NCBI RefSeq assembly: GCF_024713945.1
Contig: NC_134678.1
Span: 6,882,001-6,946,000, forward strand
Direction of reading: 5' to 3'
Length of the DNA: 64,000 nt
Source of the DNA: Dermatophagoides farinae
Taxonomy: Eukaryota > Arthropoda > Arachnida > Sarcoptiformes > Pyroglyphidae
The translations under genes and the position numbers were made by a program. Below, in pieces: positions 1 to 64,000 of this stretch. Position 1 is the first letter of the stretch, and every line of letters begins with the position of its first letter. The notes under the pieces were generated by a model. It saw nothing but the letters and a program-made list of their open reading frames with translations. It did no database searches and was not told where the DNA came from.

Positions 1-3000
1 AAAAAACAAACGAAAATTGATTGTCCATTTGAAATTAAATAGTCTTATTATTATTATTATTACTGGCCAGAAAATATATATTCATCATCACCATCATGTA
101 GATGATTATGTGACCATCTGTCATCTGTTAATTTGTAGGACACTCCTGTCTTGTGATAGTGTTTTCTTGTTGTTGTTGTTGTTGTTTCCCCAATTCTCTT
201 TTTAGATGAGAAAAAAAACAATGGATTCAAACAATATTGATTAATCATCAACAACAATAACAAAACATGGTTTCATTTGATTGAAAATGTTTTTTCGATT
301 CAAAAAAAAAAATTTTTTTTTCTTTCATTTTCTTGTTGTTGACCAAAAATAAAAATTTCATGTTTTTGCCAAATGCATCATCAACGATCCGATTAATGAT
401 TGATCCAAGGCGTAGGCTTTTTTTTATTTTTTTTAAGCTGAAAAAAGATTTGAAAGAAAAGAAAATTGGACTGAAAATAGAAAAATTCACTGTTCAACAT
501 ATATACATAGAAACAGAAATGATTATAATTATTGACACAAAAAAAATAGTGGTGATGTGAAAACAAAATCCGTTTCCATTTTTAATTATATACACACACA
601 CACATATTAGGATGATATTGATTGATGTCATCGTAATCATCATTTTGTTTCGTTTTTTTTTTAATTTGGAATTATGAAAATCCATTTTATTTTAGCAAAA
701 TCTAGCTATTTTTTTTCTATCATCATCATCGTCATCGTCATCTTAAATTTAAAAAACATTTTGGTATGCAATATCGTCATCATCGATTAATAACTTTGCC
801 ATCAATTATTTTCAAGGATTCAAATCGATTGACAGAAAATCTATTTTAAAAACCAAGATTTTAGAAATCAATCATTGATTGAATATTTTAAAGTTTTCCA
901 TATATTTTGGTGGTGCTGAACATGATGATGATGATGATGATGATTCGATACGGATTTTTGTGTACCTAATATATAGTTGGGCGTCATTGTTTTGTTTTTT
1001 TAAAAATGTCTGGCATGTTTTTTTTGTTGACAAAAAAAGATACCAACCAAATTTCAATTTCCATATATCCTGACTGTAAATGAAACAAAAAAAAAAAATG
1101 GATGATGCTCAATAATGATAAATGTATTGTATAAAAAATTGTTTTTGTTGTTGTTGATGGTGGTGGTCGGTTGGTCAGTTAGCCAGTCATCATCAACAAC
1201 AACAAAAGCAACTCTTTTGGTTACGGTCCGATGAAAATTGACTGGAATTTTATTGTCGTTGAATCTGACAATGATAAACATCTCATTGACCATCATCATT
1301 ATCATCATCATTATTCATTCACGCATCATCGTATATGTGTGTGTGTGTGTGTTTGTGACCTATGGCTTGTATTTAAATTCGTCGTCACTTGTTATTATCA
1401 TGATAATTAAGCCATCGTTGTTGAATAATGATAATAATGTTTTTCTATTATTAAATCAAAAGATTTTATCATCATTAGAATTGTGTAGTAGTAGAAAAGT
1501 TTATGATTGTCTGAATATTTTTTGTTTTCAGAACAGGAAATATTCTGGAATTTTTTTTTTCGTTCAAGAAATACTCTTTAGTGAATGGTAATAGTATTAG
1601 TATGGTACTTGAATTGGAATGACAAATGCATAAAAAGTTTCACATATCTTTATAGTGTGCACCTTTTATGGACAACTGAAAATTCACAAAAACAAATAAA
1701 TGTCAGACGAATCTCTCTGTGTATGTGTGTGTGTGTGTGTGCGTGTAGGTGGAAATATTTATTCACGATTGTCGTCATTGAATATCTTTTGAGACAAAAA
1801 AAAAACAATATTGTTGATGACGATGACAAGCAAACGATCCAAACGTTTTGATCATCTGAACTTTTTATTACTATATAACTATAGGTCTTTTATAGATAAA
1901 ACAAACAAAATATGTTTTAAGGAGAATTTAAAAGATTAATTGTGAAAATATATCGTTCATTGTCATCATCGTCATTTTTCTATTTAAATTTTTTTTTCAT
2001 CATTATTTATGAATGATCTTTTAACCTGGTAATAATGACATGAGATATGTTGATGATGACGTATTATGGAAATATCGTTGAAGTGTGTGTGTGTGTGTTT
2101 ATGTGTGGGTGGATGAATAATATTCATTAAACGATGATTTTTAAACTTCATCATCATCATCATCATTGTTGTTGTCATCAAATCATTTGATGATAATGAT
2201 ATATATGAGTGATTGAGTGAGTGAGAGTGGAAATTTTCCGTAAATTTTTCTTTCCAAATGATCCGGGCACATGTTATAGGAATAGAAACGGATATTGGAA
2301 ACGGGAGAAAAAAAACCCCGTTTACCTTTACACACTGACACATGCATGCATCCATCAGTGTGTGTGTGTGTGTTCTTGTGTGTGTTTCGTTTCAAAAATT
2401 TTCGTTTTTCTTGAAAACCAACCAATTATCATCATTTCTTTTGTTCACCACCATCATCTTTGTCATTTTTTTTCTGCTTGGAATAATCAAACTATCTATG
2501 GTTTCCGTCATTTATTCATCAAAACAATCGATGATGATGATGATGATGAAGACGATGATGATAATTATAGGAGTCAAATTAACAGAAAAATAGGATTGTT
2601 GTTGTTTGTTGTTGATCATCAATTTTTTTATGGCCATTTTTTTCTGTATGGTTCAATAACTTATTAGCTGCTGCTATTTTTTTTTCATTATTGATCAATT
2701 TTTCTGATTATCAGGGTGGTGGTATATTTATTATTGATTGATCTCAACATATATATAAAAGTTTATATCGATCGATAACTTTCTCTCTTTTTTTTTTTTG
2801 GATGAAATTTTTTTTTCTTTATTTGATAAATCAAATAATGGTAAGCAAAACAACAACAACAACACTTGCCACTCACATACACATTTTTGACATTTGATTT
2901 GAATGTGTAAATTTTCAACATGACGACTTATTTTGTGACAATTTCCATTTGTTAAGATTGACAAAATTTAAAATTTTTTTTTTGTTTTTTTTTTACTCAT

Positions 3001-3476
3001 TTCATCATCATCATCATCTATCACGTGGCACACAATGTGCAAACATACCAAATTACATTATTATTTGTCTCCATCATAATCGAAAATATTTGGTGGTTAA
3101 AAATGGAATTTGACACACACACACACACTCACACAGAGACAGACAATGTCACAATACAAAGTAATTTACACCTGTTCAATATTTTAGCATTTTTTTGTGT
3201 TTCAAAAAAAAAAAAAAATTTACTTCAAACACACATATTTTGCCATTTTGTTGATTATCTCTAAACTACTAAACTTGACATATTTTTATTCTTTGGCAAT
3301 ATAATAATAATCTACATCATCATCATTCATCGGTAATAAAAAAAAAATTTAGCACATTCTCATCCATTTGGATATATATCATTTTTAATAGTTTTAATTT
3401 ATGCCACATATTTTAGTCTATCGATTTTTACCGAAAAAAATTCTCATTATCTTAATTAATGATCAAATTGTGGTGC

Positions 3477-3511
<35 letters not shown>

Positions 3512-4791
3512 GTGATGAAAAATTTTCTTTCCAATCCAGGTCTATGAAATTGTTTTACATTTGTCTTTTGATGTTGATGATGATACACATACATTGTTTT
3601 CTAGTCTGGTATGAAAAACAAAACATCATTGTCCACTAATCAATTTTGATTGACTTTGTGTTGACATTTGTTTTTTTTTTGCTTTATCAACAGCAATCAC
3701 ATTTGATTATCAGCAGCCAATCACACACACACACACACTTGCACATATATTTATCAATCAATCAACTAATTTATTGATTGATTGGGTAAACATTTTTTTT
3801 CTCTGACTTTTATCGTTTACTACCTGTATAACGGCAATTTTTTTTATGATGATGTAAAAAATTATCGCCAAACACGCCAATACTTTGAATAGATGATTGT
3901 GAACAATTTTTTTTCTGCCACATATATAAATATTAATGCGGTAAAGATGTCATATATCGATGACGTTTGGTTACGATTACAACTTCATTAATTCCATCAT
4001 CGATCTTCATCATTCATCATCATTATTGTATCGATATATGATATACTCCTACACGTCAGGTAAAAAATAATTAATTTTTTTTTATATTTGTCCTTTTCAT
4101 ACCGGTACGCGCGTATACACGTCTTTATTGCTGATTGACGCCATAGAAACGGTGGAAAGAACAGACAAAAAAAAATTTTTTTTTTTTTTTGAATTGAATG
4201 TATTTGTGTAATCCTTTTTTTTTGGTGATACTACCACCGCACACCACCACCAACACCACCACTAACACCACCACCACAATAAACCAATGCCAGCAGCGAT
4301 GCAAACTGAAATGAAAATTTTTGACAGATAGATTTTTTCAATCTGTTTTATTATTATTATCATATATGTCTAACATTTGTAAGCAGCATCAATTTTTTTT
4401 TCGAAAAAAAACTAAGATTTGTCTCCACCACCACCACCATCATCATCATCATTGTTCATTAATGTTTTTTCCTCATCCAACCAACCAACCAACCAACCAA
4501 AAAAAACCCAATTTGTCATAACTATGAACATTTTTTTTTCTCTCTCATCACCTAATTGAATTTTTGTTGTTTTTATTTTTCTTTTTTTTTCTCCACCAGA
4601 ACATAGAATCATTGAATTTTCCAGAATCATATTATTATTGTGTTTATGAGTGCATGTGTTCATATGTGATGTTCTTTTCCTGTGATCATCGTCTACTGGC
4701 CATCATATTGTGTTCGATTTGAATATTTTATTATTTGGTGTTTATATGTGAATTCTAATTTGCAAAAAAAAGAAAACAAAAACATACGAAA
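1..4791. other. Gene-poor, microsatellite-rich 5' flank of COBL
   Basis: No open frame here has convincing codon use or splice signals. The stretch is made of T/A homopolymers, TG/CA repeats (near 1333, 1718, 2083, 2360, 3112, 3725), ATC/ATG trinucleotide repeats (the longest at 3478-3511) and a CCA-rich tract near 4235-4275. A short higher-complexity patch near 4100-4165 (CGCG-containing) could be promoter or 5' UTR sequence of the downstream COBL gene, but nothing in the sequence proves it. Confidence 0.6.
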
Positions 4792-7700
4792 ATGTTTTCA
4801 AAAATCAAAGGAAAAGTGTAAGTTTATCGATGGATTTTTTTTCAAAGTTTTTGTTGCTATAGGGAAAATTTTGTGTGTGTGTGTTTTGAATAAATTAAAT
4901 TCATCTTACCATCACCAGTCTATTTGTAGGAAAATTTCATTGACAATTTCGATTCAGAGGGAAATTATTCATTGATTTTCCCACCACCTTTTCCCCAAAA
5001 GAGATCTTTTCTTTCTTTTTTTTGTAAAAAAATTTTTTCTAACATTTTTTTTTATCGATATTCCCAGGCTTGGTCGATCAGGCAAAGGTAGTCTAAAAAT
5101 CAAAATACCGGATACGACACAACAAAAATCAAATGGATCAACATTACCAGCCAGCACTAAAATCATTATGGATTCTTGTAAAGAAAATGTTGACCATAAA
5201 AGTTCAACACTTACACCTAATAATGTAGTCAAATCATCAATAACTGGTTCAATTGATTCATCACATACATCTGCTTCATCATCATCAACATCATCGAATA
5301 ATTCATCATCATATCATACAGCAAATGATGTAGATTTCAATATAAAAGAATTGCTTGAAGGTCGAATCGATTTAAAAGTCCGTATTAGACATTTAAATCA
5401 GGAAACAAATTTTAGTGTTGAACGTCAGATGCCATTATATGATGTGCTGGTCATCATTGCCAATCAATTTAGTTTGAATCCAGCCGATTATTCAATCATT
5501 GCTTCTGCTGATGATGATGATCAAGGTGATGATAATGGAAACAAAACTCAAAAAATGATAACATTAAAATCAAATCCTGTCGGTTTAATTGGAACGGATC
5601 GAATTTCAATAGTGCCAAAAATACGTAAAAATCGTAACAATAATGGTCTTCCATTTACAAAAACAATTCGTTTCACAATAAATTTACCACAAAATCAATT
5701 GATGGTCAAACGTATTCAACCATCAACCAGTTTTCATGTGATCAAAGAAATGATTTGCAAAGAAAAATCTCTAGATTCATCACGTTTTTTATTAGTCAAA
5801 CCGATTAAAAAATCTGAATCATTAGTAGTGATTGATTTGGACCAATCACCTGATGATTATGGTATAAATGAAGTGACTGTAATATCACAACGAAATTATG
5901 AACAATTAGCCAAACAATTCACAACCAGTTCACGTTCATCATTATATATTGGAATGAACGATGATATCGATGATAATGGCCATTCAAATCGTCTAAATGC
6001 TCAACAAAATGATTGGAGTCAATCAACGCCAAATTTATCAATTATGAATAGTATGAATCGAATGTCGACAACACAATCGGATACATGTTCGATTGCTTCA
6101 TCTCGTAGCCGATGTTTTAAGAAGAAACCAGCACCACCACCTCCATTATTTCAGAACAATGGTCATAATTCATCACCAACCAAATCAGTACAAAATCTAA
6201 GCGTAATTCATGATGATGGCGAAGAAATTGAACAAGAGCCAGATACCGCACTTACATCCACACCATCGGATTCATATTTTGATTCATCGAAATTAACCAG
6301 ATCAATAACAGCAGATGAAATAGTCGTTAAAAATCAACCAAAACCACAAAATACAAACATTAGTGATGTGCATAAAATACGGTTAATTCGACAAAATTCT
6401 GGTTCTGATTCCAGTGGTTATCATGAACGACTATCACAAGCAACAAACGAAATCGACACACCAACACCAACCGATTCAAATTCACCACAGCCACCATCTT
6501 CTCTTTCACCTGTATCGAATAATTCTTCTGAACAATATGATGATAATCAAAAATCAATTGACATTGATGATACGGACAATAACAAACTAGTCAATGAGAA
6601 AACAATTCATTCATCATCATCATCATCACAAATAAAATTAGCTGCTGAACCTCCAAAACCAGCATCAAGATCGTTAAAATCCAATCCATCATTTAATCAC
6701 ACAAATTCCAAAAAACGACGTGCTCCTATGCCTCCTGTACGTTCCAAACGATCCAGTCCAATTCCACCATCAACTACACCTACTTCACCTTCTCTACAAA
6801 TAATTAGCTCGAATAATAATTCAATAGATTCATATAATAGTAGTAGTCGAATAGAATCACCATGTTGTACGGAAACAAGTGAAACAGAATTGCCAAATTC
6901 ACTTTGTTGTTCAGAGGAATCTAATCAAGAGCTTCCATCTAAATCATTGAATCTTATTGATGAATTATCCGCAACAAGTCCTACATCACCATCGGTTACA
7001 GATACTATTGATCAAAATGAAAATGATTTTAAAATCGATACGCCAACAACAGATGGCGAAAGTGATGCCAAAAATGATTTACAAATTCAAAAAATTTCCA
7101 ATAATCAAGATGAAGAACAATTTGTACAAACCACATTGAATACGACTGTGATTATGGCCGAAATTCATCATCAAGAACCTAATATTGTTGAAAATTGTAT
7201 TGAAACCAACGAATTGAATAATATGGAACATACAAATGATGATGATGGCCCAAATGAAATTGTTGATGATAAAAAGGTCAATGTCGAAATGGCTACGGAT
7301 GACGTTGTTGTTGTTGTTGTCGAACCTGATGTCGACCTAAATACAAATGATGGTAATTATAAAATATCATTTTCTTATCAAATTGCTTTAGGGTTTTTTT
7401 TCAATCGTTTTATTTTTTTTTAATCTATGATTTGATCATAATTTCTAAACTTGAAATATATATTGAATTAAGTTAATAATATTGTTTTAGAAACTGAAAA
7501 CAACGAATGTAACAAAATATCGGACATTGTTTTGAATGAACAACAACAACAAAAAGAGATACAAAAAAAACGATCACGTTGGCTACAATTATTGGATGAA
7601 TATGGCCAAGATGAAGACAATAGTAATAATGAACAAAATAATGTATGCACACATAATGATGGCCAACAACAATGTAATGAATGTCGTTATTATATTGAAA

Positions 7701-10700
7701 ATTTTGATCGTTTACGTTTAAAATTTCAAAATTTGAATGATGATCATCAAACAGCGTCAACATCAGGTTTTTTTTTGTTGCTTTCATTCACTCTATCTAT
7801 TCTCTCATGTGATATTATGTGATGTGTTGCTATTCGTGTATGTGGATAGATAGGATTATCATTAAGAACCGGCTTCTAGATATAAATGTGATAAATGTTA
7901 CTCTGTATAATTTTATTTTTCTTGTCCTTGTCACATGTGTGTGTGTTGTCTTTAGTAATTTTTTTTTCTAAATGTGTAAATTGAATCTATCAACTGTCAT
8001 CTATCATAAATTGGTATTCACAATCTATATAGAAATTGAAATATTTTCCAACTACAACTATCCCGGTGATTCTATGTGTGTAATGGTAGGAAAAAAAAGG
8101 ATGGAAAAAAAATTCATCATCATCATATAGTTGCTATGGTCAAAATGATTTGTTTGTTGATAGATTCAAAATGATTTTTTTTTTTTTTTTTTTTTTTTTG
8201 GTATGCACAGCCTCTAACTTTAGCGCTCCACTTTGATAAAACAGCAAACACACAGATATATATCTGATTTGATCCATTCAATCCTAATAAAATGGCTGAG
8301 ATTATAAAATTTTTTGTTTTTTTTATAGAGTATGGTCATAAAAAAAATTACAAAAATTTTACAGCCAAATGCAATGTGATGCTCTTTGATTTCTCTCGTT
8401 TCATTTTTTTTTTTTTTTTTTTTTTTTTTTGAAAAAAAGTGAGAACTATTTGATTTACCAATTTCCATTTATATGATGTGATAGCCGTTGTTAAAAACAA
8501 CGTTTGTGGACACACGCAAACACACACTTGCACATGGTATTCGGATCCGTTTAAAAATTTTGATTGCAAACATTGTGGATTATATATCAACTACTATAAC
8601 AATATGCGTCGTTTTATTTCATTGTTTGTTGCATCTGCCTTATGATCATATTCTGATCTATCAACAGTGATACAGTTTTTGGATTTGTTGATTTGATCCA
8701 TACAGTTTTTTTTGTTGTTGGTTCAAATGAATGTCAGCGAGTGAAAACAAAAAAAAAATATATAGTGAATAATAATCTGATAGAAAACACAATGTGCTGG
8801 AATTGGCTACGAATCATTTATAAACGTCTCCATTTTTTCAATGGTAACTATTTTGCTTACTTTTAATGACAGTGAATGATTTATTCTTCGATTAATTGAT
8901 TGTGTGTGTGTGTGTGTGTGTTTACAAGATCCAATAATCAGCTTAAATCAATTTTTATTCATCGATAATTCTTATTTTTTTACAGTCATTTTTTTCCCTC
9001 AAATTCCATTGTCGTGTCTTGACAACAACAAAAACAATTGACATTGATGATAATTTTTACAGCCATCGTCATTAAAGTTTATGATGATGAAAACAAACAA
9101 ACAAACAAAATCCTTGTACAATATCTTTTGACAATTGAAATTCTGAAGAATTGTCAATTGTCTAATTACCAAATCATTTGTTATAACGGAACCTATTTCG
9201 GCAAACTTGTTTGGTTATTTTTAGCTATAAATATTGATAAAAATCTATCATCATTCATGATTAATTTTTGATGATGAATTTTAAAAACAGTTTCGTTTTG
9301 CAATTTGCATTTTTTTTTGAAACTTGTTGCATTAATTTAATATTTTTTTTTCCTATTTGCTTTGCTCTGATAACATTTTCTTACATTGGCATTATTATTT
9401 ATTGTTTAAAGGTGTTGACATGATGATGAGGTTTTTTTTTTGTTCTTCTAAAGTACATCAAACAGATTAATTTCGGATTTGGAACAAAGGTTTCCCAGCA
9501 CCGTGAAGCCACATAAAAACACTAGTACCGATTAGCACTATGATTAGCATATCCATTATCCGCGTTACTTGTATTAAATCTAATAACGAATCATAATTGG
9601 TTACATATAATAATAATAATTACCATATATATAATGAGCAACAAGTAATTTTTATTGATTTTATATTTTCAAATAACAATCATAATCGAAATCGAATACG
9701 ATTGATGATTGTCCCGACAACAATAATATAATTAAATTGTATATACATTTTGTGTTTGTTTGTTTGATGGATTCAAAATGAATTTTCATTCATTACTTTC
9801 ATTTTTATCATTCTCCATCTCTCTCTCTCTCTCTCTCTCTCAGATTGATATTGAGTAAAGAGCTTCCTAGTTTTTCTCTTCAATTATATCCAATTAAATT
9901 ATTTCGACAATCGGGATAAATCACCAAAATCACATTAATCGATTGGCTATAGACACTTGTTGTTGTTGTTATTGTTGTGGTTGTTGTTGGATGTACGTAA
10001 AAACTAAAATTTCGATTCAATCAATTTTTTTTTCTTTTTGATTTTCAAATTTTTTTTTTGTACTTTAATTTATTCGTTTTTTTTTTGGAGAGAAAAAAAA
10101 GCAAAGTTACGTCAACTTTTTTTTTCTCTACTACTATCATCATCATCATCATCATTATCATTATAATCGTTATGTTTCATCGTTAGTTCCAATCATCCTT
10201 GGTTCATCATCATCATCATCATCACTTGTAGAAATTCATTTTTTATGTGTGTGTGTGTGTGTTTGTGTATTTCATTCGAATGAAATCTTCAAATTTGTTT
10301 TTGATTTGATCATATCGTCGTTTTTTTTATTATTATTATTGTAAATTTCGTCAATTACAATTGTTTGATGTTCATAGCTGATATTTCGTTTCATTCATTC
10401 ATTTATTTGCCACATATCATTGTCATTGTTGAAAGTTTTGAAATTTTTTTTTTCTTCGGAAAAACTCATCATCATCAACAACAACATTCTCATTGGATCA
10501 TCGGGAAATGTTGTGCAAAGAAAAAAAAAAATAAAATTTTTTTTTCTCATTTTCCTAATCGTTTTGTTCGATTCGATTTGTTGTTGTTTTCTAATATTTT
10601 AATCTCAAAAAAAAAATTTTCGAATTTTTTTTGATCACCATTTATCAATCTTAATTTTATTCGTATTATATATATATCGTATATCCAACAAATGCTGTAG

Positions 10701-12790
10701 ATCAATTTTCTTTTGTCTTATTATTCAAATCTGTTAAACTAATTTTTTTTTCTCTGCCTGTGTGTGTCTATGTGTCTTGCGTGTTTGAATAATCGTTCTT
10801 TTTTTTCATCCATTTTAATAATTTCATTATTATATCATTAATCTCTTGTAGGTGAACAAAAATCAGTGCAAAACGACAACGAAACAACAACGATAAAAGA
10901 GCCTGAAGTGATTGACGGCAATATTAATGAAAATTATTATCCTGCGCATCAACAACAACAACAACAGCAGCAACATCAATCAGACAACAGCGATAAAATT
11001 GATGTCGATGTTCAAACAGCCACAAACACCAATGATAATAACAAAAATGGTATTGTTACCGTTGAATTAATCGATAAAATTGCCAACGGTAACCAAGTTG
11101 ACAACGAAGAAATGAAACAAAAATCTGTTGATGGTGGTAGTGAACCACTTGTTGTCGTTTCAGATTGGCAACAGCGATCATCAACATCGAACAATGATGT
11201 TAAATTCACATCGATAATTAATAATGATAAAATTAATGGAAATAAAATCGAAACCAACAATAATGACCCAATTGGAATTTCGGAAAATCTTGATGAACAA
11301 GTAGAAGTTGCGCTAAATGAATTGAATAATACATTAGATCAATGTGCAGCCACAAATTCATTCAATGATGATGAGGATGTTGATGGTAAAATGTCATCAA
11401 CAAATAGTTCTCATATTAATGTTAATGATCAAATTAAAACAACGACAACACAACCGACTTCATCATCAACACAATCATCATCTGGTCGTACAACCAAAGT
11501 AGTGATTAAATCAATGTACGATAATAATAACAATGGTATCAATCGATTATCATCCAGTTCATTTTCCGTACGTGATGGTATACGCAAATTTAATACTATA
11601 AATGTTTCAAATCAAGATTTATCTAGTCTACGTTCAACAGTGAATCCATTCGTTCGACGATCAACATCGAAAATTTGTCATGATGATTGTGATGAAATGC
11701 CAAAAGTGAATAGAAAATTAAAAAATTTTCAAATTGGTTCATTCGTTGAATGTCGTCCGGCTGTCGATATTTATCAACAGAATAAACCAATGATAATGAC
11801 CAATGTTGTTCAAAAAAATAATAATAACAATAATACGAAAACTTCATCAACTGTAATCACAATCAATTCAACGAAAACAACAGCTACCATAATCAATGGT
11901 GTTGCGAATAATTTATCATCTGTTGTTGTCTCGAATAATAATAATAATATTAATAATAATAATCATGATGATAAATCAATGAGGAACCAAAAACCAGCCT
12001 TAATAATTAAGGATGATCATGATAAACATCATAATTATAGCAATCAAAGCAATAAATCATCAATATCAGCGAATAATATAGAACCAACAACAATAGAACA
12101 GCGTCCAAACAACAATCGACCAATGTCGGCCTATGTAATCAACAACAATAATCTGAATGATGATAAAAACAGATTCGCAAAACAACATTCGAATGGCTTT
12201 GCAACCAAATTGTCACCATCCTCCTCATCATCATCTTCGGCAACAGATTTCTTACAAGAACTTAAAATCAAAAGTAAAACCTGGAGTCATCGTAATGGAA
12301 TAGAATTCTCAAATGCAGCTTACGATGAAGTCGATGATCAAACGTCGGAACCAAGAAAGATGAATGGCTCTGTTTTCAATGAGCGTAAAAATGACGATAG
12401 TATATCGATTCCAACTTCGGCGCCGCCGCCACCGCCACCGCCGCCGCCACCACCACCAGCACCATCACAATTAATACAACCAGTCAATCGTATGGTTACA
12501 TCACAGAAATTGTTTGCACCGAAAGGATGGAATCAAAATGGTTCGGCAAAACCGGGCAATATTCGTTCACCATTACGTAGTATTTCGATGGATTTATCGA
12601 AAACTAATAAATCGCCAGTCGATTCTCGTTGTGCACTTTTGAATGAAATTAAAAATTTTCACAATAATTCCCGATTAAAAAAGGTAATTCAACATGTTCA
12701 ACATTGATGATTTTAGATTAATTTTCGAATTTTTTTTTCTTCGTTGTTTAGGTTACAAGCAATCAGCCATTCAGTCTAAAAATGAACTGA
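4792..12790 (+). CDS. COBL: Cordon-bleu (COBL)-like actin nucleator, five coding exons
   Basis: Exons 4792-4817, 5068-7352, 7491-7766, 10852-12683 and 12752-12790 join in phase to 1485 codons. The first coding exon is only 26 nt (MFSKIKGKV across the junction). The N-terminal Cobl ubiquitin-like domain sits at about residues 105-285. It is followed by the proline/basic motifs KKKPAPPPP and KKRRAPMPP (KRRAP-type, the syndapin/SH3-binding element in the family), then long Ser/Asn/Asp-rich linkers. A 12-proline run and one WH2 motif (LLNEIKNF...LKKV) lie at the very C terminus; the last junction falls inside the LKKV element. Vertebrate COBL has three WH2 motifs and COBL-like 1 has one. The family nucleates or severs actin filaments at the cortex and in neurites. 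The donor of intron 3 is the weak GTTTTT, so that junction is the least certain. Confidence 0.88.
7767..10851 (+). other. Large intron 3 of COBL
   Basis: A 3.1-kb gap between exons 3 and 4 of COBL, bounded by CAG|GTTTTT and CTTGTAG|GTG. It is mostly T-runs (25 T at 8175-8199, 27 T at 8404-8430), a CT repeat (9819-9841), TG and ATC repeats. A higher-complexity island with two GATTAGCA repeats sits at 9467-9600. No nested gene is certain. Confidence 0.7.
9467..9600. other. Higher-complexity island in COBL intron 3
   Basis: About 130 bases of near-balanced composition inside an otherwise AT-simple intron. The octamer GATTAGCA occurs twice, 13-14 bases apart, and a short GGAA...TTCC stem-loop is visible. 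On the minus strand a 29-codon frame (9556 to 9467) would encode a hydrophobic micropeptide (MLIIVLIGTSVFMWL core). The other two minus frames are also open over parts of it, so coding is not established. It may be an intronic enhancer, an ncRNA or a micropeptide. Confidence 0.3.
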
Positions 12791-13170
12791 TTCCTATGAA
12801 AAATGTTTTATCCTCAATCCTGACAATCAGATTTATTTACCCCCAATTCATTATTGTGATTTCCTTGTTTTATGAATTTGTTTTTTTTTTCTTTTTTTTT
12901 CTCTCTTCATAAACATAAAACATTGTCACACACTATCGCGTTTGACATCATTATCGTTCACACATTATTTGTTTGATCTATTGTCTTTTTAATCAATGCA
13001 ATCTTTCATCTTTTCCGATTTAACTGGCCTCAGAATTTTGTTTTTTTTTATTATTATAATAAATGTAATAAAAATGAATTTATATGCAAAATGAATCATT
13101 GGTGTTCATCATCATTTTATTATTAAATTAAAATTAAACGGTCCATTCAATTTATTCAATTGCCGAAAGT

Positions 13171-13188
13171 GCTGCCATCTGTTAGCAG
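13171..13188 (-). promoter_or_regulatory. CTCF-core-like site between convergent COBL and TTLL4
   Basis: The minus strand reads CTAACAGATGGCAG, 12 of 14 positions matching the CTCF-type core CCASYAGRKGGCRS. It lies in the 636-bp spacer between the 3' ends of COBL and TTLL4. A similar element occupies the next convergent spacer at 57238. A role as an insulator is inference from the motif only. Confidence 0.35.
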
Positions 13189-13426
13189 ATAAAAGAACTA
13201 CGATTCAACTATTTTTCAATTTCAACTTTTTTTTTGTCAATTTCATCATTTTTAAATTATAAAAGTGAGTCAAAAAGTTTATTTATTTAAAAAAAAATTT
13301 GGCAGATGAAAAAAAAATTTACACTTTGTTATAATAAACAATCATCATTATTATTATTTTTGGTACTTTTTATTTAGTTAATTATAAATGGCCTAATTCG
13401 ATGAATTAAATGATTTATTTAATTAG

Positions 13427-15833
13427 TTAAGTTTGTGACAAAGATTGCTGTTGACGTAGAATCGAAATGTTACGATTTATCTCATTCAATTGATCCTTTG
13501 TGAAATAAAAAAAAAACAGAAAATATGAAATAAATTGAATAAATGTTTATACACATTTTGTTTGATTACCTTTAGTTTTTCAACATTCAATTTTACCGAA
13601 TCTTTAGCCAACATATAAGAGCTAAGACGGTCGATACCGAGTTGTCGTCGTTTATGATACCGTTCTTCCCAGGCTGTCAATAACAAATTGTAATAATGGC
13701 ATGAATCAAAGTAATTCAGATAATAACGACTATTCGATGCTGGAAATACACGACAAAATTTTCCACAACGGCTCAATTCATCTTCTGATTCCATTAAATG
13801 CATCACATCATCATCGTTCAATTGGTCAATCAAATCATTCGAATATACATCATCAAATCCTTTAGTTTTAAAACATTCTTCAAATTCATCATGCTAAATG
13901 GTTGTGGATGAATCAAATTATAAGTTACATGTGAGTGATTAAATAATAAAAAAATACCTTATCTTTATCAGGAATGCTCATCTGCGCGAAAAGATCATTC
14001 TTTTCCGGACAAACAAAAGAACCGAAATTATAATGTCGTCGAAAACGTGGTGATAATTGATAGCCCAATGTATTGAGAATATCTCGTACTAATTGATTTT
14101 TAACGGAAAAATCCAGCACAGAATCGGCACGTAAACTAGGTGTAATGTTTACTTCTAGTAGCCATAATTTTAGATTTTCATCCAAAATAATATCAAAGCC
14201 AAGCAATTCAAAACAAGAACGCCGATTTTTTAGATTTTGTTTAAGCAATGTCAGAATATTTGATTCGGAACTGATCACAGTTTTTACGATAAGATCAATG
14301 ATTTGTTGCCATATTTGATCTACATCCAAGTTTCTTGTCATTGATAAATGTTTCCATAATGTTTTCAATGTCCATTTATGGCCATCTTGACCATCAACAT
14401 TACTGCTTGGTACATATTCTACACAATTCTTATTCACACTATAATTGGTGAGATGAATAAATTGATTTTTGATATCATCAACACTATTCGAATAACGATT
14501 AGCAGCGAATCGTACAAGACCTTCATCATAAACATAGACACGTAATGGTAATATTGATGTTATCAACACATAGACACGAAGATCAAATTTGGCATCATTA
14601 TGCAAAAGGAATGGATTGGAAATGTATTCTTGCACCACCATCGATACTTTTGGTTTACGTGAATTACTTCCATTACCATTGGAATTTTGTTTAGACATTA
14701 GAACATGTAATTCTTCCATATTTGAAACAATATCTATTCCTTGTCCACGAGCCGATGCCGGTGGTTTACAGATGAACATTTTCGGTTGTATATGACCATT
14801 ACATTTTTCCGATGATTTATGATTAGTAAGTATCGATTCATCACTATTCCAATATGTAACTAATGATGAATAATCATTTGGCATAATGAATGTAGGTGGA
14901 TGAAAATTTCCAAACATATCGACACCATGTTTTTCTATTTTTGATTTCAGATTAAGCCATAATCGATCTTTACGTCCAAAATTAAAACTACCAGGAAAAT
15001 GATTAACACGTTGATAATAACCGATTAGTTGAAATTCATTAACACGTAAATGTTTACACCAGATAGCATTCCAATTGTTGAATGTTTTGTTTTTAGGATT
15101 ACGATCAACTGTTATATAAAAATGAAAGAGAAAATAAAACCAACTTTAGAAAATTTAAATAAAATTTGAAAAAACAAACCAGGCATAAGTTTGTATCCAG
15201 ATCTGACTACAATCGAACGCATCGTATTGGCCGTTATACTAGTCATTTTCCAACGTAAAAATGATTTCACTTCTTGTGGAACATCGGAAACTAATAAAAG
15301 AAAAAAATTAATAATGACTTTCAAATAATTCAAATCATTAATGAATACTTACGAACATCATCTTCAGAAACAAAATATACAGTAGGATACATCAATGGAA
15401 ACATAGAAGGCTGTAACATATAAGGACGCTTTTTTGAATCATCAAGTCTTGGAAAGATAGTTAATGATAATTCATCGAGTGAAGAAGCCATTGTTTGATC
15501 GGCGGATTCTGTCGATTTATTAGGTTGTCGTCGATCACAGATTTGTAATTGGTATCGAATTATTTGTGCCATCATTTCGAAGAATATTAATTTAGTATCT
15601 AAAGTTGGTGTTTGAGTACCGGATGATTGCGATGAAGATGTGGAAGACGAATGATTTGTATCACCACCACCACCACCAACACCATTTGTAATGAGTACAT
15701 TTGAATGATTATAGCCATTTTCTTGACCATTATGTATGGCACCATTTTTGCCTGAAATTGAGGTAGTATCTACATTTGATTCGATCATTTTTGAATTTTC
15801 AGTTGTATTTTTCTTTACATTTTTGTCGTCCAT
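13427..15833 (-). CDS. TTLL4: Tubulin tyrosine ligase-like glutamylase (TTLL4-type)
   Basis: Exons (minus order) 15833-15353, 15290-15180, 15108-13958, 13893-13570 and 13495-13427 join in phase to 712 codons. The start MDDKNV is preferred because the upstream frame (to 15938) is a hydrophobic, UTR-like stretch. After a low-complexity N terminus come the TTLL-family segments LRWKM, HFPGSFNFGRKDRLW, then the ATP-grasp core: KPPASARGQGI, VVQEYISNPFLL, KFDLRVYVLITS, HLTNYSVNK, FELLGFDIILD and LLEVNITPSL. The C-terminal extension contains ESEDELSRCGKF and YYNLLLTAWEERY, which I associate with TTLL4. TTLL4 initiates glutamate side chains on beta-tubulin and on nucleosome-assembly proteins. All catalytic ATP-grasp motifs look intact. 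Vertebrate TTLL4 has a longer N terminus. Confidence 0.92.
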
Positions 15834-15938
15834 ATTAGTTTCAGAAAATAATGAATTGAGATTGTTTAACAAATTGATGATGATCAAAAGTAATGGTGAA
15901 TAAAAGTTACAGAACGAAAATGAAAAAAAAGCAATCAA

Positions 15939-17040
15939 AGGAATGTAGTGTAAAGAGAAACATATAGAATGTTATTTATGATGAAAAAATCTTCAATGCC
16001 ATAATCATCGAATTGCTTTGAAAATGGTTGATCATCCGTAATATTCTGAGTATTTCTGATCAAACTAGTGTTTAGTTGATATTCGAACGAATGTGAAGGC
16101 TTCACTTGTGGACTTGCACGTGTTGTTGTTAAAAAAAAGTCGACAACTTGATGTCTGTCTATAAGTTTTTCGGGGTTATAGTTGCAATATATTCTTGTTG
16201 ATAGTTCAATGCCAAATATTTACGAAATTTGTCTTTTTATTTTTTTGAGTATATAATTTATCATGTTCAATAGACTAGATCAGCGTGTATCCAGTGTATG
16301 AGAGGGAGAGAGAGAGAGGACAGAATAAATCACTAGCCAAACAAACAGAATTTTATGATAATGTTATTTATTCAACCAAAAAGAAGAAGAAGAAGAAGAA
16401 TAAAATGGAAACATACCATGCCAAAATTTTATAAATTTTGAATAGAATTCGTGCCAAATAATGTCACAGTGATATAGTTTATTTGTCAATGAAAATGATG
16501 ATACATCACTCACATACACACACACACACAAAGACTTTAATGGAATATATAAACAATTAATGATTCTATCGATGATGATGGACTAAAAAAAAAAAGTTTG
16601 AGGACTTATTATGGAAACAAAGAGGAGCAATCTTATTATTATCACACATAAACACTTATCAAAATTAAACAATGTACAATTGAATTCTTGTGTGTATGTG
16701 TGTGTGGATAGCACATGGATTCATCTGAATTGCAGCCGACACACACACACACATCGTTCTTATTCTAAACTCATCTGCGTGGAGACAAAAAAAAAAAATT
16801 TTTTGTTGTTGCATTATCCACTAGATGTCAGTATTAATTGATTTTGAATGCGGGAAATTTGAATTTAAGAAAAAAAAAATTGAATTTGTTCAATTAATTA
16901 ATTACGATTTTATTTAACAATCGTCATTTATTTTTTACTTCTTACATTTACACACGCTCACACAAACACATGAACAAATATTTCCATTAGAAATAATAAC
17001 AATAATAATAATATATATTATACAAAATCATAGGATGATG
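15939..17040. other. Intergenic spacer upstream of TTLL4
   Basis: No gene seen. It contains two adjacent short inverted repeats (ATTCGAACGAAT and GTGAAGGCTTCAC, 16081-16105), a GAA/AGA tract near 16381, CA repeats near 16512 and 16739, and a CTCF-like core at 16818. Confidence 0.5.
16818..16831 (+). promoter_or_regulatory. CTCF-core-like site
   Basis: CCACTAGATGTCAG matches CCASYAGRKGGCRS at 13 of 14 positions (G to T at position 11). It lies between TTLL4 and the secreted Gly/Tyr-rich gene. Function inferred from motif only. Confidence 0.3.
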
Positions 17041-17092
17041 TTAAATTTCCTAGTTGATAATTGATTTTTGTTCCATTCCCGGATTTAATGAT

Positions 17093-17490
17093 CTAGTATT
17101 TACCGTAACCGTAACCGTAACCACCATAATAGCCACCACCCAAACCATAACCATAACCGCCATAACCGCCATAACCGTAAGCTGGAGCATAAGCTTTGGT
17201 GAGGATTGGTGCAGCAGCATAGGATTTAACAATTGGAGCAGCAATAATTGGTGCAGCATAGCTTTTGTAAATTGGAGCGGCAACGACTGGAGCAGCATAA
17301 GTTGGAGCTACGGCATATGATTTGGTGATGATTGGTGCCGAATAGCTGACCACCGGAGCATATGGGATGGCAGCAGCAACGGCGATAAGAGCAGCGAAAG
17401 CGATCTATGAAAAAAAATAATACAAAAAAATTAACCAAAAATTATCATCATCAACATTATGACGGGAAAAAAACTTACCAAGAATTTCAT
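17093..17490 (-). CDS. Secreted Ala/Tyr/Gly-rich cuticle-like protein
   Basis: Exon 1 is 17490-17479 (MKFL); exon 2 is 17404-17093. Together they encode 107 residues. MKFLIAFAALIAVAAA is a clear signal peptide. The mature part opens with repeated SYAAPIIAAPIVKSYAAAP-type units (AAP motifs typical of arthropod structural cuticle proteins, with alternating Lys-Ser-Tyr) and ends in a GYGGYGGYGYG tail. No chitin-binding Rebers-Riddiford motif is seen. The four-codon first exon with a phase-0 intron inside the signal peptide is typical of arthropod cuticle-protein genes and is shared with the next gene. A TATAAAAG box lies about 100 bp upstream. Likely an extracellular cuticle or lining protein; the exact class is not resolved. 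Confidence 0.85.
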
Positions 17491-17591
17491 TTTGGCTAGT
17501 TTTTTTTTGAGTTTGTTTGTGTATTGAACACGAATTGTGATTAAGATTTGTTTGTTTCGTTTGATGGATCAATTCACTGCAAATCGATGAG

Positions 17592-17599
17592 CTTTTATA
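17592..17599 (-). promoter_or_regulatory. TATA box of the cuticle-like gene
   Basis: TATAAAAG on the minus strand, 102-109 bp before the ATG at 17490, with an initiator-like GCAGT about 20 bp downstream. Confidence 0.6.
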
Positions 17600-18877
17600 C
17601 TATTGTGAAGACAGCAACAACGAAAAAAATTCTACAAATTCAAAGTAGAAGTGAATGAAATTTCAACACAATGGAACAAAAGAAAGTCTAATTGTAGGAG
17701 GTGGTCAACAACAAAATAAACACATACAGACAGACATACCATACATATAACATACCTTTGTTCCAAGTTTGTTTTGGATCATTTTCATTTCCCTATTCAT
17801 CATTCAATTAATTTCAATGTCTTTTTCTTATTTCTTGTAATTCATTCTACGATAATAAATAGATATATATACTAGTAAACACCTGTATGTACAAGTGTGT
17901 AGGTCCAATTTTTTTTATCGCTTTTTTTTCCAATTTACTTCACATTCTGATTCATTTCCATATGATTAAAATTCGATATTTCGATCAATCGATCCATTCA
18001 TCGATGAATTGGATAAATAATCATCACTATTACTGCTGCTACTGCTGCTGTTGGTGGTCGTGGTGGTCAACAATGATTGGTTTTTCCCACCTTTCTTTCA
18101 TATTCCATGAATAACTGTTTTTTTTCAATAAAAAAAAATTGCACATAAAAAAGATTTAGAGATGTTTGTGTGTGTGTGTGACTAAAAGGCAACAGTTGAT
18201 TTTTTTTTTTTTGGCAAACATCCTTGATGATCGTCACATTTTTTTTTCTCATCGTTATTCGATGTCCATTTAGTTGGATACTGTTAAATCAACGAACAAG
18301 ACAACGATGACGACTACAGCATACAGTTTTGTATAATTATACATTGTCAAACGTCGAATGTTGTGTGTGTGTGTGTGTGCAAGTGTTTAATAAAGCATCT
18401 CCATTGAGATTAGCTATTTTGATCGATTAATCAGAAGAAACAAAAATTTGATTTACATTTTCTCTGTATTTCTGAGCTATTTTCAATGTTGACATTGAAA
18501 TTCATTTTGTTTTCTGAACAAGTTTTTTTCTTTTATCATTCGATTGATTTATTTGAAATCGATTATTATTAATAGATAGATAGATCAATATCGATGAATA
18601 AATTGTCAATTGGAAATTTCAGAATTTTTTTGTTTGTTTATTTGAAAAAAAAAAATTTTTTTTATTTCAATTTCAATCTCTGTTTTTTTTTCATTATTCA
18701 TCAAAGATTTAAATTTTTTTTTCTCTGAGGTTTTATTTTTATCATTATTGCAGATTTGAAAAAAATAGAACACAAAATAAATGGTTTCAGGTTGTTTATA
18801 GGATAACTGATGGATGAGGATAGATTTCGGCTGAATTTTCTTGCAGATTGATAATAATCATCGATTATGGATTAGTT
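17600..18877. other. Intergenic spacer
   Basis: No supported gene. It holds simple repeats (TG near 18169 and 18364, GAT/ATC triplets) and T-runs; the open frames are low complexity. Confidence 0.5.
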
Positions 18878-19123
18878 TTAACCATAATATCTTTTTCCAT
18901 AACCACGAGAATAGCCACCACCATAAGATCGATATGGACGATAGGCACGAATGTAACCACCACCACCATAACCACCTCTTCGATACAATCGAATACCGCT
19001 TACGGTTGAAACGGCAACAATTAAAGCAAACAATAAGAACTGTAAAAGAAAAAAAATTTTTTAAAAATTGAAAAAATTGAATTTTTTTCATAAAAAAAAA
19101 ATTTCACTTACAAAGATTCGCAT
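18878..19123 (-). CDS. Small secreted Gly/Tyr/Arg-rich peptide
   Basis: Exon 1 is 19123-19112 (MRIF); exon 2 is 19039-18878. They give 57 residues. Residues 1-19 (MRIFFLLFALIVAVSTVSG) form a signal peptide. The 38-residue mature part is Gly, Tyr and Arg rich (RRGGYGGGGY, RPYRSYGGGY) and strongly basic. The intron is phase 0 after codon 4, as in the neighbouring cuticle-like gene. A TATAAATA box lies at 19257-19264. By composition it could be a cuticle-associated or antimicrobial Gly-rich peptide; no diagnostic family motif is visible. It is too short to be found by length-filtered ORF calling, so the splice structure is the main support. Confidence 0.75.
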
Positions 19124-19256
19124 TTTGGAAATAAAAAAAGTTTAAAGTTTTTTTTTCTTACGACAGAAAAAAATGAAATTTGAAGCAAAAATGATTATCA
19201 ATGGTTTTTTTTCGTTTTAATCTGATTGATGATTTTTTCAAATTCGATGCAAGCCA

Positions 19257-19264
19257 TATTTATA
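19257..19264 (-). promoter_or_regulatory. TATA box of the Gly/Tyr-rich peptide gene
   Basis: TATAAATA on the minus strand, 134-141 bp upstream of the ATG at 19123. Confidence 0.5.
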
Positions 19265-19346
19265 TCGATCGCCCAAAAATTTTCATCACAAAAAAAACAA
19301 ACTAAATATGCTATGAAGAAGGTTATGATGATGTCGTTTTTGTTTA

Positions 19347-19670
19347 TTAATTTGTATTGAATAAGTGCATATTCACAGGATTTTGCACTTTTTTCAGGTG
19401 GATCCTCGTCCTTATCATCAAATATGCAAACGAATGAATGACTTGAATATCTGGATCACAAGGATCCTGAAAAAAAAAAATTTTTCCAAGACATTGATCC
19501 GAATTGGTTGAATAAATTAATTCATTCTGGATTGGAAACAATGTCAGAATGTTTGTATCATCATCATCATCATCATCATCAAAATAGCCATGAGGAAAAA
19601 CATTGAAATTTTTTTTCAGTTTAAAAAAAAAATGAAGATGGCTATGAACTTGAAAACGTTTGGTGAATGT
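19347..19670 (-). other. Unassigned open frame
   Basis: A minus-strand frame without stops runs for about 108 codons to a TAA at 19347. It includes a poly-Asp run and a Cys-containing tail (DQCLGK, DPCDPDIQVIHSF). An in-frame ATG occurs only at 19541. A TTTTTTTTTCAG acceptor-like site falls just before GATCCTTGTG. Could be a terminal exon of a small secreted protein or chance; no family recognised. Confidence 0.2.
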
Positions 19671-21797
19671 GCTGTCTCATCATCATCATCATCATCATCA
19701 TTATTTCATGGATCAACAATCTTTAACATTCAATCAATTAAAGAAAGGCCAAAAAACTAATAAAAAAAAATAGTCAGATGACTGGTTTGTAGTTAGTCAT
19801 ATATGAGGTGATTGGAACAAAACATTCTACGAGAAAAAAGGGACAAATTAATTTCCAAAGTATCTTCATTCATATTCAAAAAGAACAGGAAAAAAAATCG
19901 ATACGCTGTTCAATGACTTGAATCTATAGATACAAAGATAGTGTATCCTTCGATTGATTTGTTCTTCTAATGATATGTTTCTGCATTCATAAATCGTTAG
20001 GTTCTGCCACGGGCAAACAATTTTTTTTCATTCATTCATTCAATCATTCATCAATCAATCAATATAAATATGCATTTATAATTTAATATAAATGCATTGT
20101 TCTTGAAATTTGAAAAAAAAATCGTCGTCGTTTCACACGCACACAAATATTGATTATGTTGATGATCCCATCACATGATTGATGTTGCTTGGCCATGTTC
20201 ATCATATTGCGATTTTCACCCGACCAATTATTTATGCAAACTGTGAAAAACATCAAATAAACCTGAAACGGAAAATGTTACAAATCAATTAATAAAATTA
20301 AAAATGGTAATAAATAATACCCGTGGTTTAGGTTTGTTTCTTTATTCAATCAAAATGATCATTTTTTTTTTTGATGAATTTCGTGTTTCTTTCAAGGTTT
20401 TCACGGCACGTGGCTTTTCTTTGCTGTTTGATGAAAATTTCGATAAATAAAAACAGACACATACACACACATCGTATATGGAATGTTTGATGTCATTGAT
20501 TGATTACTATTGATGATCAATGATGATTATGGACATTTTTTTTTTGTTTTGTTTTTGCAATACAATCATTGGTGGTGGTGATGATGGTCAGGATATCAAA
20601 GAAAAAAAATATGAAAAATAAATCCAGAAGAAAATTTTTCAGTTTTTTTGTATTTCTTCATTTTTTTGTTTAAATCTTCTTAAAAATAATATATCGATTC
20701 TTACCACACAATGGCTGAATGAATGACCTTCGGTAACAAAAAAAAAAAAAAAAACAATAGGAAATGAAAAATTTTACATTGGGGGACATATTAACAAATC
20801 GGATTTCAAACCTGCAAAATTCTATTTTTGTCACCCATTAAAAATCAGACAGTTCTTTCATATATATTCTTTGCTTCTGGAATTTTTTTTTAATTTTATG
20901 TCTTATCGGCAGTTGTATATATTCACATTTGATTTGCCTTGGTGATAGTGATGAGATCAATGGAAAGTTTCAAGAAAAAAAAACTTCAATATATGATTTC
21001 TGAATCGATGATTTGATGACTGGTACCATTATTTCTCATTGGTCATCATTGTTGAAGAAAAAAAAAACAAACAGATACAGATGTTTGTAGGTCTGAAAAA
21101 AAACGATTTTCATCATTCATTCATTCATTCATTCATTCAAGGTGACATCAATTATCCCACGTGTAGGTTTTTCTAAATGAAACAAATAAAATGAAAAGAA
21201 AAATTTAGCATCTGAAAATCTGTACAACAACAACAACAAAACAAGAACAAGAAATTTGCCAATTTTTTGCGTGTGTGTGTGTGTGTGTGCGACATTGAAA
21301 TGAATACAACTAGGAAATTGTGGAAAAAAAAAATTTTAAAAATCAAATTTTTTTTTGTTTGTTGTTGCAATAATTATAAATCATAAATATTATGCATACG
21401 GCTATTATTCAACGATTAGTCAATTGACATTGATATGATTTCAGTTTTTTTTTTCGTTTTATTTATTTGCAAAAGTAAAATTCAAAAATCAAAACAAAAC
21501 AAAACATAAAAATTCAAATAATTTGTAAATCGATGACCAATAAAGGTGAAAATAGTATTTCTGAAAAAAAAAGATTTGCCTGTGTATAACAAATTGCTGA
21601 CTAAAAAAAAAATGGTAAAACTTGAAATAATCAGAAAAAAAAATTCTGAATAGGTTATATGATTCAACAAAATTCAAGCCGAAACAAAAATAAAATGAAT
21701 CATTATTCTTGATATTGTGCCAACAAAAACAGCAACAAAGTTCATTGACATCCAATCATCCATAATGATATCATATGCAATGGTCAAAGTTCAAAAA
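19671..21797. other. Intergenic spacer (apart from the candidate exon)
   Basis: Apart from 20083-20262 nothing gene-like was seen. It contains A/T runs, (TCAT)n near 21110-21135, TG repeats near 21273, and AAAAC repeats near 21490. Confidence 0.45.
20083..20262 (-). other. Candidate coding exon of an unknown protein
   Basis: A good acceptor (TTTTCCGTTTCAG) at 20263 is followed by an open frame with normal codon use. The frame encodes VYLMFFTVCINNW then SGENRNMMNMAKQHQSCDG and ends at TAA 20083-20085. An ATG at 20253 would give 56 residues. No upstream exon was found and no family is recognised. Confidence 0.3.
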
Positions 21798-21803
21798 TAT
21801 AAA
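21798..21803 (+). promoter_or_regulatory. Probable TATA box of the ABRA-like gene
   Basis: TATAAA located about 70 bp before a short upstream ORF and a perfect splice donor at 21911. It fits a start site near 21830. Inferred from position. Confidence 0.35.
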
Positions 21804-21865
21804 CAACCATCGTATGGATTCGGCCAAGCGTTAAATACATTTCATGCCAACACGACAGCAACAAA

Positions 21866-21910
21866 ATGGATGATTTTCTAAATGAAATTGTTTATTTCGA
21901 TCTAAAATAA
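21866..21910 (+). other. Probable 5' leader exon with a 14-codon upstream ORF
   Basis: ATG 21866 opens MDDFLNEIVYFDLK and stops at TAA 21908-21910, directly followed by GTAAGT. The donor would splice a non-coding leader to an acceptor before the ABRA-like ATG; the best polypyrimidine tract ends near 22013. If right, the transcript carries an upstream ORF ending exactly at the exon border. Confidence 0.35.
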
Positions 21911-22434
21911 GTAAGTTTTTTGTTTTTAATTTCACTGTAATTAAAATAATGGCTTTGGTGGTGGTTGTTTTATTTTTAGTTTATTTTTATTTTTTTTTTT
22001 TGTTCGAATCTAGACACATGTTTTACATCATAACCAGAATCATGAATTGCCGATTTGATGGAAACAGCAACATTGACAACAATCATCATCATCTACGGTT
22101 TCACTTGTTGTGTTGACGGAACGTAATAATAGCCCGTAATAATTCTTACATCAAAGATTATATTATTAGATTAGAATATTCTTACACCCACCACTACACA
22201 CACTAGTCACATATTCTTCGAAATACCACTACTTGATGCAATTATTCTTGTTCGTGGTAATAAAAAAAAACGAATGATGTGATTTGTAAAATGAAAATTT
22301 CATTCACTTTTAGTGATCATCAACTTTCGAGGAAAAAAACTGTTAATTTTTTCTTGCTGTTGTTCATCATTCCTGGATTTAGTTAAGTGCGTCATAATCA
22401 TCATCATCATTCAATTACAATAACCGTTAATAAA

Positions 22435-23024
22435 ATGGCCGAAGAAAATGATCAATCAAAATTTCGTTTACCCGGACTATATGGCAATACTGATCTCAAT
22501 TCACGAATCAATATGTTTCAAGAACAGGCAGAAAAACATAAGGAAAAACAAAAACTTAATCCATTTTCCGGTTCATTCGATGCAGTAGCTGCGGCTAAAC
22601 AAAAATTGAATAAAGAAGATCCAAAGTAAGTTTTTTTGCTAAATTTCTGAATACTTTTAAATTATTCATTCATTCATTCATTCATATTCATAGCTATGGA
22701 AAACCAGTAGAAGGTTCAAAAACCGAACAACGTGGTAAACAGGCATCACAATTGATTGCAAATGAAATCAAATTATTGACAGAAATTATTCAAAAACATG
22801 GTACAATGAATGAAGAATCCGACAACAAAGAAGTTACAATTAAATTCAAAGAATTATTTGAATTATATAAAGTAATCTCAAGTAAAGTAGTTGGTCTATT
22901 ATTACGTGCACGTAAACATGGCCTAGTACGTTTTGAAGGTGAAATGCTTTATCAAGGTCGTGATGATAATGTTATCATTACGATGGATCCATCGATCAAA
23001 TTGGAGGATATTAATTTTGATTGA
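22435..23024 (+). CDS. ABRA: Costars-domain actin-binding Rho-activating protein (ABRA-like)
   Basis: Exons 22435-22625 and 22694-23024 join in phase to 174 codons. The N-terminal half (FRLPGLYGNTDLNSRINMFQ) is a linker with charged coiled character. The C-terminal ~85 residues (from KQASQLIANEIKLL) match the Costars fold: EI..LT.II..HG, a conserved FKELFELYKVISSKVVGLLLRARK helix block, and the terminal VRFEGEMLYQGRDDNVIITM strand segment. ABRA/STARS proteins bind actin and activate SRF signalling through Rho; the Costars domain alone occurs in ABRACL. The start is chosen because MAEEND lies in a good context and upstream stops block extension. The same region has two other actin or tubulin genes, but no functional linkage is implied. 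Confidence 0.85.
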
Positions 23025-23135
23025 AGAAAAAAAAAACACAAACTTTAAAAACCAAGATTATCTCATTTTTAATATTTATAATTTAAAATATATTAAAATA
23101 AACGAAAAAAATGACAAATTTTCATGTGTCAAATA

Positions 23136-23176
23136 GTGTGTGTGTGTGTGTGTGTGTGTGAGTGTGAGTGTGTGTG
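23136..23176 (+). repeat. (TG)n microsatellite downstream of ABRA
   Basis: An imperfect TG/GTGAG tract directly after the ABRA 3' end, in the spacer to the convergent XBP1 gene. Confidence 0.9.
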
Positions 23177-23470
23177 AATTAATGATGAGTGAAAAAAAAG
23201 AAAAAAAAACAAATGGAAATTTTGGTTCATGTTAATCATCATATCGACCTATAACAAGAAATGTAATGTGATAATTGAAATGAAGAAAATGAAATAAATG
23301 AAAATCAGATCAAATTAGATGAACGAGACCATATGAGTTTTTTCCGGATATTTTTTAAAGTTTGTATTTGTCCAAAACCAATCCGACTTTTGTGATGCAT
23401 ATAAGTTATGTGATGTGTGAATGATGTGAAATAAGATAGAAATGTCTTTTATTTTTAACACACATGTGTT

Positions 23471-25170
23471 TCAAAACAAATCTGGAAATAATTCATGAAG
23501 ATCAGAATCAAAAGTCATCATTTCATCGATTGATGGCTGTAGATTATCTTCACTAATGAAATCAATTTCATTAGGATATTCTTTGTCAATGTTTGTTGGA
23601 AACAAAAGATCAATATCTGGAATCGATATTTAAATTTTCCAAATTCAGAATATTATTTTTTTGATCATCATCCAATGCAAATAGATTAAATTGTTGAGTT
23701 GTTGTTGCTATTTTGACATTATCGATTTTGGGTGTCGATTGAATCGGTTCAGGTGATGACATTGATTCATAACCAATATCACTATTATCCGATGATGATG
23801 GTTGTGGTGAACTAAGCTGATTATGTTTAATATTCAAATCATTATTATTTTGGTCCATATTAGACGTGACCATTGTATACAATGTAGGATTGATTGCATA
23901 ATCATGATCGATTATAATTGAATCATTAGCTAAATCCGTAGCCGTACATGTTTCCGTTGATATTGTTGTATTAATGTATTCAATTGGCATTGTTTCGCCA
24001 ATTCCGATAAACATTGGCTGAATTCTAGATCCATTTCTTGAAGATAATTTTCGTTGTTTAATTGAATCTGACTCAATTGTTTTAATACCAAATTGATTAT
24101 CGGTTCCGTTATTGATTGACTGTTGCTTTTGTTGTTGTTGCTGCTGCTGTTGTTGTTCGAATTCAGTGAGATTGTAGCCAATAAAACCATTAAAAAGTTG
24201 GTCAACTGCTGTAGCGAGCAAGTCTTCATTTGCGGTTCCTTTAACGATTTCTGATGTTGATGATGATTTTGTTTTCCGATTGTTTTGTCGATAGTTACCA
24301 ATGGTTGGCGGACATTTTCCATTTTTCCATCCTTTTCGGCCAATACTTGCACCTTCGGCTGAGGAACATTAATGAGTTCGGCTGACTCAAAAGCATTAGC
24401 CGTTGAGGTGGATGAATAGTTATCCGAACTTTGGTAACTATCTTCATCACTACCATCAACATAATCATCATCATAATCATCTACATCATTATCATCATCT
24501 TTAATAGATTTATCATCATCATCATCGTCGTCATCAATATGACTATTTTTATATGAATAAAATAATTCCATTGTATCATCGGATTCTGGTTCCAATTTGA
24601 TTGGTTCGATACCCAATTTTTTCCTTAAATTATCATTTTCTTCAATATAAAGTTTTAATTTTTGTTCCAAATAACGATTACGTTTTATCAAATCATTACG
24701 TTCTTTACCCAAATGATTATTCTCCTTTTCGAGATCCATCATTTTCTTTTTCTTACGATCACGTGCACTTTGAGCGGCCATACGATTTTTTAATTTTCTA
24801 TTTTTTTGAAAAATGAAATTATTTATTAACAATCATCAAACAATTACAGATTGATTTACAATTACCTTCGCATGACCTTTTGTTCTTGTGTCAGATGATC
24901 TAAACGTTGACGTTTACGTTTCGGTTTTATTTGTTCCGTCGCCATCTTATCACCATCATCATTTTGTTGGGTAATACTGCTATTTAATGATCGTTTATGA
25001 TCACCACCACCACCACCACCACCAGCACCGACGAGCGAAGAATCATTAATTATCATTTTCATTGCGTTTGATGATGATGATGATGATGATTTACAAACAA
25101 AATTATTGGATAAAATTAATCTATCTATTTGTTTGGGCAATATGGTTGCGGTCATAGTTGTCGTTGACAT
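23471..25170 (-). CDS. XBP1: XBP1 bZIP transcription factor of the unfolded protein response
   Basis: Exon 1 is 25170-24866. Exon 2 starts at 24797 and joins in phase to give RRKLKNRMAAQSARDRKKKK, the XBP1 basic region, followed by a leucine zipper. Unspliced reading stops at 23930 (390 residues) and includes a hydrophobic patch (TNFLMVLLATISL) at the place of HR2 in XBP1u. Removal of the 23-nt IRE1-type intron 24359-24381 shifts the frame (E-S-A-E-G-A at the junction, as in human E-S-A-A-G-A). The long transactivation frame then contains SDIGYESMSSPEP and stops at 23610. A further conserved-looking end (LHELFPDLF, stop 23471-23473) lies in another frame just downstream. In the family, IRE1 cleavage on ER stress makes the active factor. 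Exon 1 is rich in Ser/Gly. Confidence 0.93.
24359..24381 (-). other. XBP1: IRE1-type unconventional 23-nt intron of XBP1
   Basis: On the minus strand two seven-base loops CAGCCGA, each fitting CNG|CNGN, are 23 nt apart. The 5' loop is closed by GAGT/ACTC, the same closing stem bases as I recall for human XBP1. The 3' loop is closed by CCT/AGG. Cutting after CAG in each removes 23 nt, which is 2 mod 3 and moves reading from the XBP1u frame to the long downstream frame. No GT-AG borders exist, as expected for IRE1/RtcB splicing. Confidence 0.9.
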
Positions 25171-27566
25171 TCACCGAATGATAGAGAATAAGTTAGAGTT
25201 TAACAATTAAAATGTTAAATTTCTTAATTTATAATTAAAGATCTTTTGGTCATTGAATCGTTTGAATGATGATTGAAATCGAAAATTCATTTCAAATAAT
25301 AATAATTTACTATATGTTCCAATCGGATTTGTTTTGGTAAAGTAAATGGAATTTAGAATTTTTTTTTTCTTTCTCTCTATTCGATAAATATCTTCAGTTC
25401 AATAATAATCCATATTTTCTTCTTATTCGTAGTACCAAAATGAACAGTGAAAAAAAAATGATGCAAAAATCAAGTAAAAAAGATCAAGTGAAAAATAAAA
25501 TTAAGAAAACTAAACAAAAAAAATATGGCAGCAGCAGCAGCAACAAAAAAAAAAACTTCCAACGCATCAAAAAAAAAAAAAACGCAATGCAATGAAAATG
25601 AGCAAGCAAAATAGAAAATGTATGTATAAAAGAATTTACAACGCATTGCATGAGAAAACAACATAATGGAAGAAAAAAAAAATTCGAGATAACCACCACC
25701 ACCACCAACAATCACCATCCACTACTACACATATATTTAAAAGCCGGTGATGGCTATAAAATAAGCAGCAGCACTATTTTGTGTGTGTGTGTGTTAAATG
25801 TCGGTGTTTAAACAACGATTGACAAGTGTACAACAACAACAACAACAACAACCTCGCCCATTTTTTTTTTATTACGTTCTATTTTCGCTTCATTATCTCA
25901 CCATCACAATGATGATTACACCAAAAAAAAAAAAAAATTAATTGAATCATCATCATCATCCATAATCTATAAAAATAGTCATCATTGTAATATATATAAT
26001 ATATCCTCTGCATTTGGTGATAAGGTTGACATGACATGACATATGATGATCTTTAATAAATGACAAACAATTTTTTTTGAACAATGGCTGCAAAAATAAA
26101 TAAAAAAAAAATGTTGAGGACATTTTTTTTATTTATGATTTCCATGAATTTTATTTATCAAAATCGAACCAACAAAACAACAAATCGATACATAAAATAT
26201 TTAATAATCTATCATCATTATCACACACACACAGATAGAGAATTGTATTTATCGATCAGACAAAAAAAAATTGATTTGATTAAAATATTTTTGTTGTTGT
26301 TGTTAATGATGAGAAAAAGGGAGTGTTCACTGTGTTAGTTTTTTTTGTATTTTAACAACATTGCATCAGACAAGTACACTGTAATAATAAACAGTTATAT
26401 ATAAAAAAAAAAAATTTTGTACAGTCTCAATGGGGCAACAGGCGTCATTCGATAAAAAAAATGGCAATCTAGGCAAAAAATTTCATCAGAAATTTAACAA
26501 GAGAAAAAAAATTTGAATTCACGAATTCGGGAGAAAAAAAAATGACACGTCAGCTTCGATTAAATGATGATGATGATGATAGAATCCATTTGTTTTTTTT
26601 TCGTATGTGTTCAAAATGTCAGCGTATTTGATTTTTTTTTCTGAAATAAATGACGTTTCATGATGAAATCATCAAAAAAAAAGAAAGAAAGAAAATGAAA
26701 AATCAATTTCAATATTGAATTTCGATTCCTATCCTAATAGCAATCATCATCTTCATAATTATCCAATCAAAATGTGAATAATAATAATAATCGGAAAAAA
26801 ACAAGGACAAAATCTCGAGGTCAAAAAATAAATATATTGATCGATTCATTCACAGGCAACATATATATGTCTGATGAAATGCTTCACAATGATTAACAAA
26901 GACTTTTTTTTGTGAATTTTATTTTTTTCATTTTGAAAACAAACCAATTGATAATGGATGATAAATGTAAATAAATGGACATGTAAAGTGAAAATAAAAT
27001 CTAAATTTACATACAAATTGACCTGATTATATTGAATTAATGTCAAGTGATGTACACACACACACACAAACAGATTCGAAATATAATCGATTGTTTCGTC
27101 CATCTAATCCTTTATCATATTTTGAATTCAGGTTTTTGGATTATCTATCCGATGAACATAATCAACAGATTTACGGAAATGATCAATTCTTATGTCTAAA
27201 GAGTCCATTCGATAAGAATGAAATTCCTTCATTTATCGTGATGATCGATTAATAATCAAGTTATTGTGACCGTATGACTGGTGATGAATATATACTTGTG
27301 GCATATTTCACATATATGCATGGATTGTTTACATAAACAAACAAAAAACCCGAAACCAATAACCGGAATCTATGCATAACCAGTCACTCTTTTTTTTTGT
27401 TATTGTTGTTGTTGCCATTGGGTTGTTTAACATCGATGATGATGATGTGCTTGGCATCGATAATAATAACGTATCCGGTCAGGCCATTTATTTCGAATTG
27501 TAATCACTGCTGTCATCATCAATTTTTATTTCAAGAAACAAATTTTTTTTCAAAAATCAATTTGAA
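25171..27566. other. Spacer between divergent XBP1 and the CUB-domain gene
   Basis: About 2.4 kb with no firm gene. It contains CAG/CAA tracts near 25525 and 25830, a CCACCA run near 25692, many A-runs, and the candidate exon 27074-27252. TATAAA-like strings near 25735-25765 could belong to either strand. Confidence 0.5.
27074..27252 (+). other. Candidate coding exon of an unknown protein
   Basis: Begins after a CA repeat ending in AAACAG. It has normal, complex codon use (YNRLFRPSNPLSYFEF, FLDYLSDEHNQQIYGNDQF, KSPFDKNEIPSFIVMID) and ends at TAA. Frame upstream is blocked by a stop before 27040, where the only ATG precedes a repeat-encoded His-Thr stretch. It could be a terminal exon of an unseen gene or a relic. 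An internal CAG|GTTTTT donor-like site is present at 27131. No family recognised. Confidence 0.3.
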
Positions 27567-29216
27567 ATGATGATTTGGACCAAATTATGTTTGGTTATTG
27601 TTTTTTCCATTTTTACATCGTTCATATCGTATAGTGATCAACAATTATTTCGTCCAGGACAAGAACCACAGAATGGTATGTATATGATATTCTAGTTCAA
27701 TAAATCAATCAATTGAAACCACTTTTCTCATATTGATAGTGATAAATTCTCTATTAACACCGATTCTATTACGAAGTGAATGTACGGCAGCTGTTGATAA
27801 TCGTATGGGACTTTGTATGCCAAAAAGTGCTTGTCTTAGGTAAATATCGATTTTTTTTTGTGTTTTGATTTGAGTATTTATCCATCATTCAACAAATAGT
27901 TCTGGTGGATATGTTGCTGGCACCTGTGGATATGGTGTACTTTCTTGTTGTGTTTGTAAGTAAAATAAATTTTTCAAATTGAAATTGAAATTCAACAAAA
28001 AAAATTTTTTTTGTTTTTCACATTAAGATCAAGGAACATGTCGAGCTGTTGTCACATCGAATGAAACATATTTTGTATCACCAAATTATCCAAATCTATT
28101 GACTGGACGTGTTGATCCACCTGTTTGTATATTCACATTACAACGTAATCCATTGATTATTAAATTTCCAGTCTGTCAAATTCGTATCGATTTCGATGAA
28201 TTCAGTTTAGCTCCACATTATAATGGTGCATGTGGTAATAGTATCACTGATTCATTCCTGGTTTCGGGTGCATCAAATTTTAATCAATCTGGATTGCCAA
28301 TATCTGGCCTATGTGGTGAAATGACTGGCCAACATAGTAAGTTATGAGTTTTTTTTTTGCAAAAATAAAAATAAAAATCTATTACAAATCACTATAGTTT
28401 ATCTGGATGTTGATCCTGAAAAAACTGATGAACCATTGTTGTTGATTGTAAATACAGCCAATCAACAGGAATATAATCGTAAATGGAGTATTCGTATACG
28501 ACAAATTCCATGTAAATCACAATATCGAGGTAATGATTTTATAAATTATTTATCACCACTAACTAATGAAATGGCTACTGTTATTGTTGACGATTTTATA
28601 GCACCAGCAGGATGTTTACAATATTACACAGCATTAAATGGTAATATTGAAAGTTTTAATTATCGTACAACAAATCTACCTGTGGTTACATCGACAACAC
28701 CAAAATCAATACAAATAGTTGATACAAAGATTGCCAATAATTATCTAAATAATCTAAATTATGGTGTTTGTATTGCTAAACATCCACGTATATGTGCCAT
28801 CCGTTATTCAGCTATTGAATTTGATTTTGGTGGCAGCCTAGCGGATAGTTCAACACCAGGTGATAAATGTATATCAACACAAACATTGGCATCGGATGGT
28901 GATTTTCTTGTCATACCATTTGGTACTGATCAATTGAAAAGTAATCTAATTGATCGTTATTGTGGACAACGATTTTCACCAACACCAACAGCTGCTTTAA
29001 CCAATGCCGATGTTTATTGTAAGTTATTTTTTTTAAATCAAATTACATCAAATGAATTATCATTTTTTTTTTTTTTTTTTGGTTTCAAATAATTCTCAAG
29101 CTTATATTAATCCATATGTAATCTATGTACATACGGATAATAATGCAATTGCCGATGCTAATACAATTCAAAATCAAAAAGGATTTCTATTGAAATATAT
29201 GCAAATACCATGTTGA
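27567..29216 (+). CDS. Secreted CUB-domain protein with Cys-knot N terminus
   Basis: Six exons (27567-27675, 27740-27839, 27901-27956, 28028-28336, 28398-29018, 29101-29216) join in phase to 436 residues. A signal peptide (MMIWTKLCLVIVFSIFTSFI) is followed by a short Cys-rich module of C-x(n)-GLCM-C-GG-GTC-G-LSCCV pattern, similar to the clip-like module that precedes CUB domains in many arthropod proteins. A CUB domain then starts at GTCRAVVTSNETYFVSPNYP and includes the diagnostic SPNYPNL and ICxF/ICQIRIDF-type core. A second extracellular half has paired Cys (VPAGC, GVCIAKHPRICAIRYS, YCGQRF) and a C-terminal IPC. No transmembrane segment or protease domain is present. The family is abundant in arthropods and of mostly unknown function; likely haemolymph or gut secreted. 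The acceptor of exon 6 (CTCAAG) is after an 18-T run. Confidence 0.9.
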
Positions 29217-29440
29217 TTGTAATTTTCGATAAAAGAATATCTATAGATAATAAAAGAATTTTGCCAATTAAAACGAAAAAAATTCATTGTCCGATTCGTT
29301 ACTATAGCAACTGTATGTGTGTTTGTTTTGTATACTCGAATTATTTAGGTTTTTTCCTTGTTTTTTTTTGAAGACGAAAAAAAATATTTTTCGTTTCTTT
29401 TTTTTTGGAAACGTCTTTAAAATCCATTAGACTAAAAAAA

Positions 29441-30693
29441 ATGGCCATCGATACATTTCCAATACTTTATTTTAACATGTCTGGTGAAATGATTTATATT
29501 ATTGATCAACGATTGGAAGCGCAAAATATTGGCCAATCAAAAGCCAAACGTGTATTGAATGATATTATTCTTTCAATATTTAATTCAAAATTAATTTCCG
29601 AAGTATTTAAACCACATAATACGATTACATTCTATGTATTACGTACAATATTTGAAAAATTGGTTCATTCATCAATAATGCGTTTGAATGAACAAAGTAT
29701 GAATAAATTATTCGATCTAATGATCATGGTGATCAAATATCAATTATTTTCTTGTCCAAAACCATCCGATATAATGACCATCACTGATAATCATTTCAAT
29801 TCGATTATTGAAATGTTGAAAAACAATAACAATGATGATGATGATGATGATCAACAAAACAAACATTCAGAATCATCAAACAATAATAATATAGTGGAAA
29901 TTGTAAACATTGTTCGTAATCAATTCATATTCCATTATCAAAATTATGATCTGATTCGATTTCAACAGATTCGTTATAATCTATTGAATTTTCTCAAAGA
30001 TATCCGTACACGTGTGTCGATATTTTTACGTGAAGGAACACAAACCAATGATGGTGTTTTTATCATACCATATCAAGATGTACATGTGGAATGTGAATGT
30101 CAAATACCCGGTGTTGTACGATATTTTCGTGGTTCATATAATGAAATTATTCGTACAGAACATTTTGATGTTGGTGGCCATTATGTAATTGATGAAAGTC
30201 GTACACAACTTGGATTGAACATGTAAGTTGAATAATGATAATCTCATTTCAAAATAATAATAATAAATTTTATTATTATCAATCAAAATCATTTAGCTAT
30301 AAAAAAGAAATTGAATCAAAACAAAATGTTCGTGAACAAAAATCAGATGATACTACTACAGTGATTAATGATCGTAAAGAAATGGATCTTTTGGCCAAAT
30401 TGATTTGTAAAACACCTGAAGATGATCGTCGTAGATCGGTAGTTGAACTTAAATTTGATTTCTTATCCAATGATATTGACAATAACGATAAATCAATGAC
30501 AACCAATGATAATGGAAATAATTCAATACAAATTATCGATCCAAATGAACATAATAATGAACAATTAATCAAGATTATTCATGATCTTGAAGAATGTTCA
30601 TTGGTATCAAATGATCAGGACAATCATGCCAAACCAACCAATAATCAAACAGCCGATGATGATATTGACCTCCTTGAATTGATGGATTCATAG
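29441..30693 (+). CDS. OSCP1: OSCP1 (organic solute carrier partner 1 / NOR1)
   Basis: Exons 29441-30222 and 30297-30693 join in phase to 392 residues. The N terminus TFPILYFNMSGEMIYIIDQR, then RLEAQNIGQSKAKRVLNDII and IFEKLVHSSIMRLNEQSMNK, follows the family closely, as do the RVSIFLREGTQ and GGHYVIDE segments. The acidic C terminus (LLAKLICKTPEDDRR, DIDLLELMDS) also matches, ending in the LLELMD-type tail. The mite protein has a shortened loop where vertebrates have KARKDEW, and an Asp/Asn-rich insertion around residues 128-150. OSCP1 was linked to transport of organic solutes and to cilia or sperm; its biochemical role is unsettled. The start is the ATG just upstream of the conserved block. 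Confidence 0.9.
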
Positions 30694-30973
30694 AAAACAA
30701 CCTAAAAGATGAAGAAAAAAATGTACAATCAATGAAAAGTGTGAAACAAATTTATTTTTTGCTATCACTCAAATGAATGAATAAAACGATAAATTATCGT
30801 TTACTTGATTGATTTAATTTTGCGAAAATGTAACGTTAATGTTTTGCGAAATTATAACAATATAATTATAATTACAAACATTAACTGACTCTTCCGCGTT
30901 TTAATTGATTTGATTTGAATAAATTTTTAAAATTTACCTTTGAAAAATTGAAAAATTAAAATTGAAAAAAAAA

Positions 30974-31047
30974 ATCCAATGCTAAAAATCGAACGCGTGA
31001 GTCGAACAATTGAAAGCATGGGCTCTGTTCATATATGATGTATTGGA
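30974..31047 (-). tRNA. tRNA-like 73-nt element, probably decayed
   Basis: On the minus strand TCCAATA (31047-31041) can pair six of seven bases with CATTGGA (30981-30975), spanning exactly 73 nt. A D-arm-like AGAGC, a canonical anticodon-loop form CTTTCAA (would read UUC, Glu) and a T-loop-like TTCGATT are at about the right places. A run of ten T follows, like a Pol III terminator. However the anticodon and T stems do not pair, so it is more likely a relic or coincidence than a working tRNA. Confidence 0.2.
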
Positions 31048-31156
31048 AATGTTTTTTCCAACAAAAAAAAGTTTCTCTCGTCCGGAAATGTATCGATTGT
31101 TTTGTTTTTTATTTTGATTTTTTATTGTGGAAAAAAAATATATTTATTATTCTGAT

Positions 31157-33350
31157 TTAATCTCGAAATTTAGCTTTCAATGAAGCTGGTAATGGAATTA
31201 CATAGATAACAGTATTAATAAGATATGATCCAATGGCAAAAATGAAAATGAATGCAAAATTTTTCCAAAAAATCAACGACCATTCTGGTATATCTTTGAT
31301 ATCTTTGAAACGTTGATCCAGATAATGATTACCCGAAAGAAACATACATTTACCAGGTACAATATTGGCGCTACACAATTCAATCGTATTATTTGTCGAT
31401 ACATGTGGTACACGTACAAGATCAGTATTGAATTGAAATTCCATAAAATTCAATGTCCATCCAGCCCAATAATAAATATTAAGCCAATTGATATAATAGT
31501 AAATATTTGGTGATGCTAACATTGATCGTAATGTTGTACTACCGATAATCAACCATGGTGTAAGAAAATAACATGAAGCCAGCGATGCTTTAAACGGTGA
31601 TTTTACGAAACACATAATGGCCATTGTAAATTGTTCAACAAACGTATAGACACCCCAAAGTACTGAACAGAAAATGATCCATCGTTCCATCCAATAATTA
31701 TCGATACGAAACGGTGTTGTCCAATACGTGATACTACCGGCAATGAATATATTCAACATGGTCAACGGTATGTTTGCTATAATGTTCGTTACTATTAATG
31801 ATGGTCCACGATATATCGATAGACGTGATGAATCTTCATAGAAACGATTTCGATGTTGAGAAACTGGACGAAAAAATGAAAATTTTTGTTATTCATTAAA
31901 ATTGATTGACTTCACTACTTACAATAATATGATGTAATTATCGGTGTCATCAATGTGATTGCAGCCATCAAATTGAAAATGATATAACTTCGTGTTTGAA
32001 ATGAATTTTGTGTTTCATCCAACGATGGCAATATGAATGTATACATAAATATACAGAACAATGGAATAAGTCCCAATTTCAGGAACAAACGTTTCATAAT
32101 TAGATTCGAACAAAATTGTCGAACAATCAATGTGGATATAACATTCCATGCTGATGCTTTACCATAAGCGGTTAATGGAATGCTCAATGCATTCATTTTT
32201 GAATATGGTGTATTGTATTTACGATAATCATGGCCATCGATTTTAAATTTATCCACCAATGCTGCTATCTGTGCTGATGATTCAATGAATCGTTCTCTGG
32301 ATCGTCTATCAACTGTTGATAGACATACTATAACATAGTGAATAGCAAGTAAAAAACAAAAGTAAATGTTTATGTCCGTATGTAATTAATTAATTTTTTT
32401 TTTTGCTTTACTTACAGTAATACATCAATGGATTCTCCAATTCTGGACACGGAAAACCAATATTACTAAAATAATCCATCATCATTCTTGTGCTTCCACT
32501 GTAAACGATATCACCAAGACAAAGAAATGTAACTCGATCAACGAATGGAAATATATCTGAACGTGGTTTATCGATTGTGAACACAATGATTCGTTGATAT
32601 TTACGGCAATGATTGGAAAGCATTGATATTATGAAATATGAATCCAATGCACTAAGATCACTGGTAGGATTATCCAACACCAATAATAATGGATCACGTA
32701 TCAAATGCATAGCTATGATTAATCGTCTTCGTTCAGCTTCATTCAATTCACAGACATCATAATTGGCTAAACTTGATAATGCCGTATCGGCCATCACTTG
32801 TTTCACACGGAATCGAATTGTCATATATGATCCATCTGGAAGACGTCGTGGTATCGGTTGTCGGATTGTCATTTTTGCCATATACGCCAATGTTTGACGA
32901 ACAGATAGACCTTCAATAAGTTCGGTTCTTCGTGAAATAAATCCACATTGTTCCTGAAACACTCTCAACGTTAGCGGTACATCATTGAGTAGAATCTGTC
33001 CTCGTGTACTACTTTGTTGATTTATACGGTGACTAATCAATTCTAAAAGTGCTTTTTTCCCTGATCCTTTGCTACCAAGAATGGCCATCATCTCACCCGA
33101 ATGGACCTATGATTTAATGAAATTATTAAATCTAATTAACATAGTAATCATCATCATTACTAACCTCAAATGATACATCTTTAAGTATTAGACCAGATGG
33201 TGGATAATTGGTCCATTTATTCCATAATGAAAGTCGATTAGGCGTTATTGGACCAGAATGACAAACACCGACCAATTCCAATACATGTGGCATTGTAATC
33301 GTTTCATTAGTTTCAGCTGGTGATGTATTTCTCATATCATAATTCATCAT
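31157..33350 (-). CDS. ABCG half-transporter (ABCG5-like) with degraded ATP-binding motifs
   Basis: Exons 33350-33165, 33106-32416, 32327-31923 and 31863-31157 join in phase to 662 residues, the usual half-transporter size. The ABC domain is N-terminal, the membrane domain C-terminal (about six hydrophobic segments, with a Cys-bearing extracellular loop near NTIELCSANIVPGKCMF). The Walker A is GSKGSGKK (residues 73-80), where the last residue should be Ser/Thr. The signature LSGGQ is replaced by LNEAE (about 183-187). Walker B reads LLLVLDN, with the catalytic Glu replaced by Asn. The NIGFPCPELENP element is typical of ABCG5/8. Likely one half of a heterodimer with the divergent gene at 41393-45329; sterol or lipid export is inference from ABCG5/ABCG8. 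Confidence 0.88.
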
Positions 33351-34597
33351 TTTGTTGATAACTCTCTTGATGATTGATTCCGATGAACAAATGAAGAAAT
33401 TTCAAGAATTGATTCAAATTCCAATAATTAATGGCTGTCAAATATATGTCTTATAAATGACGATTATTTTTTTTCGTTTCAAATTATATCAACAATAGAA
33501 TAGAGAACTAGAGACAAAACATCTGCCTTTTGTGAAAAATACAATTGTTTGTTTCGGGCGCCATTGCCATACAAACACCTGATGATCACAATGTGAAAAC
33601 CGAATGAACGAAAATTTTTGAAAATAACTATTTGAAGCTTTCTTGTCTCTTTCATTCATCTGACTTGATGTTGTGTTTACCTGTTTCTCTTTGAATCAAA
33701 AAAAAAAAAAAAAAAAATAATTGTTGTTTAGTGTTTTGAAGAGACGTCAAACATCATTTAGTGTTGCCGTTGTAATCGTTGAATTGCTGCTGATGCCATA
33801 CTCTATACAAATATAATGGACGCCTTTTAAAAAAGGGAAAAGATTTAGACAATTGAAATCTTGAAACAACAACAACAACAACAACAGACTTTTATGTCCG
33901 AAATGAACAACAGAAAAAAAACCGAACTTCTGGTAGTCAGTAGTAAAGTAACCACCATATCAAACAAGAGCACAGAGTATTCAGTGAAAAAAAATTTTTC
34001 AACAAACCGGCTTTTTACGATCAACAACAAGTTGTTGTTGTTGTCGTCGTCGTTGTCGTTCAATGATTGAACAAGTCAAAAGTCTCGACAATCATTTTTC
34101 TTCCGAATCCTAAGTCATAGTTCGCCAACAACCATAATCATCATCATCATCATCATCAGACAGAAATACATTACATATTCATAAATGTGAAATGTCTATT
34201 GTGTTTTGTTGTTGTTGTTTGTTGTTGAATTTCGTGTCTTAAGAACAAAACGAGGAAAAAAAAGTCTTGTGTTTGAGGTGTGTGTGATGTTGATGTGAAC
34301 CATTGTCCATTGTCCGTGAGCATGTAGCGGTGGTGGTGGTAAAGTTTTATCAAGAATTCAATTCTAAACTACTTTTTGTCATCGTATGTGATTATCTTCA
34401 TTAAAAATAGAATGGGTTTAAACATCAAATGCCTAAACCATTGACTTTGATATTCACCATGTGTGTTTGTTTGTGTTTCTTTAAGATTTCTCTAAAAAAA
34501 CTTGAACCTCGAATATGAATCCAAAATCATCGTGATCGATCATCATAAATGGTTTTGAATCAAATTTCAATCAAAATTGTTTTAATTGTGAATTTGT

Positions 34598-36604
34598 TCA
34601 TTTTGTGTGTGTAACATCAAAAATGTTAATCATGGTCCTCCTTGAATTGTATCGTTGAAGCTGTTTTGAAAATAAAACAATTGGTGAAAAAAAACAACAA
34701 TTTTCAAAGTAAGTAATTAATTCTTACGTTTAAATCATTTTCATTCATTTTATGATCAACAGAAAGACCGAAATTCCGATAAAGTCTGTATTTGAGAAAT
34801 AAATTGAAAAAGTAAATGAAGAAAAATTTCTAGGGAAAAAAAACATTTTGAATCGATTTGAAAATGTTGATGATCATGATAATCCACCATTCGCCATTTG
34901 GTTCATTATATCATTTTAATCATCTTATTTTTGTTTTTGTTTCCTGGACCATTCATTTATTTCATTTCATTTTTGATTTAAGATTTGATCGTCGAGCAAA
35001 AAAAAAGTAAATAGTCCGTCTGTGGATGAGAATAAAAAGTAATCGTTTCTCTTTTTCTTTGTACTTATATATTATTTATTTTATTTTCTGAATGAATGAT
35101 TTCCAAACCGATCACACACACACACACACATTTTTTTCTGTTTTGTTCATCATCATACAAATGGTAATGTTTAATTATTATACTTTTATCTTTTTAAATC
35201 ACCTGGATGGATCATTTCTTGATCAATAATCGTACAATGATCATTGATCGAGCGAAAGTTTCATTTTGTTGTTGGCCGAGTTTGATCAACAAGCCAGAGT
35301 TGTATTCATTCATCATTATAATGAGTAAATCTAGTTCATTGTAAAAATTATGAAAATAATAGTTTTTTTTTTGGTTAAATCAGGTTAGTTGTTGGCTCTT
35401 CTAAGATGGTAATAATGAACTTATGATGTATTCGTTTTTTTTCATAATTTGTTGAAATGTTTTGACCAACATTTTAATAATAATGATGATGATGATGATT
35501 TAATACATAAAAATAGTATGCATGTGAGATGTAAATGCAGATTCGGAAAAATTTTCAATTTGTTCATCCATTATGTTGTTTGTAGTTGTTGATGATGATG
35601 ATGATTGTGGGATTTTATCTGGAAAGAAAAAAAATCAAATAATTATATGGTTATTGTTACAATAAGATTTAAAAAACATGAAAATCGGTCCATTTTTAGA
35701 TCTAGCCGAGAAGAAATCCCATTTTAATCGGGTGAAAAAAAATTCAGAACTCGTGGATATCCAAAGAATGAAGAAAGTTCAAATTAGAGATCCTTCATCA
35801 TCATCCATCGGCCTTGATATTTGGTATCATCATTCATTTCATTCATTAACAGCTATGATGAAATTTCATTAAAGAAAAAAAAACATTTCATTTTAAATGA
35901 ATGTTTTTTTATGTTGTTGTCCCAAATGAATATCATGTGTTTGTTCCATTCGATGATGATGATGTGATTGATTATGATATTGGGAGCTATAAAGAAAAAA
36001 AATGATGATGATTAAAAAAAAAAAATCTCTGAACAAGGTGAACATTTTTTTTCATTGCTTTTGTTTCAATACATTTCTTGTGTTCGTGTGTCATTCGACA
36101 TGATTCATTTCGATGAAAATTTCGTTTGTTTTGTTTTGTTCATTATTCGGCTGTTTGTTATCATTATATTCGACAAATAAAACAAAACAAAACAAAACAA
36201 AAATCAAAAGAAGAACAAATTACCTGGATAGATAGTTTTATAAGTCGTTGATTTTTTTTTATTGTTATTATTCGACATTTGCTGAAAATGGTGATGTGAT
36301 CGTATCGTTGAATCAAAAAAAAAACAAAAAAAAATTGAACAAGTCTTGTTTCTTGAGATATATAAACATTATAATTTGACAAGCAATTGTTTGTTTGTCC
36401 GTTGTTTGACCGAATCAAACAAAACGAATAAAATGAATTGTTTGAATCCATGACGTTCGTTTTTTTTTTTTTTTTTTTGATTCATACATTTGTTTCGGAT
36501 CGAATCAGGCAATCATTTGTTGATGTTGTTGTTTTTGAAGGAAATTTTTGTTTTCTTTTAATATCGATTTTTTTCTGTTTAATGATGATGATGAAGATGA
36601 CCTG
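34598..36604 (-). other. Candidate multi-exon gene (3' exons), unknown product
   Basis: Five minus-strand segments can be joined in phase. These are 36604-36488 (ends CLIRSETN, donor GTATGA), 36281-36224 (QMSNNNNKKKSTTYKTIYP, acceptor TTTTCAG, donor GTAATT), 35618-35507 (KIPQSSSSSTTTNN, MDEQIENFSESAF, acceptor TTCTTTCCAG, weak donor GTATTA), 34785-34728 (LYRNFGLSVDHKMNENDLN, donor GTAAGA) and 34660-34598 (LQRYNSRRTMINIFDVTHTK, stop). The last two exons are the most convincing: balanced composition, strong splice sites and matching phase 0. No protein family is recognised. The 5' part may include 38124-38199, but a linking exon of length 2 mod 3 was not found. Confidence 0.4.
35700..35823 (+). 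other. Plus-strand candidate exon
   Basis: Acceptor CCATTTTTAG, then an open frame (LAEKKSHFNRVKKNSELVD, IQRMKKVQIRDPSSSS) to a weak donor G|GTATCA; without splicing the frame stops at 35870-35872. It is on the opposite strand to the candidate minus exons, so at most one set is likely coding. Confidence 0.2.
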
Positions 36605-38123
36605 CTGTTGATGAAACAAATGGACGAAAAAAAAATTGATTAACATAATAAAGTTTCTGATTTGATTTTTTTTTTCTTTGAATTCGAATGTAATTATCAA
36701 GTGAATGAATAGTTTAAAAAAAAGTGTGATATCGATTGTATCGATCTAACACATTCGAATATGAGCTATTCATGGATGTTTGTTTCGAAATATCAGATGT
36801 GTGTGTATGTGTTTCTCATTAATGTTAAATCGATAAGAAAAATCGAATTGATTAACTTTGGTTGATTAGAAATGGATGATTATTCATTGTTGTTCAACAT
36901 TTTGATGGACAAAAATTTTCAGAAAAAAAACAACAAAATTTTCTTTCCTTTTTCATTGTGATTATATACTGATGATGATGATGATGATGATGAGATAGTG
37001 ATTTGAAGATGGTCATCATCATTATCATCATCATAATCAAATGAACAACAATGTTTTTCTTATCGTATTTCTGATTTGATTTGAGCCCCCCCCCCAAAAA
37101 AAAAATGATTTAAATTACAAAAATGTGTTGTGTTCTACTCTGTTTATTTTTTTTTTTTTTGTATGCGATTATCTTTTGATTATTATTGAGTTGAGTTTTT
37201 TTTTCGTTCTTTCTTTCTTTCTTTTTGGTATCAATATTGCCAGCTGCTTTTATAGAATGATGATTGATGAGATAACCAAGTCGAACATATTATCATTATT
37301 ATATCGATACAAAAAATCGATTTATCAATGATTTTTTTTTTATTCATAAATCATTTAATCAACAAGTTGTTGTTGTCCAGGTAAATATAAACTTTTTTTT
37401 TTTGACTAAAATTTTCATTTCCAATAAAATACAAATCCAAACATGCGGAACTTGCTCACTCGCACACATACACACACACCTGACCTCTAATCTAATTTAT
37501 CATTGAAATATAATTCACATCATATGTGTGTGTGTGTGATGTGATGTAAAGAATTATTTTATTTTTTTCCATAACAATTGAATGACAATGACCAATGGTC
37601 ATTGAGTCTTTTTTTTTGTTGTTTTTGTTTTCTGTCTAATATGCTAGACCATTTTCCATATTTTTTTTCTCCATTTGTTTGTTTATTTAAATGGATCAAG
37701 TTCATCATCATCATAATAATAATGATGATAACTCGGAAGCGCTTTTTTTTCTTTCTATTGTTTTTTTTTCATCTGCATTTTCAAATGTCCATTGTTGTTG
37801 TTGTTGTTGGCCACTAGATATGGGTTATCCATGATCTATGATGATTTGGCCTCCATATTCATGTCAAAAAAAAAATTGTTGAAATAAAATTGATTATTGT
37901 CATTGTGTCCATGTGTGTGTATGTGTGTGTGTGTGTGTTTGCATGTTTGGATAGTCATTTAGTCATCAGGAATTTATTCATTTTTTTTCATAATGATAAT
38001 CATTCATTAACATTATCATCATAAATCTATTGTCGCTTTCATCATCATCATCATCATTTGACAATGTCAATTCTTATCTCTCTCTATCCATGAATTTATC
38101 ATTATTATCAATGGGTTTTTTAC

Positions 38124-38199
38124 CTTGTTGTTGTTGTTGTTGTTGTTGTCTGGCTTGCATGGCTTGATTGAAAAAAATTTTAAAGTTTGATTGAGACAT
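38124..38199 (-). other. Candidate first coding exon (MSQSNFK...)
   Basis: ATG at 38199 in an ACA-ATG context encodes MSQSNFKIFFNQAMQAR followed by eight Gln, then CAAG|GTAAAA. Codon use resembles genes in this window. It may start the candidate gene at 34598-36604. Unknown family. Confidence 0.3.
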
Positions 38200-39234
38200 T
38201 GTTTACAATATAATATGATTTGAATGTGAATGCTATTGCTATAGTCAACTCAGTCAGTCAGTGAAAATGACAAAAAAAAATTTTTTTGTTTTGTTTTGTT
38301 TTGCTTTCTTGTGAATGAATGAATGAAGAGTTAATGGATTTTTTTTTTCTTTTGGTCAAAAATTTTCAAAATGTGTGACAGCAGTAGATTTATTCATTGT
38401 TGTCATCATATATATATGATGATGATGGTTGCTAAAAATATGTTTCACACACATATATATTTGGACAACAACGAAAAAAAGGCACATCTTTATTGTAAAT
38501 GTGAAAAATTATCATCATTTCAATAAAGAAGAGAGTGCGAGAGAGAGAGAGAGAGAGAGGCAGAAAAAATGTATTTTTGGTATTTATTCAAAAAAGGCAT
38601 CCAAGAAATGAAAAAATTTGTTGTTGTTGTTGTTGTTTCATTACCATTGAGACAATGATTTTTTTTCTTGATCTAGGACAGGTGTCATCATCTTCATCAG
38701 AACAATTCACATCACTTTTTTTTTGTTAGTTAGTACCTGAAGGTCTACTACTTGAATTTATTTTTTTTTTTTTTGTGTTTTCATATTGAAAATGAAAAAA
38801 AAGAAACAAATAATGATGATGATGATGATAATTATCTACAATTTTCGTTCAAAGTTTTTTTTTCCATTTTATGATGATGATGATAATTATATGATGATGG
38901 TATATAATGAAATTTTATATTTATGATTTGATTTGATTTGATTTGATTGGATGAATGAATGAAAATTGATGTGCTTGTCATTTTTCTTATACCATTGGAA
39001 TGTCAATTTTGTTCATCTGACTTTTGATGTTTATTAACATTTTTTTTGTTTTGTTTTGTTTTCATGTTTTTGATTAATTAATTATAACAAATTGATTTTT
39101 TTTTTTGATTTGATTAGTAAATTTTGTTTTTAGGATGGATGGATGGATGATGATGATCCATTGGGATCTGATTAGATTGGAATCTCTACAATTATTGTGA
39201 TGGATTATGAAATTTTTTTCTTTTTTTTTCGCAG

Positions 39235-39369
39235 ACGCTTATCTATTGTGTTGAGCTGTCTGAATTATCTAAAAATAAATTTTCACCACCACCACCAACA
39301 ACAACGACAGCAATAGCCATAAGAATAAAAGTGAAAATATTACCAACATTGAAAATGATGAATAAATAA
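39235..39369 (+). other. Plus-strand candidate terminal exon
   Basis: A strong acceptor (TTTTTTTTTCGCAG) precedes a complete open frame (TLIYCVELSELSKNKFSPPP, then RIKVKILPTLKMMNK) ending in TAA. No partner exon was found; another frame is also open for part of the stretch. Confidence 0.2.
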
Positions 39370-41392
39370 ACGAGGTCATTTTGTTTTTGGATTTTGTTTT
39401 TTTTCTGTTCATTTTTGCTCAATGTTGTTGTTTCGATACATTAATTGAATTTGGATCAAAACGACAAAAGCTAATGTTGGTGGTAGCGATGATGTAAATT
39501 TTAAAAAACACGAAACGGAAATTTGACAATTAACAACAATTAACATTTTGGTCATGTTTTTGAAAAAAATGAAATTAATTTCATTGTACATGTGTGTGTG
39601 TGGGTAGGTTTAGTTGTTTTTTTTCATTGATGGGGCGTTGGCCAGGTGTGTGTGTGTGTCATATTTGTTTTTTTTTTTTATTTTGTTACAAATAAACAAT
39701 GATGACAATATTTAAAGTGTACGTAGGAGGTTTTACATTGTACACACTGTTTTTTTTTCACTATTAATTATCCCCCCAAAAAAAAAGTTTAAAACAAAAA
39801 AAAGAAAGAAAAAATTTCAAATACCTGTTGATATTGACGTGCATATATATGTTATTATTGAATATCACAACAATCGTTTTTTTTGAAAATTGAATTATTC
39901 ATTGTAAGTGTGTGTGTGTGTGTGTGTATGAAAATTGAAACAAACGCCCAAACAATTTTGAAAATAAATTTCTGATTCATTTATACGAGGTGGTGATGGT
40001 GGACGACGAGGAGGAGAAGAAGAAGGAAAAATCGTGATATTTTTTAAACAATTTTTTTTTTGCAACAAATTTAAATAATGGTGAAAAATATTTTTTTTTT
40101 TCAATACATTTTATTGCATAATGATCGAATGATCACAATTTGACCCGTTTGGAGAATAAATAAAACGGACCAAACGGTTTTTTTCTGATTTTTGTGAATG
40201 GAACACACGCTTTGTGTTGTGTTTGGTCAAGATGTTTTGAAACGTTTTTTTTCTGCAATATTTATTTTATGCGCGATGCTCATTGAACGTTGTTCCAAAA
40301 TCGATTTTTTTTTCTTCACTTTCGTTTGTTTGCATTTGTTCGTTATTTTTGGATTATCAGTTTTTTTCCCCATTCACAACAACAACAACAACAACAACAA
40401 AAAAAAATTGACAATCAAATGTCCTTTTTTTTCTCCATTCACTGATCAATCAAATTGACCTATTGATCGATACATAGATCAATAGTGATGGATTTTTTTT
40501 TCTTCTTCTTCTTTGATCAAATCGAATCTGATGATGATGATAAGCCTGATATGATCTGTCAAAAAAAAAACGAAGTTTGTTCGCTTGTCCATTCATTTTT
40601 CATCATCATCATCATCATGATCATTTTTTGATGATCGATTACTAAATATCGAAAAATTTTTCTTTTTGATAATCGATTAAAATGAAAATGAAAATGTTGC
40701 GAATAAACAATGCATTTTTTTCTTTCATTTTTGATCGATAATGTATTTGGCACATCAAAAAAATTTTTTTTTCGGTAAAACAAAATGATGCACACATAGA
40801 CACAATCGGGTTGAATCGAAAATGAATGAATGAATAGTCATAAATCTGATAATAATTTGATTTTTTTTCTTACTTTTATTTACTCAATAGGTTTCAACTA
40901 TTTCTACAACTTCCGTCATAATCAATATAACAGGCATATTGAATTTTTTTTTGTTTTGTTTTGTTTCTGCGGATTTTATTACCCGATATCAGATGATATG
41001 TCAAACACACACACTTGTCCAACTGTTGTCTTGTTCTACATTTCATGGAGAAAATGTTTACCTCTGACAATTGATTGAAGAAAAAATTGGATTAGAATTT
41101 TTTTTCTCTACACATGTGACTCTTATCATATTTGGACTTTTACTTGTTAATGTTAATGTTGTGGTTGTAGAAGAGAAAAACACACACATGCACACAAAAA
41201 TGTCTTCAAAAGCAACAATAAGTCATCATTGCATTATTCGAACAAACTAAACCAAAAAAAAAAAAAAAAAACTAATCATTTTAATTTAAATGTTGTTGAC
41301 ATCATCATTATCATCATCTGAAGAAGAAGAAGAAGTAGAAAAAAAGACAAGGTGTTGTTTGAAACCAACATATTTAACAATGATAGTTAGTC

Positions 41393-44300
41393 ATGTCAAA
41401 TCATGATCATCATCGTCATCGTCAGCCATTTCGTTCAATAACAACAACAACAACAACAACAAAAACATTAACATTATCATCGCCTACGACAACAACAACA
41501 AATCTAACTGTAACGACAACGGCGGCAGCATCATTATTATCATCATCATCATCATCATTAACAACATCAACATCGACATCAACATTATCCGGATCAAAAG
41601 ATGCTGAACATCTTCATGAATGGTCATTGTTTCGTCAAAATTTAAATGCTAATTTTAGTGAATCTGTATTAAATTCAAAACAAAATCAAGGTTTAGCAAA
41701 TAATTCGAGAACAAATCAGCAACAACAACAACAAAAATCCAAAATGAATGGTTTGACAACTCAAAATACAAATGGTGGTAGCGGTGGCACACCTGGTTTT
41801 CCATTACGTGAATCAACCGTAAACAATATACTAAGTCATCCTAAATATGGTGCACAGCTTAAAAATCAAGATGCATTCACATATCTAAGGTTTGGTTTAC
41901 CAAGAGTTAAAACATTGACAACAATGAATAATGGTAATAGTGGTGATGAACAGCAGCAACAGCATCGGCGATTATCTAGAAATAATAATAATAACAACAA
42001 TAATACAATCGATATGATCGATGATGATCAAGATTCTTCTGGTAGAATAATAAAAACGGGAAATCGAAATACAACAATGGCAATGAAATCGAATGATCGT
42101 TCAGGTTCGGCTGCTATTAATGAAGAGCTTAAACGTCGTTTTTGGGGCTCTAATTCAGCATTAATTCATCCGACAACAGCGGCAACGACAAATGCTGCAT
42201 TATCATCAACATCAACATCATCATCATCAGAAAATGAATCTGATTTATCGGCAAAAGAAGCCGCTACTGTTGCGAATCAGAAAAATCATTTCAACAATAA
42301 TAGATATAATAATAATAATAATCATTATCAACATCATCAGGATCGATTTTCTAAACCACCGATTGTGAAACATCATATGACAAGATTACAAACAGCACAT
42401 GATATTTCTTCTCGCCATTCTGATCATCATCTACATCATCCACATCATCATAAAGATTATCCAAATAATAATAACAATAATTCTGATGTTGAAGATTTTC
42501 ATATTCATCCAGCATCACGCCATTCACCATTCAATATTGATGATGATGATGATCTTAATATTGATGCCGGTAATGGTGGTGGTGAACCGACATTTGGCCT
42601 AAATCCTCAATCATCATCATCATCAACATTACCACCACCATTAGCTAAACATCCACATTTAGTTGTCAAAGATTTAATGTATGAAGTGGATAAATCATCT
42701 AATTGGCGACGGCTTTGTGGTTTTAGTCGACAAAAATTACGTGTACTTGAAGATATTAGTTTCGATGTTCGTGGTGGTGAATTAATGGCCATTATGTCTA
42801 CTTCAGGTAATTTATTCATTGTTTTTTTTAATATTCCAATTATTCATTATTGAAACAACACACATATTGCACACGATTGACCTAGGATCAGTAAATAAAT
42901 AAATAAATCAATTAATTAGTAAAATTTTAAGGGCCGGTCAATAGTTTAATTGGTTTTTTTTTTCAATAATTGACATTATAATGATATAATCGTGAATAAT
43001 TACATTTTTTTTTTTTTTTCGATTTCGACACACACACACACACACACACACACACAGCAAATGAAGGCACATCATTGTTGAATGTATTGGGTGCACGTCA
43101 TGATTATCGAAATGGTACGGCACGTGCAGAAATCTATCTGAATGGTGTATTGATATCCACGAAACATTTAAGCCATATGATAGGATATGTAACGAAAAAT
43201 ATGCAATTATGTTCAACAATGTCTACAAGACAGGCATTATTATTTGCCGGTCTATTAATGGGTCCAGCATCAAGAAGTTCAACCGATGTTAAACGATTGA
43301 CACGAACCCTGTTGGAAGAGCTTAATCTAGGTGAAGTTCGTCATACAAAACTGTCGGAATTAACATATTCAGAACGACGACGTTTACATGTTGCAATGCA
43401 TTTATTACTCGATACCGAATTATTATTGATTGATCAACCGCTTTTTGGTTTAGATATTTTTGATTCTTTTTTCATGATTGAATATCTACGACAATGGGCA
43501 ATGATTGGCGGTAGAATTGTGATAATGACAATATCACCACCAACATATGAAGTGTTCACAATGATTCATCGTGTTTTACTTATATCAGCCGGACGACCAT
43601 TATTTGTTGGTCCGAGAAAAGATTTTCTTCGTTATTTCAATTCAATAGGATATCCATGTCCATCATTTAAAAATCCAAGTGATTATTATCTTGATCTTGT
43701 CACATCGGATGATTTAAGTCAGGAAGCGTTATTGGAATCAAGTCAACGTATTGAAAATATTGCCAATATTCATAGCCGTAGATCAATGAGTGAAATATTT
43801 AGTTCAATGCCCGGACCACCAGCCGTTTTGCCAGCACCATTTCGACGAGCCAATTTTGCTATGCAATTCTTAGCACTTTGGATGTAAGTATCATCATTAT
43901 AATTTTGTTTTTTTCGATTCACAGTATGTGAAATAATGTGAGAAATTTACATTTCAAAATATGTATCATTTGTCATCTTTTTTTTGTTGTTGTTATTTCT
44001 TTTGAAACACAGCCGTGCATTGATATTCAGCTTTCCATACAATGTTGTTCATTTATTCAATCGTTTCATAATCACATTGTTATTATCATTGATTATTGGC
44101 GGTATTTATTGGCAAATACGAACGGGTCGTGAACAGGAATTTGTTTGGGATCGTATCGGTTTCATTAATACAATGATTTCCATTGGAATTATTCCAATAT
44201 TAACTATAGAATTGATCAATGGTAAGTGAAACGAGAAAAAATGATTTTTTTTTCTTGATTGATTGATTGATTGATTTGTGAACCACAAAAATCAAAATAT

Positions 44301-45329
44301 CCATTGTTTTTCTTGTCCATTGTTTCCCTTTATTATTATTATAGCCTATACGGAAAAATTATACATCATATCCGAAGTTCATCAAGGATTCTATTCCCTA
44401 CCTGCTTATTTATTGGCCAAATTACTTTATTCAACACCGCAAACAATTTTGATTGGTCTTGCATATGCATTACCAGCCTGTTCAATGGCCGGTCTTCAAT
44501 TGCATTCGAATCCAAATTCATTACCATTCTATCTATTACTTATGTTATCATATTTTATAGCATTACGTTCATTTATCAATGCTATTGTATGGATTTGTAA
44601 TCGTCGTTCGAATGCATTGTTTTTATTCGGATTCCTATTCACCATTTTTCTTTTATCATCTGGTATTAACATTCAATATCGAGATATATCAATCACGCAT
44701 CGTTGGTTACGACAAATATCACCAATACGATGGTTACATGAAGCAATTGTTGCATGGGAATTTGAACCAAATACTATTGATAATTTGAATAATGGTGGTG
44801 GTAGTAGTAGTAATAGTAATACTATCAGCAACATTATTATTTCATCATTTTTATGTAGTAGAAATCCTGTGATTCAACAACCAAATGCCATATTGGTTCG
44901 TGCCGATTGTGGTTTTCAACAACGATCCAACATACTTAAATGGTTTGAATATCAAGGTAAGTTTGTTTATAGATTTATATATTTGATTTTAAAATTAATA
45001 ATAATTAATTATTATCCAATTAAATTTGATTGATTGACAATTGACATTTAAAAATAATAATAAAAAATTATTGTTTTATCCTTATAATTTTAGGAGGAAA
45101 CATTTTTACCACCAAACCAAATCTACGACCTAGTTGGCATGCATTCATTGCATTGTTTATATTATTTATCGGTTCATTTATAATCGGTTCAATCATATTT
45201 TGTTTACGTGTTTATTATTTCAACAATAATAATAATAATAATAATGATCAATGTCCGATGAAAAATCATCAAGATTCTACATCCACAGCGGCTATTGGTT
45301 CGTCAGCCAGACATAATCATCATCGATAA
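41393..45329 (+). CDS. Long ABCG half-transporter (ABCG8-like) with lost P-loop
   Basis: Exons 41393-42806, 43058-43883, 44013-44221, 44345-44956 and 45094-45329 join in phase to 1098 residues. A ~430-residue N-terminal extension is low complexity (Thr, Ser, Asn, His runs) but contains conserved-looking islands HEWSLFRQNLNANFSESVL and FTYLRFGLPRV, which I recall from insect CG31121-type ABCG proteins. The ABC domain begins at HLVVKDLMYEV. The P-loop position reads STSANEGTSLL, with no glycine-lysine signature. The C-loop is LTYSERRR and Walker B is LLLIDQ (catalytic Glu to Gln). GYPCPSFKNPSDYY and a six-span membrane domain with an extracellular Cys loop (SFLCSRNP, RADCGF) complete it. The pairing with the divergent ABCG5-like gene and a lipid or sterol role are inference. 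The acceptor of exon 2 lies at the end of a CA repeat. Confidence 0.88.
43029..43056 (+). repeat. (CA)n microsatellite forming a splice acceptor
   Basis: A run of CA dinucleotides ends in CACACAG, the acceptor of ABCG8-like exon 2. It stands where a polypyrimidine tract would normally be; a T-run ends about 20 bases upstream. Confidence 0.8.
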
Positions 45330-47172
45330 TAAACATATATACACACACACACACACACAAAATAAATATCGTTACAATTGAAATTGTGTATTTGGTAGAT
45401 TCTGATTGTATTTTTCCATTGTACAGTGAAAAATTCAATCATTTTTTTTTCACTAATATTTCCGCTTTTTTTTTCTTCTTCTATTCATGATGGACATTTG
45501 TCACGATTTTATTTTATTTTTTTTTTTTCGTTTTCTTTTTATCATTGTATATTTATGTTGCCGGAAAATATATTCATATCTATATCAATGAGTCTGTCCA
45601 TTCATTTTTGTCGACAACAACATCAAATCATCAATTTTTTTTGTTCGACATTTTACTGATTAATAGTTATATTATATATATTAATAATAACGAATAAATA
45701 AAAATGTTTCTTTTTTTCTGATTTGAATTTATGATGAATGAATGGAGAGAGAAAAAATATATCGTGGTGTTTGATTGGTACATATATATAAAAATAGATT
45801 ACATAACGATCATCATCATAATAAAATTGTATATGTATCACATGTCAATTTTTTGATCGAAAATGTATATTTTTAGCCAATATGGATCAAAATAGAAATG
45901 TAGCGGATGTTTTTTCGAACGTTTTTTTTCTGTTTGTTTGTTTGTTTGGTTGTTTGTAGAATCGAAGAATGTAATGTGTTTCCTATTATCATTTTTTTTC
46001 TCTCTTTTTCTCTTTCTTTACTTTGCTATATTTATTGACATTGTTATCGTATTATGGTATTATCAATCAATCAATCAATCATCGATTGATAATTTAGATA
46101 ATTATATATGTTGAATTATTTATTTTTTTTTTACTCTTTGTTAAATATTTTCTCACCATTGTGTATTGAAAATTGATTCAAACCTACCTTTGATTATTGG
46201 ATTATTGATTGAATGATGAAAGGTATGTGTGTGTGTGTATGTGTTTGTTTTTTCGCCTTTTGTTTAGATTTTTTTTTCTATTTTGATTAGATATTTGAAA
46301 AAAAACACTAATCCTATAACTGTAATGGTGACCCGATCCGAGATTTTTTCATTTTTTTTTTAATGAATGATGATTGAATAATGTGTACACGACCGAATGT
46401 TATAATGGCCTTCTTTTTTTTCGCTCATGGCCTTATTCTTATTATCATTAATTTCTATATATATTGTATGGTGAAAATTTAAATTGTTTCAAACAAAGAA
46501 AAGAAAAAGTTTTAAGTTACATTGTGAATATATTGACAAGATATGATTCATCATCATCATCATGATTGAATAAATAGATGAATGTACCTAAAGGCTACAG
46601 ATTAGAAATGTTATTCAAATCCTGTCTTTTTTTTAATATACAAATTTTCACACGCACACAATAATCATCATCATTAATTAATTCGGTTACAATAAAGAAA
46701 AACAGTGAAATGATGATGATGATTTTATATTGATTAATGATCCTTTCACTCACTAGATGACGATGATAATTTGATCCAATTATTGTATATAATAGATTAA
46801 CATTAATAGGATATAATTAATTGATTAATTTGATTTGATTTGATGATGAATGTCGGTTTTCGGTTTCACCGCCAGCGCAAAAAAAAATGTTGTTCAATTA
46901 TAATCATTGTGTGTGTTGCGTGGAACACACCTGAACAGAATAATTAACCCCATCCAATTAGCCAAATGTTTTTCATTTTCGCGCTTGTTATGTACAGAAT
47001 GATTCAATCGATTTTCATTGATTTTTCAATCAATCAAATTATTATTATCAAATGACTAAATATGGATTGATTTTCGATTGATGACCTTGTCGATAATTTC
47101 AATTTTTATTATATTATCATTATTGATTGATTGATTATTAAGAAAAAAAATTTTTTTTTTTTTTTTTTTTGT
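45330..47172. other. Convergent intergenic spacer
   Basis: No gene seen. T-rich, with TG and GAT repeats, TGATTGATTGA tracts near 46060-46090, and a CTCF-like core at 46750. A polyadenylation signal AATAAA follows the ABCG8-like stop at about 45361. Confidence 0.5.
46750..46763 (+). promoter_or_regulatory. CTCF-core-like site in a convergent spacer
   Basis: TCACTAGATGACGA matches the CTCF-type core at 11 of 14 positions. It lies between the convergent ABCG8-like gene and the Cys-rich secreted gene. Weak on its own. Confidence 0.2.
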
Positions 47173-47698
47173 TCACCATGAATAATCGACATCAAGTTCA
47201 CAATGTTCATCCGATCTAATCAGACAATCATTATTATTTACAGCACAAACACCTTCCAATGTGAATACTGGTCCACGGCCACATGAATTATATGCCCAAC
47301 CATTGAAACAATAACGTTTACCCGGTATTAAATCATTCAATATAATTCGTTCATCTGATTATATAATATAATTAATTAATTAATCAATAAATTAATTGAT
47401 TAATTTTTAAACATTAGGTGATTAACTAACTTGAACGAAATTTCTTAACAATTCCATAGCCAATAAGCCATAGCTGATAGCCAATAATATCATTATCATT
47501 ACAATTGATTGTACCCCAATGATCAATAGTATGATTATAGCCATATTGATTGGTTGGATAACGAATTTTCAATTCAATTTGTGAACATTGTGCATATTCA
47601 ACTGTTGCATATGGTTTACATCTTGGTGCACGATGACAATAATGATGTTTTTGTTGTTGATGTCCAATTTTTCGGGAAATTTCTCGAATCACTAATTT
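47173..47698 (-). CDS. Cys-rich secreted-type protein, 5' end unresolved
   Basis: Two exons join in phase: one ending at 47431 (donor A|GTTAGT) and 47354-47173 with stop TGA. The visible part (about 147 residues) has YCHRAPRCKPYATVEYAQC, INCNDNDIIGYQLWLIGYG, PGKRYCFNGWAYNSCGRGP and a Cys-bearing tail (DCLIRSDEHCEL). The even spacing of about ten Cys and the Tyr/Trp pattern suggest an extracellular beta-rich domain, possibly fibronectin-III-like (LIPGKRYCF resembles its G strand region). The 5' border is probably an acceptor near 47697 (AAATTAG|TG), because the frame is blocked upstream and no ATG is in frame; the signal-peptide exon was not located. Confidence 0.65.
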
Positions 47699-48008
47699 CG
47701 ATACAATTTAAAAGACAATAAAAAAAATAAAAATAAAAATAGCTATATTAGCATGCGTTTTGATATTCAGTAAAATAAATGTAGTTAATTAATTAACAAA
47801 AACACTACATATTGGTTGGTAACCCACCGACGTTGATTTAAAAAAAAAATTTCTTTTCTTTTCTTTTTCTTCTTTTATTTTGTATTTTTTGACAAGTAAA
47901 TTTAAAGGACAATACAATGTTTTACTAAGTAAACATTTATCAGAAACACTTTTGAATCAAACGTTACATGAGATTTAACTATTCTTTTCATGTTCTTATG
48001 ATGAAGAA

Positions 48009-48674
48009 TCATTTTGTTGTGATTGTGTCGAACTGAAATGGCGAAAATATTGGCTTTTCATGAGTTTCGGATTCAGGTTCTTTGTATCCATCTTTTGTTC
48101 TTGGTGTCAAATGAGTTGATGCTGGCACAAGTGTTGATTCTCCTGTTTTTTTGAACTTTTTATTTTTTAAATCAACCATGTCCCAAAAAACTCGATTCAT
48201 TGGTTCCAATGATCGTTTTTGAGCCAATGACATCTCGTTAAGAGTTTGATTTATTAATTCCCATGTTCGTTTATGAGGCAAAAATATCTCGCCAAAAGTT
48301 GGATATATTGGTTCCGATTTTCGTTTTTGAGGCAATAACATCTTGATAAGAGTTGGATTTATTGATTCCAATTTTTGACCAAATGACATCTTTCCTATTT
48401 CTTTGGACTTTTTCTTTTCTGAATCACATATGTCCAAAAAAATTTGATTTATCGATTCCCAAGTTCGTTTTTGTTCCAATGACATCTCGACAAACGAATC
48501 AAGTAGTGACACGATCTGAGTTAAAAAATTAGCCTGCAATTCATACATCTCAGTTAGGCATTTTCTTATTTCTTGTAATTCATAATATAACAACTTCGAG
48601 AAATCCGGAGCATTTTCTTCATCTTCCATTTGTCTAGTTGGAGGCTCAGACTGTTCAGATTCTTTCTTGTTCAT
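48009..48674 (-). CDS. Orphan protein made of tandem ~18-residue repeats
   Basis: A single-exon frame of 221 residues. After an acidic start (EDEENAPDFSKLL) and a helical segment (YELQEIRKCLTEMYELQANF), residues 64-179 consist of related units. A 32-residue unit MSLEQKRTWESINQIF plus LDICDSEKKKSKEIGK is followed by three short units (MSFGQKLESINPTLIK, MLLPQKRKSEPIYPTFGE, IFLPHKRTWELINQTLNE). A second 32-residue unit (MSLAQKRSLEPMNRVF plus WDMVDLKNKKFKKTGE) ends the array. The period of about 54 bp is also visible in the DNA, so the gene grew by tandem duplication. The sequence is less homopolymeric than neighbours. No signal peptide, membrane span or known family is seen; probably a lineage-specific nuclear or cytoplasmic protein. 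Confidence 0.75.
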   Translation of the reverse strand: MNKKESEQSEPPTRQMEDEENAPDFSKLLYYELQEIRKCLTEMYELQANFLTQIVSLLDSFVEMSLEQKRTWESINQIFLDICDSEKKKSKEIGKMSFGQKLESINPTLIKMLLPQKRKSEPIYPTFGEIFLPHKRTWELINQTLNEMSLAQKRSLEPMNRVFWDMVDLKNKKFKKTGESTLVPASTHLTPRTKDGYKEPESETHEKPIFSPFQFDTITTK

Positions 48675-48902
48675 GATGAAAATGAATAAATGACAGGTTT
48701 GAAAAAACTTTTATTGTAGTTCAGGAAAAAAAATTCAACGTCGTTGATCACCAATATTGTAGTGTTCTTGTTAACAACATTTATTCGACTGAATATCAAA
48801 ATGCAACTCATCCCCAATCATCTGTTCGAATTGGGGTTCATCATGGATAACGTTACCACGTCGCCACAATAGAAATAATCGAAATAAAAAAAAAATTATT
48901 AC

Positions 48903-49924
48903 CTCGTTTACTACTACTATGGACAATCGGAAATTGATCCACATAAAGTTTGAATGTTTTCCTATGATGAACAATATAATGTGAAGAATTCATTTGTTCG
49001 TCGTTGTTGTTGCCGTATTTCACAACGATAAATAATGGTCGATATATGATTCTCATTCACAATTAAATATCGATCACCTTCGAAACAAGTACGTTGTCCA
49101 TTGTTCATCATTTTGTCATTGACCTTTTTTCTTTTTTCAATTTGATTGAATAATAATGATTGATTATTATTATTATTATTATTAATATGAAGATTATCCT
49201 GTCCATTATATTGATTTATTGACCAATCATTGGATAATTCATATCGACACCATATATATTGATATGATGATGATGAATTCAACATTGATTCGATAATAAT
49301 ATTTGATGATTTCATCAATCGATCATTATTCAATTGATATCTTATCTTCTTCTTCTTTTTCTGATGTTGATGTCGATAGTGATCATCATCATTATTATTA
49401 TTACATTCAAGTAGAACATTTTCACCAATATTTACAACTAAATCCGTTATATTCGATGATGATGATGATAATTTCTGTTTTTGATTATTATCTTGTTGAT
49501 AAATGAATGGCAGCCATAATGATGATGATCCATTTTGATTATTATTATTATAATCAATATGATGATATTTATTTGAAGATGATGATGATTGAGATGATGA
49601 TATTATTTGGCCAATTGTAAATTTACAATTAAACAATAATAACGATAATAAAATAATGATTATAATATGAAAAAATGAATATAATCCATGATGATGATGA
49701 TGATGAAAAGATTGTTGTTGCCTTAGGATTGATAAATATTGTTTACAATGATTACGATTAATAAACAGTAGCCATTGTTGTATGTTTTTATTGAACTTTT
49801 TTGCCATTTTTGCCGTAAATGGTATCGATAATGATGGTGAATAATAAAGAAAAACATAATGATGATGATGATTATGATATGATAATATGATGATGATGAT
49901 GAAATGATTGACTTTAAATGACAT
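48903..49924 (-). CDS. Secreted or membrane Ig-domain protein, frame disturbed
   Basis: The frame from 49924 (alternative start at 49807) encodes a hydrophobic leader (FHIIIIILLSLLLF) and Asn/Ser-rich linkers. An immunoglobulin V-like domain follows: VVNIGENVLLEC (B strand Cys), YQYIWCRYEL (C strand Trp) and DRYLIVNENHISTIIYRCEI (E-F strands with YxC). After CEI the first frame ends at 48962. The expected G-strand segment (HHRKTFKLYVDQFPIV) continues in another frame and ends at a donor CGAG|GTAATA (48903). A one-base indel near 49010-49020, in the assembly or the allele, would explain this. Such proteins act in cell adhesion or neuronal recognition in arthropods. Downstream exons are unresolved. 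Confidence 0.6.
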
Positions 49925-49994
49925 CGATTATGATGATGATGATGGTTGTTAACTTTTGTTGTTATGGCCGCTGTCATTATTATTGTTTGTTTGA

Positions 49995-49996
<2 letters not shown>

Positions 49997-50032
<36 letters not shown>
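49997..50032 (+). repeat. 36-base T homopolymer
   Basis: The longest homopolymer in the window, upstream of the Ig-domain gene. It has no target-site duplication that I can see, so a retrocopy tail is not supported. Confidence 0.9.
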
Positions 50033-50033
<1 letters not shown>

Positions 50034-50209
50034 ATTCAATAGGATAAATATAGAATATGATGATCTATGTATTGATTCACATTTCACACCGGTTAATAAT
50101 ATAATTCATTTGCAAACAAAACAAATCAACAACAACAACAAACAAACAAACAAAAAAATCGACCGTAGGCTAACTTGTTGCATGAACATTTTGATCAATG
50201 TTTTTTTTT

Positions 50210-50316
50210 TCATTTTTCTTCAGGCAGACCACCATGTGAGAATTTAACCATGTCACCATTCATAATCTTGTGTCCTTGTTTTTTTTCTTCGTTTGAAGAA
50301 TGTTGATAAAGAGAAA
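50210..50316 (-). other. Candidate terminal coding exon
   Basis: Acceptor TTTTTGTACAG, then a frame encoding SLYQHSSNEEKKQGHKIMNG and DMVKFSHGGLPEEK, ending in TGA. A perfect donor GTAAGT occurs 83 bp upstream (minus 50393), after GGGACTAGAT. Phase allows a junction that gives SGTRF before SLYQH. No family recognised. Confidence 0.35.
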
Positions 50317-51282
50317 CTGTACAAAAATAAAAGATACATTGAATAATCAGTTTTATGTGAAAGTTGATAAAAAAAAAGAAACAAATTAATTATCATCACT
50401 TACATCTAGTCCCGCTCTGTGTGTGTGTATGTTTTGTGAAATTATCAATTGATTGATCTATTAATCATTGACGATTGGTTCCGGATTTTTGTTTTCGTTT
50501 TTTTTTGCACTCTACAAATAGTTTGTCTATATATAATTCATATATAGCATATAATCGATAATCGAAATAATCGATTGTTTTCAAATAAAAAAAAAGAAGA
50601 AAAATATTAAGATTAATGATTTATTCGTGACAAAACAGGATTACTAATAATCCTGAGAATGTGAATTCAATCTCAATAAATCTTAATGATTATATATTGA
50701 AAGTAACAAAATGGAAACCAAATTGGCAAAATTTTTTTTCCTGAGAAAGTTGATCAAGTTTTGTCGTCGTTTGTCATCGTTGAATGATGATGATGATGAT
50801 TAGGAGTTCGATTCAATTTGATGATGATGAATCAACTTCGATCAGAGACCATATATGCAAATAAAACAAAAACAAATGAACTATGTATTGATCTCATCGA
50901 GTTGTAATTGTTAATTGATGATTATGATGATGATGATTGAACAAAAATATTTCATCTAAACATTGCACACATACACATCAGCCAATGTTTTTTTTTAAAT
51001 TTTTTTTGGTTCACAAAACCAAATTCATACAACACACACATATCAGTCAAAAGAAATAAAAAAAAACATTGAGTTGTTGTTCATCAACAGGAAAAAATGT
51101 GTTTGATCAAAGCAAAAAAAAAGACTACATTTTCTCACTGATGATCATGTTGATGATGATAATGATGATGCTGAAAGATGGTCGAAAAAAATGGGCAGAG
51201 TAAAAAAAAAAAATTTTTTCCATAAACACATGAATGATAGATGGACATTATACATAAGTGGCCATCTCAAAAAAAAAAATAC

Positions 51283-51344
51283 CTCAAATTATCATAATGA
51301 CCAACCAATTTATTCATTTCTATATATTGGTCAAGCGATCTGAC
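51283..51344 (-). other. Candidate internal coding exon
   Basis: An acceptor (ACTGGTCAG) and donor (GAG|GTATTT) flank VRSLDQYIEMNKLVGHYDNL, a non-repetitive sequence with good codon use. It probably belongs with 50210-50316 as one minus-strand gene. Confidence 0.25.
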
Positions 51345-51984
51345 CTGACCAGTGTTTGAATATTGAATGTTGTTGTATGAATAAATTTGTACTAAGAGGG
51401 TATTCTTTATTTTCAGTCGTTTTTTCTGTTGCTGTTGTTGTTGTTGTTGTTGTTGTCTTGGTCGATTGATTTTCAAGATCATCATCAATGAGATTCACAA
51501 ACACACACACACACAAAAAATGTCTGAACACGATCGAAAGAAAATTCAAGACTGAATGGATGAATAAAATGGTTTGGTGAAAAGAATGAAAATTTCAAGT
51601 ACACACCAGAAAGAGATATTATGGTTGGAAAAATGCATTTGCATCCCGAGAATCTTATGAATGAATTTTTTTTTTTTTCGTTGCTAATAAATAAACAATT
51701 AAACTCGAATCTTAAGTTGTCGAAAGATTGCCTGTTGATCTTTGGTGATGTGTGTGTGTGTGGATTTTTTTTCCAGATTCCAGTTGTGATGATGATGGTT
51801 TGTGATTTATTGATTGTGTACTACCAACGAAATCCATTACACATTGGAATGTTAATGAAAAAAAAAATTAATTAAAATAAAACAAACAAACATAATCATC
51901 ATCTTTGATTTGAATATGGTAAATTTTTAATTTCGTAAATATCTGTTTTTTTTCTGTAAAAATTCATTTTCATAAATTTTTTAA

Positions 51985-53601
51985 TCAAATCGGTTTCAAT
52001 GGTAACCATGATCGATTACTACTACTACTTGCTGGACTACTGCTATTTTCCGCCATAAACATTGTATTTGGTTGTCGTCGATTTGATGTAGTAGCTATTA
52101 TATTGCCCATAATTGATAATGGTGATGAATCAATAAAATTCATTTGTGTACAATGATCATCATCATCATCATCATCGCCATCAGGATTCAATATAATCGA
52201 TGTTTGTTGATCGATAATTTTATTGGTATTATTTAATGATGATGATGCTGTTTGAATGGATTTTTGTTTTCGTTGTTGTTGTTGTTGTTGTTGTTCATTT
52301 CGTTTATTATCATTATTATCTAAATGTCTGGTCATCGATGTTATTATCACTGGTAATCTTATGTCCAAAATTGATCCTTTTTCCGACATAATCTAAATGA
52401 CAAAAAAAAACCATGTGTTAACCATATTTCTATTTGAAACCAAAAAAAAAAAAAAAAATCAGACATGACATACATTAGCATTCATCGTATAAAGTTTATT
52501 AGTTATATCTCGGCCAATCAATATGTTCAGAATTTTATTCATTTGTTTATCTTTGGCCAGATAATATTCCAATTCCATACGATTCCAACAAAGTATACGA
52601 CATTGTGTTATGGCAATCAATGAAACATTGAAACGATTATCATTATCGATTACTGTTTGTTTTGCGTTGCTGTTTTTATTCCCCATATGTCGAATGTTAG
52701 ATGATGATAATTCTTGTTGATGTTTAGTCATCTGTAAATCTTTTGATTTCATTGTTGTTCCCGTACAGCTTTCCCATTCAGGTGAATCAAGAAATTCACC
52801 TGGTTTTATTGAATGAAGAAAATGATTTTTTGACAATACATTCATTCTGGTATTTTTAAGAAAAAAATGATAGATTAACGTGTTATTCAATTATAATCAT
52901 GTATATGATACTCACTTTCCAGTTATAAGTAATGATAAACGATTATTAGCCGTTATCTTTTCGGTTGCATACGATTCACCGGAATGTAATGTCATCAATT
53001 TACCTTGATTAATTAATTTTCTAAATGATTCACGTCCAATACCTACTATAGCGAATAGATCATTATATGTTTCTTCCAATTCTTTATCGAATTTAATATA
53101 TCTTGTAATATATAATTCATTTGCAATACGAATAATATTGACAACAAAAAATGTTATTGACCATCCTAATAGACTAGGCATAAGACTGATGAAACATATT
53201 TTCCATATCCATATAATCAATAATAGATGAGCAATGGCCAATATTAAATGTATGAACAATAGACAATATTTACCGGTTGGTGCTAGATATGCAATCAATA
53301 AACAAATATATGCCAATTGATAAACAATTGATGTTGCATTTTCTGACCAACAATTAATAGCTGTACTATTACTGTTATTATTAATTAAAGTTGTCGCCGT
53401 TGATGATGTATTTATGATAATCATTGATGGATCGTCAATAAATGTTGTGCTACTGTTATTATTATTATTATTGTTGAAATTTAGTAATAATGATGATAAT
53501 AATCTTCTTTGATGATGATGATGAATCATAGAAAATGCTGTCGATGATGTCGGTGATGATAATAACATCATACATTGATTGATTTTTTCATCCTTTCTCA
53601 A
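51985..53601 (-). CDS. POPDC: Popeye domain-containing cAMP-binding membrane protein
   Basis: Exons 53601-52916, 52846-52474 and 52392-51985 join in phase to 488 residues. A Ser/Asn-rich extracellular N terminus (NATS-type glycosylation sites) precedes three membrane spans (YQLAYICLLIAYLAP, LLFIHLILAIAHLLLIIW, LLGWSITFFVVNII). The Popeye domain starts at KFDKELEETYNDLF and contains the FLDSPEW element, NVSLIAITQCRILCWNR and IGRDITNKLY. In vertebrate POPDC proteins the DSPEW and FQVS/T elements bind cAMP; here FQVS reads FNVS and about 30 extra residues (Lys/Gln/Asn rich) lie between the two. The C-terminal tail is poly-Gln/Asp. The family modulates ion channels and membrane trafficking, classically in muscle. 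Confidence 0.92.
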
Positions 53602-54977
53602 AGAAATATTTTTTTTTCACACTGTTGATTGATTGATTGATTGATGATTGATATATTAAGGATTTCTATCTCTTGCTGTGCAACCAAAAATCCGATTAAA
53701 ACATTACCAAAAAAAAAAAAAAAACAAACGGTGATTGATGATTGATTGATAGTGATCGATTATGAACAATCCATATGGAACATAACAAATATATATATAT
53801 ATATTCTTCAATCAAATTGAATATCGAGTCTTGATCGACATATGGTACTGGTATTACTGCCAATTTCATACAAACAGCAAACAAACAAACAAACAAACAA
53901 ACAAACTACAGTATAGCAACAATAAAAATAAATTCTCAAATATGATAAAATGATTGATCGATCTATGCGTATACGATCTACAATTTTAACTCTTGTTGTT
54001 CATTGTGTTGTTGGTGGTGCATGTATGGTATGGTGGCAACTACTGTTTAATTTTCTTTAAAATAAGAATATTCTTAAATTTCTGGTCGTTTCTAGCCCAT
54101 CTTTCTTTCTCACCACCACCAAATACAACCATAATATTATTCTGCATTCTGGTTGCGTGGTTTTTTCTTATTTGTTTTCCCCCGTTATTTTCAATTGTTG
54201 TTGATTATTGCGCGGTTTTTATTATTATATTATTATTACTATTATCAGACAAACAAACAAACAAACAAACATGGAATGAAAAAATAAAACAGAACATGTG
54301 CAATTCTTATTCGATATAAAAAAAAATGGGCAATCACATTGGACAAACAATGTTGGTTGATTCGTTGACGACGACAGTTTCTCTGTTTAGAAAAAAAAAT
54401 TTACTGTAAAACTTTGCTTGTTGTTGTTGTTGTTGTTGTCATCTTCAAAAGCATGATATCATTATTATTGCCAATTGCATTCAAGCCTGACAAATCAACA
54501 TTTTGAAATGAATGAAACTAGAATATTCTATTTTATTACTTTTTTACTTTTCTAGTCTTTTCCATCATTATCATTCATCATTACAATTACTGCTGTTGCT
54601 GTTGTTGTTGTTGTTGTTGCTGTTGCCACTTCCATTTTTTTTCGATTTTTTATGTTGTTGTTGTTATTGTTTGAACAAAAATATCGACCGTTGAAAATTG
54701 CAAATTTTTTTTTCTTTTCTGAAGAAAAGTAAAACTTTGAAATTGCAAACTTCAACTTGAATGATGATGATCATCATCATTCAACATTTAATGTAGAAAA
54801 ATCATAATTTGAACGCGCTAAATAAATGAAAATTCTTATTTTTATATAATTGGCCGATAGATGGCATTAAATGACCAAACACATGTCTAGCCAAAACAAC
54901 TGATCGATCAACAACATTCGATTCTTGTTATGAATTGAAAATTTCACAAGTGTAAAAAAAAGTTTGTAGCCAAAAAA
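53602..54977. other. Divergent promoter region of POPDC and the GTF3C4-like gene
   Basis: No gene seen. It holds AAAC repeats (53870-53905 and 54248-54272), (TTG)n at 54417-54440 and 54598-54620, and a CTCF-like core just before the + gene. Confidence 0.5.
54854..54867 (+). promoter_or_regulatory. CTCF-core-like site upstream of the GTF3C4-like gene
   Basis: CCGATAGATGGCAT carries the core TAGATGGCA (11 of 14 positions match). It is 111 bp upstream of the ATG at 54978, in the spacer to divergent POPDC. Confidence 0.3.
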
Positions 54978-57104
54978 ATGGCCAATATTGCGAAGATTAA
55001 TTGGCAAAAAGATTTTCATATCGATGAAATCGATGACCATTGTTTCATTGCAAATCTTGATAATAAATTTAATGCAAATTATCTTCAATGGTCACCTGAT
55101 AATCAATTTTTGGCCGTTAATTTAATGGATAAATTATTGATATTCGAAACAAATATTCATCGTTTACATGGCGAAAGACGTAATCTTCTCAATGAATGTG
55201 TTGGTAAACGACTTGGATTTCGTTCGACTCATATCAAACCTGATTCCGGATTCAAATATAAAATAATCACCGCAAATGAAATGAATACAGATTTCTGTTT
55301 TGTTTCGCCTGATGCTGAGCCACAATTTATTGATTTTAAATTCGCTCCATCAACAGATGCAAATTGTTATCAAATTTTAGCCTGTCTTAGCGATCAAAAT
55401 GTTCTCACTATTTATCTGAATTTAAGTCCATTCGAATGGCGACAAATATCTAATGTAACCAGATTTTTAATTGAATCTTTGCTTGAACAACAATCGTCGA
55501 ATAATGATGATGATTATTTCGATCAATTGAATAGAATACGTATTAGTGCATTTGAATGGCATCCAGATATTGATAATGATCTTCCAAATGAAACTGTTCA
55601 TCGTTTTCTATATTTCACAACTAAAGATGGTCATCTTTATTCGTTACGTTTAATTATCGATCGTGAAACGGATTGTCAGCTAAAAATACTGCGGAAAATT
55701 CAAACCAAATCTGAAATCATTACAATTAAACTGCTGGGCTCAATATTATTATTGATTCAATATCGTGATGGTAGAATAGATTTATATGACCGAAATTTTG
55801 AGACGATGACATCATTATGGTCGGAAAAAGATTATCGAATTGGATTGAATTTTGCCTACAAACAATTGTGTAATGATGAAATTGAAATAATTTTCTCTAA
55901 ATATGATTTCATCATCATTGCTCATGTTAATACGATTACGATGGAATTGGAATCATTGAAAGAAATTTCCATTAAACAGCTAAATGATGAATCTATGGAA
56001 TTTCATTATGAAAATATTTTTGCCATATTCAATATGAACAATTATTATTGTCTAACAACAATGAATAATGATTTATATTCATTCGAATTTTATGATATCG
56101 ATTCAACATTTGTGATGAGAAAATTATTACATCCTTCAATGAAAAAACATCCGAATGATGTTCATTATGCATCAATATCATCATCATCAAACAATGCATT
56201 ATTGGCCATATTAAGTCGACAAAATCGTTTCAGTGGAAAATGTACAAATTTCAAGTCAAAAAACGTTCGTCTATATATTGTTACCACGCACACTGCCAAT
56301 CCATCCTCGACCATTTTATCATTGACAAATCGTTTGTTTTCTACTAATTTCCATTCATTTAATCTAGCTGATCTTTTGTTTATGATACGTTATAATTTAT
56401 TACGTTCTAATTCCATCAAAGATGGATTCAATTTGATCACTGATATTCTACTACGAAAAGTTCCAATATGGTTAGAAAAATCCAATAATAATGATGATCT
56501 CATTGTTTGGCCATATCGAATCAAATGTATCAGATATCTAGCACGTTATTGTCTGATTGATGGCGAAAAATATCTTCTTTATGACGATGATAAACAAATT
56601 GATCACGAAAGACTTGAAAAATTAATTGACATATTAAACAGGCTCATTATGAAAAATCATTTCAAACAATCATCATTACATTTAATGAAAATCATTGTGA
56701 ACAATAATCGATTGAATAATGAATTATGTATCGAACAATTGATTTCACTTGCCAATCTTATCAAGGCTAATGTTATCGATTTTCTACCCGATGAAATTGT
56801 AAAACAAATTATAGAATCAGTTGAAAATATACCACAGTATTGTCCTAGTTGTAATAACATTGTCAAAAATCCGGCATCATTTTATCTGGATCATTGTAAT
56901 ACAAAACAAAATTGTAATGGCCATCAATTTGATGTGGATTCAAATTCATTAATGATATTGAATCCTATTGAACATTCGATTGAATCCTGTCTAAAATGTT
57001 ATGAATCAAAACTATTTATTCGAGATGATCGAACAAGCCTTTGGCAAGAACCACAAATGTATCCATTTCGTTTTGCATCCAAATGTTGTTTATTTTGTAT
57101 TTGA
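54978..57104 (+). CDS. GTF3C4: Probable TFIIIC subunit (GTF3C4-like), WD-type N half and zinc-binding C terminus
   Basis: An intronless frame of 708 residues. The N-terminal half has beta-propeller features: ANYLQWSPDNQFLAV, a long DxxPxFxDFKFAPS block, ISAFEWHPDID and DLYSFEF-type strands. The middle is helical. The C terminus has a Cys/His set (YCPSCNNIV ... HCNTKQNCNGHQF ... SCLKCYESK ... SKCCLFCI) like the TFIIIC putative zinc-finger region. This architecture fits GTF3C4, the 90-kDa TFIIIC subunit that helps recruit Pol III to tRNA genes. Similarity is judged by motif order, not alignment, so another WD-plus-zinc protein is possible. The ATG follows a short AT leader with a CTCF-like motif. 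AATAAA lies about 30 bp after the stop. Confidence 0.6.
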   Translation: MANIAKINWQKDFHIDEIDDHCFIANLDNKFNANYLQWSPDNQFLAVNLMDKLLIFETNIHRLHGERRNLLNECVGKRLGFRSTHIKPDSGFKYKIITANEMNTDFCFVSPDAEPQFIDFKFAPSTDANCYQILACLSDQNVLTIYLNLSPFEWRQISNVTRFLIESLLEQQSSNNDDDYFDQLNRIRISAFEWHPDIDNDLPNETVHRFLYFTTKDGHLYSLRLIIDRETDCQLKILRKIQTKSEIITIKLLGSILLLIQYRDGRIDLYDRNFETMTSLWSEKDYRIGLNFAYKQLCNDEIEIIFSKYDFIIIAHVNTITMELESLKEISIKQLNDESMEFHYENIFAIFNMNNYYCLTTMNNDLYSFEFYDIDSTFVMRKLLHPSMKKHPNDVHYASISSSSNNALLAILSRQNRFSGKCTNFKSKNVRLYIVTTHTANPSSTILSLTNRLFSTNFHSFNLADLLFMIRYNLLRSNSIKDGFNLITDILLRKVPIWLEKSNNNDDLIVWPYRIKCIRYLARYCLIDGEKYLLYDDDKQIDHERLEKLIDILNRLIMKNHFKQSSLHLMKIIVNNNRLNNELCIEQLISLANLIKANVIDFLPDEIVKQIIESVENIPQYCPSCNNIVKNPASFYLDHCNTKQNCNGHQFDVDSNSLMILNPIEHSIESCLKCYESKLFIRDDRTSLWQEPQMYPFRFASKCCLFCI

Positions 57105-57237
57105 TTCAAACAAAACTCTTGAATGACACCAAATCAAAATAAATAAATTTTACAAAAACACACATTTTTAATAAGGAATTGCTTATTAATTTTATTTTTG
57201 AACCTGTTTTCATTAATTTCGCTAAAAAATTTTTCGA

Positions 57238-57256
57238 CTAGTGGCGCCATCTGTTG
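57238..57256 (-). promoter_or_regulatory. CTCF-core-like site in a convergent spacer
   Basis: The minus strand reads TCAACAGATGGCGC (12 of 14 core positions), followed by CACTAG. It lies in the 447-bp spacer between the GTF3C4-like and PPM1G-like 3' ends. A second TGGCG occurs 60 bp away (57300). AGATGGCGCC is close to the arthropod CTCF core. Confidence 0.4.
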
Positions 57257-57551
57257 ACATAAAAACTACAAATCCGAACATTCAACAGGTAGTTGGTAGT
57301 GGCGTCCCCTATAATCAAGCGTTTTTGGTGAATTTCATCTTTTTTGATGATTTCATCTCCGATTTTAAAATAAAAATAAATTGCTATTAGTTCAAATTAT
57401 CGAACTTAATTGAATTGTATTTTTTTTATTAAGAAAAAGATGATTTAGATAAGATAACATTTTGAAAGCCCGGAAGATGAGTGAAAATGTTTCCAAAATT
57501 TAAAAAGGATTTATTAATGATCTAGCAACACAATAGAAATCATAAAGAATT

Positions 57552-58683
57552 CTATGATAAATCTTTTTCAAATTTGACCACTATACAAGTCATATTATCG
57601 CCTCCATTTTGACCATCGATTGGTCGCACAGGCGATATACATCTTCGAATCATTTCCTGGCAAATTTTCGAAGGTTTCATATTTCTTTTGATGTATTTTC
57701 GAACAACTGAACAAGCTTCTTTCTCGTTCATAGAGTTCCAAATACCATCACAAGCCAGAACAATGAAATCATTGTGACGTATTTTTTCGTTTGATACAGT
57801 TATATCGGGCCAAGCAATTAGCGCTTGTTCTTTCTGGCCAAGAGATCCATTTGCTTTGAGCATATAATCACCAAAGGCACGTGATAAATTTAAACCAGAA
57901 TTAATACGACCATTTATGACACGAGACCCAGCCATTTCAATTCTTTTCAGTTCTTTCATATCGGTTGGTTTATGATCCAATGTCATTGGACGTGTTTTGT
58001 TTTTGACATAGATCACGCAGCGTGAATCACCAATATTGGCAACATGTAATTGGCCATTCTGTTTACATAATAAGGCAACCACGGCTGTTGAACCTGTCAC
58101 CATGGCCAATAATGGCGATGTTTGACGACGTTTTATACGACCATAACATAATTCATGTTGGTGACTAATTTTTATCAATTCATTATTGACACTATTATTT
58201 AATAGTGAAGAATCGAATTGCATGAATACTTCTTCCAATGCTTTACCTATGTGAATAAGAAAAAATGTGTTTTTAAATCAAATGAAACAAAAACAAAACA
58301 AAAATCATAGAATAAATACCATAATCTTTTTTCTTATAACAGGAATTGTTTTTAATCAATTGTGGTAATTGTTTAGCAGCATAACGAGCAATTTCGGGTC
58401 CATTATGGCCATCAAAAATGGCAAACAATGCTAACTGATTGTCTGAATCGAATTCAAGATCACAGATATGTGCATCCTCTTGATTTACACGCCATCCTTG
58501 TACGGAAGCAACACCGGCCGACAGTCTAATATCATCATGATAATCACTACATTCACATTCTAATTTAGGATAAGGTAAATAAAATTGTGCAACAATCTCT
58601 TCTTGATATTGTTCGTCTTCATAGTGTTGACGAGCAGATGTGGTTTGCTGTCCATTTGAACGTAAAGCAGAAAACCAACTCAT
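57552..58683 (-). CDS. PPM1G: PP2C-family Ser/Thr phosphatase (PPM1G-like)
   Basis: Exons 58683-58320 and 58246-57552 join in phase to 352 residues. All metal-binding PP2C motifs are present: GWRVNQEDAH, FAIFDGHNG, HVANIGDSRC, LDHKP, NLSRAFGD, VLACDGIWN and GGDNMTCIV. The SAGVASVQGWRV start of the catalytic domain and the KALEEVF helix are closest to PPM1G. The long acidic insert of vertebrate PPM1G is absent: a short basic linker (YGRIKRRQTSPL) takes its place, so nuclear functions tied to the insert may differ. PPM1G dephosphorylates pre-mRNA splicing factors and histone dimers. The start MSWFSAL is the only ATG in frame before a stop; no N-myristoylation glycine is present. Confidence 0.88.
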
Positions 58684-59933
58684 TATTATTCAAAAGAAAA
58701 GAATTTTTTTGTTATATTTCAAATGGTAAAAATGAAACACTTTTTTTTGGTAATCGATAAGAAGAACGAACAAAATAAGATCAAAACACATCAAAACTAT
58801 TCAAACATAACAATTGAAATGAAATATCATCATCATCATAATCATCATCAAGATTTAATATTGATGATGATGATCATTGTGAAGAACAAAAAAAAAATCA
58901 AACTGTTTATTCATTGTCTATATATTGATATTAATAATAACTACTATTTATGTGATCATACATCAAAGGTATTGATTGACAATTGGCAAAAGAACATTAT
59001 CAAAAAACATTGTCATTAAAGGTTTAAAAAAAAAACAACACACACATACACACACACACACGACTTATAGATACACATAAAATGATGAAAAACCAAAAAC
59101 AAAAAAGATTACTGAGAACTAGATCAAAACATGTTTCAGATTATTATTATGTCAATCATGAATGAAAATAAATATTTAATGTGTAGCGATCTGCACCCAA
59201 ATGCAAACAACAACAACAACAACAACATTATTAACCGTTTTCATTAATTGACAAACAATTTTGAATGAATAAAAAGAAGTGGAAAAAGAAGAAGAGAAAG
59301 TAAAAAAAAATGTATTTTATAAACTGAAACAAATGAAATTAAAAGTTGAAATGAAATGGCAAGAAACTCTTCTTCTTTTTTTCTGGTTTGACGACGTCTC
59401 AAATTGTTTTTTTTTTTTTTTTTTTTTGATTCAAAAATGAGTCCTGGATTCACCTGGTTAGCAGTTGTTTGTGTTTGTTGATCATGGATCTGTGTGTATA
59501 TGTGTGTTGGTGGGCTAATTTTATTTTCCAGAAAAAAAATCAATAATTTTTTTCATTTTTTTTTCTTCTTTATGAAGACATTGTATGCGTGTCTAAAAAG
59601 ATTGTTTCAGAAAGGAAAAAAAAAATTTATGGCCCAAATTCATATGGATTGCTGTTGTTGTTGTTGTGGTTTTCTGAGTCAATAAACGCAAACAAAAATC
59701 CATGGTGATGGCAACCAACCATATATATTGCCAATTGTGGTGTGCTTTTTGTTTGAAAAAAATGGTTAATTATCATCATTGTAATTTATAGCGGAGATAT
59801 TTTGATTGACATATGAAGGTATACAACATGATAACAGTAAACAAAAGAATAACAATGAATTTCGAATGAAAAAAACAGAATTGCATGTGTACATGTTTAG
59901 GTGTTTGTTTTTCAATGTTAATTGATGAATTGA
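58684..59933. other. Spacer with simple repeats
   Basis: No supported gene. CAT/ATG triplets (58830-58875), CA repeats (59038-59062), (CAA)n at 59205-59226 and T-runs. Confidence 0.5.
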
Positions 59934-60446
59934 TTAAAGATCAATAGATAATGGATCATTTTTATCAAAATCCATGATAGATGATTCAGCAACTTTGATC
60001 ATATCTTTTTCATATTTATCACTCATTGTACGAGTTTGATCATATTGATTAGCAGGGCAATTCGAATATCTAATAGCACATTGATGACATTGATTATGGC
60101 GACCAAATTCATAGCCACGATCACCACCACTGAAAAAATAACCCATTGGATCTTTTTCGGTTGTACCGAGCATCTCTACAGAATTTATCATCGGTTCACC
60201 TATTTTAATCTCTCCTTTTACTGTACGTTGGCATATATTTTCACATAGTAATCGTGTCATACAATCGGTTAGATTTTGTTGTCTTGTTGTATCAAGTTCT
60301 TTGTTGAAAAAATCTTTGACATAACCTTCGACAAAATTTTCAAACATTCCATCACTAGTACCATCATCAGATATAACATCAGCACCGTACGATGGTGAAA
60401 ATACTGTAGAAAACAATAATATTAACAATAATACAAACAATGACAT
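59934..60446 (-). CDS. Secreted protein of unknown function (171 residues)
   Basis: A single-exon frame. The start at 60446 is chosen because MSLFVLLLILLFSTVFSPSYG is a textbook signal peptide with cleavage before ADVISD; the frame extends 23 codons further upstream but without better support. The mature protein is acidic at both ends and has a Cys-rich middle (DCMTRLLCENICQRTVKGE, then HNQCHQCAIRYSNCP): eight Cys that could form four disulfides. There is one NLT glycosylation site. No family recognised; it resembles small extracellular proteins that are numerous in mites. Codon use is ordinary for the window. Confidence 0.75.
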   Translation of the reverse strand: MSLFVLLLILLFSTVFSPSYGADVISDDGTSDGMFENFVEGYVKDFFNKELDTTRQQNLTDCMTRLLCENICQRTVKGEIKIGEPMINSVEMLGTTEKDPMGYFFSGGDRGYEFGRHNQCHQCAIRYSNCPANQYDQTRTMSDKYEKDMIKVAESSIMDFDKNDPLSIDL

Positions 60447-60695
60447 TATTTTATCGATTGATAGGAAACGAATAGGAAAGAATATCAAAAAAAAAACCAA
60501 CGTTTGTTGTTTCAACGTTCAAAACATCAAATATGAACGGATGAAAAAGTGAAAAACTTGACAATCGAAATTGAGCTTGAAATATCTAGCTATTTGATAT
60601 ATGTAGGGATACTATATTTGAATTGCAGCGGAAAATATCTTTTTGAACACAATTTTTGAATTAGAGAAAAAAAACGCTCGATTGAACACACATAC

Positions 60696-61148
60696 AATCC
60701 TTGGGGAATTTTTCACGGATAAAAGCACACACAATCGTAGCAATGTCAGTGTATCTATAGAAAAAAAATGTAACGAAACTAAATGAAACGAAACGAAATT
60801 ATAAGAGAAAACCAAAGCTAAAGTGAAATTACATTTTTTTTCTTATTATAATGAAATTTCATCACATACACACACTGACCATTGGTTTACGTCATTTAGC
60901 GAACAGCGGATAGGAAAATTTTCAACAACAATTCTTCAGGGTTGAATGGTTGTTTCAGAGAAAATAATAAAAATAAAGAAAGAAAAAACGATACATACCT
61001 TATGATGGTTACCGAAAAAATCATTTGGAACAGATTCACATTCGATTCGTTTATGAATCAATGAAACGAATGAAAACAGAAAAACAAAAACAAAATTCAC
61101 AAACAACGGAACTACAAGTTTGACCATTCGACACATAGATGGTAGCAT
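60696..61148 (-). CDS. Candidate small secreted protein, exon 1 firm, rest uncertain
   Basis: Exon 1 (61148-60999) encodes MLPSMCRMVKLVVPLFVNF and a hydrophobic signal or anchor, then ECESVPNDFFGNHHK, ending at AAG|GTATGT. A second segment, 60754-60696, has an acceptor (TTTTCTATAG) and donor (GTATGT). It reads YTDIATIVCAFIREKFPKD in one frame, but exon 1 ends in phase 0, which would give an immediate stop. Either the junction differs or the segment is UTR. No family recognised. Confidence 0.4.
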
Positions 61149-61282
61149 TGTCTTCGAATGATAAATAAATCGAATAGAAATTTTGAACAATTTCTTTTTT
61201 TTTCTTTGAAATTGAATCGATGATTTTTTTGTTTGACACAATCATTAAGATGACAAGGATGATGGCAAATTGTTTTATGGAC

Positions 61283-61290
61283 TATAAAAG
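61283..61290 (+). promoter_or_regulatory. TATA box of the secreted glycoprotein gene
   Basis: TATAAAAG 113-120 bp before the ATG at 61403, with an initiator-like TCATTAC about 20 bp downstream. Confidence 0.6.
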
Positions 61291-61402
61291 GACCAACCAG
61301 TTGTCATTACATTTCACTAAATTTATTTTGTTACCAAAAGTCTTGCTGTGATTTATTAAATTCAACAACAACAACAACGACAACGATTTTATATCCGAAA
61401 AA

Positions 61403-61948
61403 ATGGCTTTTACCCGTAATTTGATTATTACCATTTTCGTTACCGTTTCAACTTTGGCCCATTTCGTTTATGTACAAGAAACAATCGGTAATAATGAAAC
61501 GACGACTGCTGCTCCATTAATACCATCATCATTTGGCTCGATTTCATTGAATGAATTGAATGAAACATTTCATCAGATTCTATTCAATACGGCCAATTTG
61601 ACCAACCAATGGCAATATGAATTACTGAATACATCGACGGCTATTGTATCGAATTTAACGAAACATTTAGAATCATTGAATAATAATACATTGGTTCATA
61701 TGTTATACAATACAAGCCTTACATCGATGGAAACTGGTACCAATGTATTCACCGAAAGTATTGCAAGACCGGCAACATTTTTTGTTGGACAAAATTTACG
61801 TCTACTTGGCAGTGGTCTTTGGTCATTGGGACATTCATTGAAACATTCTGGTTACCATATTTCCAATCTAGAGCCAGTCATACAAAATGTATCACAAACA
61901 TTATCTGAATATGGTATCAATTTGGTCAATGCAAGTATTCAACATTAA
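61403..61948 (+). CDS. Secreted, densely N-glycosylated helical protein, unknown function
   Basis: Intronless, 181 residues. Residues 1-24 (MAFTRNLIITIFVTVSTLAH core) are a signal peptide. The mature chain has only Ser/Thr/Asn-rich amphipathic helices, no Cys, and about nine NxS/T sequons (NET, NET, NLT, NTS, NLT, NNT, NTS, NVS, NAS). The middle contains a Gly/Phe patch (FFVGQNLRLLGSGLWSLGH). A clear TATA box upstream suggests strong regulated expression. It resembles no family I can name; a lipid-binding amphipathic apolipoprotein-like role is possible but is only inference from composition. Confidence 0.75.
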   Translation: MAFTRNLIITIFVTVSTLAHFVYVQETIGNNETTTAAPLIPSSFGSISLNELNETFHQILFNTANLTNQWQYELLNTSTAIVSNLTKHLESLNNNTLVHMLYNTSLTSMETGTNVFTESIARPATFFVGQNLRLLGSGLWSLGHSLKHSGYHISNLEPVIQNVSQTLSEYGINLVNASIQH

Positions 61949-64000
61949 TCATCATCAGCCAATCAATCAATTCAACAATACGTTGACGTCGACACAATAC
62001 TACTCATCATTAAATTAAATTATAAATCATCCACTTCTATTTATGCTTTTCTAATCATTTTTTTTTTTGGCATTGTTTTACATTTTGAAATTGACTAAAT
62101 TTTCCATTTCTGTAAAATATTGACTTTAACAATAAAGCAAGAAAAGAGGAAAAAAATTTATTCGCATTTTATTTGCAGTTTTTTTTCAAAATTTTTTTTT
62201 TTTTATAGTTTTTTGTTGTTGTTGTTGTCGTGTCATCAGATCATGTGTGTGTGTGTGTCTGCGTTGACAGTCAATCAAAAAAAAAATCAGGATTTTTTCA
62301 GTGTTTTTTTTCAAAAAAAAAAAAAATGAAAATGATGATGATGATCAAAATGTGATAATTGAATTATTTAATAGAATTTTTTTTTTATATGAAGATCAAG
62401 AAAAAAAGAGAAAATTCATTTATGAATTTGATGGAAAAAAAAGAAGAAGAAGAGAAAAAAGATCGATAAACAATTGAAATATATAGATCATAATAATCAA
62501 TAATAATAATTATATATCATAGAGAGAGAGAGAGAGAGAGAGAGAGAATTTTCATTTTTCAATTCAAAATTGGTTCCAGGATCAATGGTGGCCAATGTTT
62601 ATAATGTCAATTTGTGTATGTGTGTGTGTGTGTGTGTTAAATATTCATTTATTTATATATATAGAGAACATGATGATGAAATGAAATGAAAAAATTTGAT
62701 GATGATGATTGTGAAATATGGAAAAAAAGATCCAATGAAGATGATGATGATGATGATCATGGTGATCAAAATGAATGATGCTTATTGCTTGTGTTTGCGT
62801 GTGTGTGTGTGTGTGTGTGTATGGTAATTGAGATTTGACAACAAGAAGAGAGAGAGAGAAAAAAAAATATTGGCTCATCATATATATCGTTATGATGATG
62901 ATGATGATCAAATGATCAGATGATGATGATGATGATGATGATGATTAGATAATTGGATTATTATTATTATAAAGATATTTTTGTTTGTTTGTTTTGTGAA
63001 AAAAAAGAAAGAAAAAAAATTCATCATTTTCATTTCATTCAAATGATGAATTTTTTTCATTTCATTTCATTTGAAAATCATTATTATTGCTTATTATTAT
63101 TATTATTACTTGAAATCGAAGCCCAATCGAATTGTTTATCATTTTGTAGCCATTTTTCTTTGTTTTGTTTATTGCTTTGCTTGCATTGATTGATGTGTGT
63201 GTGTGTGTTTGTTAAATTATTGCTTTCGGGTAATAATAATGATGATGATGAGAAAAAAACGTTTTTGTTGTTGTACAGAATTTTTTTGTACTTTAAAATT
63301 TTTTTTTTTTTTTGGTCACAAAGAAAAATCAACAGAATATATATAATATATAATGAATGAAGACCTGGAATTTCAAATTATGCTGATCGATTTTGGTCGG
63401 TGGTGATGTTGTTGAATTTTGTGTGTGTGTGTTGTGCATCTTAAAAAAAACGAATAAAAATATCAAAAAATGAAAACAAACAAAAAAACAAACAAAAAAC
63501 ATTAGGTTTGCATCATCAATTGTTTTAACATGGGTAGAAAGAGAGAAAAATATATAGAGAGAGAGAGATTTCATTTTTTTTCAAGTCGACACAATAATAA
63601 ATTGATTGATTGATTGATTTTTTTTCTTGTAACGAAACAGAAGAAAAAAAAATTGACAAACAAACAAACAAACAAAAAAACAAAACAAAACAAGAATCAG
63701 AATAAGTATATGGCGGGCACAAGGGGGGAGAAAATATGAATTTTTGACATTCTGCTTCATTTCTTACCATCGTTGTAACAGAAATTAAAAAGTAACAGAA
63801 TATTTAGGTAACCTCAAAAGTTTTCAAATAAGTTTCTGTCTGTATAATTTTGTTGTTGTTGTTGTTGTTGTATTTGTATCAAATTATTCCTGTGAAAAGG
63901 CTTGAAATAGGAAGAAAGAAATCATGATTGTTTCAAAGATGTAAAGATAATGTATCGTTAAGTGGATGCGATGATGATGATGATGATGATGAATCAATTA
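61949..64000. other. Repeat-rich 3' end of the window
   Basis: No gene seen. It contains a GA repeat (62521-62547), TG repeats (62619-62637, 62797-62820), GATGAT tracts (62740-62760, 62895-62945, 63970-63990), AAAC runs (63655-63690) and T-runs. Open frames here are translations of these repeats. Confidence 0.6.
62521..62547 (+). repeat. (GA)n microsatellite
   Basis: Uninterrupted AG/GA dinucleotides for about 27 bases. Confidence 0.95.

Follow-up and report, generated by a model that had tools for sequence, protein, structure and literature searches.

A minus-strand gene of the mite Dermatophagoides farinae, lying in the window considered here (the whole stretch of 64,000 nucleotides that was analysed), is almost certainly XBP1 with the standard IRE1 switch. 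Splicing of XBP1 by IRE1 is a well-known stress switch, and we regard the D. farinae intron as an added member of this family which brings no new mechanism. The gene, its two loops, their fold and the change of frame, as well as genes for IRE1 and RtcB in the genome, are found by computation. The first-pass annotation, which gave no strand, had proposed a mite XBP1 with a readable IRE1 intron and loops of an unusual kind; we retain the XBP1 identity, the 23-nt length, the cut sites of IRE1 type and the switch of frame, and withdraw the point concerning the loops (see Discussion). The species can be narrowed to D. farinae because the genome encodes a protein with 111 residues identical to Der f 21 over 114 aligned; a cathepsin-like gene and a group-2-like protein did not identify the species.

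Results

Gene and identity

The features are collected in Table 1. We took the name XBP1 from the human sequence and from the intron, since the Pfam matches for the mite bZIP are to general bZIP families only. The domain is a Pfam bZIP_2 (25.7 bits against a cut-off of 22.3), and 41 of 84 residues are identical to the bZIP region of human XBP1. A search of the PDB with the bZIP returned weak matches, the top one to NRF2 (E 0.0033), and a search of NCBIfam with it returned no match. The XBP1 exon has 1 match across the D. farinae genome. Relatives were sought by a scan for the bZIP exon; it gave 2 pattern matches in viral contigs and 37 in genome contigs, 0 of which were confirmed.

Table 1. 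Features of the D. farinae XBP1 locus (positions in the window) and the two RtcB loci elsewhere in the genome
Feature	Position	Strand	Remark
XBP1 gene		-	
XBP1 exon 1	24866..25170	-	from the first ATG to the start of the basic region (MSTTT...MRR)
Spliceosomal intron of ordinary type, 68 nt	24798..24865	-	GTAATTGT...AAAAATAG; predicted from splice letters and frame
XBP1 exon 2, until the first IRE1 cut	24382..24797	-	bZIP and acidic linker
Twin hairpins and their closing stem of 11 pairs	24338..24402	-	CGGCUAAUGCU/AGUAUUGGCCG
5' IRE1 loop CAG|CCGA, 7 nt	24378..24384	-	in a TGAGT/ACTCA stem (5 Watson-Crick pairs)
IRE1 intron, 23 nt	24359..24381	-	CCGAACTCATTAATGTTCCTCAG; excised if each loop is cut after its third base
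3' IRE1 loop CAG|CCGA, 7 nt	24355..24361	-	in a CCT/AGG stem (3 Watson-Crick pairs)
XBP1s tail	23610..24358	-	spliced frame, ends with TGA
XBP1u tail over the spliced frame	23930..24358	-	includes the stretch TNFLMVLLATISL
52-codon frame, +1 relative to XBP1s	23471..23629	-	coding-like, ends DSDLHELFPDLF; probable true XBP1s C-terminus
RtcB ligase genes, two loci	G000:C14:143223-144728 and G000:C1:141209-142581		

Loops and frame switch

Two copies of CAGCCGA placed 23 nt apart, each with a stem and fitting CNG|CNGN, had been noticed in the first-pass annotation, and both are located on the minus strand with their closing pairs. If nothing is excised, the frame encodes a product of 390 aa with its stop at 23932-23930. 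Removal of the 23 nt at 24359..24381 joins the bZIP frame to a long downstream frame, as had been claimed, and the product becomes 489 aa long with its stop (TGA) at 23612-23610. The two products, XBP1u and XBP1s, have 242 residues in common. The spliced translation at the junction reads AFESAEGASIG, which bears out the expectation that E-S-A-E-G-A is recreated there. Past the junction, the spliced frame has 248 open codons with coding-like codon use.

RNA fold

Folding of the RNA in this region was one of the checks proposed in the first-pass annotation, and it is in agreement with the reading. The minimum-energy fold around the site consists of two hairpins on a stem of 11 pairs, with z between -2.6 and -3.2 (-2.68 for 71 nt, -2.59 for 111 nt and -3.23 for 141 nt). 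When the protein was held fixed and recoded with genome codon usage, 0 of 1000 recodings were equally stable (z -4.7); among permutations of the gene's own codons, 9 of 2000 were (z -2.94). The isolated hairpins are weak (-1.2 and 0 kcal/mol). The fold needs the closing stem, since a 58-nt stretch in which this stem is shortened has a stability no better than that of its shuffles (z -0.09). The spliced RNA is predicted to retain the closing stem across the junction, which agrees with the zipper-like structure of XBP1 RNA described in PMC6037481.

Among Rfam families, RF04247 (bZIP non canonical Hac1/Xbp1 intron) matches at 24401-24338 with E 0.029, and all 72 model positions are covered. It is the best of the 13 listed Rfam matches, both by bits and by E-value. 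Its score of 27.2 bits is under the gathering cut-off of 41 bits, a curation threshold and not a functional feature.

One could object that the 23-nt stretch is no intron and that the loops and frames have come together by chance in a low-GC, repeat-rich gene. The CNGCNG motif alone is indeed little informative: the window has 62 matches where 17.4 are expected, and many of them lie within CAG/CTG repeats. A twin-loop pair is also present in 16 of 2000 versions of the gene with its own codons permuted. However, the pair with stems (defined as two loops 18-35 nt apart, both closed by 3 or more Watson-Crick pairs) has 1 occurrence in the window, both strands considered, and none in 200 whole-window dinucleotide shuffles. 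Recoding with genome usage gave it in 0 of 2000 cases, with a codon table in which 92 of 2081 codons came from the wrong strand. The exceptional fold, the location of the site at the XBP1 position behind the bZIP and the rank of RF04247 among the listed matches argue in the same direction, and we believe that the chance reading has next to no prospect of being right.

IRE1 and RtcB genes

The D. farinae genome contains one IRE1 RNase domain; the open frame that carries it is 713 aa long and has a hydrophobic segment. Residues 199-609 of this frame match solved IRE1 (E 2e-120), and RNKxHHY is retained. The ligase RtcB is represented by two loci (Table 1). One copy is an uninterrupted frame of 573 aa with an inserted basic stretch, and the other is split into exons; two RtcB copies in one animal seem unusual.

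The XBP1u tail

For 141 codons, no stop interrupts the unspliced frame where it overlaps the spliced frame. After synonymous recoding of the spliced protein, an equally long open frame was present in 51 of 20,000 cases with genome codon usage and in 440 of 20,000 cases with the own codons permuted. The genome usage was taken here from 1989 codons in 9 plus-strand loci, namely the IRE1 RNase domain and 8 genes for cysteine proteases. The long overlap exceeds the expectation from synonymous recoding, which suggests that the XBP1u tail is kept. Strong selection on this tail is disfavoured, since its own codon score is poor: within the overlap, the score is -0.842 for the unspliced frame and -0.900 for the third frame, which contains 14 stops. 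The spliced frame itself has -0.577 there versus -0.405 before the overlap and -0.362 after it.

The tail of vertebrate XBP1u is dual-frame. The mite gene is similar in that the unspliced frame is open across the spliced frame and a hydrophobic stretch is present. Vertebrate XBP1u has the regions HR1 and HR2 (PMC8948244). In the mite, an equally hydrophobic 13-mer was found in 365 of 425 recodings that have at least 70 open codons (genome usage) and in 1180 of 2258 such recodings with own codons. Since most of these recodings carry an equal 13-mer, the residues of XBP1s mostly dictate the hydrophobic stretch of XBP1u, and the proposal of an HR2-like membrane signal in mite XBP1u was not upheld.

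The C-terminus of XBP1s

The XBP1s frame meets its TGA (23612-23610) where a conserved-looking C-terminus runs on in the +1 frame from 23629. The codon score of this 52-codon frame is -0.378, versus -0.664 and -0.627 in the two other frames there; it is close to the -0.362 of the spliced frame after the overlap. We compared its end, DSDLHELFPDLF, with the end of human XBP1s, DTFANELFPQL, and 10 of 3000 shuffles were equally good. A Pfam search with the 52-aa C-terminal piece gave no match. We also considered a spliceosomal intron of 40-420 nt that would restore the C-terminal frame, taking donors from the 400 nt ahead of the stop. The frame remains open with 19 GT-AG pairs, none of them with a donor convincing by eye, and the candidate was rejected.

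It seems probable to us that the need for +1 at 23629-23610 reflects either an error of one base in the assembly or a defect of the allele, and that the real XBP1s ends with ELFPDLF. The coding-like score of the 52-codon frame and its likeness to the human end favour this view. The accuracy stated in PMC11074847, 99.975%, amounts to about 0.4 expected error in the 1.7 kb of the gene, which makes an indel in the assembly the simplest reading. On the other hand, the site is not a long homopolymer, and the assembly had short-read correction according to the same source. XBP1s may alternatively be truly truncated at this TGA. A more elaborate proposal is that a second one-base change near 23629-23610, brought about by +1 frameshifting of the ribosome or by a further, unusual step of RNA processing, adds the ELFPDL end, so that the full XBP1s would be gated twice, and that the XBP1u tail is selected as dual-coding. 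We consider this proposal improbable. The assembled XBP1 gene has a frame problem, and an automatic gene model could err there.

Discussion

We presume that cleavage, ligation, control by stress and transactivation proceed as in the known pathway. The unspliced mRNA would encode XBP1u, a bZIP protein of 390 aa. In response to ER stress, IRE1 would cleave the two CAG|CCGA loops, which are displayed on twin hairpins with a long closing stem, and RtcB would join the exons after the cleavage. The loss of 23 nt would shift the frame and put the longer XBP1s tail in place of the XBP1u tail.

The site might instead be decayed, or cleaved without joining (i.e., serving decay), and in either case only XBP1u would be left. 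The RF04247 score below its cut-off, the weakness of the isolated 3' hairpin, the C at loop position 5 (A in mammals) and the stop of the XBP1s frame ahead of the conserved-looking C-terminus can all be cited for a lost or decay-only site. Yet the site retains both cut positions, the loop stems, the closing stem and a length that changes the frame, the 248 codons of the spliced frame past the junction are open and coding-like in their codon use, and the genes for IRE1 and RtcB are present. We find such a loss highly improbable and keep to the standard switch.

The opinion of the first-pass annotation that the loop bases CCGA and the identity of the two loops are unusual could not be maintained. 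Position 5 is free in the loop consensus CNG|CNGN (PMC6037481), so the C fits it, and the consensus of RF04247 shows the same letters, CUGCAGC, at both sites. The mite loops depart from the mammalian form CNG|CAGN (PMC8674358), their position 5 being C; this form defines mammalian sites and not the whole XBP1 family. The notion that the mite loops represent a new IRE1 recognition code is also out, since positions 1, 3, 4 and 6 match CNG|CNGN. Concerning the length, most of the insects examined have an XBP1 intron of 23 nt, and Lepidoptera and Coleoptera one of 17 nt (PMC13027231); it is 23 nt in Drosophila (PMC8948244). Mammals differ, with 26 nt. The XBP1 intron of D. farinae thus looks ordinary for an arthropod.

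With the metazoan intron family (RF04247) the mite site shares 7-nt loops with C1, G3, C4 and G6, the twin hairpins on a closing stem, the location directly after the bZIP and a length that switches the frame; in contrast to the consensus CUGCAGC, its loops diverge at positions 2, 5 and 7, and the score is below the cut-off. XBP1 of Diaphorina citri and other insects is similar to the mite gene, with 23 nt, CNG'CNG loops and frames fused into a longer XBP1s, and in D. citri the 23-nt intron was confirmed by sequencing (PMC13027231). The same source gives 347 aa for XBP1-U and 939 aa for XBP1-S of D. citri, versus 390 and 489 aa in the mite; ORF2 of D. citri sits 615 nt downstream of ORF1. The tick Ixodes scapularis is a chelicerate like the mite. 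According to PMC9426425, its xbp1 is spliced under thapsigargin (the PCR product changes from 459 to 434 bp), and bacterial infection causes no splicing in the tick. A described mite XBP1 intron was not found among the literature matches listed, which consist of titles and abstract beginnings.

The exact predicted IRE1 splice site is now available in a major house dust mite, and an RT-PCR assay for the 23 nt at this site would report ER stress in mites.

The neighbour of XBP1 is a gene on the plus strand at 22435-23024; it has two exons and a Costars domain (93.6 bits).
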